The translations under genes were made by a program, and so were the position numbers. The notes below the pieces were generated by a model that was not told where the DNA came from, did not search any database, and worked only from the letters and a program-made list of their open reading frames with translations. From assembly GCA_026545225.1 (NCBI GenBank), contig CM048850.1, forward strand, positions 6,576,001 through 6,640,000: a stretch of 64,000 nucleotides of DNA. The letters run 5' to 3'. Positions 1-64,000 of the stretch are shown one piece after another. This DNA comes from Cornus controversa. Lineage: Eukaryota; Streptophyta; Magnoliopsida; Cornales; Cornaceae. Position 1 is the first letter of the stretch. Every line of letters begins with the position of its first letter.

Positions 1-1
1 C

Positions 2-1431
2 GGCACTGTCACTGCCATTGCTGGTTTTGTTGTTCTTGCACTTGGGAAGCCTACCTATCTCGTTCAACCCCTCGCCAACAGCCCCATTAAAAAGATAACA
101 CAGGTCTTTCTTTTCTTCTCTCTGTCTCTCTCTCTCTTTTGATCAGCTCTCTGATCTGATTGATATATCCATCACGTACTAATTGTGTAATTATAATTAT
201 TTTATATATATATATATATACATACACACACCCCAATTGATTGTTGTGGTGGTGTGCATATTTTCAGGTCATAGTGCTTGCACTTCGAAATAGAAGATTG
301 TTACTACCAGAGAACTCTGACCAACTGTACGAGATCAATGAAAAAGAAAGAGATCCTTCTGATGAAAGAATTCCACATACCAACCAGTTCAGGTAATGCA
401 ATGACGTACCGCTATCGATCTTCTATGGGAAAAAGTCTCCATATATATAGATATATATATAGTTAATTCCTGCTTACTATGCTTTAATTGAATCCGAAGA
501 ACCATTCAGTGAGTAGTAATTAAAATTATGCCAACATATATGCAGATCCCTAGACAAAGCCGCCATTGTTGGGGAAGGCATGAGTCCGGGGGCATGGGGA
601 GTTTGCACAGTGACACAAGTTGAAGAAGTGAAGATACTAACAAGGATGCTGCCCATCATAGCTAGCACAGTCATAATGAATACATGCTTGGCACAATTGC
701 AGACATTCTCAGTACTTCAAGGCTATTTCATGGATCCATATTTGGGTTCTTTGAAGATTCCAACAGCCTCAATCCCAGTCATTCCCCTAATCTTCATGAC
801 TTTCCTCATACCCATTTATGAGTTCATTGTCATACCTTTTGCTCGCAAGATCACAGGCCATCCATCAGGTATCACACAACTTAAACGCGTGGGAGTTGGG
901 CTTGTGCTCTCATTCATTTCAATGGGTATAGCTGGCATAGTTGAAGTGAAGAGAAGGCATCAAGGCATTAAGGAACCAACTAAGCCCATTAGTCTTTTCT
1001 GGTTGTCCTTCCAATATGGTATCTTCGGGGTGGCAGATATGTTTGCTATGGTTGGATTAATGGAGTTCTTCTACAAGGAAGCTCCCTCGGGGATGAGATC
1101 GCTTTCTACATCATTTGCACCACTGTCGCTCTCTTTCGGCTACTTCTTGAGTACTGCCTTTGTCAACATCATAAACTCAGTCACCAAGAAGGTTACACCA
1201 AGCAAACAAGCGTGGTTACAAGGGATGGACTTGAATCATAGCCATTTGAATCTGTTTTATTGGTTCCTAGCTATCTTAAGCTTACTTAACTTTGCAAACT
1301 ATCTGTTTTGGGCTAGATGGTACAAGTACAAAGAAGAGACTAATGATGAGTCTGCAGACATTGATGTGATGGATGATGGTACCAATGGATCATATACCAT
1401 TACCAACAAGATGGAAACTATTCAAGAATAA
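2..1431 (+). CDS. NRT1/PTR family (NPF) transporter, 3' part
   Basis: Proton-coupled major-facilitator transporter of the plasma membrane or tonoplast; family members move nitrate, peptides, ABA or other hormones. Three exons are visible: 2-103, 268-392 and 546-1431, with GT-AG introns that keep one open frame (about 370 codons, stop TAA 1429-1431). Family members are usually about 560-600 aa, so the N-terminal third lies outside the window. The first exon ends in a loop with GKPTYLVQP. The last exon holds the family-typical EAPSGMRSLSTSF stretch and several hydrophobic segments (for example PVIPLIFMTFLIPIYEFIVI and the final LFYWFLAILSLLNFANYLF), then an acidic C-tail. Wording around GITQLKRVGVGL suggests subgroup NPF4 (ABA/nitrate type), but substrate cannot be read from sequence. 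The Met at 580 is internal, not a start. No stops or frameshifts are seen, so it is probably a functional gene. Confidence 0.93.
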
Positions 1432-1593
1432 CAAGTTGGTGAAGATCAATTGGCAGCTCATTCTATTACGATTGATCTGATCCATTGACGGAGGAGTTTT
1501 AATTAATCATTTTCAATTATTCTATTATTTTGTTCCAAATCCCAGCAGATTGAGATTGTAATGTCTACACCTTGTTCTTGAGTTCCATTAATT

Positions 1594-1599
1594 AATAAA
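1594..1599 (+). terminator. Putative poly(A) signal of the NPF gene
   Basis: A perfect AATAAA lies about 160 bp after the NPF stop codon in T-rich 3' UTR sequence, with T-rich DNA just downstream. This is the expected place for the transcript end of the transporter gene. Confidence 0.55.
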
Positions 1600-1825
1600 A
1601 GTTGGGATTTTGTTTGTTGTTTTTTTAAAATATGTTGCTGTTCTGCACTTACATTTTTCATCTATATATATATAATATATATTTTCAGTAAGTGAAAATT
1701 TATTGAAAATGAAGAAAGAATACAGTTAGACGCATCAAATGTCCCTTTGCTGAAAATATTGCAAACATCAAGAACCTCCCAAAGTCGTTCTTCTTTGATC
1801 CTATATTGAGAAGGAAAAAGTTCAG
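1600..1825. other. Short host flank before the transposon block
   Basis: AT-rich sequence with a small (TA)n run near 1670. No gene is seen. The last five bases (1821-1825, TTCAG) form the left target-site duplication of the element that follows. This DNA should have been continuous with 13388 onward before that insertion. Confidence 0.5.
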
Positions 1826-2038
1826 TGTTGGGTTATATATTTTTTACTATATCTGCTGTTAGATTATATATCTTTTCCTAAATCACATATGTTTCTTACA
1901 CTTTCTTCTAAACCATCTAAAACTAAAATTTCCTGTCTCCTAAGTTTACTTAGCCTTCAAGATTATGTGCCTAAAAATATGCATTTGTTCACAATATCAA
2001 TTCAATAAAATACAATTATCTTTCTTTATTTTTTAACA
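1826..2038 (+). repeat. 5' LTR of the short non-autonomous element
   Basis: 213 bp, TGTTGGG...TTAACA. It is directly followed by the primer-binding site and matched by the 180-bp copy at 13208-13387. Confidence 0.85.
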
Positions 2039-2051
2039 TGGTATCAGAGCC
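2039..2051 (+). promoter_or_regulatory. Primer-binding site, tRNA-iMet type
   Basis: TGGTATCAGAGCC, the standard complement of the 3' end of plant initiator-Met tRNA, begins at the first base after the 5' LTR. It primes minus-strand DNA synthesis. Confidence 0.9.
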
Positions 2052-2179
2052 TACCAATTCCTGGTAGTCTTCATATTTCATTGCGTCATTGTCGAGGATG
2101 GCACCATCGGCTTCATCCCTGATGGCTAATCGTCAAAATAGTATATATTTTATGCAGATAATAAAAGAAGATCCCACTA

Positions 2180-2400
2180 ACATCTATGTGTTAAAGTCGT
2201 TGATTTCAACGAGCCCCTTTTATGATTTTCAAATCAGTTTTCACTCCAACGAGCAACTTTCGATCTTACCCTTAGTCCAACGAGTAATCTTTTGTAGTTT
2301 CTTTGTATGTATTCCCAGTCACTGTCGGTAATATCACCAGATTGCTTTCACGAGTAGTAGCATCTACGTGTCAAAGTTGCTGATTTCAACGAGCTCCTTT
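2180..2400 (+). repeat. Internal duplicated motif block of the short element
   Basis: The phrase 'catctatgtgttaaagtcg..gatttcaacgagc' near 2191-2215 recurs at about 2362-2395 (catctacgtgtcaaagttg..gatttcaacgagc). The block 'gattttcaaatca..ctccaacgagc' near 2224 recurs at 7263, and 'ggtaatatcaccagattgc' near 2326 recurs at about 13111. The internal region is therefore an imperfect tandem duplication of roughly 150-180 bp carrying repeated CCAACGAGC words. The second copy is split by the nested insertions. Confidence 0.6.
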
Positions 2401-2934
2401 TGTCACGCCCTGATTCCTGAGTCCCGAAAACCGAGGTGTGAATTCTGAGAGATCACACTCATAACCATTAATATCCATACAATCCCAATTTTCTATTTTT
2501 ATTAAGAAAATTATACATCCCCAATTTAAATAAATCAGATACTGAATATCCATCTCACGTACATTAATCAAATCTATAACTGAGAGAAACTACCCAGCAT
2601 AAAATGTCCAATACATTTAATCCAAATGAAAACATCTATCCAATATCCTGTATATACATTAAATTCTAATGAATTTAACCACTACCTCTGCAACCGATAT
2701 TATCAGTCCCTAATTGACTCCAAATCATCAACAATACCTGTGAAACCTTGGGGGGGGGGTGGGTGTGAGTTCAAAAACCAAATAAGGTATGTCCAACATA
2801 TATAAGCATTTACATAAATAATGTAAATCAATTATTATGTCCCCTACTCAACAAGTAGAAAATCTCAAATGCAATATAGATGCATTTAAATTGTACAACA
2901 TGCTTAACAATCAGACACGTAAGCATAAAAGGAT

Positions 2935-2936
<2 letters not shown>

Positions 2937-2967
<31 letters not shown>
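2937..2967 (+). repeat. (CT)n microsatellite
   Basis: About 15 CT units inside the solo LTR. Pyrimidine runs also occur just after the presumed promoter in the other LTRs of this family (near 28480, 31515 and 48200). Confidence 0.95.
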
Positions 2968-2969
<2 letters not shown>

Positions 2970-3111
2970 GGGTCTCACCCGATACCCCACATGATTTAGA
3001 CTGTTCGATCGATCATGTGACCTGGGACGCCTCCCATAACCAATGTATGATTTTGACATACTCTGCCAGTGTCATGCTCCCGGGGCAATATTTTGGTTTG
3101 CCCATTAGTGC

Positions 3112-3425
3112 TTAGACCATTTCAGTATCGTCACTAAGTATTTACCTACTCTAGGTGATTAGACCATTTCAGAACCATCATCGAGTATCAATTGGCTTAA
3201 GGTGGTTAGACCATTTCAGAACCGCCACTGAGCATAAGTTGACTCAAGGTTATTAGACCATATCAGAACCGTCACCGAGTATTAGTTGGCTCAAGGTGGT
3301 TAGATTATTTCAGAACTGCCACCGAGTATAATTTGACTCAAGGTGGTTAGATTATTTCAGAACTACCACCGAGTATAATTTGACTCAAGGAGATTAGACC
3401 ATATCAGAATCGTCACTGAGTATTG
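3112..3425. repeat. 48-bp tandem repeat array in the Del-like LTR
   Basis: About seven head-to-tail units, each with TTAGACCATTTCAGAAC followed by a variable GAGTAT..AAGG part; period about 48 bp. Units differ by several substitutions, so the array is old. The same motif in opposite orientation (TTGGAGTATGTGATTTACTC) forms a shorter array at 53900-54110 in another LTR of the family, so it belongs to the LTR. Confidence 0.85.
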
Positions 3426-4406
3426 ACCACATTTTCTCATTTTCTCACAATGGCCCTATATATAAATGTCAAACATATAATAATCAAGCATTTCATTTCA
3501 TGCTTATTACAATACAATGCATAAGCTAGTTTAATGAGTACATAGCATGCATTCCCCTTTACGCAACTACACACATAATCACATATACGTGTAAAACCTA
3601 GCATACTATTCACATATGCTCCTAAATCTCACTTAAGCACATTTTAACCATGCTTTACCCAGTGCATACATTTTCAATACGAAAGATAGCATGCATTCAA
3701 TTCACATAACAATACATATAATCACGTATATGTCAAATCTTGCATATAAGTCCTATATGCCTACCATTCTCCAATTTAGCATGTAATGGTCATGCTCCAT
3801 CTAATGTATGTATTTATTACTAGTGCCTAGCATGCATTCCAGTCACATCACCGACACATAATCACATACATGTCAAATCCTGCATATAAATCACATATGC
3901 ACGTATACTAGCATAAAATACAATCATGCTCTCATTCAATGCATGCATTTACTATAAACAACTAGCATGCATTCCACGCACACCGACATATAATTACCTA
4001 CATGTCACATCCTGCATATAAATCACATATACTAGCATAAATATGATCATGTTATCACTCAATGCATGCATTTACTATAAGTACCAAACATGCATTCCAA
4101 TCACAATATATACTCACATATATATTATGTTACCCATATATGTATTATGCACATATATCACGCTTAGCATGTATCATGATTTTCAAATGCTCATTAATGC
4201 TATAATCATATTTAGCATACATTTCTACTACTACACAAATATATAATCACATATATATTTAACCTATACATAAAATCTACCTATGCATACGAAACAACAC
4301 TTAGTTAAACATATGTTATTTAGCCTACTTTGCATGGGTTCACCTACATCATATACATATCACAATGTAAACAAGCATTTAAAATATCATGCTTTCATTT
4401 TCAAAC

Positions 4407-4437
<31 letters not shown>

Positions 4438-4440
4438 TAT
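4407..4440. repeat. (AT)n microsatellite
   Basis: Uninterrupted (AT)n of about 25 bp followed by a degenerate AT stretch, inside the solo LTR. Confidence 0.9.
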
Positions 4441-5570
4441 ATGCACCTATATATATATACATATCACATATGATCAAATTAAGGAGCATATGTAAATTAA
4501 TCAACATAATTAAAATATACGTAGGAGATAGAGGCAAAAATCAACTTACCTTAGGTCCTACTTTCACTAAGCCCGTGCTTGCAAAGCGGCCCATTTCCAT
4601 GTCCAGTCTAGTCCCGTGTCATAGTCCATTTCATTGTCCATGAATTTGGCCTAATTCAATTAGGCAAACCAATTTCATCTAATTTCATTTCAATTGCCCA
4701 AACTCATGTAACCAGGCAGCCCAATTCGAGACCAAATAACCCAAATCAACTATGACTAGCCACCATTAGCTACTAGTGAACTATGTTGCCACCCAAGACC
4801 CATGAATCCCTGGCATCAACCCAAATCAATCACTACCCATCCGAACTAACTAGCCACCGTGGCTTGCTGAATCAACCACCATGCCCAAAACCATGAGCTT
4901 TCTATGCTACCAATCCGAAACTACCATCACGAAGAAGACCCATTCGCCGTGAAGCTGAAGGCCTAACAGCCCAGCAGCCACCATGGCTATCCGCCACAGT
5001 CGGTACTCACCTTCACAGCCCATTGCCCAGTTGTGAACCACCCAAACTGAACCCAATTCATACGACCTGAGCTTAACAGAAGCTCCCATGGCCGTCGCTT
5101 ATGCCGAAGAGCTGTTACGGGCTACCTAAATGACCTGTTACCACTGTTAAAACTCGTCACTTTCCTCGGCACCAGCTCCATCAGAACCAACCAAGGAGAA
5201 CCCATCTCACTCAAACAACTAACCAAAACTCGCCAGAACCAACAGCCACCAACCAAGCCGGAGTCACCACCTCCATCTCCCTCAATCACAGTAGTGAAGG
5301 ACCATCAACCGAACCCATAATCGTCACTTCCATCGGTTGAACCAAACCAACCCACCAAGGTCAGCCTCTTCAGCACCACCCTGATCGGTTACCATCATCA
5401 TCACCACCTGCAACTCGCTATGTATAGCCGAGCCTTGAAGATCCAGACACCATCTGAAACCTAGCCGTGAAAACCCAGTCGAGTCTCCACCGCCGGACAC
5501 CACTATGGTCAGACCACCTCATAGCCGCTACAAGAGCCGAGACCACTAGGAAGGAACCCCATAACCATCC

Positions 5571-5819
5571 TGTAGTAACCCTTGTGGACGGGTGTGAGTG
5601 GGCGAGTGCGACGAAAGACACTGGGCTGAGCTACCACATTGACAGGGTACAGGGTGCTCAATCCCACATCGCCTGGGTGTAGAAAAGGGGATGTGCTTAT
5701 ATGTAGTATGTTCTCTTTAAATGAATGAGGCATTTTGGGGTAAAACCCAAGAGCAAAACTGGGCGGGTTTAGGCCCAAAGCGAACAATATCATACCATGT
5801 GTTGGAGCAGGGTATTACA
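5571..5819 (+). repeat. TRIM LTR1
   Basis: 249 bp. Carries the AATGAATGAGG variant and GCGGGTTTAGGCCC, shared in essence with LTR3 and different from LTR2/LTR4. Confidence 0.9.
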
Positions 5820-5821
5820 GT

Positions 5822-5834
5822 TGGTATCAAAGCC
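5822..5834 (+). promoter_or_regulatory. TRIM primer-binding site 1
   Basis: TGGTATCAAAGCC, tRNA-iMet type with one change from the consensus, two bases after LTR1. The polypurine tract GTAGGGGGGTGGAT precedes LTR2. Confidence 0.85.
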
Positions 5835-5889
5835 TGAACCCAGCCGAAAGTGTGCCGACGAGGAGGTCGGGCCTCGTAGGGGGGTGGAT

Positions 5890-6139
5890 TGTAGTAACCC
5901 TTGTGGATGGGTGTGAGTGGGCGGGTGCGAAGACAGACACTGGGCTGAGCTACTACACTGACAGGGTACAGTGTGCTCAATCCCACATCGCCTAAGTGTG
6001 GAAAAGGGAATGTGCTTATATGTATTATGTTCTCTTCAAATGGTATGAGGCCTTTTGGGGTAAAACCCAAGAGCAAAATTGTGCGGGCTTAGGCCCAAAG
6101 CGGACAATATCATACCATGTGTTGGAACGGGGTATTACA
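5890..6139 (+). repeat. TRIM LTR2
   Basis: 250 bp. Carries the AATGGTATGAGG variant shared with LTR4. Confidence 0.9.
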
Positions 6140-6145
6140 GTTTAT

Positions 6146-6394
6146 TGTAGTAACCCTTGTGGACGGGTGTGAGTGGGCGGGTGCGAAGACCGACACTAGG
6201 CTGAGCTACTACACTGACAGGGTACAGGGTACTCAATCCCACATTGCTTGGGTGTGAAAAAGGGGATGTGCTTATATGTATTATGTTCTCTTCAAATAAA
6301 TGAGGCCTTTTGGGGTAAAATCCAAGAGCAAAATCGTGCGGGTTTAGGTCCAAAGCGGATAATATCATACCATGTGTTGGAGCGGGGTATTACA
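6146..6394 (+). repeat. TRIM LTR3
   Basis: 249 bp. Carries AATAAATGAGG and GCGGGTTTAGG, like LTR1. It begins six bases after LTR2. Confidence 0.9.
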
Positions 6395-6396
6395 GT

Positions 6397-6409
6397 TGGT
6401 ATCAGAGCC
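6397..6409 (+). promoter_or_regulatory. TRIM primer-binding site 2
   Basis: TGGTATCAGAGCC, a consensus tRNA-iMet primer site two bases after LTR3. Confidence 0.88.
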
Positions 6410-6464
6410 TGAACCCAGCTGAAAGTGTGTCGACGAGGACGTCGGGCCTCGTAGGGGGGTGGAT

Positions 6465-6714
6465 TGTAGTAACCCTTGTGGACGGGTGTGAGTGAGCTGG
6501 TGCGAAGATAGACACTGGGCTGAGCTACCACACTGACAGGGTATAAGGTGTTCAATCCCACATCGCCTGGGTGTGGAAAAGGGGATGTGCTTATATGTAG
6601 TATATTCTCTTCAAATGGTATGAGGCCTTTTGGGGTAAAACCCAAGAGCAAAATCGTGTGGGCTCAGGCCCAAAGCAGATAATATCATATCATGTGTTGG
6701 GGCGAGGTATTACA
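6465..6714 (+). repeat. TRIM LTR4
   Basis: 250 bp. Carries AATGGTATGAGG, like LTR2, and ends GGTATTACA at the right boundary of the array. Confidence 0.9.
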
Positions 6715-7033
6715 AATCCATCACCTCCACCATCAGGGCCGGAATCAGTCCCTCTTTCTCTCTCTCGATTTCTCTTCTTCTTCTTTTCTTTTCTCTTTCT
6801 TTCTTTTCTCTTTTCCCATTCTCAGCCAACCACATGGTCTACCTTTAATTTGAATCCTTACCTTGTGCTCGCATACACCACATGTTTGGTTGACCATCCT
6901 CATCCACTCACCCACATATATACATAAAAATATTATATATCTATATATATAACACTACATGTGAACATACTTAAATACATAATTATCTACATGTATCTCC
7001 ACACATTTATAATTTAATATAAATATATCCACC

Positions 7034-7034
<1 letters not shown>

Positions 7035-7067
<33 letters not shown>

Positions 7068-7140
7068 CCCACCTATATATATGTAAACCCATATATATAA
7101 TTATCCACATCCTCTATCTATCTATCTATCTATCTATATA
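7035..7140. repeat. (AT)n and (CTAT)n microsatellites
   Basis: (TA)n at about 7035-7065 and (CTAT)n at about 7114-7140, near the start of the minus-oriented solo LTR. Confidence 0.9.
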
Positions 7141-7852
7141 TATATATAATTTCATTTATATATATATTCGTATCTTTTCAAAATTAAATAATTCAAAAAA
7201 AGAAAACTCAGTCAAAAATCATCCAGAATCTGTCAAAAATAATCCAATCCTTACACCTTTTTTGATTTTCAAATCATTTTTTGCTCCAACGAGCCGCTTT
7301 CGGTCTTTTCGCTACAAGAAAATAGGCTTTTTACGGCAGGCAAAAATGGCTTTTACGGCGGTTTTAGTCCGTCGTGGTATCCGGTGTCATAGAAGCTTAA
7401 GGACTTTCTACCACAGGTTCAGCCCATGGTAGAAAGTATATTTTTAACCACGGGGCCCAGCCCATGGTAAAAAGTGTATTTTTTTTAAAAAAAAATTGTA
7501 TGCTTTACATATACATTGTTCCCAACACAAAAACCTCCCATATAAATTAGTTGAGCAACTATCCGATCGAACTTAGCATTATAAGAAAACTAATAACTAT
7601 ATTGTATTCAGGTAGCAGGCCTGAAACTACGTTCCTGCTTATTCAAACTATATTGAAGCCCATTACAACTACAAAATATCTTTTAATTAACTCGTATACA
7701 CCTCATATGCTCTTAAAAATTACACAATGGAGTTTCAAATATATACTCAATGGGTTTAGATTCTGAAGGAATTAAAGAATGTCCATGTGTACCTTCATGT
7801 GGTGGGATAAGAATTGAATGTCCTTGTCTCGTGCATCTATGTGTACCAATTT

Positions 7853-8238
7853 TTATATCTTGTCAATTCCCTCATTTTTAGTAGAAACTTTTCCTGAACT
7901 TCGGCCATTCATCCTCCGAAATGAGCTCATGGTTGACAAAATTTTGAAGCTACTGCTGCCCTCACTGATGTTAAAAGACTTTCTAGATCTAGTTGGTCCT
8001 AAGGTACTGAATTCTAGTTCTCTACTCTTGTTTGTTTTGACCTTGGCAACAACTAGTTGAGTAATGCTGCCTCGACAAAAGGGGCAAACTGGGCCTTTGG
8101 ACAAGCAGAGGCAGAGCTTGGTTTGTTGTGACAGTACAAAGCTAGAGTGCAAGAGGCACACATTTGGAGACCGCATTTTTTAACCTCAATTGTGCAGACC
8201 TAATCAAAGCAAATGCAGCATAACTCGACATCGTTGGC
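7853..8238 (-). pseudogene. XBAT-type E3 ligase fragment: RING and C-terminal exon
   Basis: Captured last exon of an ankyrin-RING (XBAT32/33-like) ubiquitin ligase. After an acceptor-like CAG at 8239-8241 it encodes LCCICFD-stop-VCTIEV, then CASCTLALYCHNKP, then after a frameshift GPVCPFCRGSITQLVVAK and a serine-rich SEGSSSFK tail, ending at a stop near 7853. The ring residues CxxC are present, but the CGHQMC-type histidine is Leu (CGLQMC). One Gln codon is TAG and the frame shifts before PVCPFC, so no functional RING can be made. Confidence 0.85.
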
Positions 8239-8884
8239 CTGTCAAGAAGTACTCTTCCAAGTGAATAACAAGGTGTATACTTTGAAGATTGATAGGAAAA
8301 GCATAACGCAGATTTAAAGAAAATGTAAGCAGAAGGTATAATATAGAAAAGTAGGTGCATAGTTTGAAGATATGTAGGAAATACGGTCGTGATAGTTATA
8401 GATTTAAAGAGAAGTTAACTTTTTTAAATAGATAAAAAATTGCAAAACTCTTTTCTTTGTTTTTTTTTTCTGTTTACAATTCATTATCTTAACAAAAAGT
8501 ATAACCAAATGATGTTTAAAAATGTCAGTAGCTCTGGTGAGGTAATGATCCACATGCTTCCTTGTGTGGTGGATGCATTTATCTCAAAGTTGAGCAAGAT
8601 AGTAGGAACTAGAAACCATTTCTTCTCAAATTCTTAAGGGATTCTTTCACTAATATAAGAGTGACGTGACATAAAAATCAAAGGATGATCATTAGGAAAC
8701 TTGTTTTATCGCATCTGAACATTTGTGACACTATATTTCTGCCAAACACATATCCTATGTAAAGGAACAGAATTGGTGTGGTATATAATGTGTACACACA
8801 CACACACACACAAGGAAAAGACAAACTGATTTCAGTCTACATGGTCATAAGAATTTAAACCAAAAACTAAAAACTTTATAATAC

Positions 8885-9133
8885 CTCAGACATGTCATTG
8901 CCAGCCTCAAAACCAAAGTGCAAAGATGATGGAAGTGAGTAGACTATCTCATTGAATATGCCTTTTTCCCTCTCCCTGTTTGCCTCTATTAAGGCTTTCT
9001 CTAATAGAGCTTTTGCTTCTGGATTGAGCTCAGAAAATAACTTCAAAGGTGATGACCAGACAAGAGGCTTTGGAGATGAAGGGTTGCACATGCTCCATGC
9101 TTGTGCTTCAGGGCAACCATGTGAGGCATTCTC
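8885..9133 (-). pseudogene. XBAT-type E3 ligase fragment: exon before the RING
   Basis: Acceptor TTTACAG, then RMPHMVALKHKHGACA, a frameshift that looks like a small deletion, then NPSSPKPLVWSSPLKLFSEL and NPEAKALLEKALIEANRERE, ending at a donor-like GAG|GTAT. The order and wording follow the region between ankyrin repeats and RING in XBAT proteins. Intron sequence separates it from the neighbouring fragments. Confidence 0.85.
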
Positions 9134-9762
9134 CTGTAAAGTACCCATAGATAATGATAAGTTTTACTTGCAAATGTTCACAGTTGATAACTTTTGTCAT
9201 CAATTACATACAGAATAAACCTTCCACAATCAAGATACAAATGGAACCAAAAGAGTATGAATTAAGTATGTGTGTGCTAGATATACAATGGATCATCGAA
9301 ATCGAAATCAAGTTACAATGAACATACACACAAAAAGCGTTCTATAACTTCTTAAAGTTAGCTCAATAAATCCTTCTCAGTATCATCATATATTCTTCTA
9401 AATCATATTCCTCAAGTCTCTAACCACATTCTCTTTTTCATTCCTCTCATTATTATAACTTTGAACCCAATTACTCTTGGTAACCATAGCAATTGATCTT
9501 AGAGGAAGATGTAGTTTGACCACGAAAGAAACTTTTAAATTTTAGCAAGTTCAGTTATGCAAAAAGGAAATTCCCAGGGAATCTACTTTATGCTTCAACT
9601 TTTATTCCTATCTCTGGTCTAACAGCATTCTAGATTTTGTATGACAGAGATCAAGGAATAAAAATTGATTTCACCAACAAGAAGCTTAAAATTGACCAAG
9701 TTAAGTTTTAGCCAAATTTTAAATTCAAAGTACTATAATCTGAAATGTTTACAAAGTCTTAC

Positions 9763-9862
9763 CCAGATGAATCTCGTTGCAAACGATCTGTGCCTCAAGC
9801 AAGTAATTACTACACACAGTCCGAATAACCTCCACGAGCTGTCATATGAAGTGGTGTACTCC
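9763..9862 (-). pseudogene. XBAT-type E3 ligase fragment: ankyrin exon with stops
   Basis: Encodes STPLHMTARGGYSDCV, two stop codons, LLA, another stop, then GTDRLQRDSSG before a donor GG|GTAAG. It matches the ankyrin segment that follows GGYG in XBAT proteins. The three stops show decay after capture. The left exon edge is approximate. Confidence 0.8.
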
Positions 9863-9953
9863 CTAGGTAGTTACAAGTGGAACTTTTATCAACTTAAAAG
9901 ACAAAATAACACTGCCTCTACAATTTATAAAAGAGCTTCATTAAGATTGTTAC

Positions 9954-10081
9954 CCATATCCGCCGGTAGAAACATAAACTAGTGCTCCACTGTCTAACAG
10001 AGTATGAAGACACTCTGGGCACCTTTGTCGGGCTGCCAAGTGTAGTGGAGTTGCTCCATTTCTATCCCTTTCATTCTCCAT
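9954..10081 (-). pseudogene. XBAT-type E3 ligase fragment: ankyrin exon
   Basis: Between an AG acceptor and a GG|GTAAC donor this encodes NERDRNGATPLHLAARQRCP then ECLHTLLDSGALVYVSTGGYG, a clear ankyrin repeat of the XBAT family. The frame is open within this exon. It is the first XBAT exon after the PGK fragments on the minus strand. Confidence 0.87.
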
Positions 10082-10544
10082 CTTGCAATACAAAATTGCA
10101 TGACTTAGACAAATGAAATTAATATCCAACAAATTGATGAAATTGATCCCCAAGCATAGTTTTCTAGAATATAACTACCACTAGTATGAACACTCAAGAA
10201 TACTCCTCACTTAAATAATTACAGAACAGGATGAACCTCAAAGATCATATATTAATGCCAGAATTTGATAAAGAGGAAAAAGGCCAAAAATGATGAATAC
10301 ACATACATTACAGAGCTTTTTCAATCATAACATATAAATCAAACCTCAGTTGAAGCATATTCATTATTTATAGATGTCATTGTTTGAAAAGAACCACTAT
10401 ATAGATTAACCTATGAAAAATATAAAAACTATTTACCAATCAAAAGTTCCTATATGTGATGAATAAGATTTTATGTGTGATGAATGTCCATCTTAAAAAC
10501 TAAAATGTCATTATAAGCATCAATCCCATATCCAAGTAGCATAC

Positions 10545-10703
10545 CTCTATTCCCGCTACAAACTTCTCGAACTCAAACACACCCATAGGTCCATTCCATA
10601 TGATAGTTTTAGTACTATCCAGTGCTTCACTGAAAGTCTTGATCGAATTAGGTCCAATGTCCAACCCCATCCAACCATCCGGGATGCAAGATGCTGGCAC
10701 AAC
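10545..10703 (-). pseudogene. PGK: Phosphoglycerate kinase fragment, downstream exon
   Basis: Acceptor TGCAG, then 53 open codons: [53 protein letters not shown], then a donor GAG|GTATG. This is the C-terminal nucleotide-binding part of PGK, the glycolysis/Calvin-cycle enzyme that interconverts 1,3-bisphosphoglycerate and 3-phosphoglycerate. Only this piece and the exon at 11168-11485 are present; the N-lobe and last exon (GGGDSVAAVEK region) are absent, so it cannot encode an enzyme. Confidence 0.92.
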
Positions 10704-11167
10704 CTGCACAAGTAATGCTTGAAATTTATTAGCTAGCACACACTATTACATTACAAATAAAAAAAAATGATTTAGAATTATCCATTTCACCTATAGTGTT
10801 GATCTTTTGTAGGTTCCCCAAATCACGACCTCCCCTTATTTAACAAAAATACGCACAATTAACTTTTCTATAATTTCTGCATAGGAAGAAATATTCTTAT
10901 ACAGCCCTAGTAAGAATAAAATTCAAGTTTATCCATTCATATTCTTCTTTTCTATGTAAGCAAACAAGGGTATTTAAAAGTAGAACCAATGCAAAAAGTC
11001 CCAATATTTTCATTGAATTTCAGCATTTTAATGTGCTTACAACAATTATTTATTTATAATCCTTTTTTAGTGTAGAAGTAGTAGATCAAGTTGAATACAT
11101 TTTTCTCATCTCTTTCTACCTAACATTCTTAGGCTGCAATGAGATTTCAACGGGCAGAAGAACAAAC

Positions 11168-11485
11168 GTTGCTGTTAGCATCTGGAGCAAATTTGTCAGC
11201 ATTAACCACATCGGTTGGTAGCAATAGAGAAACCCCTTTGGACTTGGCCTTCTCAAGAAATGAAGTTGCAAGATCAAGCTTGTCTTCCTCCATAAGAGAT
11301 GATCCTACAAAGTATCCTTGGGCTTTATAAAATGTTAATATCATACCTCCACCCAGCAGCAGAATATCAACCTTCGCCAAGAGAGACTCCATTACCTCAA
11401 TCTTAGTTGAAACTTTTGAGCCACCAACAATGGTAGCAAAAGGCTTCTTGGGATTTGCCACGGCTCCCACCAGGTAATCAAGTTC
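11168..11485 (-). pseudogene. PGK: Phosphoglycerate kinase fragment, middle exon
   Basis: Acceptor TTTTAG, then 106 open codons beginning [20 protein letters not shown], through [18 protein letters not shown] and [17 protein letters not shown], to [10 protein letters not shown] and a GT donor. Both exon borders fall where the next captured exon (VVPAS...) should join, so the source intron came along. Several residues differ from usual PGK (for example KIEVME for KIGVIE), suggesting relaxed constraint. No stop is seen inside this exon. Confidence 0.92.
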
Positions 11486-12055
11486 CTAAAAAGGCACATG
11501 GTTTCAAAGTTCAATGAATTGGTAAGCAACAAAAACATGCAATAAAAATCTCGCTGTATTAATGCACTTCAAAAGTTTCTTTGATAAAATGGGCAATCAT
11601 GACCATGATAAAATGAATAAATTATAAGAATTATATAGGTAAACATTGAAAAGAAAAAATCCATGCTAAGAATGAACTTTTAGTTGCATCACTAAGAGTT
11701 CGCTAGATTGAATGTTGTAGTTCAAATCTTTAATATAAACACCGAGAATGATAAATCAATGATCAAACACTAAAAATATAATAAAAACTGGACAGTAGCG
11801 ACAAAATTTCAACATTCAATTTGGGAAAAAATAAACTCAACACAGAATAAGCGTAAATTCAACGCAAGCATATATCAATTTTGTACGCCTGTGAAAGTGT
11901 CACTACAATTAATTTATAAATCACCAAATCTCAATCAAGTGTGCATGTGAGTGTGTATACAAACTGAAATACGTGCGTCTATGGGTGTGTAGAGAGAGAG
12001 AGAGAAAATTATTCCAGTAAAAGGATTTCTCAAACTTTGAAACCATACTCACAGA

Positions 12056-12534
12056 TCAAAAAAAGCTTAAATCATTGCCAAACAAGATTAAAATCAACCC
12101 AAGAATTATTCTAGTGGCTGTCGACGCGATCAACGACTTCATTGTTGCCCCCCGCCACGGTGACTGTTCGGGTTTCACCGGCAAAACCACCGATGCGGCT
12201 TGAGATGAAACATTTTGGCTTGAAGCAGTAGATCTGAGTCTTGAATGGAGATTGAATGACAATGATGGTTTGGATCTGAGGAGTACGCTGGACTCGTTGT
12301 AGCCATTGTTGGGTGGTGCCACTACGAGGTTGAACGGCGGTGTGGTGGGACTACACCTTGTCGATTCGCGCTCCTTCCTCGCTGGAGGCTTCGAACGCTC
12401 TTGCCAGCGTACCCACCTGACTGGCAGCGGCGCGTAAGCTGTCGTGTTCGAGAGAGAGAGAGAGAGATGCTGTGTATCCTAATCATCTCCCTTGGACTAG
12501 CAATTTCAACAAATTTTATTTTCATTTGGTGCAA
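12056..12534 (-). other. Possible 5' exon/leader of a third captured gene (unidentified)
   Basis: Minus-strand sequence upstream of the PGK exons has a (GA/CT)n run like a plant 5' leader (12450-12470), moderate GC content, and an ATG at about 12304. An overlapping open frame (12322-12056) contains SSQAASVVLPVKPEQSPWRG. I do not recognise the source. It is not typical of PGK transit peptides or of XBAT N-termini. It could be a third captured first exon or simple transposon sequence. Confidence 0.35.
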
Positions 12535-12779
12535 AATGGTGTTCGGATGATAGAGAGAGTGTGAGAGAGATGAAATTTTGAAAAAAACGTGACAAAGAAT
12601 GAGAGAAAGGCTAGTGAGAGATTGAATGGTGACCTGAAATCAATCGTGTCCCTTTTTTCCAATATTCATGAGAGGGGTTTGTTAGCAAACAAGACAGAGC
12701 ACATGGAATAAGGTTTCAAAAAGGGTTTAGGTGGCAGCTTAATTTTTGTGTGTGCAGAACGAAAAAAATAGACCTTCCG

Positions 12780-13025
12780 TCACGGGCTATGGTCGTGATA
12801 AACATAAAACATTTCAGCACGAGCTTTGCCTGTCGTGTAAAGTCTCTTTTTACCACTGGCCCAAGTAGCCCGTGGTGAAAATTATTTTCTACGACGGGCT
12901 ATGCGGGCCCGTCGTAGAAAATGACTTTCCACCATGGGCTACACTAGCCCACCGTAGAAAGTGACTTTCCACCACGGGCTATGCGAGCCCGTCGTAAAAA
13001 GCCTGTCGTTAAAGGCTAAATTTAT
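12780..13025. repeat. CACTA subterminal repeats, right end
   Basis: Repeated units of 'cacgggcta..agcccgtcgta' separated by 'gaaagtgactttcc', at least five in direct or inverted orientation. The matching left cluster is at about 7325-7480. Such arrays bind transposase in CACTA elements. Confidence 0.8.
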
Positions 13026-13197
13026 TGTAGTGTTCCGTCACTCCAATGAGTTGCATTTGTCTACTGAGCCGCTCTTTTGCAGCTTCTATGTATGTGTTCG
13101 CAGCCATAGTTGGTAATATCACCAGATTGCTTTTGTGAGCCGCATTCAAGATTTTGTCTCCAAGCTAAAGTTGGCTTTATATAACTCACTTTAAGTT

Positions 13198-13207
13198 TGT
13201 GGGGGGC
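13198..13207 (+). promoter_or_regulatory. Polypurine tract of the short copia-type element
   Basis: TGTGGGGGGC immediately before the 3' LTR start TGTTAG at 13208. Primer for plus-strand synthesis. Confidence 0.75.
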
Positions 13208-13387
13208 TGTTAGATTATATATTTCCTATTATATATGTTGTTAGATTATATATCTTTTCCTAAATCACATAGTTTTCTTACACCTTCTCCTAAACCATCT
13301 AGGATTAGGATTTCTTGTCTGCTAAATAGGCATTTATTCACAATATCAATTCAATAAAATACAATTATATTTCTTTATTTTCTAACA
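13208..13387 (+). repeat. 3' LTR of the short non-autonomous element
   Basis: 180 bp, TGTTAGATTATAT...TCTAACA; partner of 1826-2038. It lacks the stretch that contains 'gtttacttagcc' in the 5' copy. Confidence 0.85.
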
Positions 13388-14560
13388 CTCAGTTTCTTTC
13401 CCTTTGCCATAGCAAGGTCATCTTGATCCTTATTTCCTGTAGCTTGCCCTGTTTTGCCTTTATTGATGATCCCCGACCCTGAATTCATATTTTAGGTAGA
13501 TTAGTTGGTCTTTTCTTCTTTGCCTTTGGTTGAGAGGGATTTTTTTTAAGGCCTATGGGGTCTTTTCATCTTCAACACGTAGTACCCTAGATGACGTCTG
13601 TGACAAATTAAGTCCTTCTTGGCTCTTAATTTGCCTTAATTGTATGTTAGCTAATAACCTTACTCACAACCAAACCAGTAGGAAAAGACACAATCATATA
13701 TGCGAAGATTTTTTTTTGGAATTGATGCCTCTATTGAGCCCATTGAAAGCTTTAACCTAAAGGGAGGTAGGGCTACAAAGAAACCATTCCAATCAAAATA
13801 CGTTGAAAATCCTTGGCAACCCAAAATCTACAAATCTAATTTTGTAATCAATTTGGGCAGAGCACACTTCAAGGCCTGTCCCTCTCATCCTCTCAATCAA
13901 TCTTGCAAAAAGATCCCCACTATTGCCTAGGACTAGGAGCAAAATAACCATTCAATCTAGGCCTCTTAATTCTCCTACTACAGACTGTTAACACCACCCC
14001 TCCTCAAACTGATAACCAAATGGTGATCAATGTCCATGTAAATTACACCATCAATTTCACTTTCAAGCATGAGGGGCAACATCCAAATAAATTACACCAT
14101 CAATTTCACTTTCAAGGATCATCTTGAAATTTTTCAGTTTGATGAAGAGCTAGAGACCTATATACACACACACCTGTCCTTTTTGGAAAAATGAGTTATT
14201 AAGAATGTTGACAACTTAACACCCTCTAAATTTCTAGAATAACTAAGATAAGTCATATAATCATACAATTTATCAAAAAAAAAAAATTCCTATAATGCAT
14301 ATATACACAAAGATATAAAAAATAATTGAGCTAACTTGATCTATAGTGTTTTTTTACATATCATTGTATAGATACACTATACAGTTTGTTGCTACTCTAA
14401 TAATTAATGTCAACTATGACTTATTAATTTAAGGATAATCATAAAAGTTTCAGGTTGCAAAAGTCATGCCAAAGTACTAAAAAAACATTATAAATGCAAA
14501 AAATAGGTTGACCTTAGCAGGCCAATTATTTTCTCCAAGAAACACTCTAAATAATGATCG
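13388..14560. other. Unassigned flank
   Basis: Right-hand continuation of the pre-insertion site, starting with the duplication CTCAG. The minus strand around 13400-13500 reads as a short hydrophilic frame (NKDQDDLAMAKGKKL) that stays open into the pre-1826 flank when the insertion is removed, so it may be an old coding or LINE-like remnant. The sequence 'aaattacaccatcaatttcactttcaag' type repeat occurs twice at about 14040-14116. No confident gene is seen. Confidence 0.35.
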
Positions 14561-14850
14561 ATCTATTTCTTTTAGAAAGTGATTTTTTTATATATATCCA
14601 TTTTTGAGATCGTTGCCCTCTATTTATACATGGATTCTAATTCTAATATCCTTGGATTTTGGCCCAGGAATTCTATTTCGTATTGGATTTGTATTTCCAT
14701 AGTTATCTTATTTCTTCTCTTACTTGGGATTGGAATCCTATACGAGTTTAACAATCCTTTATATTATACTCTTCGGATACACTGTTATTCATTGTTCTTT
14801 TAGGCTCGTTAAATGACCCAATCCTTTGAACTGATCCGACCCAACAATGA
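14560..14850 (-). repeat. Possible LTR remnant of a Tat-type element
   Basis: The minus strand starts TGTTGGGTCGGATCAG at about 14846 and has a good TATA motif (GTATAAATAG, plus-strand 14620-14629). It stands where the 3' LTR of a minus-strand Tat element would be, left of an accessory ORF on the plus strand (15242-17164). No second LTR copy is in the window, so this rests on position and promoter alone. Confidence 0.35.
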
Positions 14851-15241
14851 TATTTTATTTCTATGTACCCGTGGCAGCTCCCTTATGATGGACATGTGGA
14901 GATTTTGTATGGGAAAGATTTTCCGTCCACACTTGTCCCCAATTTTTGTTTAGCTACTTGGTATGAATGGAAACTTGAAAGGTTTTCATTTTGTCGGCTC
15001 ATCATTCGCCATGTTGATTGCAAACACGATCCTTTTTCCCTAGGCGGTTGTGGAGTTGTTATCATTATTATCTCCCTTCTTTCATTTATGAACTAGACGT
15101 CTGCACTTCTGCTTCATACCTCATCCATTTTTCTATTAGTTCTCCGATAATTCCTTTATTTCCGTAAAGGTTAGCTTCTCTCTACTTTCTATTTCATTTT
15201 TAGTTCTTCTTCCATTCCTTTTCTTCAATGCTAGTTAGCCC

Positions 15242-17164
15242 ATGGATGAAAGTAGTAGTAGCAATGAGAGAACTATTGTCTAAATCACTAAAAACCTCTA
15301 CCCCGTAGCATTCAATGAACCCAAAAAAATATGTAGATATAGAAAAGCTTAGAGAAGAATGTGAGATTCCTGGTGATGTCGTTGTATAGGAGTACCTTTT
15401 TAGTCTTGACTTTAGAGTAGGTGAGAAGATTGAGAATGGCGAAATGATTTTTTTTACCGCACATCTTTATGCCTTTTGATTCCCACTCATCCTTTCTATC
15501 ATCATGTCTTGAACAAATTAGAGTTGTCTCCTCTTTAAGTTAACTCCAATTTCTTTAGGGTTATCCTTTCCCTATTATGTCTGAACCACTTTAAGGGTCT
15601 AGATCTTGGTTTGGCCAATCTTCTTGTCTGCTACAAAGTTTGCAAACTTCATGGTTCCTTAGGGTGCTTTCATCTCTTTCCTCTTCCCAATAGAGCTTTG
15701 TGTAAGGACAACCATACTTCTAACAAACAATGGAAAGAATGTTTGGTAGTTGTGAGTGGGAACTGGAGAGTTGATTCTTCTGCCAACTACCCAATCTCTT
15801 GCTCTTTTGGCCATCTTCTTCTTCCAAAATACAAATATCCACACCCTAATTGTGGATGTCCTGTTTGTGAAGTACACTTTTTTAAATTTGTAATTAATTT
15901 TTTTGGAAATTGACACTAATTTCTTCCCTTCTTCTTTTGTTGTTGATCATCTACTACTTCTCCAGAACAAGGTCTAGTTCGAGAGGCCTTCCATTACGTT
16001 TTTATCATCAAACAAAAACCTCCAAGATATCGCTAATTCTACAGCTGAAGCTACAAATATGGATTATCCAAGGATCATTCATTCGACGAAAAGTGAGGAT
16101 GAAAAGAAGAAAGCTGCCTTTCTTCGTAGTACTTATGCTATTAAAACAGCTACCGAAAAAAGGGTTGCATCTGAAGAGAAGGGTAAAGGCTCTAAAGCTG
16201 GCCCTAAGAAACATCCCAGGTTGATGGGGGATGTCTTCAAGGACCCCAAGGCCAGGGTGCCGGTGAAGAAGGCGGCTAGTGTTGATGAACCTATCCCTCC
16301 GGAGGCCATGCCTCCAACTAGGGAAGCTTGGATCCCAAATTTCAAAATATTCGATGGTAATCCCATTTAGGTTGATGAAGCTGCTATGAAGGACCCATGC
16401 GTTCTTTTAGCATTAGTGAAGGGCATATGGCCACCTCATGATCAGATTGAATTGAAAGGATTCTTAAAGAACTCTATTCTATCTCGGGCCCCTCTAGTTG
16501 TTTGGAGGTATATCTACTTGGCTGTTTTTCTTTCTTTTCTTTCTCATTCTTTTGTTACTTGTGTTATAATTTCAAAAAATGGCAAGCTTTGTATTGCACC
16601 ATTGGTTTATGCAATGTTGTGGAGAGTAAGGACTTCATTTTCAAAAAGATAGAGCAAGAACTGAAGACTACTGAGGAGAGGGAAAGAGCATATAAAGACC
16701 TGGAGGATGAGAAAAAGAAGTCCGACACTGTAGTACAATATTGGAAGGACATGGCTGAGATTGTCGAAAGCAGAAATCAAGAGCTTGATAGGAAGCTCAG
16801 TAGTGCAAAGTCTTCTATCTCGAACTTCAAGGAGTCCATCAGGCTAACCTTCAAGAGATTTGGAAGGATCCACATCTTGAGGAGCTACGAGGGGTACTCG
16901 TTTAGCTTCGAGGAGGTATTAAAAGAAGAAAAAAATCGAGAATATAAAGATCCCAATGCTTATGATGAGGTTTCTAAGGCCTTCCCTCCTTACCAGGATC
17001 CAGAACCCAACCTTCTAGAGACAAATTTGGAAAATATCATCTTCCCAAAACAGACTCTGTCTTCTGCCCATACGACTCTGACCCCAGCCACTGCTGGACT
17101 CTCCGACACCCCCATAGTAAATTCATTTAAAGAAGCTCCTACCAAAGTTCCTACTCCCCCTTAG
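15242..17164 (+). pseudogene. Tat-type accessory (antisense) ORF remnant with coiled coil
   Basis: Starts MDESSSSNERTIV then a stop. Frames near 15480-15900 resemble the putative gypsy-type transposon domain (PF04195-like): HPFYHHVLNKLELSPL, LPNRALCKDNHTSNKQWKEC, VVVSGNW. Next comes a basic, lysine-rich linker from 16059 (MDYPRIIHSTKSEDEKKKAA), then from about 16650 a heptad-like helix (IEQELKTTEERERAYKDLED), a conserved-looking GRIHILRSYEGYSFSFEEVL, and a Pro/Thr tail ending at 17162-17164. Stops and frameshifts break it. Such ORFs lie antisense to pol, between pol and the 3' LTR, in Tat-lineage retrotransposons; the pol of this copy is not present. The family match is from memory of its motifs. 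Confidence 0.55.
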
Positions 17165-17639
17165 TTATTTCCTTGATGTAATTATTTTGACAAACAACTT
17201 CTTTTTGCATGTAATGATGCTCCATAAGGGGCATATTTTTTTTTATCAATAATTTACATAACTTTTGATATCATAGTGCCCCACTTTCAATTTCTTTTTC
17301 TTCTTTTGAGGCTTTTGCCCCAATTCAGTGGGCTCTACATATTCTATACTTTGGAGATTTATCATGCCTCAGATAAATATGCTTATGTCTTCAAAATTAA
17401 TCATTCAAAATTTTTAACTTTTAAATCTCAGGACTATTATTTTCGTGCATCTAAACTGCTATTTAGTTGATATGTTTGGTCCTTTTGATGTTTAATTTTT
17501 AGGACCTTTTTATTTTTGATGCATTCGGACTGACATTCAGACGTTTATGCCTTCAGTCATTGCGTTCAGTCCTTTCGACGTTTAAGTATTGGGACATTTT
17601 TTTTAATGTATGCGAACTAATATTCAGACATTTATCCCA
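17165..17639. other. AT-rich spacer with a short repeated motif
   Basis: No gene is seen. The words 'gacattcagacgtttatg' (17532) and 'atattcagacatttatccc' (17620) repeat, as do 'cctttcgacgtttaa' and 'ccttttgatgtttaa', so the stretch holds a degenerate tandem motif. It ends where gypsy RT homology begins. Confidence 0.45.
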
Positions 17640-19880
17640 TGGGACTTTTCCTCGTGTGGTGCATGAGTTTTTAGACATGTTTCTGGAGGACTTGACAGAA
17701 TTGTCTCCAAAACATGAAGTGGAGTTTATTATAGGATTTGCTCCATGTATCGCGCCCTTTTCCATGGCACCGTACCGAATATCACCGACTAAGTTGAAAG
17801 ACCTAAGGGACAAATTACAAGAGTTGCTAAACAAGGGATTTGTATCTCTTAGTACTTTGCCTTGGGGAGCTCCGATTCTTTTTGCCAAGAAGAAAGATAG
17901 GTCCTTGCAGCTTTGTATTGACTATCGAAAGTTGAATCGGGTAACGATCAAGAATAAGTATCATTTACCAATGATAGATGATTTGTTCGATCAACTTAAG
18001 GGTTCAAGGTGTTTCTAAAAGATTGACTTGAGATTCAGATATTATTATTTGGGGTTAGAATGAAGACATCCAGAAAACCACTTTTTGCACACGATATGGA
18101 CACTATGAGTTTTTGGTTATGCCGTTTGGGTGTTCAATGTGTATTTGGACAAGTTTGTGGTAGTGTTCATTGATGACATCCTAGTGTACTCGTTTTTTAA
18201 ATAGGAGCACGAGGGTCACTTGAGGATTGTATTGCAACTCCTAAGAGAGAAGAAATTGTATGCCAAATACAAAAAGTGTAAATTTTGGTTAGCAGAGGTG
18301 AAATTCCTTGGGCATGTTGTGTCCGAAAGAGTAGTTTCTGTAGATCCACCCAAAATTGAGGTGATATTGAATTGGGAAAAGGCAAGGAGCGTATTTGAAA
18401 TACATAGTTTCTTGGGATTAGCCAAGTATTATCGGAGATTTGTGAAGGATTTTTCGAGATTGGCGGCACCGATGACCAAGCTTACCCGAAAAGGAATTAA
18501 ATTGATTTGGAATGATGATTGCGAGCATGCCTTCATGGAATTGAAGAGTCGATTGACTTTGACTCTAATTTTGATCATTTTGGAATGTGGGTTGGGGTAC
18601 ACAATCTATATTGACGCTTCACGACTTGGTTTAAGAGGTGTGTTAATGCAAACCAAAAGAGTAGTGGCATATGGTTCAAGGCAACTGAAAATACATGAAC
18701 AAAATTATTCGACACACGACTTGGAATTGGCAACGGTGATTTTCTCATTCAAAATTTGGAGACATTATTTATATGGTGAGAAGTTTGAAGTGTTCTCCGA
18801 TTATAAGATCCTCAAGTACCTTTTTCTCACAAAAGGATTTGAATATGAGGCAACAAAGGTGGATGGAGTACATGGAAAACTATGATTTCGACTTACAATA
18901 TCATCCAAAAAAGGTTAATGTGGTAGCGGATGCCTTAAGCAGGAAGTCATGTGATAGCTTAGCAAGCATAGCTATACGTAAGTGGAAGATGACGGAAGAC
19001 ATCTTAGAAATGGGATTATACTTTAGTGGGGATGAAGGACCGACAACCTTGTTTACTCATATCGCTCAACCAACTCTTGTGAGTAGAGTGATCGAGGACA
19101 AAGGAAAGATATTAAGATTGAGGCTATTTGCACTCGAATTACGGGTGACGAAGCGGTGGAAGGATGGATAATTCATTTCGATGAGAGCTTAAAATTCAAA
19201 GGGAAGATGTTCGTTCCCTTGACTTATAGAGGAGAAGTTCTTAAAGAGTTTCATAATTTGAAACTTACAGTACATCCGGGTGGAGCCAAGATGTATCATA
19301 TCCTATGCCAACAGTATTGGTGGAAAGGTATAAAAAAGGATGTGGTTCAGTTCGTAGCAAGGTGCCTCACTTGTCAATAAATGAAGGCCGAGCATCAAAG
19401 GCCAGCAGGGTTATTACAACCATTGCATGTGGCAATGTGGAAATGGGAGCATGTCACTATGACTTTATGACGGGGCTTCCAAGGTTAAGGAAGAGTCAAG
19501 ATGCAAATTGGATTGTTATCGACAGATTGACTAAGGTGCCTCATTTTATTCCTATCCAAGTGACCGATGATGTGGATACTCTCAGTAGATTGTACATTGA
19601 GTAGATCCTTAGGCTTCATGGCATTCTAGTTTCTATTATTTCAAATAGAAACCCACGGGTTACATCACAATTTTGTCAGAGTTTTTCAAACAGCATTTGA
19701 TACAGACCTCCACTTTAGTATAGCTTTTCATCCTTAGACAGATGGTCAATTGGAATGTACTATACAAATTATGGAGGATATGTTACGGGCAAGTGTGCTT
19801 GATCTTTGAGCGAGTTGGAAAGATCACCTTTTATTGGTAGAGTTTGCCTATAACAATAGCTATCAAGCTAGCATTAGAAT
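17640..19880 (+). pseudogene. Ty3/gypsy Del/Tekay-like pol: RT, RNase H, integrase (5' part)
   Basis: RT begins at [16 protein letters not shown], continues through [40 protein letters not shown] and the RT active-site region, here FIDDILVYS instead of the usual YxDD. RNase H follows ([37 protein letters not shown]), then VNVVADALSRK and the integrase zinc-finger region (HPGGAKMYHILCQQYWW, CLTCQ) and part of the core. A deletion before the FIDD motif, several stops and two frameshifts disable it. Gag, protease and the 5' LTR are missing. The frame is cut at 19880 by a copia insertion and resumes at 27398. Confidence 0.88.
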
Positions 19881-20274
19881 TATAAGATAAATGGGTAAGG
19901 ATAACACGTTATCCTCCATTTAGTGGTTCATCCACTATAGACTATTATGTGGAGTGTATCTCTAATTATGCGATTCATAATCTCTATAAAAGAGAACAAC
20001 GAGAGAGAGAAAAATACAATGATTGAAATATATATTCTTTCTGAGTTTTTGCTCTAGTGTTCTTCCTTTTTGATCTCTCTCTTTGGTAGCCATCAACCAA
20101 TAGGTCTTGGATTGTGGAATACACATAGAGGACTCTAGTAGCCACTCTATTGATGAGGATCACATTGCCATAGGGACAGCTCGTAACACAAGCTATCGAT
20201 CCGTTTGCTTCCTCTATATTCGATCTACATGAGGTAACCCAAATATTTCAATAATTCAAATTAATTTTATAACA
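19881..20274 (+). repeat. 5' LTR of the old copia element
   Basis: 394 bp. Contains TATAAAAG at about 19985 as a likely promoter and a following GA-rich run. Partner of 26986-27397. Confidence 0.87.
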
Positions 20275-20275
20275 T

Positions 20276-20288
20276 TGGTATTAGAGTC
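20276..20288 (+). promoter_or_regulatory. Primer-binding site of the old copia element
   Basis: TGGTATTAGAGTC, the tRNA-iMet primer site with two C-to-T changes, one base after the 5' LTR. Confidence 0.8.
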
Positions 20289-22007
20289 TCTATGCTTATT
20301 GTTCACTTAATTCTTCATAAGCATGCTTAGAATAATTTTTTGCAAATTTATTATATAAAACTATGCTTAATATTTATGAAAAGTTGTTTCTCATGAAATT
20401 GATATTGTATTAGGCTAATTTTTTAGTATGTTGTATCCAATATGCAAATATATAGATCTGGAGATTTTTATGCAAAAAATCCCTGTATTTTATTTTTTTA
20501 AAATAAAATAAGGATGATATGGCAGAAACTTGCTAGGCCTTTTTCTCATTCATCATTGAGTTTTGGTGCATGAAAATTATATGAAATATTTCTTGTTTCA
20601 TAAGCATTTCGTGCATATATTATTTGCAATTTTTCGATCTCTGGTTTGTGAGAAATTCATCTGAGAAGTTTTGGGTCGAAAATAGGTGTTAAATGAAAAA
20701 TATAGTAGTTTTTGTTCATGTTTCACTCTCACCAAGAGAGAGTGTAATTCACCCCCATAGTTAGTAAGATCGAAATACACCAACGGAAGTACCATTTTGT
20801 TCGGAACAGTGAGACGATCACAGTGGTGATCTCGGAAGTGCCAAAAGTCACTAGGAAGTTAGCGCAATGGGACCTACATGCCTCCCGGTGAGGTGACGTG
20901 TTGTTGTAAAAAAAAAAAATAGAATGTCGCCCACTCATGCCTAGTGGCTCATGGGGGCACGTGAGACCTCTATAGGGCTCTTTTGGGACGCCGTTTTTTC
21001 CAGTAGCTTTGGAATTTAATTTTACAAATTTTCATAATTTTGCAAAAAAATTTCTAAAACAGATTTTTTGTTTGCAAATTTTATTTGATAAAATAATGAA
21101 ATTCCAAAGGGAAAAGACTTAATCGTGCACATGAAGGCGCATAAGGAACTGTTTGGTGATCTGATTTATGGTGTTATAATCCTAGAGCTTTATCTTAATA
21201 TTTTTTTTTGACATTTGCAATTATTGGCATTATATTCATAGTAATTGTATTGGGTTTTATATGGATCATTTTTAATTTTTTTTATATATTGCTTATTGAA
21301 TTGATCCTTTATATGTGAAGACCCAATTCCTACTCCCACTGTGGTGAGTATGGTAAATCCTATCAACCAAAGCCCATTTATATTTTTGTGATATTATGGA
21401 TGTATGTAATTCTTATATTAATATTCTAGTATGCGTGTTTAAGTTGTAGTGTTATAACAAGGCCTAATTTTAGATATATGAGTTCTTTTGGTGCGACATC
21501 TTCATGAATGAATTGTTATTTCTTGGATATGTAATACTGTTAAAATAATACAATGTCTAAGCAAGTTTAAGAGATTGGTTTTTAAGTGGGACCGATGTGA
21601 CCCCTCCAGTCTTTTCTGTAACTTACTTGGTTATATTTTTAGCAAGTATAAGTCTCCAAGAATTCTAACAAGTTCTATGAGGATATAATTACGCACAATA
21701 CTTTTATATTTAGAATTGTCTTGGCACGTGGTACTAGAATGCCAATTGAGCTCAAGTGGAACTCACATGAATGTATGATTATTTATTATGTGGATGGATT
21801 AGATACATTCTAATTCAAAATTATTTTGCTCGAAATCAATTGCAAATATTTTTTTTGTTAATACAATTGGGTGATGATTGTGAGCATAGCGAAATTTTTG
21901 ATCTCTTTATAATAAACAATGAAATATTTGTACTTGGATTTCTGGAAGTAAAATAATATAAAGTCCAGAATGTATGCTTAATGTCACTTTGCGCAATTTG
22001 AATGTAG
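20289..22007 (+). other. Untranslated leader of the old copia element
   Basis: About 1.7 kb of AT-rich internal sequence between primer site and gag with no coding signal recognised. Confidence 0.5.
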
Positions 22008-22890
22008 ATGGCCTCTAAGAACGTTATTGCTAATCTTACAAAGGATAAAAAAACTAGTAGGTACCAACTATGACATGTGACATAGGAAAATCCAGTATTT
22101 GCTTAATGAGCAAGAAGTCCTACAAACCCTGACCAATAGCATGACCCCACCTGAGGAGGGCAATACGGCCCAGCATCACTAAAACATGGAAGTCTATCAA
22201 GACTAGGTTAAGAAAGATCGTGGTGAGCATTTTACTATGTTAAGCAGCATGCATAACGACCTAATTGGGAAATTTAAAAATTGCTCCACAGCCCAGAATA
22301 TGTGGGACCAACTGAAAATTGCTTTCGGTGGAACCACTGCCAAAAGGCTTCGTGCCTTAACACTTAAGTTTGAAAGCTATAAGATGGATTCTATGCAAAC
22401 TATAGTTGAACACCTTAGGGTGATATCAGCAATGATCTGGGATCTTAAATCTGCTAGAAATGATCTTACAGATGAGCAGCAGGTGCTTGCAGTTATCCGT
22501 TCTCTGCCAGATTCCTGGAAACAAATGAAGCAAATATTAACTCATAATAAAAAGATCAAAACTTTTTCTGATATTTCGCATCATTTGGGATTGGAAGCGG
22601 TGCGCCAAGAGGCAATTTGCTCAACTGTCCTTGTCGCCCAAAGAGGCCCAGATAAGGCACATGTGCCTAAGCGGAAAAGACGAGGTAGTAAGAATAAGTA
22701 GGGTGTAGCTGGAAACTTATCACCAAATGCTGGAAATGCTACTAGCAATATTGTGAAATGCTATAATTGTAGAGGTAAGCGTGGTGGCAAGAAAGAGAAA
22801 TCCAAGCTGAAATGCTATAATTGTGGAAACTTGGGACATTTCGCTCATGATTGGACTGAGTCAAAGAATGAGCAACCAAACATGTGACGC
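22008..22890 (+). pseudogene. copia gag (nucleocapsid) remnant
   Basis: Starts MASKNVIANLTKDKK. The best stretch (22237-22701) reads FKNCSTAQNMWDQLKIAFGG and EQQVLAVIRSLPDSWKQMKQ, typical of the UBN2-type copia gag. It is followed by two zinc-knuckle-like segments (KCYNCRGK; KLKCYNCGNLGHFAHDW, where the last Cys is Trp). In-frame stops lie near the start (after LTNSM) and after SKNK. Not functional. Confidence 0.85.
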
Positions 22891-22904
22891 ATAATAGAGG
22901 AGGT

Positions 22905-25900
22905 TTTGTAGATTATCGTCGGATACCAGTAGGGAACCAGAGCATTTTCATAGGCAATAGTGCTAGTGAAGCGTTTCAAGGAACTGGTTCTAATCAGCTC
23001 AAACTACGCTCAAAGCGTGTGTTGCTTCTACGTGATGTGTTTTTTGCACCTAGTATCTGATATAATTTAGTTTCAATTCCAGCATTAGCTGAACTTGGTT
23101 TTTCTTTCCAAATAAGTAATAGACAAATAGACATGTATCTGGATGATATAATTTACAGGCATAATTTTCTTTTAAATAATCTATATTATTTGGATTTATG
23201 AGATTATAATTGTTCATCTAAATATTTGGCATGTGATATTGATAATCATGATCTATAAAATGGCATGCGAAACTAGGTCACATTGGAAAAGATAGGATGA
23301 CCAGATTAGTTAGAGAAGACTTATTGGGGTCTCTCACTAATGTTGCCCTTCCAACATGTGAGCCTTGTTTGGCTGGCAAGAGCTATTGAAAGCCTTTTGG
23401 AAAGGCTTCAAGAGCTGCTTGTCCTCTAGAATTAGTCCATTCAGACATTTGCGGACCAATAAATGTGAAGGCACGCAATAACGCCTCTTATTTCCTCACT
23501 TTATAGATGACTTTACGCGATATGGTTATGTATATATGATTTCTAACTGTAGTGAGGCATTAGAATGCTTCCAACAATTTATGACAGAGGTTGAGAATTA
23601 GGTAAAGCAAAGAATAAAGGTTCTTTGCACTGATCGTGGACGCGAGTATCTATCAGACCAATTCAATGAACTATGTGAAGAAAAGGGGATACATAGGCAT
23701 TCGACAATTCCATATACGCCGCAACAAAATGGTGTTGCCTAGCGGAAGAATCGTACATTATTAGACATAGTTAGGTCAATGATGGTGCAAGCTAATATCC
23801 TGATTAGTTTTTGGGGGGATGTTTTAATGACTGCTGCCTACATTCTTAATCATGTGCCTTCCAAGTCAGTTCCTCAGACCCCTTATAAGCTATGGCATGA
23901 CCAGAAGCCAGAATTAGGACATTTACGTCCATGGGGGTCAGAAGGTTATGTTCATAACACTTCTCATAAGTATGGGAAGATGGGCCCAAGAGCTAATAAG
24001 AATATTTTCATTCGATATTATGAGCACTCAAAAGGCTATGTGATGTATGGTGAACAACCTAACAAAAGAATGACTACCGTTAAGTCGCGAGATATCACTT
24101 TTATTGAGAATGATTTCCTGAGCATTGGTGATACTAAAACAAATCTTGAACTCTACGAGATGGTGGATTTGGAAGATAAATTTTTTCCTTTTAGCGAGGG
24201 TGGGGAATTAATTTCTCATCCTGAAATCGCCAAAGAGGATAATAGTAATCTTCTATCCATTTCAAAGTTGGAATCTAGTAGGAGTCCACAATTAGACTCA
24301 TAGGAGACTCAAATTCCTAGGAGTGAACGTGGAGTAGTTCCTCATCATCATTTTGTGATTGAGGGGACATACTTTTATATACTCCGTTGGATACAGATGA
24401 GCCTGCTTCTTTTTGTGAAGCGCTCTCTTCACCAGCTTGTAAAAAATGGATGATTACTATGAAAAATGAGTTGATTTCAATGAATAAGAATCATGTTTAG
24501 GAGTTAGTTGATCTTCTAAATTGGTGCAACACCATTGAAACCAAATAGGTTTTAAAAGTAAAGTGCAAAGTGGATGGATCAATTGACAGATATAAAGTGC
24601 ATCTTGTGGCAAAAGGTTATACCCAAATGGAGGGTATAGACTATAAAGAGACATTCTCCCCAGTGGTGAGATTTGCCTCTATTCGCCTTATCCTAGCAAT
24701 TGTCGAATATATGGATTTAGAATTTTTTTCATATGGATGTTAAGACTGCATTTCTTAATAGAGAACTAGATGAAGAGATCTATATGACTCAACCAAAGGG
24801 TTTTGTAGTCAAAGGATAAAAATGCAAAGTTTGTCGTCTCAAATGTTCTATTTATGGTCTCAAGCAATCATCTAGACAGTGGTACAAAAGGTTTCAAACA
24901 ACCATTTTGTCTTATCATTTTGAGATGATAGAGGAAGACCACTATGTGTATGTACAATGATCCAAGAAAAGTATTCTTATTCTTACATTGTATGTTGATG
25001 ACATTTTGCTTATTGGGAACAATATGAAGGAAATTGTTGCCACTCAAGAGTGGTTGTCATCTACTTTTGAGATGAAGGACATGGGCTTAGCTAGGGGTGA
25101 AGATTGTGCGAGATCACTTAAAGAGACTTCTTTGTTTGTCTCAAGAGACTTATATAAAGAAAGTCCTTGAATGATTCTGGATACATCACTCCAAGCCCAT
25201 TGACTCTCCTATAGAAAAAGGATGCGAATTACATCTTGGTCAATGCCTTAAGATAGATGAAGAAAAGAAAGAAGTGTCCAAAACTCCTTAAACAAGTGCA
25301 ATTGGTAGTTTGATGTACGTTATGTTGTATACTCAACCAGACATTTACTTCATAGTTAGATTGATAAGTAGGTTCCAAAGTAATCTTGCTCATTGGAAAG
25401 CAGTAAATAGAATTTTTTGATATCTATAGGGTACCACCAATCTTATGTTATGTAATAAAGGTGGGGACTTGAGATTGAGAGGATACAGTGATGCTGACTA
25501 GGCTAGTGATAGGGATGGACGCAAGTCCACTTCAGGTTATGCATTTCTTCTTTATGGAGGAGCTATTTCTTGGTATACCAATAAACAAAAATGTATAACT
25601 TTGTCTACTATAGAGCCAGAGTATGTGGCTTATTCAGCTGCAATGCAAGAGGCAGTTTGGTTGAGAAGATTCTTGCAGCAATTTGACGTAGCACCAAATA
25701 GTCAGGAGACAGTAGTCATCCATTGTGATAGTATGGCAGCTTTGGCATATGCAAAGGATCCCAAGTATCATAGGAAGACCAAGCACATAGATATTCGTTA
25801 TCATTACATTCCAGATATAATTACACAAGGATAGGTGGTCCTGAAACATATATCCATGGCCAATATGGGGGTTGACCCATTGACTAAACCTATACCTAGA

Positions 25901-25950
25901 GATGTTTTTACATACCATGTTAGAAGTTTGGGTTTATTTAGGATTTGATG
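22905..25950 (+). pseudogene. copia pol remnant: protease, integrase, RT, RNase H
   Basis: Recognisable in order: integrase zinc-binding part (CEPCLAGKSY) and core (LVHSDICGP, ALIVDA in place of the usual TDRG frame, TPQQNG-like), the segment 23779-24303 (AAYILNHVPSKSVPQTPYKL), RT with LYVDDILLIGNNMKE at about 24988, and RNase H with EPEYVAYSAAMQEAVWLRRF and KHIDIRYHYIPD. Many stops and frameshifts occur. The gene order integrase-RT-RNase H identifies Ty1/copia. Confidence 0.85.
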
Positions 25951-26985
25951 TACTGGACACCGTTGACATTTCTATTCATTTTTATAAAAATATATAATTT
26001 TCTGTTCATATTGAGATGATTGCATATATTTTTTAAAATATCATCAGGCATGGATTGGGTCTATCACACGAGCAATCGCCTTAGCGCTTAGATAGTGAGC
26101 AAGATGAGACATAGAATTCTTTGTGAGTGGGAAATTTTTATATGTTATCTTGACAAGGTCAATATAAGGTTCTTGTGAGAACTGAACATGAAAGTATACC
26201 ACACACTTCATTAGCCTGGCATTAGTCGAATGCAAACCTTCAAACAGGCACTAATAGAGTGATTATGTTGGAGTGACTGAATTAGTCATTGAGATAACGA
26301 CTAGACTAAGATTCGTACGATGTTCTATAAGCATGACATGCCCAATTGAGTGGGAGCTTCATCGTAGCGAACATAACATACTGTATGTGCTATTTAAATG
26401 GCCATTATAAGAGAGTGACTGAAAATATCCTTGTTTCGTCACTATGTGAGATCTTAGAACCATATAGTTTGGTTCCACTTATACCCTTATGACCTAGGAC
26501 TATGTTATGAAGAAAAGACTTAATGTTACTACTTTGGTATGTACCTAAAGGACCATCAATCAGACGGTCTGGCAGGGTATATCAAGTAAAGCGGTTGGGT
26601 CCAATTGGATGAACATGAGTAGTTAAGGAAGATAATTTCATAATACGCTATTGTGTTGTGACTCAAAGCCCGGGCGACTCTATTGGAATTTGTTTTCAGA
26701 CATAGTCTTGAGTATAATATAGATTATGGGATTTAAGCATCACTTTGAGAATGAGTCTCAAAGGGGATAATGGATGCTGAATCAGGTGTAACGAAATAGT
26801 CTGGGGCATACATGAGATTACTAGTTCGTAATGAGGTACTATATTAATCTAATGCTAACTTAATGTAGTACTCCTACCCTGATCTTTCTCATCCACTTGC
26901 ACGATCTATTTCTTGTATGTAGAGATGAGATAAAAGATGAGAGATATGGAGAATTCATAACTCGTTTTTGTGGCTGAGTGAGAGA
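25951..26985 (+). other. 3' untranslated part of the old copia element
   Basis: About 1 kb of non-coding internal sequence between pol and the 3' LTR; no gene recognised. It ends with a purine-rich run. Confidence 0.5.
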
Positions 26986-27397
26986 TATAAGATAAATGAG
27001 TAATGAGAACACGTTATTCCCCATTTAGTGGTTCATCCACTATAGACTCCTATGTGGAGTGTATCTCTAATTATGCAATGCATAATATCTATAAAAGAGA
27101 ATAACGAGAGAGAAAAAAATACGATGATTGAAATATATATTCTTTCTAAGTTTTTCCTCTGGTTATCTTCCTTTTTGAGTTCTCTCTCTATCTTGATCTC
27201 TCTCTTTGGTAGCAATCAACCACTAGGTTTTGGATTATGGATTACATATAGAGGACTCTGGAAACTGATCTATTGATGAAGATCACATTGATGTAAGGAT
27301 AGCTCGTAACACAAACTATCAGTTCATTTGCTTCTGTTATATTCAGTCTGCAAGAGGTAACCCAAATATTTCAATAATTGAGATTAATTTTCTAATA
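26986..27397 (+). repeat. 3' LTR of the old copia element
   Basis: 412 bp, TATAAGATAAATG...TTCTAATA. It has a TATAAAAG box like the 5' copy and an extra 'ttctctctctatcttgatc' duplication relative to it. Confidence 0.87.
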
Positions 27398-28056
27398 GGA
27401 ATGACTCTATTCGAGGCATTGTATGGTAGGCCATGTAGGTCACCTGTCTGCTGAACTGAGGTCGAAGAGACAGTTTCTTTGGGGCCAGATATAGTTTGGG
27501 AAACTATAAATAAGATCAAGATAATAAGGCAATGATTGGTCAAAAAAATTTATGCCGATAAGAGGCAGGGACCATTAGCATTCGAGGTGGGAGACCATGT
27601 CTTCCTAAAGGTCTCACCACGGAGGGGCTAGATGAGATTTAGTCATAGTGGTGAGCTAGCGTCATGATTTATTGGGCCATTCAAGATTTTGGATCGAGTT
27701 GGAGAGGTTGTTTATCACTTGGCATTGCCAACCGTAAATGTCAAGTGTACACAACACTTTCCACGTTTCTATGTTGAGAAAGTATGAATCGGATCCTTCA
27801 CACATATTAGATTAGACAGATATTGAGGTGAAAGAGGACTTGTTATATGAGGATAGGCCGATTCAGATTTTGGATACTAGAGACCAAGTACTTTGGGGTA
27901 AGACCATTCCATTGGTCAAGGTACTTTGGAGACACCACGAAGTTGAAGAAACTACGTGGGAATGAGGGCAAGAGGTGCATTCCAAATATCCTGAGTTGTT
28001 CACCACTTGAGGTACGCTTTAATTTCGAAGATGAAATTCCATGAAGGTTGGGAGGT
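27398..28056 (+). pseudogene. Ty3/gypsy Del/Tekay-like integrase C-terminus
   Basis: Continuation of the pol interrupted at 19880: GMTLFEALYGRPCRSPVC, YADKRQGPLAFEVGDHVFLK, SGELAS..FIGPFKILDRVG, EVVYHLALPTVNVKCTQHFP, then a chromodomain-like tail in shifted frames (ILDTRDQVL, HHEVEE). Stops and frameshifts are present. It ends in a purine-rich tract (GAAGGTTGGGAGG) just before the 3' LTR. Confidence 0.85.
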
Positions 28057-30597
28057 CGTAGTGACTGGGTCCAATTTTGACCGGTTTTCATTATAATTAT
28101 CATTTTTGTCATAATTGTATTTTAAATTATTTTTAGCATGTTTTAAATATGGGAAACATGTTTGTCAAGTTGTTTAGAAGTTTTTGGCAGTTTTCAGAAT
28201 TTTCAGGTGAAATTGAGATATTTGGGTCAACGGGGCCCAGGACGCCGTCCGGGTGTGCCCGGGAATCCAAAATTTTTTTGAGAAAATATTATTTTTGGTT
28301 TTGAACCAACTAAAATGTTAAATGACTTAAGGAAGCAATTTTGGAGCCATAGCCACTTTTGAAATCAAAAACGGAGCTCGGGAGGGTACGTTAAGTGACC
28401 CGGAGGCATTTTGGTCATTTCATGTCTCAAGAGGATATAAATATCTAGAGCTGGGATCTTAGCCATTTCTCAAGCTAAAATATATCTCTCTCACTCTCCC
28501 TCTTCATCCCTCTTCCTTCTCTCCTCATTTCGGAAGGGATGCACTTTGATTTGGAAATTTTTTAAGAAGGGTAGATTGTTCCATGGGCTAAGGGCGTCGA
28601 TTTGAACTGAACAAAATAAATTTTTGACAAGGTGGAATTTGGAGAAACCTTGGGTTTTAGCCAGAGGAGGCTTCAAGGTTAAGGTAGGAGTGTGAATCCT
28701 TTCTCTATTTTGATTTTATAGATCACATAATTGTGACATGAGATTTTTATGGATCCAATCATGTTGAGATTGATTTTTATGGTGAAATTGATGTTTTCTA
28801 ACATGTTTTAGGTTGAGTTATGTTGTATGTATGTGTCAAATGCTATCATTGTGTTCTTGTTGAGTTTTTAGGTCCATTTACATCATAAATGGAATTTGAC
28901 CTCATTTGTGAGATGAGTGCATAAAAAGAGATTTTTTTAAAATGCATTGGTTGTGATTTCCATGAAATGAATGAAATTGCATTGTGATGAGCTTGAGGTG
29001 AAATTGATATGCATATAATTGACATATGTCATGCATTGAAAAAATTGGTGAAAATTTTGATTTTGTGCATTTATGTGATAAATGTGCATTATGTGGAAAT
29101 TTGTGGTTTTGGAGGCATGTGTGAGAATTAAGGAAGGCCCAGAACCCTAGCATGCAAGGCCCAAAACTTGGTCAAGCGGATGTCGCTTCCGTCGGGTTAG
29201 CAACTCGTATAACGTAAGAAAAGTATGTTGTTTTGAAAATACCCTTACTATGAAATGGTGACAAGCAGAAGTCCAAAGTTGAAGTGATTTCAAAGTATAC
29301 GTGGCGTGAGTTTATTTTGTGAATGTGGTTCATTTCTAAATGGTTTATGTGCATTGGAGATGTGTCACATTAAGCATGATTTCAAAATGATATTATTTTA
29401 AGTATGAAAACCATTATAGCATGTCATGTAGCCATATAGAGATTTCACTGTGCATTCATGCATGGCTACTTGAGTCAAGGCCGAGTCAAGTGGATCATTC
29501 CTACTGGGCGTAGTTGTATGCTCACCCCCTTCCCCCAAACTCTTTTCAGATAAAGCACCAGTGGAGGACGAGGGTTGATTGGCTCGAGTAGATTTCTTTT
29601 GGACACATGTATATAGAGGTCCATGTTGGCTTGTGGCAAGTTGACTATGTTAGTGGTATTGCCTTTACATTTGGCTCCTCACTTTGTACATGAACTTTAA
29701 ATGTATTTGCTACACTTGACATGAGTAGAATTTAAGAAATGTATGTATAATGAACTCCCTTATGTATAACTTTTGAGAAATGTATGAACAATGGATCCTT
29801 TTTTAATCTCTTTACATGTGGAAATGTGGGAATGACCATTGGAAATGAGGATTGTAGGTTCTTATCATGTTAAACACATTATGGATTATTAATTGGATGT
29901 TTTATGTACAAGGAAAATGTATGTGTTGGTCCATATGTATGAAATGCATGGACTTAGTATCGATGAGGCGTAATTGTATGGATTTTGTAGAGATTTAATC
30001 ATATTTAGAATTGTAGATGAGTGTTGGAACTTAGGGAATGCATCTAGACTTGAGATATGCATATTTTATGTAACTTTTGAACTTTCGGTCGCCTAGTCTC
30101 TACAGTAGCCGACTGAAAGTGTGAGATCTTGAACATTTGTAAATGGGGGTACCTATTTTGGACGACTAGAGAAGGGTTTCAGTCGGTCAAAATTGAAGCT
30201 ACTCTCCAGCTAACCAACATATCTAATTAACTGGTGGTCAGCTGAACCTAGATTTCAGCCGACCAAAGAAGGTTCCAGCCAACCAAAACTGGGCTAAACT
30301 GGGATTTCACAAAACTTAGGATGGGGATGAGTATGCATGGATGTATGGACTAATGCAAGATCCACTATGATGGGTAGTGATGAGTATACATTTATGTAAT
30401 TGCGTATATATAAAAAGCTTCCATGATTATATGGTTTTGATGGTTGGTTCTCACTGTTCACCCCCATTCCTCTCACTCTTAAGGTGTTGGGACTTTGGGC
30501 GTGACAACTTGGTATCATGGTGAGATTATTGATGAGGGGTGATGACGTATAACCTAATCACCCTCGGCTTTCGGAAGTCAAAAATCGGGGTGTGACA
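28057..30597 (+). repeat. 3' LTR of the Del/Tekay-like element
   Basis: 2541 bp, CGTAGTGACTGGG (expected TGTAGTGAC) to ATCGGGGTGTGACA. It aligns in layout with the solo LTR at 31092-33669: gaccgtgccc/gactgggtcc start, a TATA motif (GATATAAATATC near 28434), a CT-rich run, 'ataaggcacca' near the middle (28xxx-295xx) and a repeated CGACCGAAAG-type motif near 30090-30290. No 5' partner remains. Confidence 0.82.
28435..28442 (+). promoter_or_regulatory. Putative TATA box of the Del-like LTR
   Basis: TATAAATA about 380 bp into the LTR, followed by a CT-rich initiator-like run. The comparable position in the 31092 LTR has AATAAATATC. Confidence 0.5.
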
Positions 30598-31091
30598 ATG
30601 CTGAAGTCTATTCAGACTTTTTTAGCCATAAGTGATCATTATAATTATGAGATATGGCAGATGGATGTCAAGACGGCATTTTTAAATGGCCATTTGGAAG
30701 AAGACATTTATATGAAACAACCAGACGGGTTTGTGATGAAAGGTCAAGAGCACCTAGTGTGCAAAATATAGAGATCTATTTATGGACTCAAGCAAGCATC
30801 CAAGAGTTGGAATATACGTTTAGATCAAACAATCAAGGCATTTGGTTCTGATCAAAACATTGATGAGCCTTGTGTGCACAAGAAGGTAGAAGATAACATT
30901 GTGATCTTTCTTATTCTTTACGTGGATGATATTTTACTCATTGGAAATGATGTAAGGGCATTATCATCAGTAAAAATTTGGTTGTCTAGCCATTTTGACA
31001 TGAAAAACTTGGGAGAATCCAGTTGCATTCTTATGATTAAGCTTTAACATAATTGGAAGAAATGGATGATCGACTTATCCCAAACTGCATA
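30598..31091 (+). pseudogene. Second copia pol remnant: RT core
   Basis: Encodes [20 protein letters not shown], a stop in place of Arg/Trp after VCKI, SIYGLKQASKSWNIRLDQT and LYVDDILLIGNDVRA, i.e. the copia RT catalytic core with YVDD. It starts abruptly after the Del LTR and is cut at 31091 by a solo LTR; the frame resumes at 33670. Confidence 0.88.
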
Positions 31092-33669
31092 TGTAGAGAC
31101 CGTGCCCAATTTTGGCCCCTTTTCTTATTTTTTCATCATTTATTACTTTAAGTGTATTTTAAATAATATTTAACATGTTTTGAATGTGGAAAAAATGTTT
31201 AAAAGGTTGGAATATGATTTTGGGGAGTTTTGGGAACTTTTGAAAAAGCTTAACTTTTTTGTCAACGGAAGCCCCAGGATGAGGTTAAGTGAGTTCGGGA
31301 GTTCCGAGAAAAATTTTGAAATTTTTTATTTTTGACAATGGACTAAACGAAATGATTAGAGTGCTAAGGAAGCGATTTCGAGTCCAACAGAGTTTTCAAA
31401 ATCGAAAACAAAGGTCGGGAGGATACATTAAGTGGTGTAGGGGCAAAACGATCATTTCGCACCCCATAGGAGTGGAATAAATATCTGGGGGGTCAGAGAT
31501 ATTCATGTTTATGAATCTCTCTCTCTCTCTAAAGCTCCCACTTCATCTCTCTCCATTCTCTCTAGAATTGGAAGGCTTAAGGTGTGATTTGGAGGTAATC
31601 GAAGAAGGAAAATGTGTAAAGGGTGTCAAGGGCTTCGGTTTGAACCAATGATTGTCCGTGTTTCGTAAAGTTGGGATGGCTGGGATTTCTCAAAAATGGG
31701 ATTCAAAGCCTAAGATTTGAGGTAGGGGTGCTAGACTAATCTTTACTTTGATCTTATAGGTCACTTTTATGTGACAAGAAATATAGATTCGATTTCTTGA
31801 GCCTAGGGTTATGTATATGTGTATATATGTATATCAATGTGATTTATGCATGTATAAATGCCTAACATGTTAGTTAGGACTTATATATGTTGTGTATGTA
31901 CAAATGAGACTATGAATGCTTTTGATGAAAAATGTGTTCATTTGGTGAAAACATAAAAATATGAGTTTTCATAAACTTGTGCATGAAGGATATGATTTTT
32001 CTTGTAAAATGCATAAGCATGATGATTTTCATGATGTGAATGTGATAGCATTGTGACAATCTTGAGGTGAGAGTAATATACATTGATTTGATAAAAATGC
32101 ATTCATTGTTTGGATATGTGCATTGTTGTGATTATGTGTACTATGTGACTATTTTGGGGCAGGAGTGTGAATTAAGATGAGGGGATGGCCCCTAAGGTGA
32201 AAGACCCAAAACTTGGCCAAAAGGAGGCACTCCCTTCGGGATAGCAACCCGATAAAGCATAAGTAGAGTTTGGATTTCCTTAAAACCTTTACTATTGGAG
32301 TGATTAGATAGCCCCCCTTGAATTCATTTCTGGATTTATGTGGCTTGAGTTATATATGTAAATTGTGACTTGCTCAATTTGATATATATGTATGTAAATG
32401 CATTGAGATGTGAAGAATCATGCATGATTTGAAAAGCGTGTTTGTTTATGGGTAAAGAGCATGTATACTTGTCATATAGATATGTAGCAATTTCATATGC
32501 ACTCATACATGGCCGACGGGTTAGAGTGGGGATGGTGGATCATTTCTACTGAGATGTGAGAGGATAAAGCTCACCCCCTATATACAAATTTTTTTTCAGA
32601 TAAGGCACCAATGGAAGATGAGGCATAATTGGCTAGGTGGACTCTTGAACTTCTTTTGAGTTTTAACCTTTTGATATGTATATAGATGTCCAAGCCGGCT
32701 TATGGCATGTGGACTAGATGGAAAGTATTGCATTTATATTTTAAGTATGTTGGTATGTTTTAGTTCATATATAATGACTATATATTGATTACATGTGACT
32801 TTTGGTGTATGAATGGAAGGATGTGGTTTTGACTTCCATTATGTATTATCTTGTGGGAATGAAATGAATGATGGACTTTTTAACTTCTTACGCATGATAT
32901 TGAGAGAATGAATGTTGGACACTAGATTTGTGCATTCTTACCATGCTATGAACATTATAGATCAATTATGGTTGTTTTGATTTCAAGGATAAAGTATCTT
33001 TGAAGCAAACTTGAGAGCTTCATGGACTTTGCTTCTTTGAGACCTTAATTCATTGATTTTGTGTAGTTTTGATCATGATTCGGTATGGTGGTGTAGTGCA
33101 TTGGGCTTGAAAAATCAGGTTTTGAGGCATTTTTGGACTTTCAGTCAAGTGCCCTCTGCATCGGTCGACCGAAAGTGTGAGATCCCGAGAGTTTAAAGAA
33201 GTGGAAACTTATTTTGAGCGACTAAAGAGGGTTTTAATTGACTGAAAGTGCCCTTTTGGTCAACCAAAACTAACTATTAGTCGATCGAAGGAATCCTAGA
33301 GATTCCTTGGTGCTCCTACCTGACTTCACAACTTCGATGGGGCATAACTTATTTGTTTTAAATCTGATTTTTGTTATTCTTTTTTTTTTAACTTGAGTAT
33401 TTTAGAATTATCTATCCAATGGAATAGGTTTTAGATTTATATTCCATTCACACAGGGTCACATGTCTGAAAAGCTGCAGGCCACCTCTAGTTGGTTATAC
33501 AAGCGTGGCCTGGTTTAGGCCCGTAACAGTTGGTTGAGGTTGAGATATGTATATCCATGTGTAGAGATAGATTTAAGCTTCTGCATTTGTATAGAATTAT
33601 TGTGAGGTGATAATGTGATAACATTGTTCACCCTCATATTCTAGGAAAACCAGAAATCGGGGCGTGACA
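31092..33669 (+). mobile_element. Solo LTR of a Del/Tekay-like element
   Basis: 2578 bp, TGTAGAGACCGTGCCC...GGGGCGTGACA, flanked by the perfect duplication GCATA (31087-31091 and 33670-33674) in a copia RT frame, so both borders are certain. It has no internal domain. It is the same family as 28057-30597 and, in reverse, 2401-7255. Confidence 0.92.
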
Positions 33670-34440
33670 GCATATATTGATGAGATTTTGGTCAAGTTTG
33701 TTATGCAAAACTACAAGAAAGGCTTCTTACCTTTTAGACATGGAGTATCTCTTTCTAAGGCTCCATGTCCCAAGACGCCGAAAGAGGAAGAAGAGATGAG
33801 ACAGGTACCATATGCTTCAGCAGCAGGTAGTCTCATGTACGCTATATTGTGTACAAGACTAGACATATGTTATGCAGTGGGAGTTATTAGTAGGTTCCAG
33901 GCTAACCCTGATCGAGATCACTGGACTACAGTTAAGGGTATTCTCAAATATTTGAGGAGGACCAGGGATTATACGCTTGTCTATAGAGGTGATGGGCTAG
34001 TACTAGTTGGTTATATCTACCTCTGGATTTGTGTTTACGCTATATGAATGGGCTATAAGTTGGAGAAGTGTGAAGCAATCATGTATTGCTGATTCAACCA
34101 TAAAGATTGAATATGTTGCAGCTTCTGAAACAGCAAAGGAAGCCATTTGGTTAAGGAAATTTCTCTCTGATCTGGGAGTTGTGTGACATGTAAGCCGCCT
34201 ATTGTACTTCATTATGACAATAGAAGAGTTGTTGCTCAGAGCAAGGATCCTAGAAACCATAAGTGTGGAAAACACATTGAGAGGAAGTATAATCTTATTA
34301 GAGACATAGTGCAGCGTGGAGACGTAATGGTAACTAAGATCACATTGGAGAACAACCTTGCTGATCCACTTACGAAGGTGTTGTCGATCAAAGTTTTATC
34401 GACATTTGGATACCATGGGAGTTAGAAGTGAAGGAAACTG
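33670..34440 (+). pseudogene. Second copia pol remnant: end of RT and RNase H
   Basis: Continues the frame cut at 31091: PYASAAGSLMYAILCTRLDI, GVISRFQANPDRDHWTTVKG, ILKYLRRTRDYTLVYRGDG, then after a frameshift AASETAKEAIW-like and KHIERKYNLIRDIVQRGDVM, LADPLTKVLS. A deletion removes the residues around the first RNase H aspartate. Confidence 0.87.
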
Positions 34441-34463
34441 GCTATAAATTACAAGTGGGAGAT

Positions 34464-35130
34464 TGTTGGGATTGTATGCCCTTTATAGCACCAATTGAGA
34501 TGAATGACATTGGCTTATCAATAAGAATCTGTTTGCTTATCAAAAACACTATTTATATATTATGAATGCTATATATTGATTCAATTCAAGACTCGAATCA
34601 TAGTGTCCATCGACTAAGCAATGACTTGGTGCGTGCATGGTATGGTTACCAAAGTTAGCAGCACAAGTCATTTATATTGCGTTATCATAAAGTATTTTTT
34701 TTATTTGGCAATAGTGGGTGGACTCTCTATTGATAAAGAACAGAACAAGATTACCGACAAGTCATTATTAAACTAATTGTAAGGCCGTCATTGCAATTAC
34801 TACTTATCAGTGTTATGGCAAATGTTATCCTCAAGTATGAGGGAGTAATGAACCTTAGGCATGATTGGTTAACACTTTGATATATACAATGGGCCCCAGG
34901 GTCTAAAATCCAAATATATTGGGTGTTGGTTGATCATGTGCTTTGGAACATGCTCAAACATTTACATCTATACTAGCTAATTTATTATGGTTTGATTAAT
35001 TTAATTAATGGCAAATTCAAGTGCTTGGTTTAGCTTTAATAAAATGGGTATGTATCTTAGCAAAGTGCATAAGTTTTATTAAAGGCTTATTAATTGAATG
35101 GGAAGTAATCAAATGGCTTAATAAATAGTT
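34464..35130 (+). repeat. Start of the second copia's 3' LTR
   Basis: Begins TGTTGGGATTGTATGCCC after a polypurine tract (AAGTGGGAGA). It is cut at 35130 by the Tat insertion. The reverse complement of 59692 down to about 59030 is a second copy of this stretch, which supports the boundary. Confidence 0.85.
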
Positions 35131-35353
35131 TGTTCACCTATATATATATGTATGTATATATACCCGTATAGATATACATACGGGAAAAAATAACTATGCG
35201 CCTATTTTAGTGGGCATCGATCACTTCTGTTAGGACATTTTTAGCTTATATTTCGACCCCTAATAGTTTTATTCCCAAAAAACCTCCTCGTCAGCTTCAT
35301 TATAGTAGCTTTTATACTTAGCTGCCAAGTGGCGCCAAGTTTTGGTGCCAACA
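35131..35353 (-). repeat. 3' LTR of the Tat element
   Basis: About 223 bp. On the minus strand it runs TGTTGGCACCAAAAC...AGGTGAACA, with a promoter-like GTATAAAAGC (plus-strand 35309-35318). The polypurine tract lies next to it at 35355-35369. Confidence 0.7.
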
Positions 35354-35354
35354 A

Positions 35355-35369
35355 CTGCCCCCCGAATTC
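35355..35369 (-). promoter_or_regulatory. Polypurine tract of the Tat element
   Basis: Minus strand GAATTCGGGGGGCAG directly upstream of the 3' LTR start TGTTGG. Confidence 0.7.
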
Positions 35370-35606
35370 AAATTATTGGGATGAGCCTTCTGCCTTACCA
35401 TCCGAATTCTAAAGAATTTTGAATTTGAATACTACTTTATCCCTATCCATCAGCCGCACGCATGATATTAGTGCCCATAAAACTCACCCATTCTTGAATC
35501 TTGAGCGCCCTTTATTTAAACTCGGTTATTCCCCTTTCTTCCTCATAAACACTGCCACCTCCTTCCAGTAACAAACCCTAACTCACTTCCTACTCTCTCT
35601 AATTCT

Positions 35607-38600
35607 ATGGCCCCCAAATCTACTAACCTAGCACTTCCTTATGACGATCCTACTTCGAACACTAAGCAATCCAAGGTGACTGTCAATGCCATCGCCCTCA
35701 GCCAACTCCATCATTCTTGTTGACCTTCCCAATGGCTCCAAAGGGCTAGGCCCTGCCTTCGTGGAAGAAATGCCTTCCGATATCTCGTCCTTCTACCCTT
35801 TGGCTGAGAAACATCTCTTACTTCAAAGCTTAATGACAATAAACGAACCCCATTAACTCAATACCAACTCCGGAACTGGCATTCGATTAATTCAGATTGG
35901 AATGCCTAGGTAGATCAAGTTTCTGTTGAGAAAGGGAAACTCTGGAAAGCTTGAGGTATTTATGATGCCATCTAGCTTAGCACTGTGCCCGTGATCCAAG
36001 ACAAGTATCTTATTTGTTCTGCTACCCTATTTTAGTCAATTACGACGAACTCCCTCCATCTAACTTGTGGAATGATTTCCCCAATCATCCAGGACATTTG
36101 TATGTTGACTGGGCTCAAGGCAACGGGCATTGAAGTTAGTTCCCTTCTCTCTGCATCAACTATGTCCCTTCCACTACCCACCAAAAATCATAGGCAGCAA
36201 GGCCACCATCTCTTCCTATCGCCCTTTTCTGATGGCCACCAAAAAGACTTCTAGGCCTGTTAGTGATGGTGAGCATATCGTATTCTTTCTTTACTAGCTG
36301 AATAAATGTCTCCTTGGTGTACCGACCTTATAAGTGACAAAAGATGTAACTGAGATTGCCCTTGTTCTGGCTGAGGGAAAAACTCTTGCTCTGGCCCGTT
36401 TTGTTCTGTGCTACCTTTACAGAGGTCTCTATGACCTTGTCACAACCCATTATGTTCGATCAGGGGGCCCCTTCTAGCTATTCCAGATTTGGCTGAGAGC
36501 ATACTTTCCTGAACTTAGCCTAGTAATTTCTTCATCGGCCAGTGATTCCTTGGTCTCTTTTTTGTATTTATCGGTCTTACCTAAGGCCCAATCCTTCAGT
36601 ATTACATCAGGTTTTTCTTTCACTATCGCTAATGCTCGGCCTCGTAGTTTCTTCCATTCTCAGACCTTCCTCATACTCTAACTTGGCTTCCACCTCCTAC
36701 AAGCTCCTCCAGTGAACGGGTGTTAGATGACTACAACCCTTTATTGGCCAACTTTCTGTTGGGCTGAAACCTTCATTACAGTACTACCCCTCTGTATTCT
36801 TTGAATAGTAGAGTAAGGGTGGAGTCCTACAACCTGGCTCAATTCGCAAGGCAATTTGGCCTTGTACAGTTAATTCCTTTGCCTTCGTATTTTTCCTATA
36901 ACTCGACCTTTGATGATAGGGTTAGGTTTCAAGAGGACCGGTATGTCTTAGATGTATCGGCAAAAAATAGAAATGCAGCCGATCGATTTTGGTTTCAACC
37001 CTTCATTTCTCAGCCCTTGACCGATCCTTCTATTAACACTTAGTGGGCTTCCCACATCACTTCGGCCTTAGATGTCGATGAGTTCGTCTTCTTCCAACAT
37101 CTTACAAACTCCTTCAAATTTTAGGCTGTCAGCTCTTAAGGAGATGACATATCTCATATTGCTTCACCCCATAAGGATGTGAGAGCTCGCACCAAGAGTG
37201 TTACAGTGCCCCTTATTGTTGGCGCCCCCTCGGTCACTAGAACTAGGTCAAAGTTTAGGTAAGGTATCTCCCTGATCTTTCGTGCACTCTTAACTCTAAA
37301 CTACCTTTCTCGATCTAACTCTATTCTTTCGCAACATAATCTTCCAATCATACCCTTAGTGATCAACCAATCGACCTTATAGCTGAGGTGGATTCTCAGA
37401 CCTAGGAAATCTAGAGCCAACCCCAGCCAGCAGTTGAGACTACGCGACCTCTTCCTCCAAAGGTAGCCTTCAACCTCTATTACGTTCCTTTTCCCTGGTG
37501 GGTACCGTAACACTATCTTCCGTTTCAGCCCAAAAAAAAAACAACCACCGCCAAAGGTTCACTGAAAGGTACCAAGCTCATCTCAGATCCATCCCTGGAT
37601 CCAATATCAGATTCTGATGACGAGCCTCTTGTCAAGAGAAGTAAAAGAAATTCGGTCTCCCTTTCACAGGTACTTCCTTCTCTTTGCTTATCTGGTTTAT
37701 TGATTTTACTTGAATTGTCCCTCTTATTATTGCTTCTGTAGGTCAATCCTGAAGTCGTGCTCTTATATCAACCTCCACTGAAGCAAGGCAGATCGATCTT
37801 TCTCCTGAAGTTCTGGAGAAGAGTAGTCCATTAGCTGAAAACAACGATCCCCCAACAACTTCTGTCTTCGGCCATTTTGTCATTTCCCCTACTCCCGTCA
37901 AGGAAGTATGTATTTACCCTGAGTTCTCTCAAGCTTTTCTTGTTCTTCGATTTGCTTACTTACTTTTGCTTCTTTTCAGAGGCAAGTCCAGTCCTTCCCT
38001 TCCCGTCCTGCTAGTGGTTCTTTTTCTACTATAAATAATTATCTTCAGTCACTTCAGTTTCAATGGACAGCACCTCCACTAGCGCTCCCCTTCCCATTGA
38101 ATCCACTCTTTCAAAAAAATCTTCGAACGGGATCTTTCAGACCTGCCTTCTTTGGCTCCTGAGATCTCAGCCTTGCTAGCCACTATCAACCTGCATGGGA
38201 ACCTATCATTGGCTATGCAGGCTACCGTAGCATCTCTGCAAGTACAACTTCCTACCATGGTTGACTCCATCTCTGATGCCACTCATGCTCTTTCCCTTTT
38301 TGAACAATAATCTAAGGCTGAACAGAAATTAGGCACCTGGATCCTGGAGATAGCGGCTGATTCGTGTGTGAGTGTGACTCAAAAACTATATCAATTAAAA
38401 TTTTCCACACTTCGCAATAGAACGAATTCCTTGCAGAATAGGGCTATCGAAAGGGGTATCGTACCTCAGGGATTATGGTCTGATGAGTTGGAATACGGAA
38501 TTAATTCTAATTAAATTTATAAGAAAAGAATTCTGATTTTTAAACTAAATTAATTAAAAAGTAAAATAAAATAAATCAAAGTAAATAAGATAATGAAGAT

Positions 38601-40122
38601 AATAAGAGAGAAATCTAGGGTGTTTGACTTCACCACTAACTCCACAATCAATGGTCAATTGAATCAACTATAGAAAATTACATCATGCATAAGTGGTGTC
38701 GGTGGCTACAAGCTCACCTTCATCCGTCAAGAAGATAACATATGATTAAGGATAAGCCATGGACTATCTTCGATTGGCATGGGTCATCTACCTAACTACT
38801 CTAATCTAGGGTGCAGTATGGTTCATCTTCTCTAGGCATAATCCATCAAAGCTCATAACAATATATTCAGTGATTACCATTGTGTAATAATCTCTCTCAT
38901 GATCACAGAAAACAAGAGAGATTGTGTTCAATAACAACAACTAAATATCTAAGACAAGATAAGAAATCATTGAGATTGAATTTACAAGACTTTTATTGCT
39001 CAATTCTATAATAAGAATCCTCTGAATTACACAATCTATGCATGTATATAAAGGTCCCCAATAATTAAAACAATCAAACCATTGATGCTTTGTTAGGGCT
39101 ACATCAAAACCCTAGTGAATGAACTAGCCGCTCATGGTAGAAGAAGAAGCTTCAACTGTTGAAGAAGAAGACATCATCTTTCTGAATTACGCGTATGACT
39201 TTGTTCTCCAATGGCTCTGCAAATATGTTTCTGTTCTCTTCTCAGCCCTCTCAGACTCTCCAAGCTCTGTTCTCTCTGTCTGTAAGCTCTCCTCTCCCTC
39301 TAATCTCCTCTCTCCTCAGCCTCTTATTATTCACTTTATTCCCTAAGAGAATACACCAAAGTCCTAATTCAATTAGGAATAAATTAGGGTTTCCCGCAGC
39401 ACTAATCAGGTGAGTTTTTCCTGCTGACTTCGGCCCAACTTTTGACCCACTAGAAGTCCGATTTACAGAATTTTTGTGAAATACAAAAGTGTGCAGAATC
39501 AAATTTCGTTCAACCCCACTCAAAAATAATGTCGATTTGAGGCTTAAAAATAAGACTCCTGGTCCGTTTTCCAAAACGGGATTAAGACTGTATTATGCGC
39601 AGATTTGGGCTTCAGGCCCGAAACCTTCTTAAGCAGCTGTAATTCTCTTGGACCTCTTTCTTGGGCTGATTTGAGTTGAAATAAATGGTTGAGTGAATCT
39701 CCTTGATGTAGGATTCATCTCACTATCTTGGATGTCTTCTATAAAAGCCCAAGAGCTTGGTTTTAACTGAAATAATCATTAAGGCCCTGAAAATACAGAA
39801 AACACTAAAACAAAGTAAAATCACAAAATAATCTATCACTAAGAGAATAAAATACATAAGTTAAGAGGCTAGAATACGTAACATTCAACGCCTATCAGTG
39901 GCTAAATTTGGAAAGCTCGACCATCTAAATGAAGAACTCAAAAAAGAAGAAGAACACCTACGAGTGAAGCTTGCTCGGGTCAAGGCTACCAGGGCTGATG
40001 TTTCTGCAAGAGTTAATGCCCTGCTGGAAAAGACAGATCAGCTAGTTCCTTAGCACATTGCCCTCAAGGCCCAATTCCCTGAGCTGCAAAAGGGCAAGGT
40101 CTTGGTCGAGCTTGCTCTATAA
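35607..40122 (+). pseudogene. Tat accessory (antisense) ORF with plant-mobile-domain-like region
   Basis: Starts MAPKSTNLALPYDDP. Segments in several frames: GMISPIIQDICMLTGLKATG, YNPLLANFLLG, NSRVRVESYNLAQFARQFGL then VQLIPLPSY and NAADRFWFQPF, which resemble the aminotransferase-like plant mobile domain. A Ser/Thr/Pro-rich linker and a C-terminal coiled coil follow (LNEELKKEEEHLRVKLARVK, VNALLEKTDQL), ending at 40120-40122. It is transcribed opposite to pol and lies between pol and the 3' LTR, the known place of aORFs in Tat elements. Numerous stops and a nested LTR (38367-39897) break it. Function of such ORFs is not established. Confidence 0.6.
38367..39897 (-). mobile_element. Athila-like solo LTR inside the accessory ORF
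   Basis: About 1.53 kb, TGTGAGTGTGAC...CGCCTATCA. The coding sense resumes right after it (...ADSC | VAKFGKLDHL), with GTG on both sides, so the exact duplication is unclear. Its right part (aaaatcacaaaataatctatcac ... cgtaacattcaacgcc) matches 57960-58047, and its left part has the layout of 63723-64000. No gag or pol is inside. Confidence 0.7.
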
Positions 40123-40416
40123 CAAAATAACTCTTCTGGGAGAACATAAAACTCAAATTTAACACTTTGTAGCCTCCTTTGTTATTTAAGTCATTGGCAC
40201 CTTTTGTACTTCATTTATTGATGAACTATAAACTAAGTTTCCTTTTGGCCTCTTATTCAAGATCTTATCAAGGATAAAAAATAAAACAAAAAAATAAAAG
40301 AAAGGCAAAAGAGAAGATAAAGGACAAAGAAAAGGAAGGAAAGAAAAAACATAATTTGTAAACCTACATAACACTTGAACATCTTTTGCTTGTTATTTTT
40401 GAACTGATCGAATTGT

Positions 40417-41560
40417 TTAATCTCCAACCAGTCTCTCAAATATCATTGGTCGATACTCCTTTAGATATATTCTGTTGATCAGCCTGGGATGCACTTCCCC
40501 ATCCAAGTCTTCTAACTTGTACACTCCTTTACTCACCACCTGCTGAATCAAGTACGGTCCATCCTAATTTAGAGACCACTTACCATAAGCTCGATCATGC
40601 TTTCCCATTGGTAAAATTACTTTCCATACTAAATCACCCTGAGCGAATAACTTCAACCTCACCCTTTTGCTGTAGGCCTTCATCACTTTTCTTTTGTGAG
40701 CCCTGATATGATCTAAAGCATCCAGACATATATCATCTAGATCTTTTAACTTGATCAACATAGCAAGATTGTAATCGGCCAGCTGTAGGCTCTGTTGCAA
40801 CACTACTCTGGCAGATCGAACATTTAGTTACAAAGGAACGATCACATCATAGCCATAAGTCAATAAGTAGGGAGTCATGCCTGTACTGGTTTTCCTGGAA
40901 TTTTGGTAGGCCCAAAGGATTTTTGACAATGACTCATGCCATACCCTAGGTTTTTCCTCAATCATTCTCTCTATGAGTCCAATAAGCACTTTGTTTGAAG
41001 CTTCTGCCTAACTGTTACCTTGGGCATAATAAGGTATTAATGTTACCATCTTGACCTTCATTTCGTCCCCATAAGCTAACACTTCCATTACTCTGAACAA
41101 AGTTCCATTGTCGGCCACAATTGACTCTGGGAGGCCGAAGCGAAGGAAGATATGTTTTTTGATAAAATCAATCACCACCCACTGGTCTACTGATCGATAA
41201 GCTACAGCCTCGACCCATTTCATGAAGTAATATATGGCCACAATAATCCAATGGTGTCCTCCTGATGATGGTGGGTTAATTTTTTCAATGAGATCCATGG
41301 CCCATCCTCTGAACGGCCAAGGTTTGACAATCATTTACATCTCTTAGGCTGGGACTCTTTGAATCAGCCCGTGCCTTTGACAAGCATTATAGCCTTTAGC
41401 ATATTCTATACAGTCTTTCAAGATTCCTGGCCAATAATACCCATATCGTCTTATTAGCCAGCGCATCTTTATTTCTACTTAATGGGCTCCACAAGTTCCT
41501 TTATGGACTTTCGCTATAATTCTCAAGGATTCTATCTTGTTGATACATTGAAGTAAAAGT
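40417..41560 (-). pseudogene. Tat integrase
   Basis: Minus strand, in order: zinc-finger remnant (GTCGAH, YNACQRHG), core with WAMDLIEKINPPSSGGHHWI, IVAIYYFMKWVEAVAYRS, FGLPESIVADNGTLF, then TGMTPYLLTYGYD and the C-terminal RVRLKLFAQGDLVWKVILPM with DGPYLIQQVVSKGVYKLEDL. The first Asp, D (MDL), and second (ADNG) are visible. Frameshifts and stops separate the parts. Ends at TAA 40417-40419. Confidence 0.82.
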
Positions 41561-41565
41561 CTGTC

Positions 41566-42375
41566 TTATGCACTTTTCTCGTATAGCTGGTCTGCTAGTA
41601 ATAGATACCTCACAGCCTTTCTTCTTATTCTTCTATAAACTGGCCGATTTGGAATTTTTAGGAAATCGACCAAAGGATGCCTCCACTCCACATCTCTTAA
41701 GGGATCGATATTAATAGCGAATGTATCGGCCATGGTTTTTTTTCTTACCTCGGCTGATGGGAGGATCATTCGTGAAACCTTGACTAGTCTCTCAGCCAGA
41801 CCTTCCGGGACCCTTACTCTCGAAGCGATCTGGACCAGGTCGTTTGCCTCCTTGTTGAACTCCCTTGCCCGATATTTTAGTTTCACTAAGTCGAACTGTT
41901 CTACTAACTGAAGGACTAAAGAATGAAACGGCCTCAACTGCGAGGCTAGGCATCGAAAATCTTTGAATATTTGGCTGATGACCAAATTCAAATCACCTAC
42001 TATGTGTACATCTTTGACTAACATCTCTAACAGGATTTCTAGGCCGATGATTACCACCTCATATTCTGCTTGGTTATTAGAGCACTTGAAGTCTAGGAAG
42101 AAGGAAAAGGTTGTCTTCCTTCCTTTTGGGGAAATAATCATTATCCTAGCACCAACGCTGTCACTGGTACTAGACCCATCAAACATCAACGTCCAAGGTG
42201 TCATAAATAGGGCGGTTGCTTCTAACTCATCGGACACGTAGGGATCGATATCAGTTAAAGGATGGTCTGCTAAGAACTCAGCCAATGCCCTTCCTTTTAC
42301 TAACTTCTGAGAGATATGAACATGGCTGAATTCCATCAACGCTAGTGACCATTTACCTATTTGACCCGTAATCAA
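41566..42375 (-). pseudogene. Tat second (archaeal-type) RNase H
   Basis: A 269-codon open stretch: WTLMFDGSSTSDSVGARIMI, FKCSNNQAEYEVVIIGLEIL, VHIVGDLNLVISQIFKDF and FNKEANDLVQIASRV. D (FDGS), E (QAEYE), D (VGDLNLV) and the final D (ANDL) mark the RNase H catalytic set. This extra domain downstream of the normal RNase H is a Tat-clade hallmark. It is followed by the H2C2-like linker. Confidence 0.85.
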
Positions 42376-42378
42376 AGG

Positions 42379-43491
42379 TCATGACAGCATGTATTTGATG
42401 AGATTGGTCTGACAAATTACGTAGACCACCACTGGCAGCATGTATACTCTCAGTTTTATAGCAGAAAAATATAATGCCAAACACAACCTCTCAATCGAGG
42501 TATATCTACGTTCGACCGAGGAGAGGACTCTACTTAAATAATAAATAGCCTGCTCATTGCCTACTTCATTATCTTGGGCCAACATATTCCCAATTGATTC
42601 TTCAGCCACCGATAAATACAACTTCATCGGCCACCTTTTCTGTGGAGGCATAACTACGAGTGGGTTAGCCAGGTACTCTTTTATTTGGTCAAACGTTCAC
42701 TGATGGTTTTCATTCCATATGAAATCCTCCTGAGCCTTTAGCTTCAGCAACGGTGAAAAGGTGTGGATTTTTTTGGCACAGTTAGAAATAAATTATCATA
42801 GGAAGTTTACCTGGCCAATGAATCTCTGGAGCTATTTTTTGTTCTTAGGGGCCATAGTGCTCATGATTGCTCCGATTTTGTTTTTATCGACCTTTATTCC
42901 ATGCTGATGTACCAAAAACCCAGGAAATTAACCTTTATCGACCTTTGATGGGACCTTTGATATATTGACCTTCACGAAAGCGGCCCTAAAATGTGCCAAA
43001 TGCTGCATTTTGGCTGACGACTTTATCACCACATCGTCTACATAAACTTCCATAAATCGGCCTATCGTATCATGGAATACAGCATTCATTGCCCTTTGGT
43101 ACGTAGCCCCTGCACTCTTCAATCCGAAAGGCATGACTACCCATTCGAACATCCCAATCAACCCTGGACATCTTAAAGTTATTTTAACTATGTATATTTC
43201 TGCTATGTATATTTGATTGTAACCTGAATGGCCATCCATAAAAGACATGGTTTCATTTTTTACAGTCAAATCTATCAATTGGTCGGCCACTGGCATGTGA
43301 TATTCGTCTTTTGGGGTGGCATGATTCAGGTTTCTGAAGTCGATATATACCCTCAACTTCCCGTTCTTCTTAATCACCGGTACCATATTAGAAATCCATT
43401 CCACATACCTAGTTGTTTGAATAAAGCCTACTTTTAGAAGTCTTTCTATTTCTTCTTTAACTTTGGAAACTACTTCTTGGGACATCCTCAT
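42379..43491 (-). pseudogene. Tat reverse transcriptase and first RNase H
   Basis: RT: RMSQEVVSKVKEEIERLLKV, WISNMVPVIKKNGKLRVYID, FMDGHSGYNQI, VMPFGLKSAGATYQRAMN and MEVYVDDVVIKSS, so the YVDD site is intact in this stretch (42928-43491). After a frameshift come FIGQVNFL, then RNase H (KLYLSVAEESIGNMLAQDNE, YYLSRVLSSVERRYTSIERL; 42379-42651). The MSFMDGHSGY form is typical of Tat elements. Stops lie between the domains. Confidence 0.87.
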
Positions 43492-44195
43492 TGGTGGCTA
43501 CTTGTACGGTCTATAGACATCCTTAATGGGTAGCTTGTGTTCTACCAATTCTTTTGACAACCCTGGCATTTCATCATTGTTCCATGCGAAGCAATGTTTG
43601 AACTCCTTTAATAACTCGATCATCTCATCTTGGTATTAGGGTTCCAGCAGAGCACTAATGAATGTAGGCCTAGGGTCATCAGTCGTTCCCAAATTTACTT
43701 CCAATAAAGGATCCTGAACCTTTGCCCTAAGGTCATCCAGTTTAGCTGGGGCCGATTCCATATCTACTAACTAAATCGCATCCAGTTTTCCATCATCAAT
43801 TTTGATAACCTTAACCATGTTGGTCGATAGTTCATGGTAGAATTGTTCTACATTAGCGATTCTCTTTTCTACTAAATATGCTCTCAGGCGAGCATAGGCG
43901 GCCTTGAAGGCCTGCCACCTCTCGACTTCTCTATTGTCATCATCAACTGTTATTTTTGAATCAAGATCAGTCGATGGAGCTCCAACATCGGCCAATATGC
44001 TTCATGTAATAGCTCCGTTACTTTTAAAACTGCGAACCTCTTTCTCATCACCGCTCCGGTAGGTCGACCCATCTTGTCCGTCCCAGTAAATTTGATTGGA
44101 ACACAAGCCTCATTGTATAACACAGCTTCAATAGCGTATACCTTAGTAATGAAAGGCTTATTATCAGCCTCTATTCTTCTAACCTCATCTCCATC

Positions 44196-44861
44196 CTATA
44201 AAATCAGCATCTGATGTAATGATGATGGGATACACATATTGGGATGAATCCAATTGCGGCCTAATAATAAGTTATAGGCAACCGTTGACTCAATAATAAA
44301 GAAAGCAATGAAAGAGGATCGACCACCAATGGTAACCTCCAAGGGAAGTATTCCTTTAGTATTAGTAAAACCTCCGTTGAATTCACTGATCGCAACGTCC
44401 GTGGGGATTATGTCTTCCATGTTTTTTCCCAATGTCTTCATAGTCGTTGATGGAATAACATTGACTACTGATTCGTTGTCGACCAGCACTCAGTTGACTG
44501 GCTAACGTTCCACCCATGCTTTGACATATAACGGCCTCAACTGTTGGGTCATGGCCATTGGTGGTTTTTCGAATACCACCTTCTCAGTCGTGATGGCATT
44601 TTCCTTAGTCACCTATACTGACACCATCTCTTGAGTGGCCTTTCGTTGTATGTCATTTACACCAAGTTTAGCAGGATCGGCCATGGCACATAGTTGGTCG
44701 GGTTTTGCTTGAAAGATGGCTGGCAAAATGAACGTCATATTACAGATCAGCTTCTCTGGGAAATTCCCAAATCTAACTCGATACTTCGCTGAGTGTTTAG
44801 GATCTTGATCAGACAGATCCTCCCCTTGGGAAGGCTCTTCATCAACCAGGTATGGGGACAT
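44196..44861 (-). pseudogene. Tat aspartic protease region
   Basis: Upstream part MSPYLVDEEPSQGEDL and FGNFPEKLICNMTFILPA; protease core VLVDNESVVNVIPSTTMKTL, FNGGFTNTKGILPLEVTIGG, YNLLLGRNWIH. The active-site triplet expected as D-S/T-G is D-N-E here, so catalysis is unlikely. A linker with frameshifts (to about 43740) joins it to RT. Confidence 0.75.
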
Positions 44862-45239
44862 ATCCGCAAGTATGCCTACTGCAGCCTCTGAATCATGACC
44901 ATCGACGCACTTCCCCTAGTTATCAGCCTGCATCCTCCTCATCTCGACTCTCTTTTGTTGCATTCTCTATTTCTAGGCCCGGGTGAGGGTCCCATTAATC
45001 GTCACCTTCTTGGGGAACTTGCGATGCATTACCCTTGTCCATTTCGTATAAGTGACTATGGGGGGTTTAACCATTCTTGGTGCTGGATAAACGTCTGCCT
45101 CCTTCACCCACACATTTGGCTGGCCAAACAACCCTTTCTTGAACCTTGGTGAATCATGATGGGTAGGAGGTATTTGTTTGGGGACCTCTCTCCCTCTGTA
45201 TGGAGTGACCTCCCCCTTGGCTGGATTCTCTAAAAAATA

Positions 45240-47745
45240 GATCAATTTGCGATAGTCTGAGCAGCCCAATTTTGAGGAAATATTAACCTCTCATGCACAC
45301 TTTTGCGTGCAACCTACCCCCCGAGTCTGACTTCTTCACTGTTAACAGCCTTACAATTTGGGCAACACCCCTTTTCAATCAGAGCCAGTTGAGCTTCGCG
45401 TAATCTTCATTCCAGTTCCTAAACTGTTCTTTAGTTCGAAGATTCTGGGAATATTTCGTCGACCTCGTCCATTTGTTGGCATTCGGCCTTATTAGGGAGA
45501 CTGATCATGTTGTTAGCGACAATTGTAGGAAAAAGGTTACTATCAACCCCTATTGCTTCCATCTGTTTATCTGGGAACTTTAGAGTGCCTTCATCGATTG
45601 CCTTCTGCACAATATTACGAAACATCGTACAATCGTTAGTACTATGGGTCTAAGAATTATGGCATTTACAATATTCTTTTCCTTTCAACTCCGTGGCTGA
45701 AGGTATTTTGTGCCCTTTGGGCAAGATGATCTGCTTATCTGCTAGTAAATGGTCAAAAATTTGATCAGTCATGGACAGATCGAACGAGTAAACTTTGTCG
45801 ACATTGGTTGTCCCCTTTTTTATAGGATGGGCCAACGATTTAGCTGAGTGGGAACCACTAGTGGCTGATTTGACTTTGATTAGACTTTCATAAGTATATG
45901 GCTTCTTAATGTGGACCTCGACTACGTTTTCCTCGAGATCCTCACTAAGGTCTGTCGAGAAAACCTCATAATTGGGATCTTTATAATAAGTCCCCTTCGA
46001 TGAGGTCCTAATTTAAGATTGACTCATATCGGGTAGCCCTATCAGCCAACTCGAATATGTCATAGAATTTTATGCCCTCGAACCTCTTTCTATGTTCAAT
46101 GTCTAGACCACTTAGGGCTAACTTTGCATATTCTGTCTCAGGGAGGATCACTCAACATTTCAACCGTGCCTTCCTAAACCTAGTTAAAAAAGTTTCGACT
46201 GTTTCCCTAGGCAATTGACTTAACCTGGACAAATCAGCCAATGTAGCCTCAGGCTCTAGGTGGTAAAACTGAGTATGAAAAAGTTCTTCCATCTGCTGCC
46301 AAGTTACTATGGAATTTGGCCGCAGATTAGAGTACCAAGTAAAAGCTATACCAGTTAATGAACTGGGAAATAACCTTAATTTCCACCTTTGATTCACACT
46401 AGCCTCTCCACATTAAATTATGAAGCAACTAATATGCTCAAGTGTTGACTGATTTCCCTCCCCACTAAATGTAACAAAGTTAGGGATCATATATCCAGTA
46501 GGATAATCTAATAAATCATACTCATCAGGGAAAGGTTTCCTAAACGTGGGTCGATTAGTTCTTCTTAACCCTAAGGCTTGATAAATGTCCTCAAATCAAT
46601 TTTCAAGAACATTCGAATTCATTGGTTGTTCAGGTTCAGGCCACTTGGGTAGCCGATTATATTCAACTTGCCCCCCATGTGCAGGAGCGATCAGGGGGCC
46701 TTGTCTTCTTCCCTGTTAGGGATCATCCAGCAGGCCGACTGAGCTTATGTAGGGATGGCAATTTGCCCCGCCCTGTCAGGTACCCGCTCTGCCCCGCCCC
46801 GTTTAGAACCCGTTTACGGAACCGTTTAAGGAAACGGGGTGGGGATGGGGTTAGAGAAAATAACCCGCATTTAAACGGGGCGGGGACGGGGGTAAGATCC
46901 TACCCCGACGGGTACCCGCCCCATTTAAGTATATATATATATTTATACTTATATATATAATATATAGAGAAAATATTAATAATGTATAAAGAAAATATTA
47001 ATATTATATATATCATACAACTATACAAGTTTATTATATCAATAATGGATGACTCAATATTATCCATTTTGTTGCAAGTACCTAAATGTGTGTTTTTGGT
47101 GTATATGTATCAAAATATCATATTTATTATTATAAAAAATTTTGCATTAAAAAAAAATGTATAAACGGGGCGGGGGAAAGTTAAACGGTTATGGGAATGG
47201 GGAAGTCAAAACCCGCCCCGCCCCACCCCGTTTATACACGGTTGCGGGGCGGAGAAAGTTAAACGGTTTCGGTTATGGGGAAGGCAAAACCCGCCCCGTA
47301 CCTAATGTTGTTCAGGCAGGCGTCTATTTGCTGTTTTAGCTGATGGTTGAGTTTCGGCCTCACTGGGCTGAGAGCTATTAGACTGTAAGTTACTCTGCAC
47401 AGAAGGCTGAGGCAAGGGTAAGAGTGGACCTTTTAGCTTATGATCAGCCTGCTGAGCCTTCTGTTGGTGAGGAGACCCTTGGGTATTGGCATCCTGAATG
47501 ATCGATCAACTGTGAGTAATTGATTGCCTTGCTAGCTCGTTCATTCGATCGTTAGTTTGGGTGATCTTTTCATTCATGCATTCTAAACAGGCGCTGACCT
47601 AGACTCGCATTTCATGCATGGCATCCATCAGAATTTCTAAGTTTAACGGGCTGGTGATGGGGTCTCCAACAGGCTGAGGAAGTTCTCCCTCCTGCTCGTC
47701 ATCACAAGTAGCTGAGCTCCGTGTGGATCTAAGCTTGGGTGGCAT
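45240..47745 (-). pseudogene. Tat gag
   Basis: ATG at 47745 begins MPPKLRSTRSSATCDDEQEG; a stop follows after KMRV-like sequence. The frame is split by the 46750-47304 element. The conserved gag core is at 46397-46152 (KLRLFPSSLTGIAFTWYSNL, LEPEATLADLSRLSQLPRET, FLTRFRKARLKC). The distal part has the EYCKCHNS and NDCTMFRNIVQKAIDEGTLK segments (45835-45431). Multiple stops. Confidence 0.8.
46750..47304. mobile_element. GC-rich MITE-like insertion in Tat gag
   Basis: Runs TAGGGATGGCAATTTGCCCC to CCCGCCCCGTACCTA; the reverse-complemented right end starts TAGGTACGGGGCGGG, an imperfect terminal inverted repeat. ATG flanks both sides (46747-46749 and 47305-47307). It interrupts the gag frame. Ends are GC-rich with repeated AAACGGGG / CCCCGTTT words in both orientations, and the centre is an AT-rich core. 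TAGGGATGGCAA-type ends are known from plant hAT-like non-autonomous elements, but the 3-bp duplication does not fit hAT's usual 8 bp, so the class is open. No transposase. Confidence 0.6.
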
Positions 47746-47769
47746 CTTCTCAATCCTTTATCACTTTTC

Positions 47770-47790
47770 GGGTCCCACCGAGCGTGCCAA
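47770..47790 (-). promoter_or_regulatory. Primer-binding site region of the Tat element
   Basis: Minus strand TTGGCACGCTCGGTGGGACC lies four bases after the LTR end (...GGTGAACA). It starts with TGG as a tRNA 3'-end complement should. The tRNA is not assigned. Confidence 0.6.
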
Positions 47791-48555
47791 AATATGTTCA
47801 CCTATATATATATGTGATGACCCCAAAAAAAATTTTGAATTATAATTACGGGTCAGTGACTTTTAAGCATGATTTGTCACTTAATGACATGTTTAGTGGA
47901 TTTAAATAATCATTTTCATATTTTTGGTTACGGGTGTAGGATCGGAATGGATCCGGGTAAACCGGGAGGTAACTACGAAAACTTGAGAGTGGCGTAGGGG
48001 TGTGGATGTAAGTTTAAGGGCATAAGTGAAGTTTTGGAAAGAGAGGAAATGATGGTTTGCAATTAGATGCAAAGTGACCATGACAAGGACCAAATAAGGA
48101 AAAAGTGGAGGGTTAGTTGCAAAGGGGCAAATATATGTATTATATAGATATATATATATATATATGGGAAAGGAGAGGAAAATATCAGATTTTCACTTCT
48201 CTCTCTCTCTCTACAAGTTCTCTCCCTCTCCTTCTCTCTAACTTTAGAGGGCCAAGAAGTGAGATTTGAGGGTGGAGCCTAGAATTAAAGTTGCTCCCCT
48301 CACTCTCCTTTTCAATTTGATCGGTGAAAAGTTATTGTTGGAGGAGTTTGAAGCTTGGTGGAAATTGGGTCTTCAACAACCAAGCTTGGATTTGAGGTAG
48401 GGGTTCTCCTTCTCATTTACTTGTTGATTTTAGGGTTTTGGGAGAAACGGTGAGAACTAGGGTTGTGTATTGCATATTTTAGAATGGTAAGAGGGTTGGG
48501 ATGTGAGTGTCTTCTACTCTCTTTAGTCTCTTATATGCAATGGGAATGTATATGG

Positions 48556-48823
48556 TGTCAATGGACAGCTCTGCTGTCCATAAATTAATCTTCTTTCCTT
48601 TTATTCTTCTTTCCTTATTTCACAATTACTTAATTTACGTAGGCTTGTACAGTTAGCATATTGCCAGAATATATTGTTTCCATATAAAGCTAGACTGCTA
48701 GAATCACTCGGCAATTAATTTCTTTCCACGTATAGCTCTCTTGTAAAGGTCCTATATAATAAAGAGGTCACTCAAAGGGCTAATTGATTCGGCCATTCAA
48801 ACAGATTCTGACTTATTTTGACA
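48556..48823 (+). repeat. 5' LTR of the young copia
   Basis: 268 bp. Contains a perfect hairpin near its start (48561-48581), a TATA-like CCTATATAATAAAG at 48751-48764 and 'ctcggcaattaatt' upstream of it. Confidence 0.95.
48753..48760 (+). promoter_or_regulatory. Putative TATA box and polyadenylation signal of the LTR
   Basis: TATATAATAAAG about 70 bp before the LTR end can serve as a TATA element in the 5' LTR. The overlapping AATAAA can act as a poly(A) signal in the 3' LTR (near 53390). Confidence 0.5.
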
Positions 48824-48836
48824 TGGTATCAGAGCC
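48824..48836 (+). promoter_or_regulatory. Primer-binding site of the young copia
   Basis: TGGTATCAGAGCC, a perfect tRNA-iMet type site starting right after the 5' LTR. Confidence 0.95.
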
Positions 48837-49088
48837 AAGTTGAATTTTTTTTCCTCTCGGTTTGGTTGTCGCCCACGTAATTTTTTTCTCCTCTCGGTGT
48901 TCTTGTGTTGGCGTCTTCTGGATTATTCCTGGTTTGAGTTTTTTTTTTCACAACCTCTGTTCAGGTCTCGGCCGGAGTTCTTTTCTGGAGAGCCTCTCGA
49001 CGCATCTGTTTCTGGTCTCCATAGTTTCTCGGCAGTTTCTGTTTTCATCTCGGCAGTCGCATCCTTCTGGTGAATTAGTTTCTTTGTG

Positions 49089-52000
49089 ATGGACTCTGCA
49101 CCTGTGTGTGTCAAGTTTACGGGAACAAACTACTCTACTTTTTGGGGTCATATTGATGGCACGGATGTCGCTCCACAATCCGCTACTGACAAATCCAAAG
49201 ATCTCGGAGCTTCTCCCTCATGGGCTGTCCTTGATGCTCAGATTATGTCTTGGCTTCTTGGTTCAGTGGAGCCACATATAGTTACCAACTTGCGGCCTCA
49301 TCGCTCCGCTCAATCCATGTGGAATTACTTGAAGCAGGTTTATCATCAAGCTAATGATGCTCGTCGCTTTCAGTTGGAACATGCAATTGCCATGTTTCAA
49401 CATGGTAGTCTTTCCATCCAAGACTACTACTCGGTCTTTCTGACTCTTTGGTACGAATATACTGATTTGGTTACAGCAAATGTTCCTGCTGGTGCTCTTT
49501 CGACTATCCAGACTCTTCATGAGACTAGCCGGCGTGATCAATTTCTTATGAAATTACGTCCGGAATATGAATCTATTCGCTCCTCTCTACTAAACCGATC
49601 TCCTGTTCCTTCTCTTGATATTTGTTTTGGTGAGTTACTTCGCGAAGAACAACGTCTTAGTACTCAAGCTATTCTGGAGCAATCTCATGGCAGTTCGGGC
49701 CCGACACCTGTGGCTTATGTTGCCCAAGGCCGAGGATCACCTATGCCTTCTAAACATTTGCAGTGTTTCTGTTGCAAGGAATATGGGCATATTGCTGCTA
49801 ATTGTCCTAAGAAATATTGTTCTTATTGCAAGAAGAAGGGTCACATTATCAAAGAATGTCGTCTTCGTCCCCAGAATCGGCAGGCCCAAGCATTTCAGAC
49901 TTCTGTTATTGTTCCTCCCGCAGCAACTTCTGTCGCACATGGCTTTTCCTCAGGTGCTTCCTCTTCCTCTGATCTTGCACCTCCTGCACCAAATTACTGC
50001 ACACCAGAAATGGTGCAACAAATCCTAATTTCGGCATTATCTGCAATGGGGTTTCAAGGTAATTATTTTACTAAACTTTGGTACGTAGACTCGGGAGCTT
50101 CTAATCACATGACGAATACTCCCACCGCTCTGTGTCATGTTCGGCCCTATATTGGTCAATCTGCCATTCAGACTGCCAATGGCAGTTCCTTGCCCATAGC
50201 TGCTGTAGGAGATGTTTCTTCTAAATTTACTGATGTGTTTCTTGCTCCTCAACTTTCCACGAGTCTTATCTCTGTTGGTCAATTAGTTGATAACAATTGT
50301 GCTGTTAATTTTTCTGGTGATGGTTGTGTTGTGCAGGACCAGGTAACGGGGGAGCCGATCGCGAAGGGACCTAAAGTGGGGCGCTTGTTTCCACTATTTT
50401 TACCTGCTCCAACACTTTCTCCAGTTTCTTCTATTCAGTCTTTTGCTTGTAATAATGTTTCTGATCTGAGTATGGTGTGGCATCGTTGTTTAGGCCATCC
50501 CAATACTCAGATCTTATCTCATGTATTGTACTCTGGTTTTCTTGGTAATAAAGAACGTTCTTCTTTATCTCTTGAGTGTGATTCTTGTAAACTTGGTAAA
50601 AGCAAAATTCTTCCCTTTCCTTTGCATGCTAGTAGAGCTTCTCACTATTTTGATCTTATCCATAGTGATGTTTGGGGACCTTCCCCGGTTAGTTCACATG
50701 AAAAATTTAGATACTTTGTGACTTTCATTGATGATCATAGCAGATTCACTTGGGTTTATTTTCTTCGTTCTAAATCTGAGGTTTTTCGTACTTTCAATGA
50801 GTTTTTAGCGTATGTTGAGAATCAATTTTCTGCGACTATTAAGACATTACGTACAGATTCTGGTGGTGAATATTTGCCTACTGAGTTTCAGGCATTCTTG
50901 GCTTCTAAAGGTATTATTCATCAACGTTCATGTACTGCTACTCCCCAACAGAATGGAGTAGCTGAACGTAAAAATCGACATCTTCTTGATGTGGTACGTA
51001 CTCTCTTGTTAGAATCTTCTGTTCCATCCATGTTCTGGGTCGAGGCTTTAAAAACTGCTACTCACTTGATTAATCGTTTACCTTCCCAAGTCTTACACAT
51101 GGAGTCTCCTTATTTTCGCTTGTTTGCTAAACAACCTAGTTATGATAATCTCCGTATCTTTGGTTGTGTATGTTTTGTCCATTTACCTCCTCTTGAGCGA
51201 CATAAATTATCTGCTCAATCTGTTAAATGTGCATTCTTAGGATATAATGTGTGTCAAAAGGGATTTGTTTGCTATGATCCTACTTTACATCGTACACGCA
51301 TTTCTAGGAATGTTATTTTCTTTGAAAATCAACATTTCTTTCCTGTGTCTTCTGTGCCCTCTTCTTCTACTGTGGTCCTTCCCTCATTTGAACAGCAGTT
51401 CTCAGATCTTCATCAAGTCAGCTCTTGCTTTAAACCAGGTATTGTGTATACGAGACGTTCCCGCCCACAATCTCTTCCGGTGGCTCCACAGATATCTGAT
51501 CCTACCATGCTCCAGAACCAGTCAGTTGCAGCACCTCCAGAGTCCTTGGTACGTCGCTCTTCTCGAGTGTCTGTACCTCCGGATCGGTATGGTTTTTCTT
51601 CTGGCCACACTATTTCCTCTCTTACTGCTACATTGTCCAATTTTGATATTCCCACATGCTACTCACATGCTGTCAAGCATGATTGTTGGCGACAAGCTAT
51701 GCAGGAAGAAATTGCTGCTTTAGAGGCCAATCACACCTGGGACATTGCACCTTGTCCTTCCACCATAGTTCCCCTGGGTTGCAAATGGGTTTACTCCGTC
51801 AAGGTTCGATCTGATGGAAGTTTGGATCGTTATAAAGCTCGGCTTGTTGCACTTGGAAATAATCAGGAATATGGTGTCAATTATGAAGAGACATTTGCTC
51901 CTGTGGCTAAAATGACCACTGTTCGTACGATTCTAGCTCTTGCTGCTTCCAATGATTGGCCACTACATCAGATGGATGTCAAGAATGCCTTTCTTCATGG

Positions 52001-53183
52001 GGATCTTAAAGAGTGTATTTATATGAAGCCACCCCCGGGATTGTTTCCCTCTCCGACCTCACATGTGTGTAAGCTTCGTCGCTCCCTTTATGGTCTCAAA
52101 CAAGCTCCAAGGGCCTGGTTTGATAAATTTCGAACTACTTTATTACACTTCTCATTCAAGCAGAGCAAGTATGACACTTCCTTGTTTCTTCAAAAATCAG
52201 ACATGGGTATTGTTGTTCTTTTGGTTTATGTTGATGATATTGTGATTACTGGTTCCGATTCTATTTTACTTGGTCAGCTCAAGACTCATCTATCTGAGTC
52301 CTTTCACATGAAAGATCTTGGATCTCTCATATATTTTCTCGGTCTTGAGGTGCATCGTAGTCCATCTGGTATTTCCCTCAATCAACATAAGTATGCTAGT
52401 GACCTGGTGGCTACAGCTGGCCTAGAGGAGGCTACATCTGTTGATACTCCCATGGAATTGAATGTCAAGCTTCGCAAAGAGGAGGGTGATTTACTTGTTG
52501 ATCCAAGTTTATACCGAAAGTTGGTGGGTAGTCTTGTCTACCTCACCATTACTAGACCAGACATTTCTTTTGCAGTTCAGCAAGTCAGCCAGTTTCTTCA
52601 GACCCCTCGTCATCTTCATTTGGCTGCTGTCCGTAGGATCATCCGCTATGTTCAGGGCACTTCTGCCCGTGGCTTATTCTTTCCTGCAGGCAATTCTCCT
52701 CGACTTACTGCTTATAGCGATGCTGATTGGGCCGGTTGTGCTGATACACGTCGCTCAATCACTGGTTGGTGTGTGTTCTTAGGTGATGCATTGATCTCCT
52801 GGAAGAGTAAGAAGCAAGACAGAGTCTCTAAGTCATCTACAGAATCTGAGTACCGGGCGATGTCTCTTGCTTGTTCTGAAATTATTTGGCTTCGAGGTTT
52901 GCTTGCTGAGTTAGATTTTTCTGAGACTGATCCTACACCTCTCCATGCTGATAATACGAGTGTTATTCAGATCACGGCTAATCCAGTCTATCATGAGCGC
53001 ACAAAGCATATTGAAGTCGACTGTCACTCTATTCGTGAAGCATTTGAAGCTCGTGTTATCACTCTTCCACATGTTTCCACTGAACTACAAATTGCTGATA
53101 TCTTCACCAAAGCTCTTACTCGCCATCGACATTGTTTCTTAAGTAGCAAATTGATGCTTATTGATCAACTCGCATCAATTTGA
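49089..53183 (+). CDS. Intact copia gag-pol polyprotein, 1364 aa
   Basis: One open frame from ATG 49089 (the codon before is GTG, so the ATG is the start) to TGA 53181-53183. Gag: residues about 1-260 with two zinc knuckles (C226-x2-C229-x4-H234-x4-C239; C244-x2-C247-x4-H252-x4-C257). Aspartic protease: YVDSGASNHM with D334. Integrase: HHCC finger (H465, H470, C497, C500) and D527, D590, E626, i.e. D,D35E spacing, with TPQQNGVAERKN. RT: QMDVKNAFLHGDL and YVDD at 1047-1050. RNase H: YSDADWAG with D1211, SSTESEYRAM, HADNTSV, and KHIEVDCHSIREA. Integrase before RT defines Ty1/copia. All catalytic residues checked are present, so it may be active. Codon use and GC are like a plant gene and unlike the AT-rich flank. 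Confidence 0.96.
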   Translation: MDSAPVCVKFTGTNYSTFWGHIDGTDVAPQSATDKSKDLGASPSWAVLDAQIMSWLLGSVEPHIVTNLRPHRSAQSMWNYLKQVYHQANDARRFQLEHAIAMFQHGSLSIQDYYSVFLTLWYEYTDLVTANVPAGALSTIQTLHETSRRDQFLMKLRPEYESIRSSLLNRSPVPSLDICFGELLREEQRLSTQAILEQSHGSSGPTPVAYVAQGRGSPMPSKHLQCFCCKEYGHIAANCPKKYCSYCKKKGHIIKECRLRPQNRQAQAFQTSVIVPPAATSVAHGFSSGASSSSDLAPPAPNYCTPEMVQQILISALSAMGFQGNYFTKLWYVDSGASNHMTNTPTALCHVRPYIGQSAIQTANGSSLPIAAVGDVSSKFTDVFLAPQLSTSLISVGQLVDNNCAVNFSGDGCVVQDQVTGEPIAKGPKVGRLFPLFLPAPTLSPVSSIQSFACNNVSDLSMVWHRCLGHPNTQILSHVLYSGFLGNKERSSLSLECDSCKLGKSKILPFPLHASRASHYFDLIHSDVWGPSPVSSHEKFRYFVTFIDDHSRFTWVYFLRSKSEVFRTFNEFLAYVENQFSATIKTLRTDSGGEYLPTEFQAFLASKGIIHQRSCTATPQQNGVAERKNRHLLDVVRTLLLESSVPSMFWVEALKTATHLINRLPSQVLHMESPYFRLFAKQPSYDNLRIFGCVCFVHLPPLERHKLSAQSVKCAFLGYNVCQKGFVCYDPTLHRTRISRNVIFFENQHFFPVSSVPSSSTVVLPSFEQQFSDLHQVSSCFKPGIVYTRRSRPQSLPVAPQISDPTMLQNQSVAAPPESLVRRSSRVSVPPDRYGFSSGHTISSLTATLSNFDIPTCYSHAVKHDCWRQAMQEEIAALEANHTWDIAPCPSTIVPLGCKWVYSVKVRSDGSLDRYKARLVALGNNQEYGVNYEETFAPVAKMTTVRTILALAASNDWPLHQMDVKNAFLHGDLKECIYMKPPPGLFPSPTSHVCKLRRSLYGLKQAPRAWFDKFRTTLLHFSFKQSKYDTSLFLQKSDMGIVVLLVYVDDIVITGSDSILLGQLKTHLSESFHMKDLGSLIYFLGLEVHRSPSGISLNQHKYASDLVATAGLEEATSVDTPMELNVKLRKEEGDLLVDPSLYRKLVGSLVYLTITRPDISFAVQQVSQFLQTPRHLHLAAVRRIIRYVQGTSARGLFFPAGNSPRLTAYSDADWAGCADTRRSITGWCVFLGDALISWKSKKQDRVSKSSTESEYRAMSLACSEIIWLRGLLAELDFSETDPTPLHADNTSVIQITANPVYHERTKHIEVDCHSIREAFEARVITLPHVSTELQIADIFTKALTRHRHCFLSSKLMLIDQLASI

Positions 53184-53190
53184 GGGGGGC
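53182..53190 (+). promoter_or_regulatory. Polypurine tract of the young copia
   Basis: GAGGGGGGC overlaps the stop codon and lies directly before the 3' LTR. Confidence 0.9.
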
Positions 53191-53458
53191 TGTCAATGGA
53201 CAGCTCTGCTGTCCATAAATTAATCTTCTTTCCTTTTATTCTTCTTTCCTTATTTCACAATTACTTAATTTACGTAGGCTTGTACAGTTAGCATATTGCC
53301 AGAATATATTGTTTCCATATAAAGCTAGACTGCTAGAATCACTCGGCAATTAATTTCTTTCCATGTATAGCTCTCTTGTAAAGGTCCTATATAATAAAGA
53401 GGTCACTCAAAGGGCTAATTGATTCGGCCATTCAAACAGATTCTGACTTATTTTGACA
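53191..53458 (+). repeat. 3' LTR of the young copia
   Basis: 268 bp, identical to the 5' LTR except one C-to-T change by eye. Followed by the duplication TATGG. Confidence 0.95.
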
Positions 53459-53899
53459 TATGGTGTTATGCATGATAATAAGGATGAATGAGTGAGAAAT
53501 GAACATGTACATTTATATGCTAGGTTTTGTGAAATTTTGTAAAAAAATGTGTTAAATGAGCATAATTGTGTAGTATGTTATCTTGTGATTTAAAATGCAT
53601 ACTACCCTTATATAGAAATGGTGTGCATTGGTGAAGCATGAAAAATACGTGCTTGAGTGAATTTTGTGAGCATATGTTACTTATGCTAGTGTTTGCATAT
53701 ATAGGAAAGTATATATGAGGATTGGTGAATATGAAATGCATACTATGTCTTTTTATAACTAGCTTTTGCATTGTGAAGCATAAATTCTAAATGCTTGTTC
53801 CATATGTGCTCGAAAGGTATGTACAGGGCCGTTATGAGAGAAAAGGGGAAAAGTGGTAGAGAAACTTGTTCACTTGGAGCAATAAACGCTTGGTGATGA

Positions 53900-54110
53900 T
53901 CTTGAAACGGTCTACCCACCTTGGAGTATGTGATTTACTCGGTGAGGAATTCTGAAACTATTTGACCACCTTGGAGTATGTGACTTACTCGGTGATTTGT
54001 TCTGGGACTATCCAATTGCCTTGGAGTATGTGATTTACTCGGTGAGGAATCTTGAAGCCACCTAACCACCTTGGAGTATGTGATTTACTCAGTGGTGGTG
54101 TTGAGATTGT
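53900..54110. repeat. Tandem repeat array in the Del-like 5' LTR
   Basis: Four to five units of about 50 bp with CCTTGGAGTATGTGATTTACT then CGGTGAGGAATTCTGAA. It is the reverse complement of the unit type at 3112-3425. Confidence 0.8.
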
Positions 54111-55816
54111 GTGAAAAGTGTCTTAGGTTGCAAGATTGGTTAAGAATCATGCTAGAGTATGGGTGGAGTCCGAGAGAGTGATAAAGATATGTAAATGCTT
54201 TCGTTTGAATTGTGAAGCATGATTTATGTTTAATGCATTCCTATATATATATGCATTGCTTGTGAATGAACATGGTATATGTTGGATGATACATGTAATG
54301 TAGTGACATGCATTCATGTAGGTTGTGACGGGTCGGCACTTAGGTGGGTTGGGGTATCTCTACTGAGCCGCAGTGGTGCTCACCTCTTTATTCTAAACTC
54401 TTTTACAGATAAGGCACCGATGACGGATGGGACTTGAGTGTCCAAGTAGAGCTCTCTGTAGCATTTTGATACATTTTGGATATTGTGTACCTTGTGGCTA
54501 TCTGTGCCGGCTTGTGGCACAGTAATTATTTAGCTATAGTAATGGTAGAATTTGTTGCATTTGAACCTTATGCATGAATTCTTGTAATGACTATAAACTT
54601 GGAAAGACATATGGATGGTATGTACCTTTTGAGAAAAGTGTATGTGTTGGAGATGTATGGCACCATAGGACCATTTTTCTCTTGAGTTATGACTTCTTGT
54701 ATGGATAATTATGAGTTAATGAAATATGGGATGTATGTATGCATAAGTTGTTGAATCAAGATGGTAAGAAAAAAATTGATAGAGTTACATTTCAAATGTG
54801 AAATGCATGTTATGTGGATATACTTGATGGCCATTAAGGCATTAGTGTAGCCATTGGGGGGAAACGTGCCCAGAAGTGTCCATTTTTGCATTCAAGGTGT
54901 GAATGGAATTTTATTTATAGAAGGAGAATTGTATTACCTTCAATTTGATAGGTCATGGACCTTGTTTGGATTTAAATTGAGTAAGATATGCACGTTTTTG
55001 TGCAAGAGTTGGGAATATGACCTAAGCCCATTGAATTGTGTGTAATTCAGGTCGTGAGTTGAATTATTAGGTGATCCTAATTGGGTTGGAAAGTAGACAT
55101 ATTGAGGATGATCCATGCCAAATTTCAGTTCAAATGGACTTATGGTTTGTGAGATATTTGAATTTGAAGTTAGGTGGAAAATTGGCCAAGAATAAGTTGT
55201 AAAATTTTAGCTTCTGCATTAATAGCGCTCGATCACTTTTTATGACACTCGATTGCCCTTGTAAAAGATTTAGAGGCTTAGTCTAGGGAGTGAAAGCGCT
55301 CGATCCCTTTATTTAAAGCGCTCAAGCTCTTTTACAGTAGGCATTTGATAAAATTCTGCCCAAATTCTAACAGGCATATCTTCTTCGTTTCAAATCAAAA
55401 TTAGGGGATTCTTTTTTTGAAATTGAGTATTTTTGAACCCTCCTTTTAATGGTTCTATTTTTAGGTCATGAGAAGAAACTTACCAGGAGTTTCATATCCG
55501 TAGTGTGGGATAGAACCAATTTAAAAGGTTGTATAGTTGAGGCCCGCTAGGAGTAGTTGATGTTGAGTTGTATATGTATATATACATGTGTATATATGTG
55601 ATTAAGGTTCTGTGGTAAATAGAGGTTTATATGTTCATTAGGTCTTAATGGACAGACCCACCTCGGTTCTCGAGAATCGGGGCGCGACGTCGTGGTACCT
55701 AAGTGTGATGTCAGTGTGGTTAAAGTCGTTCACGGGGTTGAGTGAACAGGTTCACACTCAGGATTTGGGTTAGTCTAGGGGAGTCCCAGCGGTCCAAATT
55801 CTGGGATGTGACAGAA

Positions 55817-55829
55817 TGATATCAAAGTA
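55817..55829 (+). promoter_or_regulatory. Decayed primer-binding site after the Del-like 5' LTR
   Basis: TGATATCAAAGTA aligns with TGGTATCAGAGCA with three changes, all G-to-A or C-to-T, three bases after the LTR end. Confidence 0.6.
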
Positions 55830-55929
55830 TGGTACCTTATAGAGGGTAAAAAGGGTCCATTAGAGGTTTGGAACTTATATAAGGTAATTTCCCATATGTA
55901 TATACATGTATATCTGACTGTATAGGCGG

Positions 55930-55978
<49 letters not shown>

Positions 55979-56726
55979 AACATGAAATTGGGTTTAATGT
56001 ATTCATCAATTTCGAAGATTTTTGTTCCGATTAATAGGTAGATCTTCCTTTCCCGAATAATCCTTGAAAGTTTGGTTGTGAACTGTTGGGTAGATTGATA
56101 GGAAATTGGGTTTGAAATTTTAGATTTTGAAAACTTGAAATTTGGCGTTTTTGATTTAGCCCGCGAGAGGGGATGATTTTGGTGCCAATGCGTAACTTAG
56201 ATCGAGACGAGTTCAATGATATATTTATATGCGAGTTTTGGTGACCGGAGGTGGCTGAAATAAGGCCAGGGAAATGCTGCCATTTTTGTGCATGCCTGCG
56301 GGAGAAAGTAGCAAGGAAAGAGAAAAGAAGGAAGAAAAAAAAAAAAAAGGTCTCTAGCGCGTGCACCGCCGGTCGGGGATCGGAAAAGGTTTGTTGGGTC
56401 CCATTCGCCGGGCCCACCCACTAGGCCCAGTTTGGGCATAGTCCGAAATATTTTCATATATATTTTTTAATTTTTAAATCATTTTTTAAAATATAGAAAA
56501 TTAGGAAAACATTTTTAAAAATACCGAAAAATTCTGAAAAATTCTCAAAATTTTAAATTAATCTTTTAGTGGCAGAATACTCTTGAGTTTTAAATTTCAA
56601 GTCAAAATGAGGTTTCCTTGTGGTTAAAGTAACATAAAAAGTGTACCTCAAAACTAGATTTTTATTTTCTTTTATTTTGAAAATATTTTTAAATTTTTGA
56701 AAAATTCTAGAAAATTCTAAAAAAAT
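55830..56726 (+). other. Start of the Del-like internal region, no gag seen
   Basis: Contains a long (AT)n run (55932-55976), a GC-richer patch near 56340-56430 and AT-rich DNA with 'gaaaaattctgaaaaattct' repeats. No gag homology was recognised, so the element is either truncated or this is its leader. Confidence 0.4.
55932..55976. repeat. (TA)n microsatellite
   Basis: About 22 uninterrupted TA units. Confidence 0.95.
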
Positions 56727-58047
56727 TGGGTAACCTTTTAGATCGGCAAGAATGAGGTCAAATCCAAGGGAATGCTTTGAGAATAAAAACTAATACAAAT
56801 TTCAATTAATTTAAAACTAATCTAGCTTAAACTAAAGTTGGTTGATTTGAGAGAGATTAAACCTAACATGCAAATAAAATAACACAATTGAAATCAAATA
56901 AAAAAAATAACTGAGATGTCAGATTCCACCACCATTAAATCCATTAAGCTTCTAATATTCATTTATTAATCCCCAAATTTAGAGTAGCAATCAAGAAATC
57001 AATCTATTGCTTACTCAAGATTTAACAATAAAGCACTATGAAAAATATATTAAAAAGGTAGATTTTTCTTCGCTTCACTAGTGTAAAATTCTAATCATTT
57101 TATGAATCCAATTTAATGAAAAACATAAGATCAAAGATTATCACTTTTAAGAAATACAAACTTAAGCTTAGATTAATTATAATACTTTCTAACTACCACA
57201 TATACATGATATAGATGGTGAAAGAACTATAAAATAATTAATCACAAGAAGCGAAAATCATAAGAAATTAAATCGTACACATGGAAATCAATTAATGAAC
57301 AAAATAACTTCACTTCATTAATAGAGGTTTCCTCCTCAACCCTAGTTGAGGAGTTTAGTTACACATGGTAGAAGAAGATAACAAATAAATAAAAGACATA
57401 ATGAAATAAAATAAATAAAACCCATATTGTCTCTGTCTTCTCTGCCCTGACCTCCACTTGTTTTCTCCTCCCCAACCCTACTTATCTCTTTCTCTTATAT
57501 AGAGGTCCTCTAGGGTGTTCTTCAAGTAAAAGAAAATAGAAAAGTGTTTAAGAGAAAATCTACCATAATATTTTCTTTGAATTGAAATCCAATTTTGACC
57601 TTGAATTAGTGTGATTCACGAAATTTTCATAAAATACAAATATCTCCAGAATCAAATTTCGTTGAACTCATAAAAAAATTAAGTCGAATTGATGCTCGGA
57701 AATAATAATTTTGGGTAATGTTCTAAAATGGGATTAAAACTGGATTACGCACATAATTGGACTTCAACCCGGAATCTCCTTAAACAGTTGTAATTCTCTT
57801 GGCTACTTCCTTGGGCTATTTTGAGTTAAAATATGGAGTTGCATGGATTTATTTAATGTAGGCTTCATATAACCCTCTTGAATGTTTTATTTAAAAGCCC
57901 AAAAATTATGGTTTTAACAGAAATAATCATTAAGGCCCTGAAAAGAAATAAAACACAAAAATAGAGTAAAATCACAAATAAACTATCACTAAAAGAATAA
58001 AATGTGCAAATTAAGAGGTTAGAATGCGTAACATTCAATGCCGATCA
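56727..58047 (-). mobile_element. Athila-like LTR
   Basis: About 1.3 kb ending CATTCAATGCCGATCA at 58047 (its start on the minus strand). The right half matches the solo LTR at 38367-39897, and the left half (aaggtcaaatcc-type text, CCACCACCATTAAATCCATT) matches the LTR at the window end. No primer site or polypurine tract adjoins it. The left border is approximate and no duplication was found. Confidence 0.65.
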
Positions 58048-59692
58048 ATATATATTAGAAATTTCAATATCTTGAAATATATTAAAATATATACACAATA
58101 TCTTATTTTTCATAGGAGAATATAAGATATGGAGTGTGTATATAATTTCATTTTATATGAAGATATGATTTATCATATCTTGCATTATGGAAAGGAAGAC
58201 TTGACTTGGGAGAGACTATCCTATAAATATGTCATATTCTCTCTCATATCAAACACATAATTATGGAGAAATCAATTCACAGAAGCTAGGGTTTTCTCAC
58301 AAGAACTAGGTTTTTAGAGAATCAACCTCAAGGGTCATAATGGTGATTTTTATAGGCAGTACACCAAAGGAGATCGATTGCTTCACCAACTGATGAAGAC
58401 TAAGGGGTTGGAAAATCAACTCCATTAGGTATTTGATCTCTCAATCCCATATTCTCCATGTAATCATATTCGTGTTCATGAGAAAAAAATTTTGTTGCTT
58501 GCATAATCTTTCATACATCAAGGGGTTCGGTTTTATTTCAATGAACCACACTTCCACAATTTTTATCGAAAAAATCCCAACAACCATCAAGATTTGGATG
58601 CATCTCATTAAAATATACAATATATATTTATATATAATTTCACTTGTGCCCTTAGCATGTAATTATATTACAAATGCTCCTAACACATTAAATCAATTTA
58701 CATTTAACAACCCAGTTGGTTTTAAATAGACCCAATGGGTTAGAAGTGAGGATCTTATTTTAGGGTCCAAACTCTTATTAGCTCCAATGGATTATATTTT
58801 GGCCCGAGCATCTCATGACCCTAAATTTCAATAATCCATTAACCACAACTTAATTTCACTATATAAGTGTGGTTGTACTCCAACTCGAGAATGGTTGAAC
58901 CATGCATTGCCTTTAACCTTGTGTTGTCTCAACACCCAACACCCACGTTAATTATATGAAATTACCCTTCTACGCACAATTGGATATGGACATTTAAGTG
59001 ACAATCAATCCAAATCAATAATTGAATGTTTATTAAGCCACTTGATTATTTTCCGTTTAATTAGAAAGTCTTTAATAAAACTTATGCACTTTGCCAATGT
59101 GCATACTCATTTTATTTAAAGCCGAACAAAGTGCTTGGATTTACAATTGATTAAACTAATCAAGTCATAATAAATTAGCTAGCATATATGTAAATCTTGG
59201 GAGTATGTTCCAAAACACATGATCAACTAACACGCAACATATTTGAATTTCAGACCCTGGGGCCCACTGCATATTTCAAAGTGATAACTAACCATGCCTA
59301 GGATTTATCACTCCCTCATACTTGAGGATAACATTCGTCATAACACTAACAAGTAATAATTGCAATGACAACCTTGCAATTACTTTAATAATGACTTGTC
59401 GGTGATCCTGTTCTATTTTCTATCAATAGGGAGTCCACCCACTATTATTGAATGAATAAAACACTTTATAATAATGCAATATAAGTGACTTGTGCTCCTG
59501 AATTTGGTAACCATACCATGCATGCACCAAGTCATTGCGTAGTCAATGGACACTACGATTTGGGTCTTGAATCAAATCAATACATATCATTTATAATATA
59601 TAAATAGTATTTTTGATAAGAAACAGATTCTTATTAATAAACCAATATCATTACATCCCAATTGGTGGTATAAAGGGCATACAATCCCAACA
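58048..59692 (-). mobile_element. Copia LTR in reverse orientation
   Basis: Starts on the minus strand at 59692 with TGTTGGGATTGTATGCCC, the same as 34464 on the plus strand, and the two agree for about 660 bp. The remaining ~980 bp shows what the rest of that LTR should be. It sits within a Del-like LTR start and abuts the Athila-like LTR. The other end is not TG..CA and no clear duplication was seen, so it is probably truncated. Confidence 0.7.
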
Positions 59693-59985
59693 CTATAGTC
59701 CCGAAATCAATTCCTTTCTTCTTCTAATATTTTAAATGGTTTAAAACAAAAATAAACTTTTTCAAAAAATATCCATTTTTTCGGACCCACCCGACCTTCT
59801 CCAAGGCCCCACTGACCAGAAAATCCCAAATTAAGTCAAACGACTCCAAAACTTCCCTGGACCCTTAAACAAGTCTCCAAACATGCATTTTACATTTATA
59901 ATATGCATATCATTATTTAAAATCATTAAAAATAATAGATGACAAATAAAAAGAAAATCGGCCAAAAATGATCACGGACTTTACA
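59693..59985 (-). mobile_element. Start of a Del-like LTR, reverse orientation
   Basis: Minus strand TGTAAAGTCCGTGATCATTT from 59985, then a layout close to the first 290 bp of the 31092 LTR (tttggccg, aaataatatt/gatatgcat, gtcagtggggcc). It is interrupted by the copia LTR at 59692. Confidence 0.6.
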
Positions 59986-60770
59986 TAACCAATATACTTC
60001 ACCAATCCAATTGCAACTTGGAAAGATGAAGGAAAATATAGAATAAAAAATAACTTAATTATATATGAGAGAATTTTTTTTTACTTAATCTGATGCACAT
60101 TTGCTAGATAAATAGAGGTAGCATTATTTGGCAAACACAAAGAATTCTCCATCTAATTTTCTTTTGAAAATTAAAAATCAGAATAAAAGAATGCTCTTGG
60201 GTGAAAAAATTATACAAGAAAGTAAAAGAACTTACTTTTATCTCTGAAGCACATTCTAAAGGCCCTGGGTGATGGTGCTCTCACTCTCAAATGAATGCTT
60301 ACTATTTTTTCTCCATAAAAAGCACACACATATAATGAATATAGAATGTGTATATGTGAGTGAATTGTCTCATAATGCATTTAAAATTAGCCAATCATTG
60401 GCTATATCCCAAAGTGGTAGGTGTACCATTTTAAATTTAAATTCTTGAGTGTGTAAGCATAGGAAAGTTGAGTGCATTAGAGAGAATGTTCCACATAGGA
60501 GATCCTTCTGGAATTTTGTACTTGTTCTTCCATGTGCCATTCTCCTGCAAAAGTGTCAAAATTACAAAAATGCCCCTACATTTGCTGTTAGTGCAAATAG
60601 ATGTAATTATGGAACTTTTATGATATAAGAGCTCTAATAGATATAGGACACAAATAAAATGCTCAAATATTAATAGAAATGCATTCAAAAGAAGCATATA
60701 ATGCAAAATGACCAAAATGTCCTTGTACTTTTAGTTAATCCTTTTGACATTAAAACTTGGGCAAACAAGC
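59986..60770. other. Unassigned, possible host exon on the minus strand
   Basis: AT-rich. On the minus strand a CTTTTGCAG acceptor at about 60545-60553 is followed by an open stretch ENGTWKNKYKIPEGSPMWNI, LSNALNFPMLTHSRI. It reads like real protein but I do not recognise it. Nothing else is seen. Confidence 0.3.
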
Positions 60771-61304
60771 TTAGAGACCTCGTGGACCATCAATTTTTTT
60801 TATAAAAAAAGACCAATTAAATTGATTTTGAATAAGTGTCTCAATTATATTTACTTGTTCCTTATTCAATTCAAAAGCAATAATAACATGTAGACTCTCA
60901 TTCGAACTTAAGTAATCATACTTAAGTTCAACAGGTAAAGCTTTCAAGTCTGATTCAAGTGATGACTTAATAAATGGGACATGGTTATAATCAGTTGGTT
61001 GAAAGGGTTCCACATTTGCCTTCCCTTTTTCTGTGTCCATAAAAGGGGATAAATCTAATAAGAAATTTATCTCTTCACAAGCATTACAACCAAAATGAGC
61101 CCAACGTGCCTCCAGCTTCCCAAATTTAAGAGTGGTAGTCAACTGAACATATTTATGGGGTTTGGCTATTGAACTCGATGGGTCACTCACTTGAGATTGC
61201 TCTTTTGGGTTAGGTATCGGTTGACTGGAAAATATTCGTTTCCACTCTCTTCGATTGCAATGGCTAAATAGCCTATATGGTGTTCTAATTTCGCAATGGT
61301 CCAA
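60771..61304 (-). pseudogene. Athila-like pol N-terminal part
   Basis: Open stretch of 177 codons with LKALPVELKYDYLSSNESLH, VIIAFELNKEQVNIIETLIQ, FNWSFFIKKIDG: this is the region just before RT in Athila elements (LKPLP..LKYAYLG..; VIIAS.L; IGW.I.DIKGI). Everything downstream (RT, RNase H, integrase) is missing; the sequence stops matching at 60771. Confidence 0.75.
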
Positions 61305-61376
61305 GTGTTTTGTTGGGTAAAAGCCTTAACTTAATGAATGGCCTAACCAGTTAACTACATAAAATTTTAGAGAGTA

Positions 61377-62567
61377 TCATTTAAAGATGACTGTTGTTGA
61401 TGTGGTCCAACAATCTATGGAACAGGTTGTGGGGATAAGAGGATATGATTGAGAAGGAGGGTGGAACTTGTTTTCTTTATTGTATTTCCTCCTAAGTTCA
61501 TTTGAGACTGATTTTGTCTCCATGAAAAATTGGCATGATTCTGCCAATTTGGATTGCATGTCTCAGAAAAAGGGCTAGCGAATGTCTTTCTAAAATTATT
61601 TAGTGCATTTGTTTATTTAGCATAACACTCTAAATTACCATGCATGGAAAGACATGATTGTGTCAAATGCATTGGACTAGCACAAAGAGAACATACCTCA
61701 TTCTGTATTTGGTTGACATAATTCATAGTTTGACTCAAGGCTAAAGCCTCTACCTTCCTCGTTAGACTCTCAAGTTTAGCACCTATGTCATGATTATTTC
61801 TAACATTCCACCTCATTTTGATGCTTGAGCTTGCCTATTATGCTCCTTTGAGAAATCCCATTGTTAAGAATTCTTGGTCAAGAATGGTATAGGTTACATC
61901 ATCACTAAGTTTCAAAAATGTTCCACCATTCATGGACTCTATCATATTATAATTTGTCTATGTCAACCTATTGTAAAAATATTGCACCAATCTCTATATC
62001 TCAAAACCATGGTGGGGACACTTTAGAATTAAGCCCTTAAATCTCTCCCAATCGTAGAATTGTTCATCCTCTTTCTGCCTAAAGTCAGAGATATCTCTCA
62101 TAAAAGAATTGATCCTAGACATTGGGAAGAATTTGGAAAGAAATTTTTGTACCAATTGGAAGTGATAGATCCTGAAGTTTGGGAATGTAGCCACGCTTTT
62201 CCCTAGTATTTTAAAGAAAAAGAAAAAAAACGTAGAAGGACACACTCATCGGTCAAATTCTAATATTTGAAGGTGGAACATATGTCAAGAAATTATTTGA
62301 CATACATGTATGGATCCTCACTATCTAAGCCATGAATACTAGGTAAGAGTTGAATAATATGGTAGTGTTGCGTAATACTATGTAAGATGGGGAATTGGTG
62401 ATGACTTGAGCAAAGTACTCCCGAAGGGTATTAGTTGCTATTTCATCAACTATCCTAATCAAATGATTGTTTGGCTCAAGTTGGCTTCCTAATTGCCATC
62501 TAAGGGTTCTCTCAATTTTAGGATTGAAAGATGCTAACTCCGAGTTCATAGAATGACAACCTAGCAT
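61377..62567 (-). pseudogene. Athila-like gag
   Basis: Minus strand, in order: MLGCHSMNSELASFNPKIER; DSEDPYMYVK, stop, [55 protein letters not shown]; a linker with LTRKVEALALSQ and a knuckle-like CSLCASPMHLTQSC; then CNPNWQNHANFSW. These follow Athila gag order. Stops and frameshifts occur throughout. Confidence 0.8.
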
Positions 62568-63696
62568 ACACTAGAGAAAACTCAATGAAATGGACCTTTA
62601 AAATAATGGAAGCTGGACTCCTAAAATTACTCAACAAAAACACCACCAAAATAAACAAACTAATTTTTTTTATTCTTCCTACATAATTATCTGAACTAGT
62701 TCCAAAATAATTTTACCGAGTTAGACAACTCCTACTCCCTTTCAGAGGAACTAGAGGATTACTAGTTAAGGCTCACCAACAACACATCCGAGAAAGTTTC
62801 CAAGAAAGACTCGAGGGGTCATAAACGGTCTCACTTAAAACTCAATCTACTTAGACAACTATGTTGCTGTTTGACAGAACTTTTCTAAACATTGTAAAAT
62901 TGGAAGGTGCTCACTAGAGTTGCCAAGAGTTAACTCTGTCCAAGAAGGTCCTATGAGTTATGTGAATCCTTATGGCCAATGTCTACTTGATTTTAAATTT
63001 AAACTAAATTTAGCTTGATTTGGCAAATGTAAGGAGATTTTTAACCTAGGTGAGCAAGGAATTGGTGATGAAATCCAATCCTTATCTTGTTGGGGATTCG
63101 TGTCGTTACTAAAATTTTAATGCAAAAATGCTAAATTAAAATGCACAAACAAAACACGCAATTAAAAGAAAAAGATAAAAAAAATGAATGAAATGTATGG
63201 TCTTTCTTCTTTTTTTTTTTAAGAGAATTTTTTTAAAGAAATAAAAAAATAAAATAAAAAATAAACTTGAAGAAAGTGTGACCCTAAGGTTATTTTCTAA
63301 GTAATTCTATCCTAGAGTTCACATGCAAAAGTTATCGACAAAAAAAAAATCTATGTTTTCCTAATCTAAAACAAAAAAAATATGTATATGCAAAAAAAAA
63401 GTGTACTTACTTAGATTCGATAGTAATATCAGTGAAGATGCGAAAAACTGAATTCCACTTCAATCTAGTTGAGTTTCTTTACAGCAATCTCCAACAATAT
63501 CACCTATAGAATTCAAAAAGTATCAAGTGACTAAACAACCTAAAAATAAAAATAAAAAACAATAAATAAATAATCTCTAAAACTAAAAGCGAAAGTAAAA
63601 CCTAAAAAAATAAAAAATAGTTTTTTTATAATAAAAACCTAAACTAAAACTAGTAAAAGAATTAAATCAACCTAGATTTGATTAGTTTTTTGTTGC
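62568..63696 (-). other. Leader of the Athila-like element
   Basis: Non-coding, A-rich sequence between the primer site and gag. No gene recognised. Confidence 0.5.
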
Positions 63697-63718
63697 AATC
63701 CCTGGCAATGACGCCAAA
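63697..63718 (-). promoter_or_regulatory. Primer-binding site of the Athila-like element
   Basis: Minus strand TTTGGCGTCATTGCCAGGGA, close to the TTTGGCGCCGTTGCCGGGGA form that follows many plant gypsy 5' LTRs. It lies four bases after the LTR end. Confidence 0.8.
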
Positions 63719-63722
63719 AACT

Positions 63723-64000
63723 TGATGTGTTTTAAAAATAAAATAACCTGCAAGCACACAAATCTATTGGAGTATAGATATGCAAGGAGGTCAAACCTAA
63801 GGGATTGCTTTGAAAAAGATTTTAATAAAAACTAATGCAAATCCAAATTAATTTAAATCTAATCTAGTTATCCAAGTTGATTGTAGAATGGATAGTTATA
63901 CTAAACATGCAAAATTTAAATAAAGCTAATGAGAATTTAATAAATAGAAGAAAATACTAAGGTATCGAATTCTACCACCATTAAATCCATAAACTTTCAA
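63723..64000 (-). repeat. 5' LTR of the Athila-like element, cut by the window end
   Basis: The LTR's 3' end (plus-strand TGATGTGTTTTAAAA) is at 63723 beside the primer site; the rest runs beyond 64000. It shares CCACCACCATTAAATCCAT and neighbouring text with 56727-58047. Confidence 0.75.

Follow-up and report, generated by a model that had tools for sequence, protein, structure and literature searches.

The window analysed here, 64,000 nucleotides of the Cornus controversa genome (C6:6576001-6640000 of a 772-Mb assembly, G000), contains a whole non-autonomous CACTA element of 5,723 bp (7310..13032) that is almost certainly a Pack-CACTA whose host gene pieces were captured at the DNA level. 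Three such pieces were found in it, from an XBAT31-like gene, a phosphoglycerate kinase (PGK) gene and an intron of a WEB-family gene, all on the minus strand; the element and its own parts are given without strand. Taken as a whole, the observations are best explained, with a probability of about 0.85, by a non-autonomous CACTA lineage that gained host DNA in several steps. The original prediction had placed two PGK exons and the last four exons of an XBAT gene, including the stop, in minus-strand direction inside one CACTA element, and this is borne out. The stop-codon exon of XBAT31 ends at position 7853, and the first PGK exon begins at 11485; both PGK exons match the Pfam PGK model (2.9e-34 and 1.7e-18) and the XBAT part corresponds to exons 5-8, numbered after the donor gene model of this analysis. 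Chance protein similarity was rejected on the strength of the Pfam matches and the donor loci described below.

The left tip of the element is CGCTACAAG at 7310, one change from the canonical form, and its right tip ends in TTGTAGTG at 13032, with an exact TAGTG. CACTACAAG is the left tip in two of the four relatives read; the left tips of the relatives on C2, C7 and C10 (C10a) read CACTACAA and that of a second C10 relative (C10b) reads CAGTACAAG, so that the window element and its relatives all display CACTA-type terminal inverted repeats. The target-site copies of the window element, TTT (7307..7309) and TTC (13033..13035), differ by one mismatch, while the four relatives read at both ends show exact 3-bp duplications (CAA, ATG, ATA and TTT), the length typical of CACTA (En/Spm) elements. 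Subterminal repeats, likewise characteristic of this class, are present in the left arm (7310..7540), where a motif recurs in both orientations, and near the right end as 3.4 copies of a 40-bp unit (12867..13000). The left arm has no match above 120 bits at the XBAT31 donor. The right arm (11741..13032), for which 40 of 655 first-look genome candidates were scored, belongs to the CACTA family itself. It is the segment predicted as an unknown leader preceding PGK and XBAT: the order holds, but the leader is not foreign, and the WEB piece had been overlooked. A frame in the leader region of the C2 relative was also considered as a captured exon and rejected, its 42 matches including known elements and weaker scattered hits, with no gene donor standing out. 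A stretch of CACTA body (10206..10406), common to elements lacking XBAT, lies between the captured pieces. We found no TNP2-type transposase frame within the element, the longest stop-to-stop frame being 140 aa, and the element is therefore non-autonomous; Transposase_21 is abundant elsewhere in the genome, with 150 matches from 150 scored among 492 candidates, those listed being over the cut-off.

The XBAT31 piece (7541..10088) comprises exons 5-8, their introns and 3' flank, its final ~20 bp forming the join to the WEB piece. Its donor, at C4:67998883-68001143, is an eight-exon gene with a 443-aa frame and is 88-93% identical over the last four exons; window 7541-10088 aligns with positions 4384-6644 of this locus (L013) in three blocks of 92.7, 88.3 and 92.1%. 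A second XBAT31-like gene, on C3, is less closely related, at 60% over 72 aa. Exon 5, which matches ankyrin (2e-6), aligns at 9954..10094 with a deletion junction in place of its 5' edge and acceptor; exon 6 (9763..9870) has lost its acceptor (CAG in the donor, TAA here) and contains three in-frame stops; exon 7 (8885..9133) has intact splice sites and a 10-bp deletion also found in the C10a sister; and exon 8 (7853..8238), encoding the RING, keeps the native stop but is interrupted by a TAG within the RING and has lost 1 bp. The XB3/XBAT31 RING match is full in the donor (9.4e-23) and falls to 0.018 in the window. The claim that exon edges still carry GT donors and AG acceptors thus stands for all five donors and for four of the six acceptors, and fails for exons 5 and 6. 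Among 298 codons compared with the donor, 21 differ synonymously, 38 non-synonymously, four are stops and five are gapped, and divergence is similar in exons (0.087) and non-exon sequence (0.078). Selection on the XBAT part was rejected on account of the four stops, the frame broken in exons 6, 7 and 8 and this similar divergence; with four stops and two deletions, it is a dead passenger.

The PGK piece (10405..11742, reaching 11748 by BLAST) runs from the end of one intron through exon A (11168..11485; 106 open codons), an intron and exon B (10545..10703; 53 open codons) into the start of the next intron, so that both its ends fall within introns; both exons retain AG and GT. A genome search with 10405-11748 returned 10 matches, covering six loci besides the window: the donor, three further element copies and two PGK genes matching at the exons only. 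The donor (C5:47500859-47502198, L012) is 95% identical end to end, over two exons and an intron, and holds the remaining PGK exons as well (probe residues 76-477 covered, in pieces). The further copies lie on C10, at C5:24.46-24.47 Mb (in two pieces) and, partially, on C1, bringing the detected PGK-bearing elements to four. Open PGK frames are kept by the window and C5 copies, and C10a has a broken one, with a frameshift and a stop in exon B. Selection on PGK was considered and rejected. An open frame is what chance allows, the probability of no stop in 15 random changes being ~0.62. All 14 changed codons are non-synonymous; with the 15 changes placed together on one neutral branch, the probability of this is 0.006-0.016, depending on which transition bias is assumed. 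Since the changes unique to the window fall on conserved residues and part of the differences arose in the donor, we read the captured PGK as a drifting passenger. The donor itself carries its own changes in exon A at codons 8 (A to V) and 47 (G to A), at residues common to both other PGK genes, and may therefore also be drifting. The captured PGK intron of the C5 sister (L010+L011) harbours an insert of ~11 kb with a long gag-pol-like frame, described here as an LTR retrotransposon.

The third piece (10069..10205; 137 bp) is 92% identical to an intron of a WEB-family gene (Pfam WEMBL) on C3; ~20 bp of it, similar in sequence, lie within the XBAT31 span. With scoring limited to the best candidates, at least 12 elements carry XBAT31 and lack PGK; three of them (C2, C10b and C7) were read whole. 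The C2 relative (L014+L015) is a mosaic. Its XBAT31 sequence is followed by 579 bp, inverted, from between exon-like frames of a C6 gene (Pfam FMN_red), by 46 bp of XBAT31 again, resumed 46 bp further on, by 272 bp that are 96% identical to a kinesin gene on C4, by 305 bp of the WEB-family intron and then by element body. Beyond the Pfam labels FMN_red and WEMBL, the names FQR1-like, used below for the C6 gene, and WEB are our assumption. By BLAST bounds, the successive joins show an overlap of 8 bp, an overlap of 1 bp, 5 bp of filler, an overlap of 2 bp and ~25 bp of filler, the last being the first ~25 bp of the CACTA body at 10206..10406. Across the 12 elements, this dissected stretch matches whole in eight, with a break in two and without its middle, kinesin included, in two; the kinesin piece is thus present in 10. 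The lineage has therefore drawn on at least five donors (XBAT31, PGK, WEB, kinesin and FQR1-like), with joins of 1-8 bp overlaps or short filler. Pieces from all five include intron sequence, which indicates copying from DNA; in agreement with this, the predicted DNA-level capture of unrelated genes is upheld by PGK and XBAT31 donors that lie on different contigs and match through introns. The kinesin (C4:67934651) and XBAT31 (C4:67998883) donors are 64 kb apart, the other three being on other contigs.

The relatives also inform the order of events. XBAT31 occurs in the 12 PGK-less elements as well as in the copies of the window, C10a and C5, and the WEB piece in the 12, in the window and in C10a; window 9773-10398 is missing from the C5 sister. 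PGK is limited to one clade, and the PGK elements group together with support of 0.997 in an XBAT tree (three of the four PGK copies, six of the 12 others) and of 1.0 in an arm tree (three of four, C5 being left out for its insert, and eight of 12). Non-coding divergence from the donor is 0.078-0.081 for XBAT31 versus 0.044-0.058 for PGK. Because XBAT31 is both more widely shared and more diverged, both lines say that it was captured before PGK, with the caveat that donor rates may differ. In addition, PGK replaces ~82 bp of CACTA body. The C2 relative keeps this stretch, and matches extend across it in each of the 12 XBAT elements without PGK, as well as in four relatives without XBAT (L043, L044, L047 and L048; 5-7 kb read per relative). 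As PGK-less relatives retain what PGK elements have lost, PGK is the derived state, a later internal addition. One deletion, bounded by two similar stretches of ~20 bp, is common to the copies in the window and C10a. It took out the remainder of XBAT31 together with the beginning of the WEB piece and disrupted exon 5; the donors continue across both of its edges, which makes the deletion derived as well. The FQR1-like and kinesin parts were presumably among the sequence lost. The left arm common to the C5 and C10a sisters, read in C5 without its far left end, differs from that of the window element; the 4.1-kb left arm of the C10 sister (L009:969-5092) is missing from the window element. The XBAT-less L047 (near 4656) and L048 (near 347, minus strand) diverge from each other close to the mosaic site of the XBAT elements, possibly a recurrent breakpoint.

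Once the host DNA was in place, the lineage moved on: four copies bear PGK, one of them (C10a) with an exact target-site duplication, and the coding DNA of the cargo has its donors (PGK, XBAT31 and the WEB intron) elsewhere, as described for Pack-TYPE elements. In the proposed mechanism, each capture would begin with a break inside the element, and template switching to an unlinked gene would supply the DNA copied in during repair (gap filling); the captured pieces would then be carried as passengers, and copies would spread by transposase supplied in trans. We favour gap filling given the small gap at PGK, the excursion from XBAT31 and return to it, and the string of short patches. Our preference is nonetheless a modest one, since the overlaps are short: the PGK junctions overlap the element by 2 bp each (AT and AC), and 1-2 bp overlaps may well be chance by our own reckoning. 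The filler of 5 bp and ~25 bp at two joins counts against gap filling, as do the single mismatches in the left tip and target-site copy of the window element against the overall reading. Pack-CACTA and Pack-TYPE elements were reportedly the subject of a 2019 study by Catoni. The main competitor is tandem insertion, in which a donor gene becomes flanked by two elements that shed their inner ends and then transpose as a single hybrid; it has been put forward for elements of the Pack-CACTA and Pack-TYPE kinds (PMC8903248, PMC13317346), would equally yield an internal capture, and an insertion-based, local route could also fit the kinesin and XBAT31 donors, 64 kb apart on one contig. For PGK, however, it needs two independent terminal deletions ending within ~82 bp of each other, and it sits poorly with a C2 mosaic in which XBAT31 is left for another contig and resumed 46 bp further on. 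Moreover, the 9.9 kb read around the PGK donor hold no element match above 120 bits next to the gene, and the 9.9 kb read around each of the two donors (PGK and XBAT31) hold no such match to the element's ends; we consider tandem insertion possible but doubtful. PMC13317346 describes the way in which plant TIR elements acquire unlinked genes as unsettled.

Two further origins fare worse. Pack-MULE and Helitron elements carry gene pieces, and PGK could in principle be the cargo of such an element inserted into the CACTA; yet PGK directly adjoins the element at both junctions, ~82 bp were lost instead of a site being duplicated, and the genome search showed copies of the PGK piece only in the four CACTA copies, the donor and, at exon level, two PGK genes, which makes this origin very improbable. 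Least probable of all is a continuous ancestral locus that gained CACTA-like ends later, in favour of which nothing was found. The search for parental loci with introns, as originally suggested, located PGK on C5 and XBAT31 on C4, on separate contigs and neither with the other gene in the stretch read, and the parents were not found in the same arrangement without CACTA ends; for the Cornus controversa genome this reading is already refuted.

The element might also give rise to a spliced PGK-XBAT31 message with a role, as protein or regulatory RNA. On paper, the retained splice sites and the loss of precisely two XBAT acceptors would yield the chain PGK A, PGK B, XBAT 7, XBAT 8, and, since exon 7 lacks 10 bp, the XBAT frame falls in phase with that of PGK, so that 254 codons read through in frame. 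The CACTA element Tgm-Express1 of soybean is spliced into chimeric transcripts, according to PMC1947982. Against this, the 254-codon frame ends within the RING, chains including exon 5 stop after 166 codons, window-only changes hit conserved PGK residues, and the XBAT frame is broken in three exons, weakening the case for a chimeric protein; the C10a sister lacks window 7484-8389, exon 8 included, besides its damaged PGK. A functional message would, judged from sequence, be very unlikely, and a newborn fusion message, or one that might feed small RNAs back on both parents, would be slightly less likely still.

The closest likeness is Tgm-Express1 of the soybean wp allele, which PMC1947982 describes as a CACTA of ~5.7 kb with unrelated host gene fragments, exons and introns included, five of them in one element and with proven chimeric splicing. 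The window element is of about the same size and likewise carries several host fragments with introns; in contrast, it has three pieces in an element and five donors in the lineage, and its donors and pre-capture relatives are compared here, the likeness being one of description. As for Pack-CACTA and Pack-TYPE elements in PMC8903248, it is a non-autonomous TIR element with internal captured coding DNA, although its junctions fit gap filling better than the tandem-insertion model given there. The gap-filling and FoSTeST models for Pack-TIR elements (PMC8277862) share internal capture, a small gap and later multiplication by transposition with the present case, and their short overlaps (median 2 bp) resemble those seen here, which may be chance; they were described in metazoans, while the present lineage is from a plant, and their application to plant Pack-MULEs is called worth exploring there. 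A literature search by title and abstract start returned no earlier report of a PGK-bearing CACTA, which does not prove absence. The element is ordinary by kind, and its history of capture can be read unusually well: one assembly preserves the donors, the relatives from before capture and the stages that followed one another, so that rival capture models make checkable predictions about junctions.

Outside the element, window 5571-6764 holds direct repeats of ~300 nt in an array (spaced at 319, 256 and 319), resembling a TRIM-like element in tandem. Sites like TGGTATCAGAGC occur in it at 5822 and 6397, and we take them to resemble a primer-binding site. The right arm of the C5 sister contains similar translated stretches. 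Two more exact TGGTATCAGAGC sites in the window, at 2039 and 48824, are possible primer-binding sites of LTR elements.
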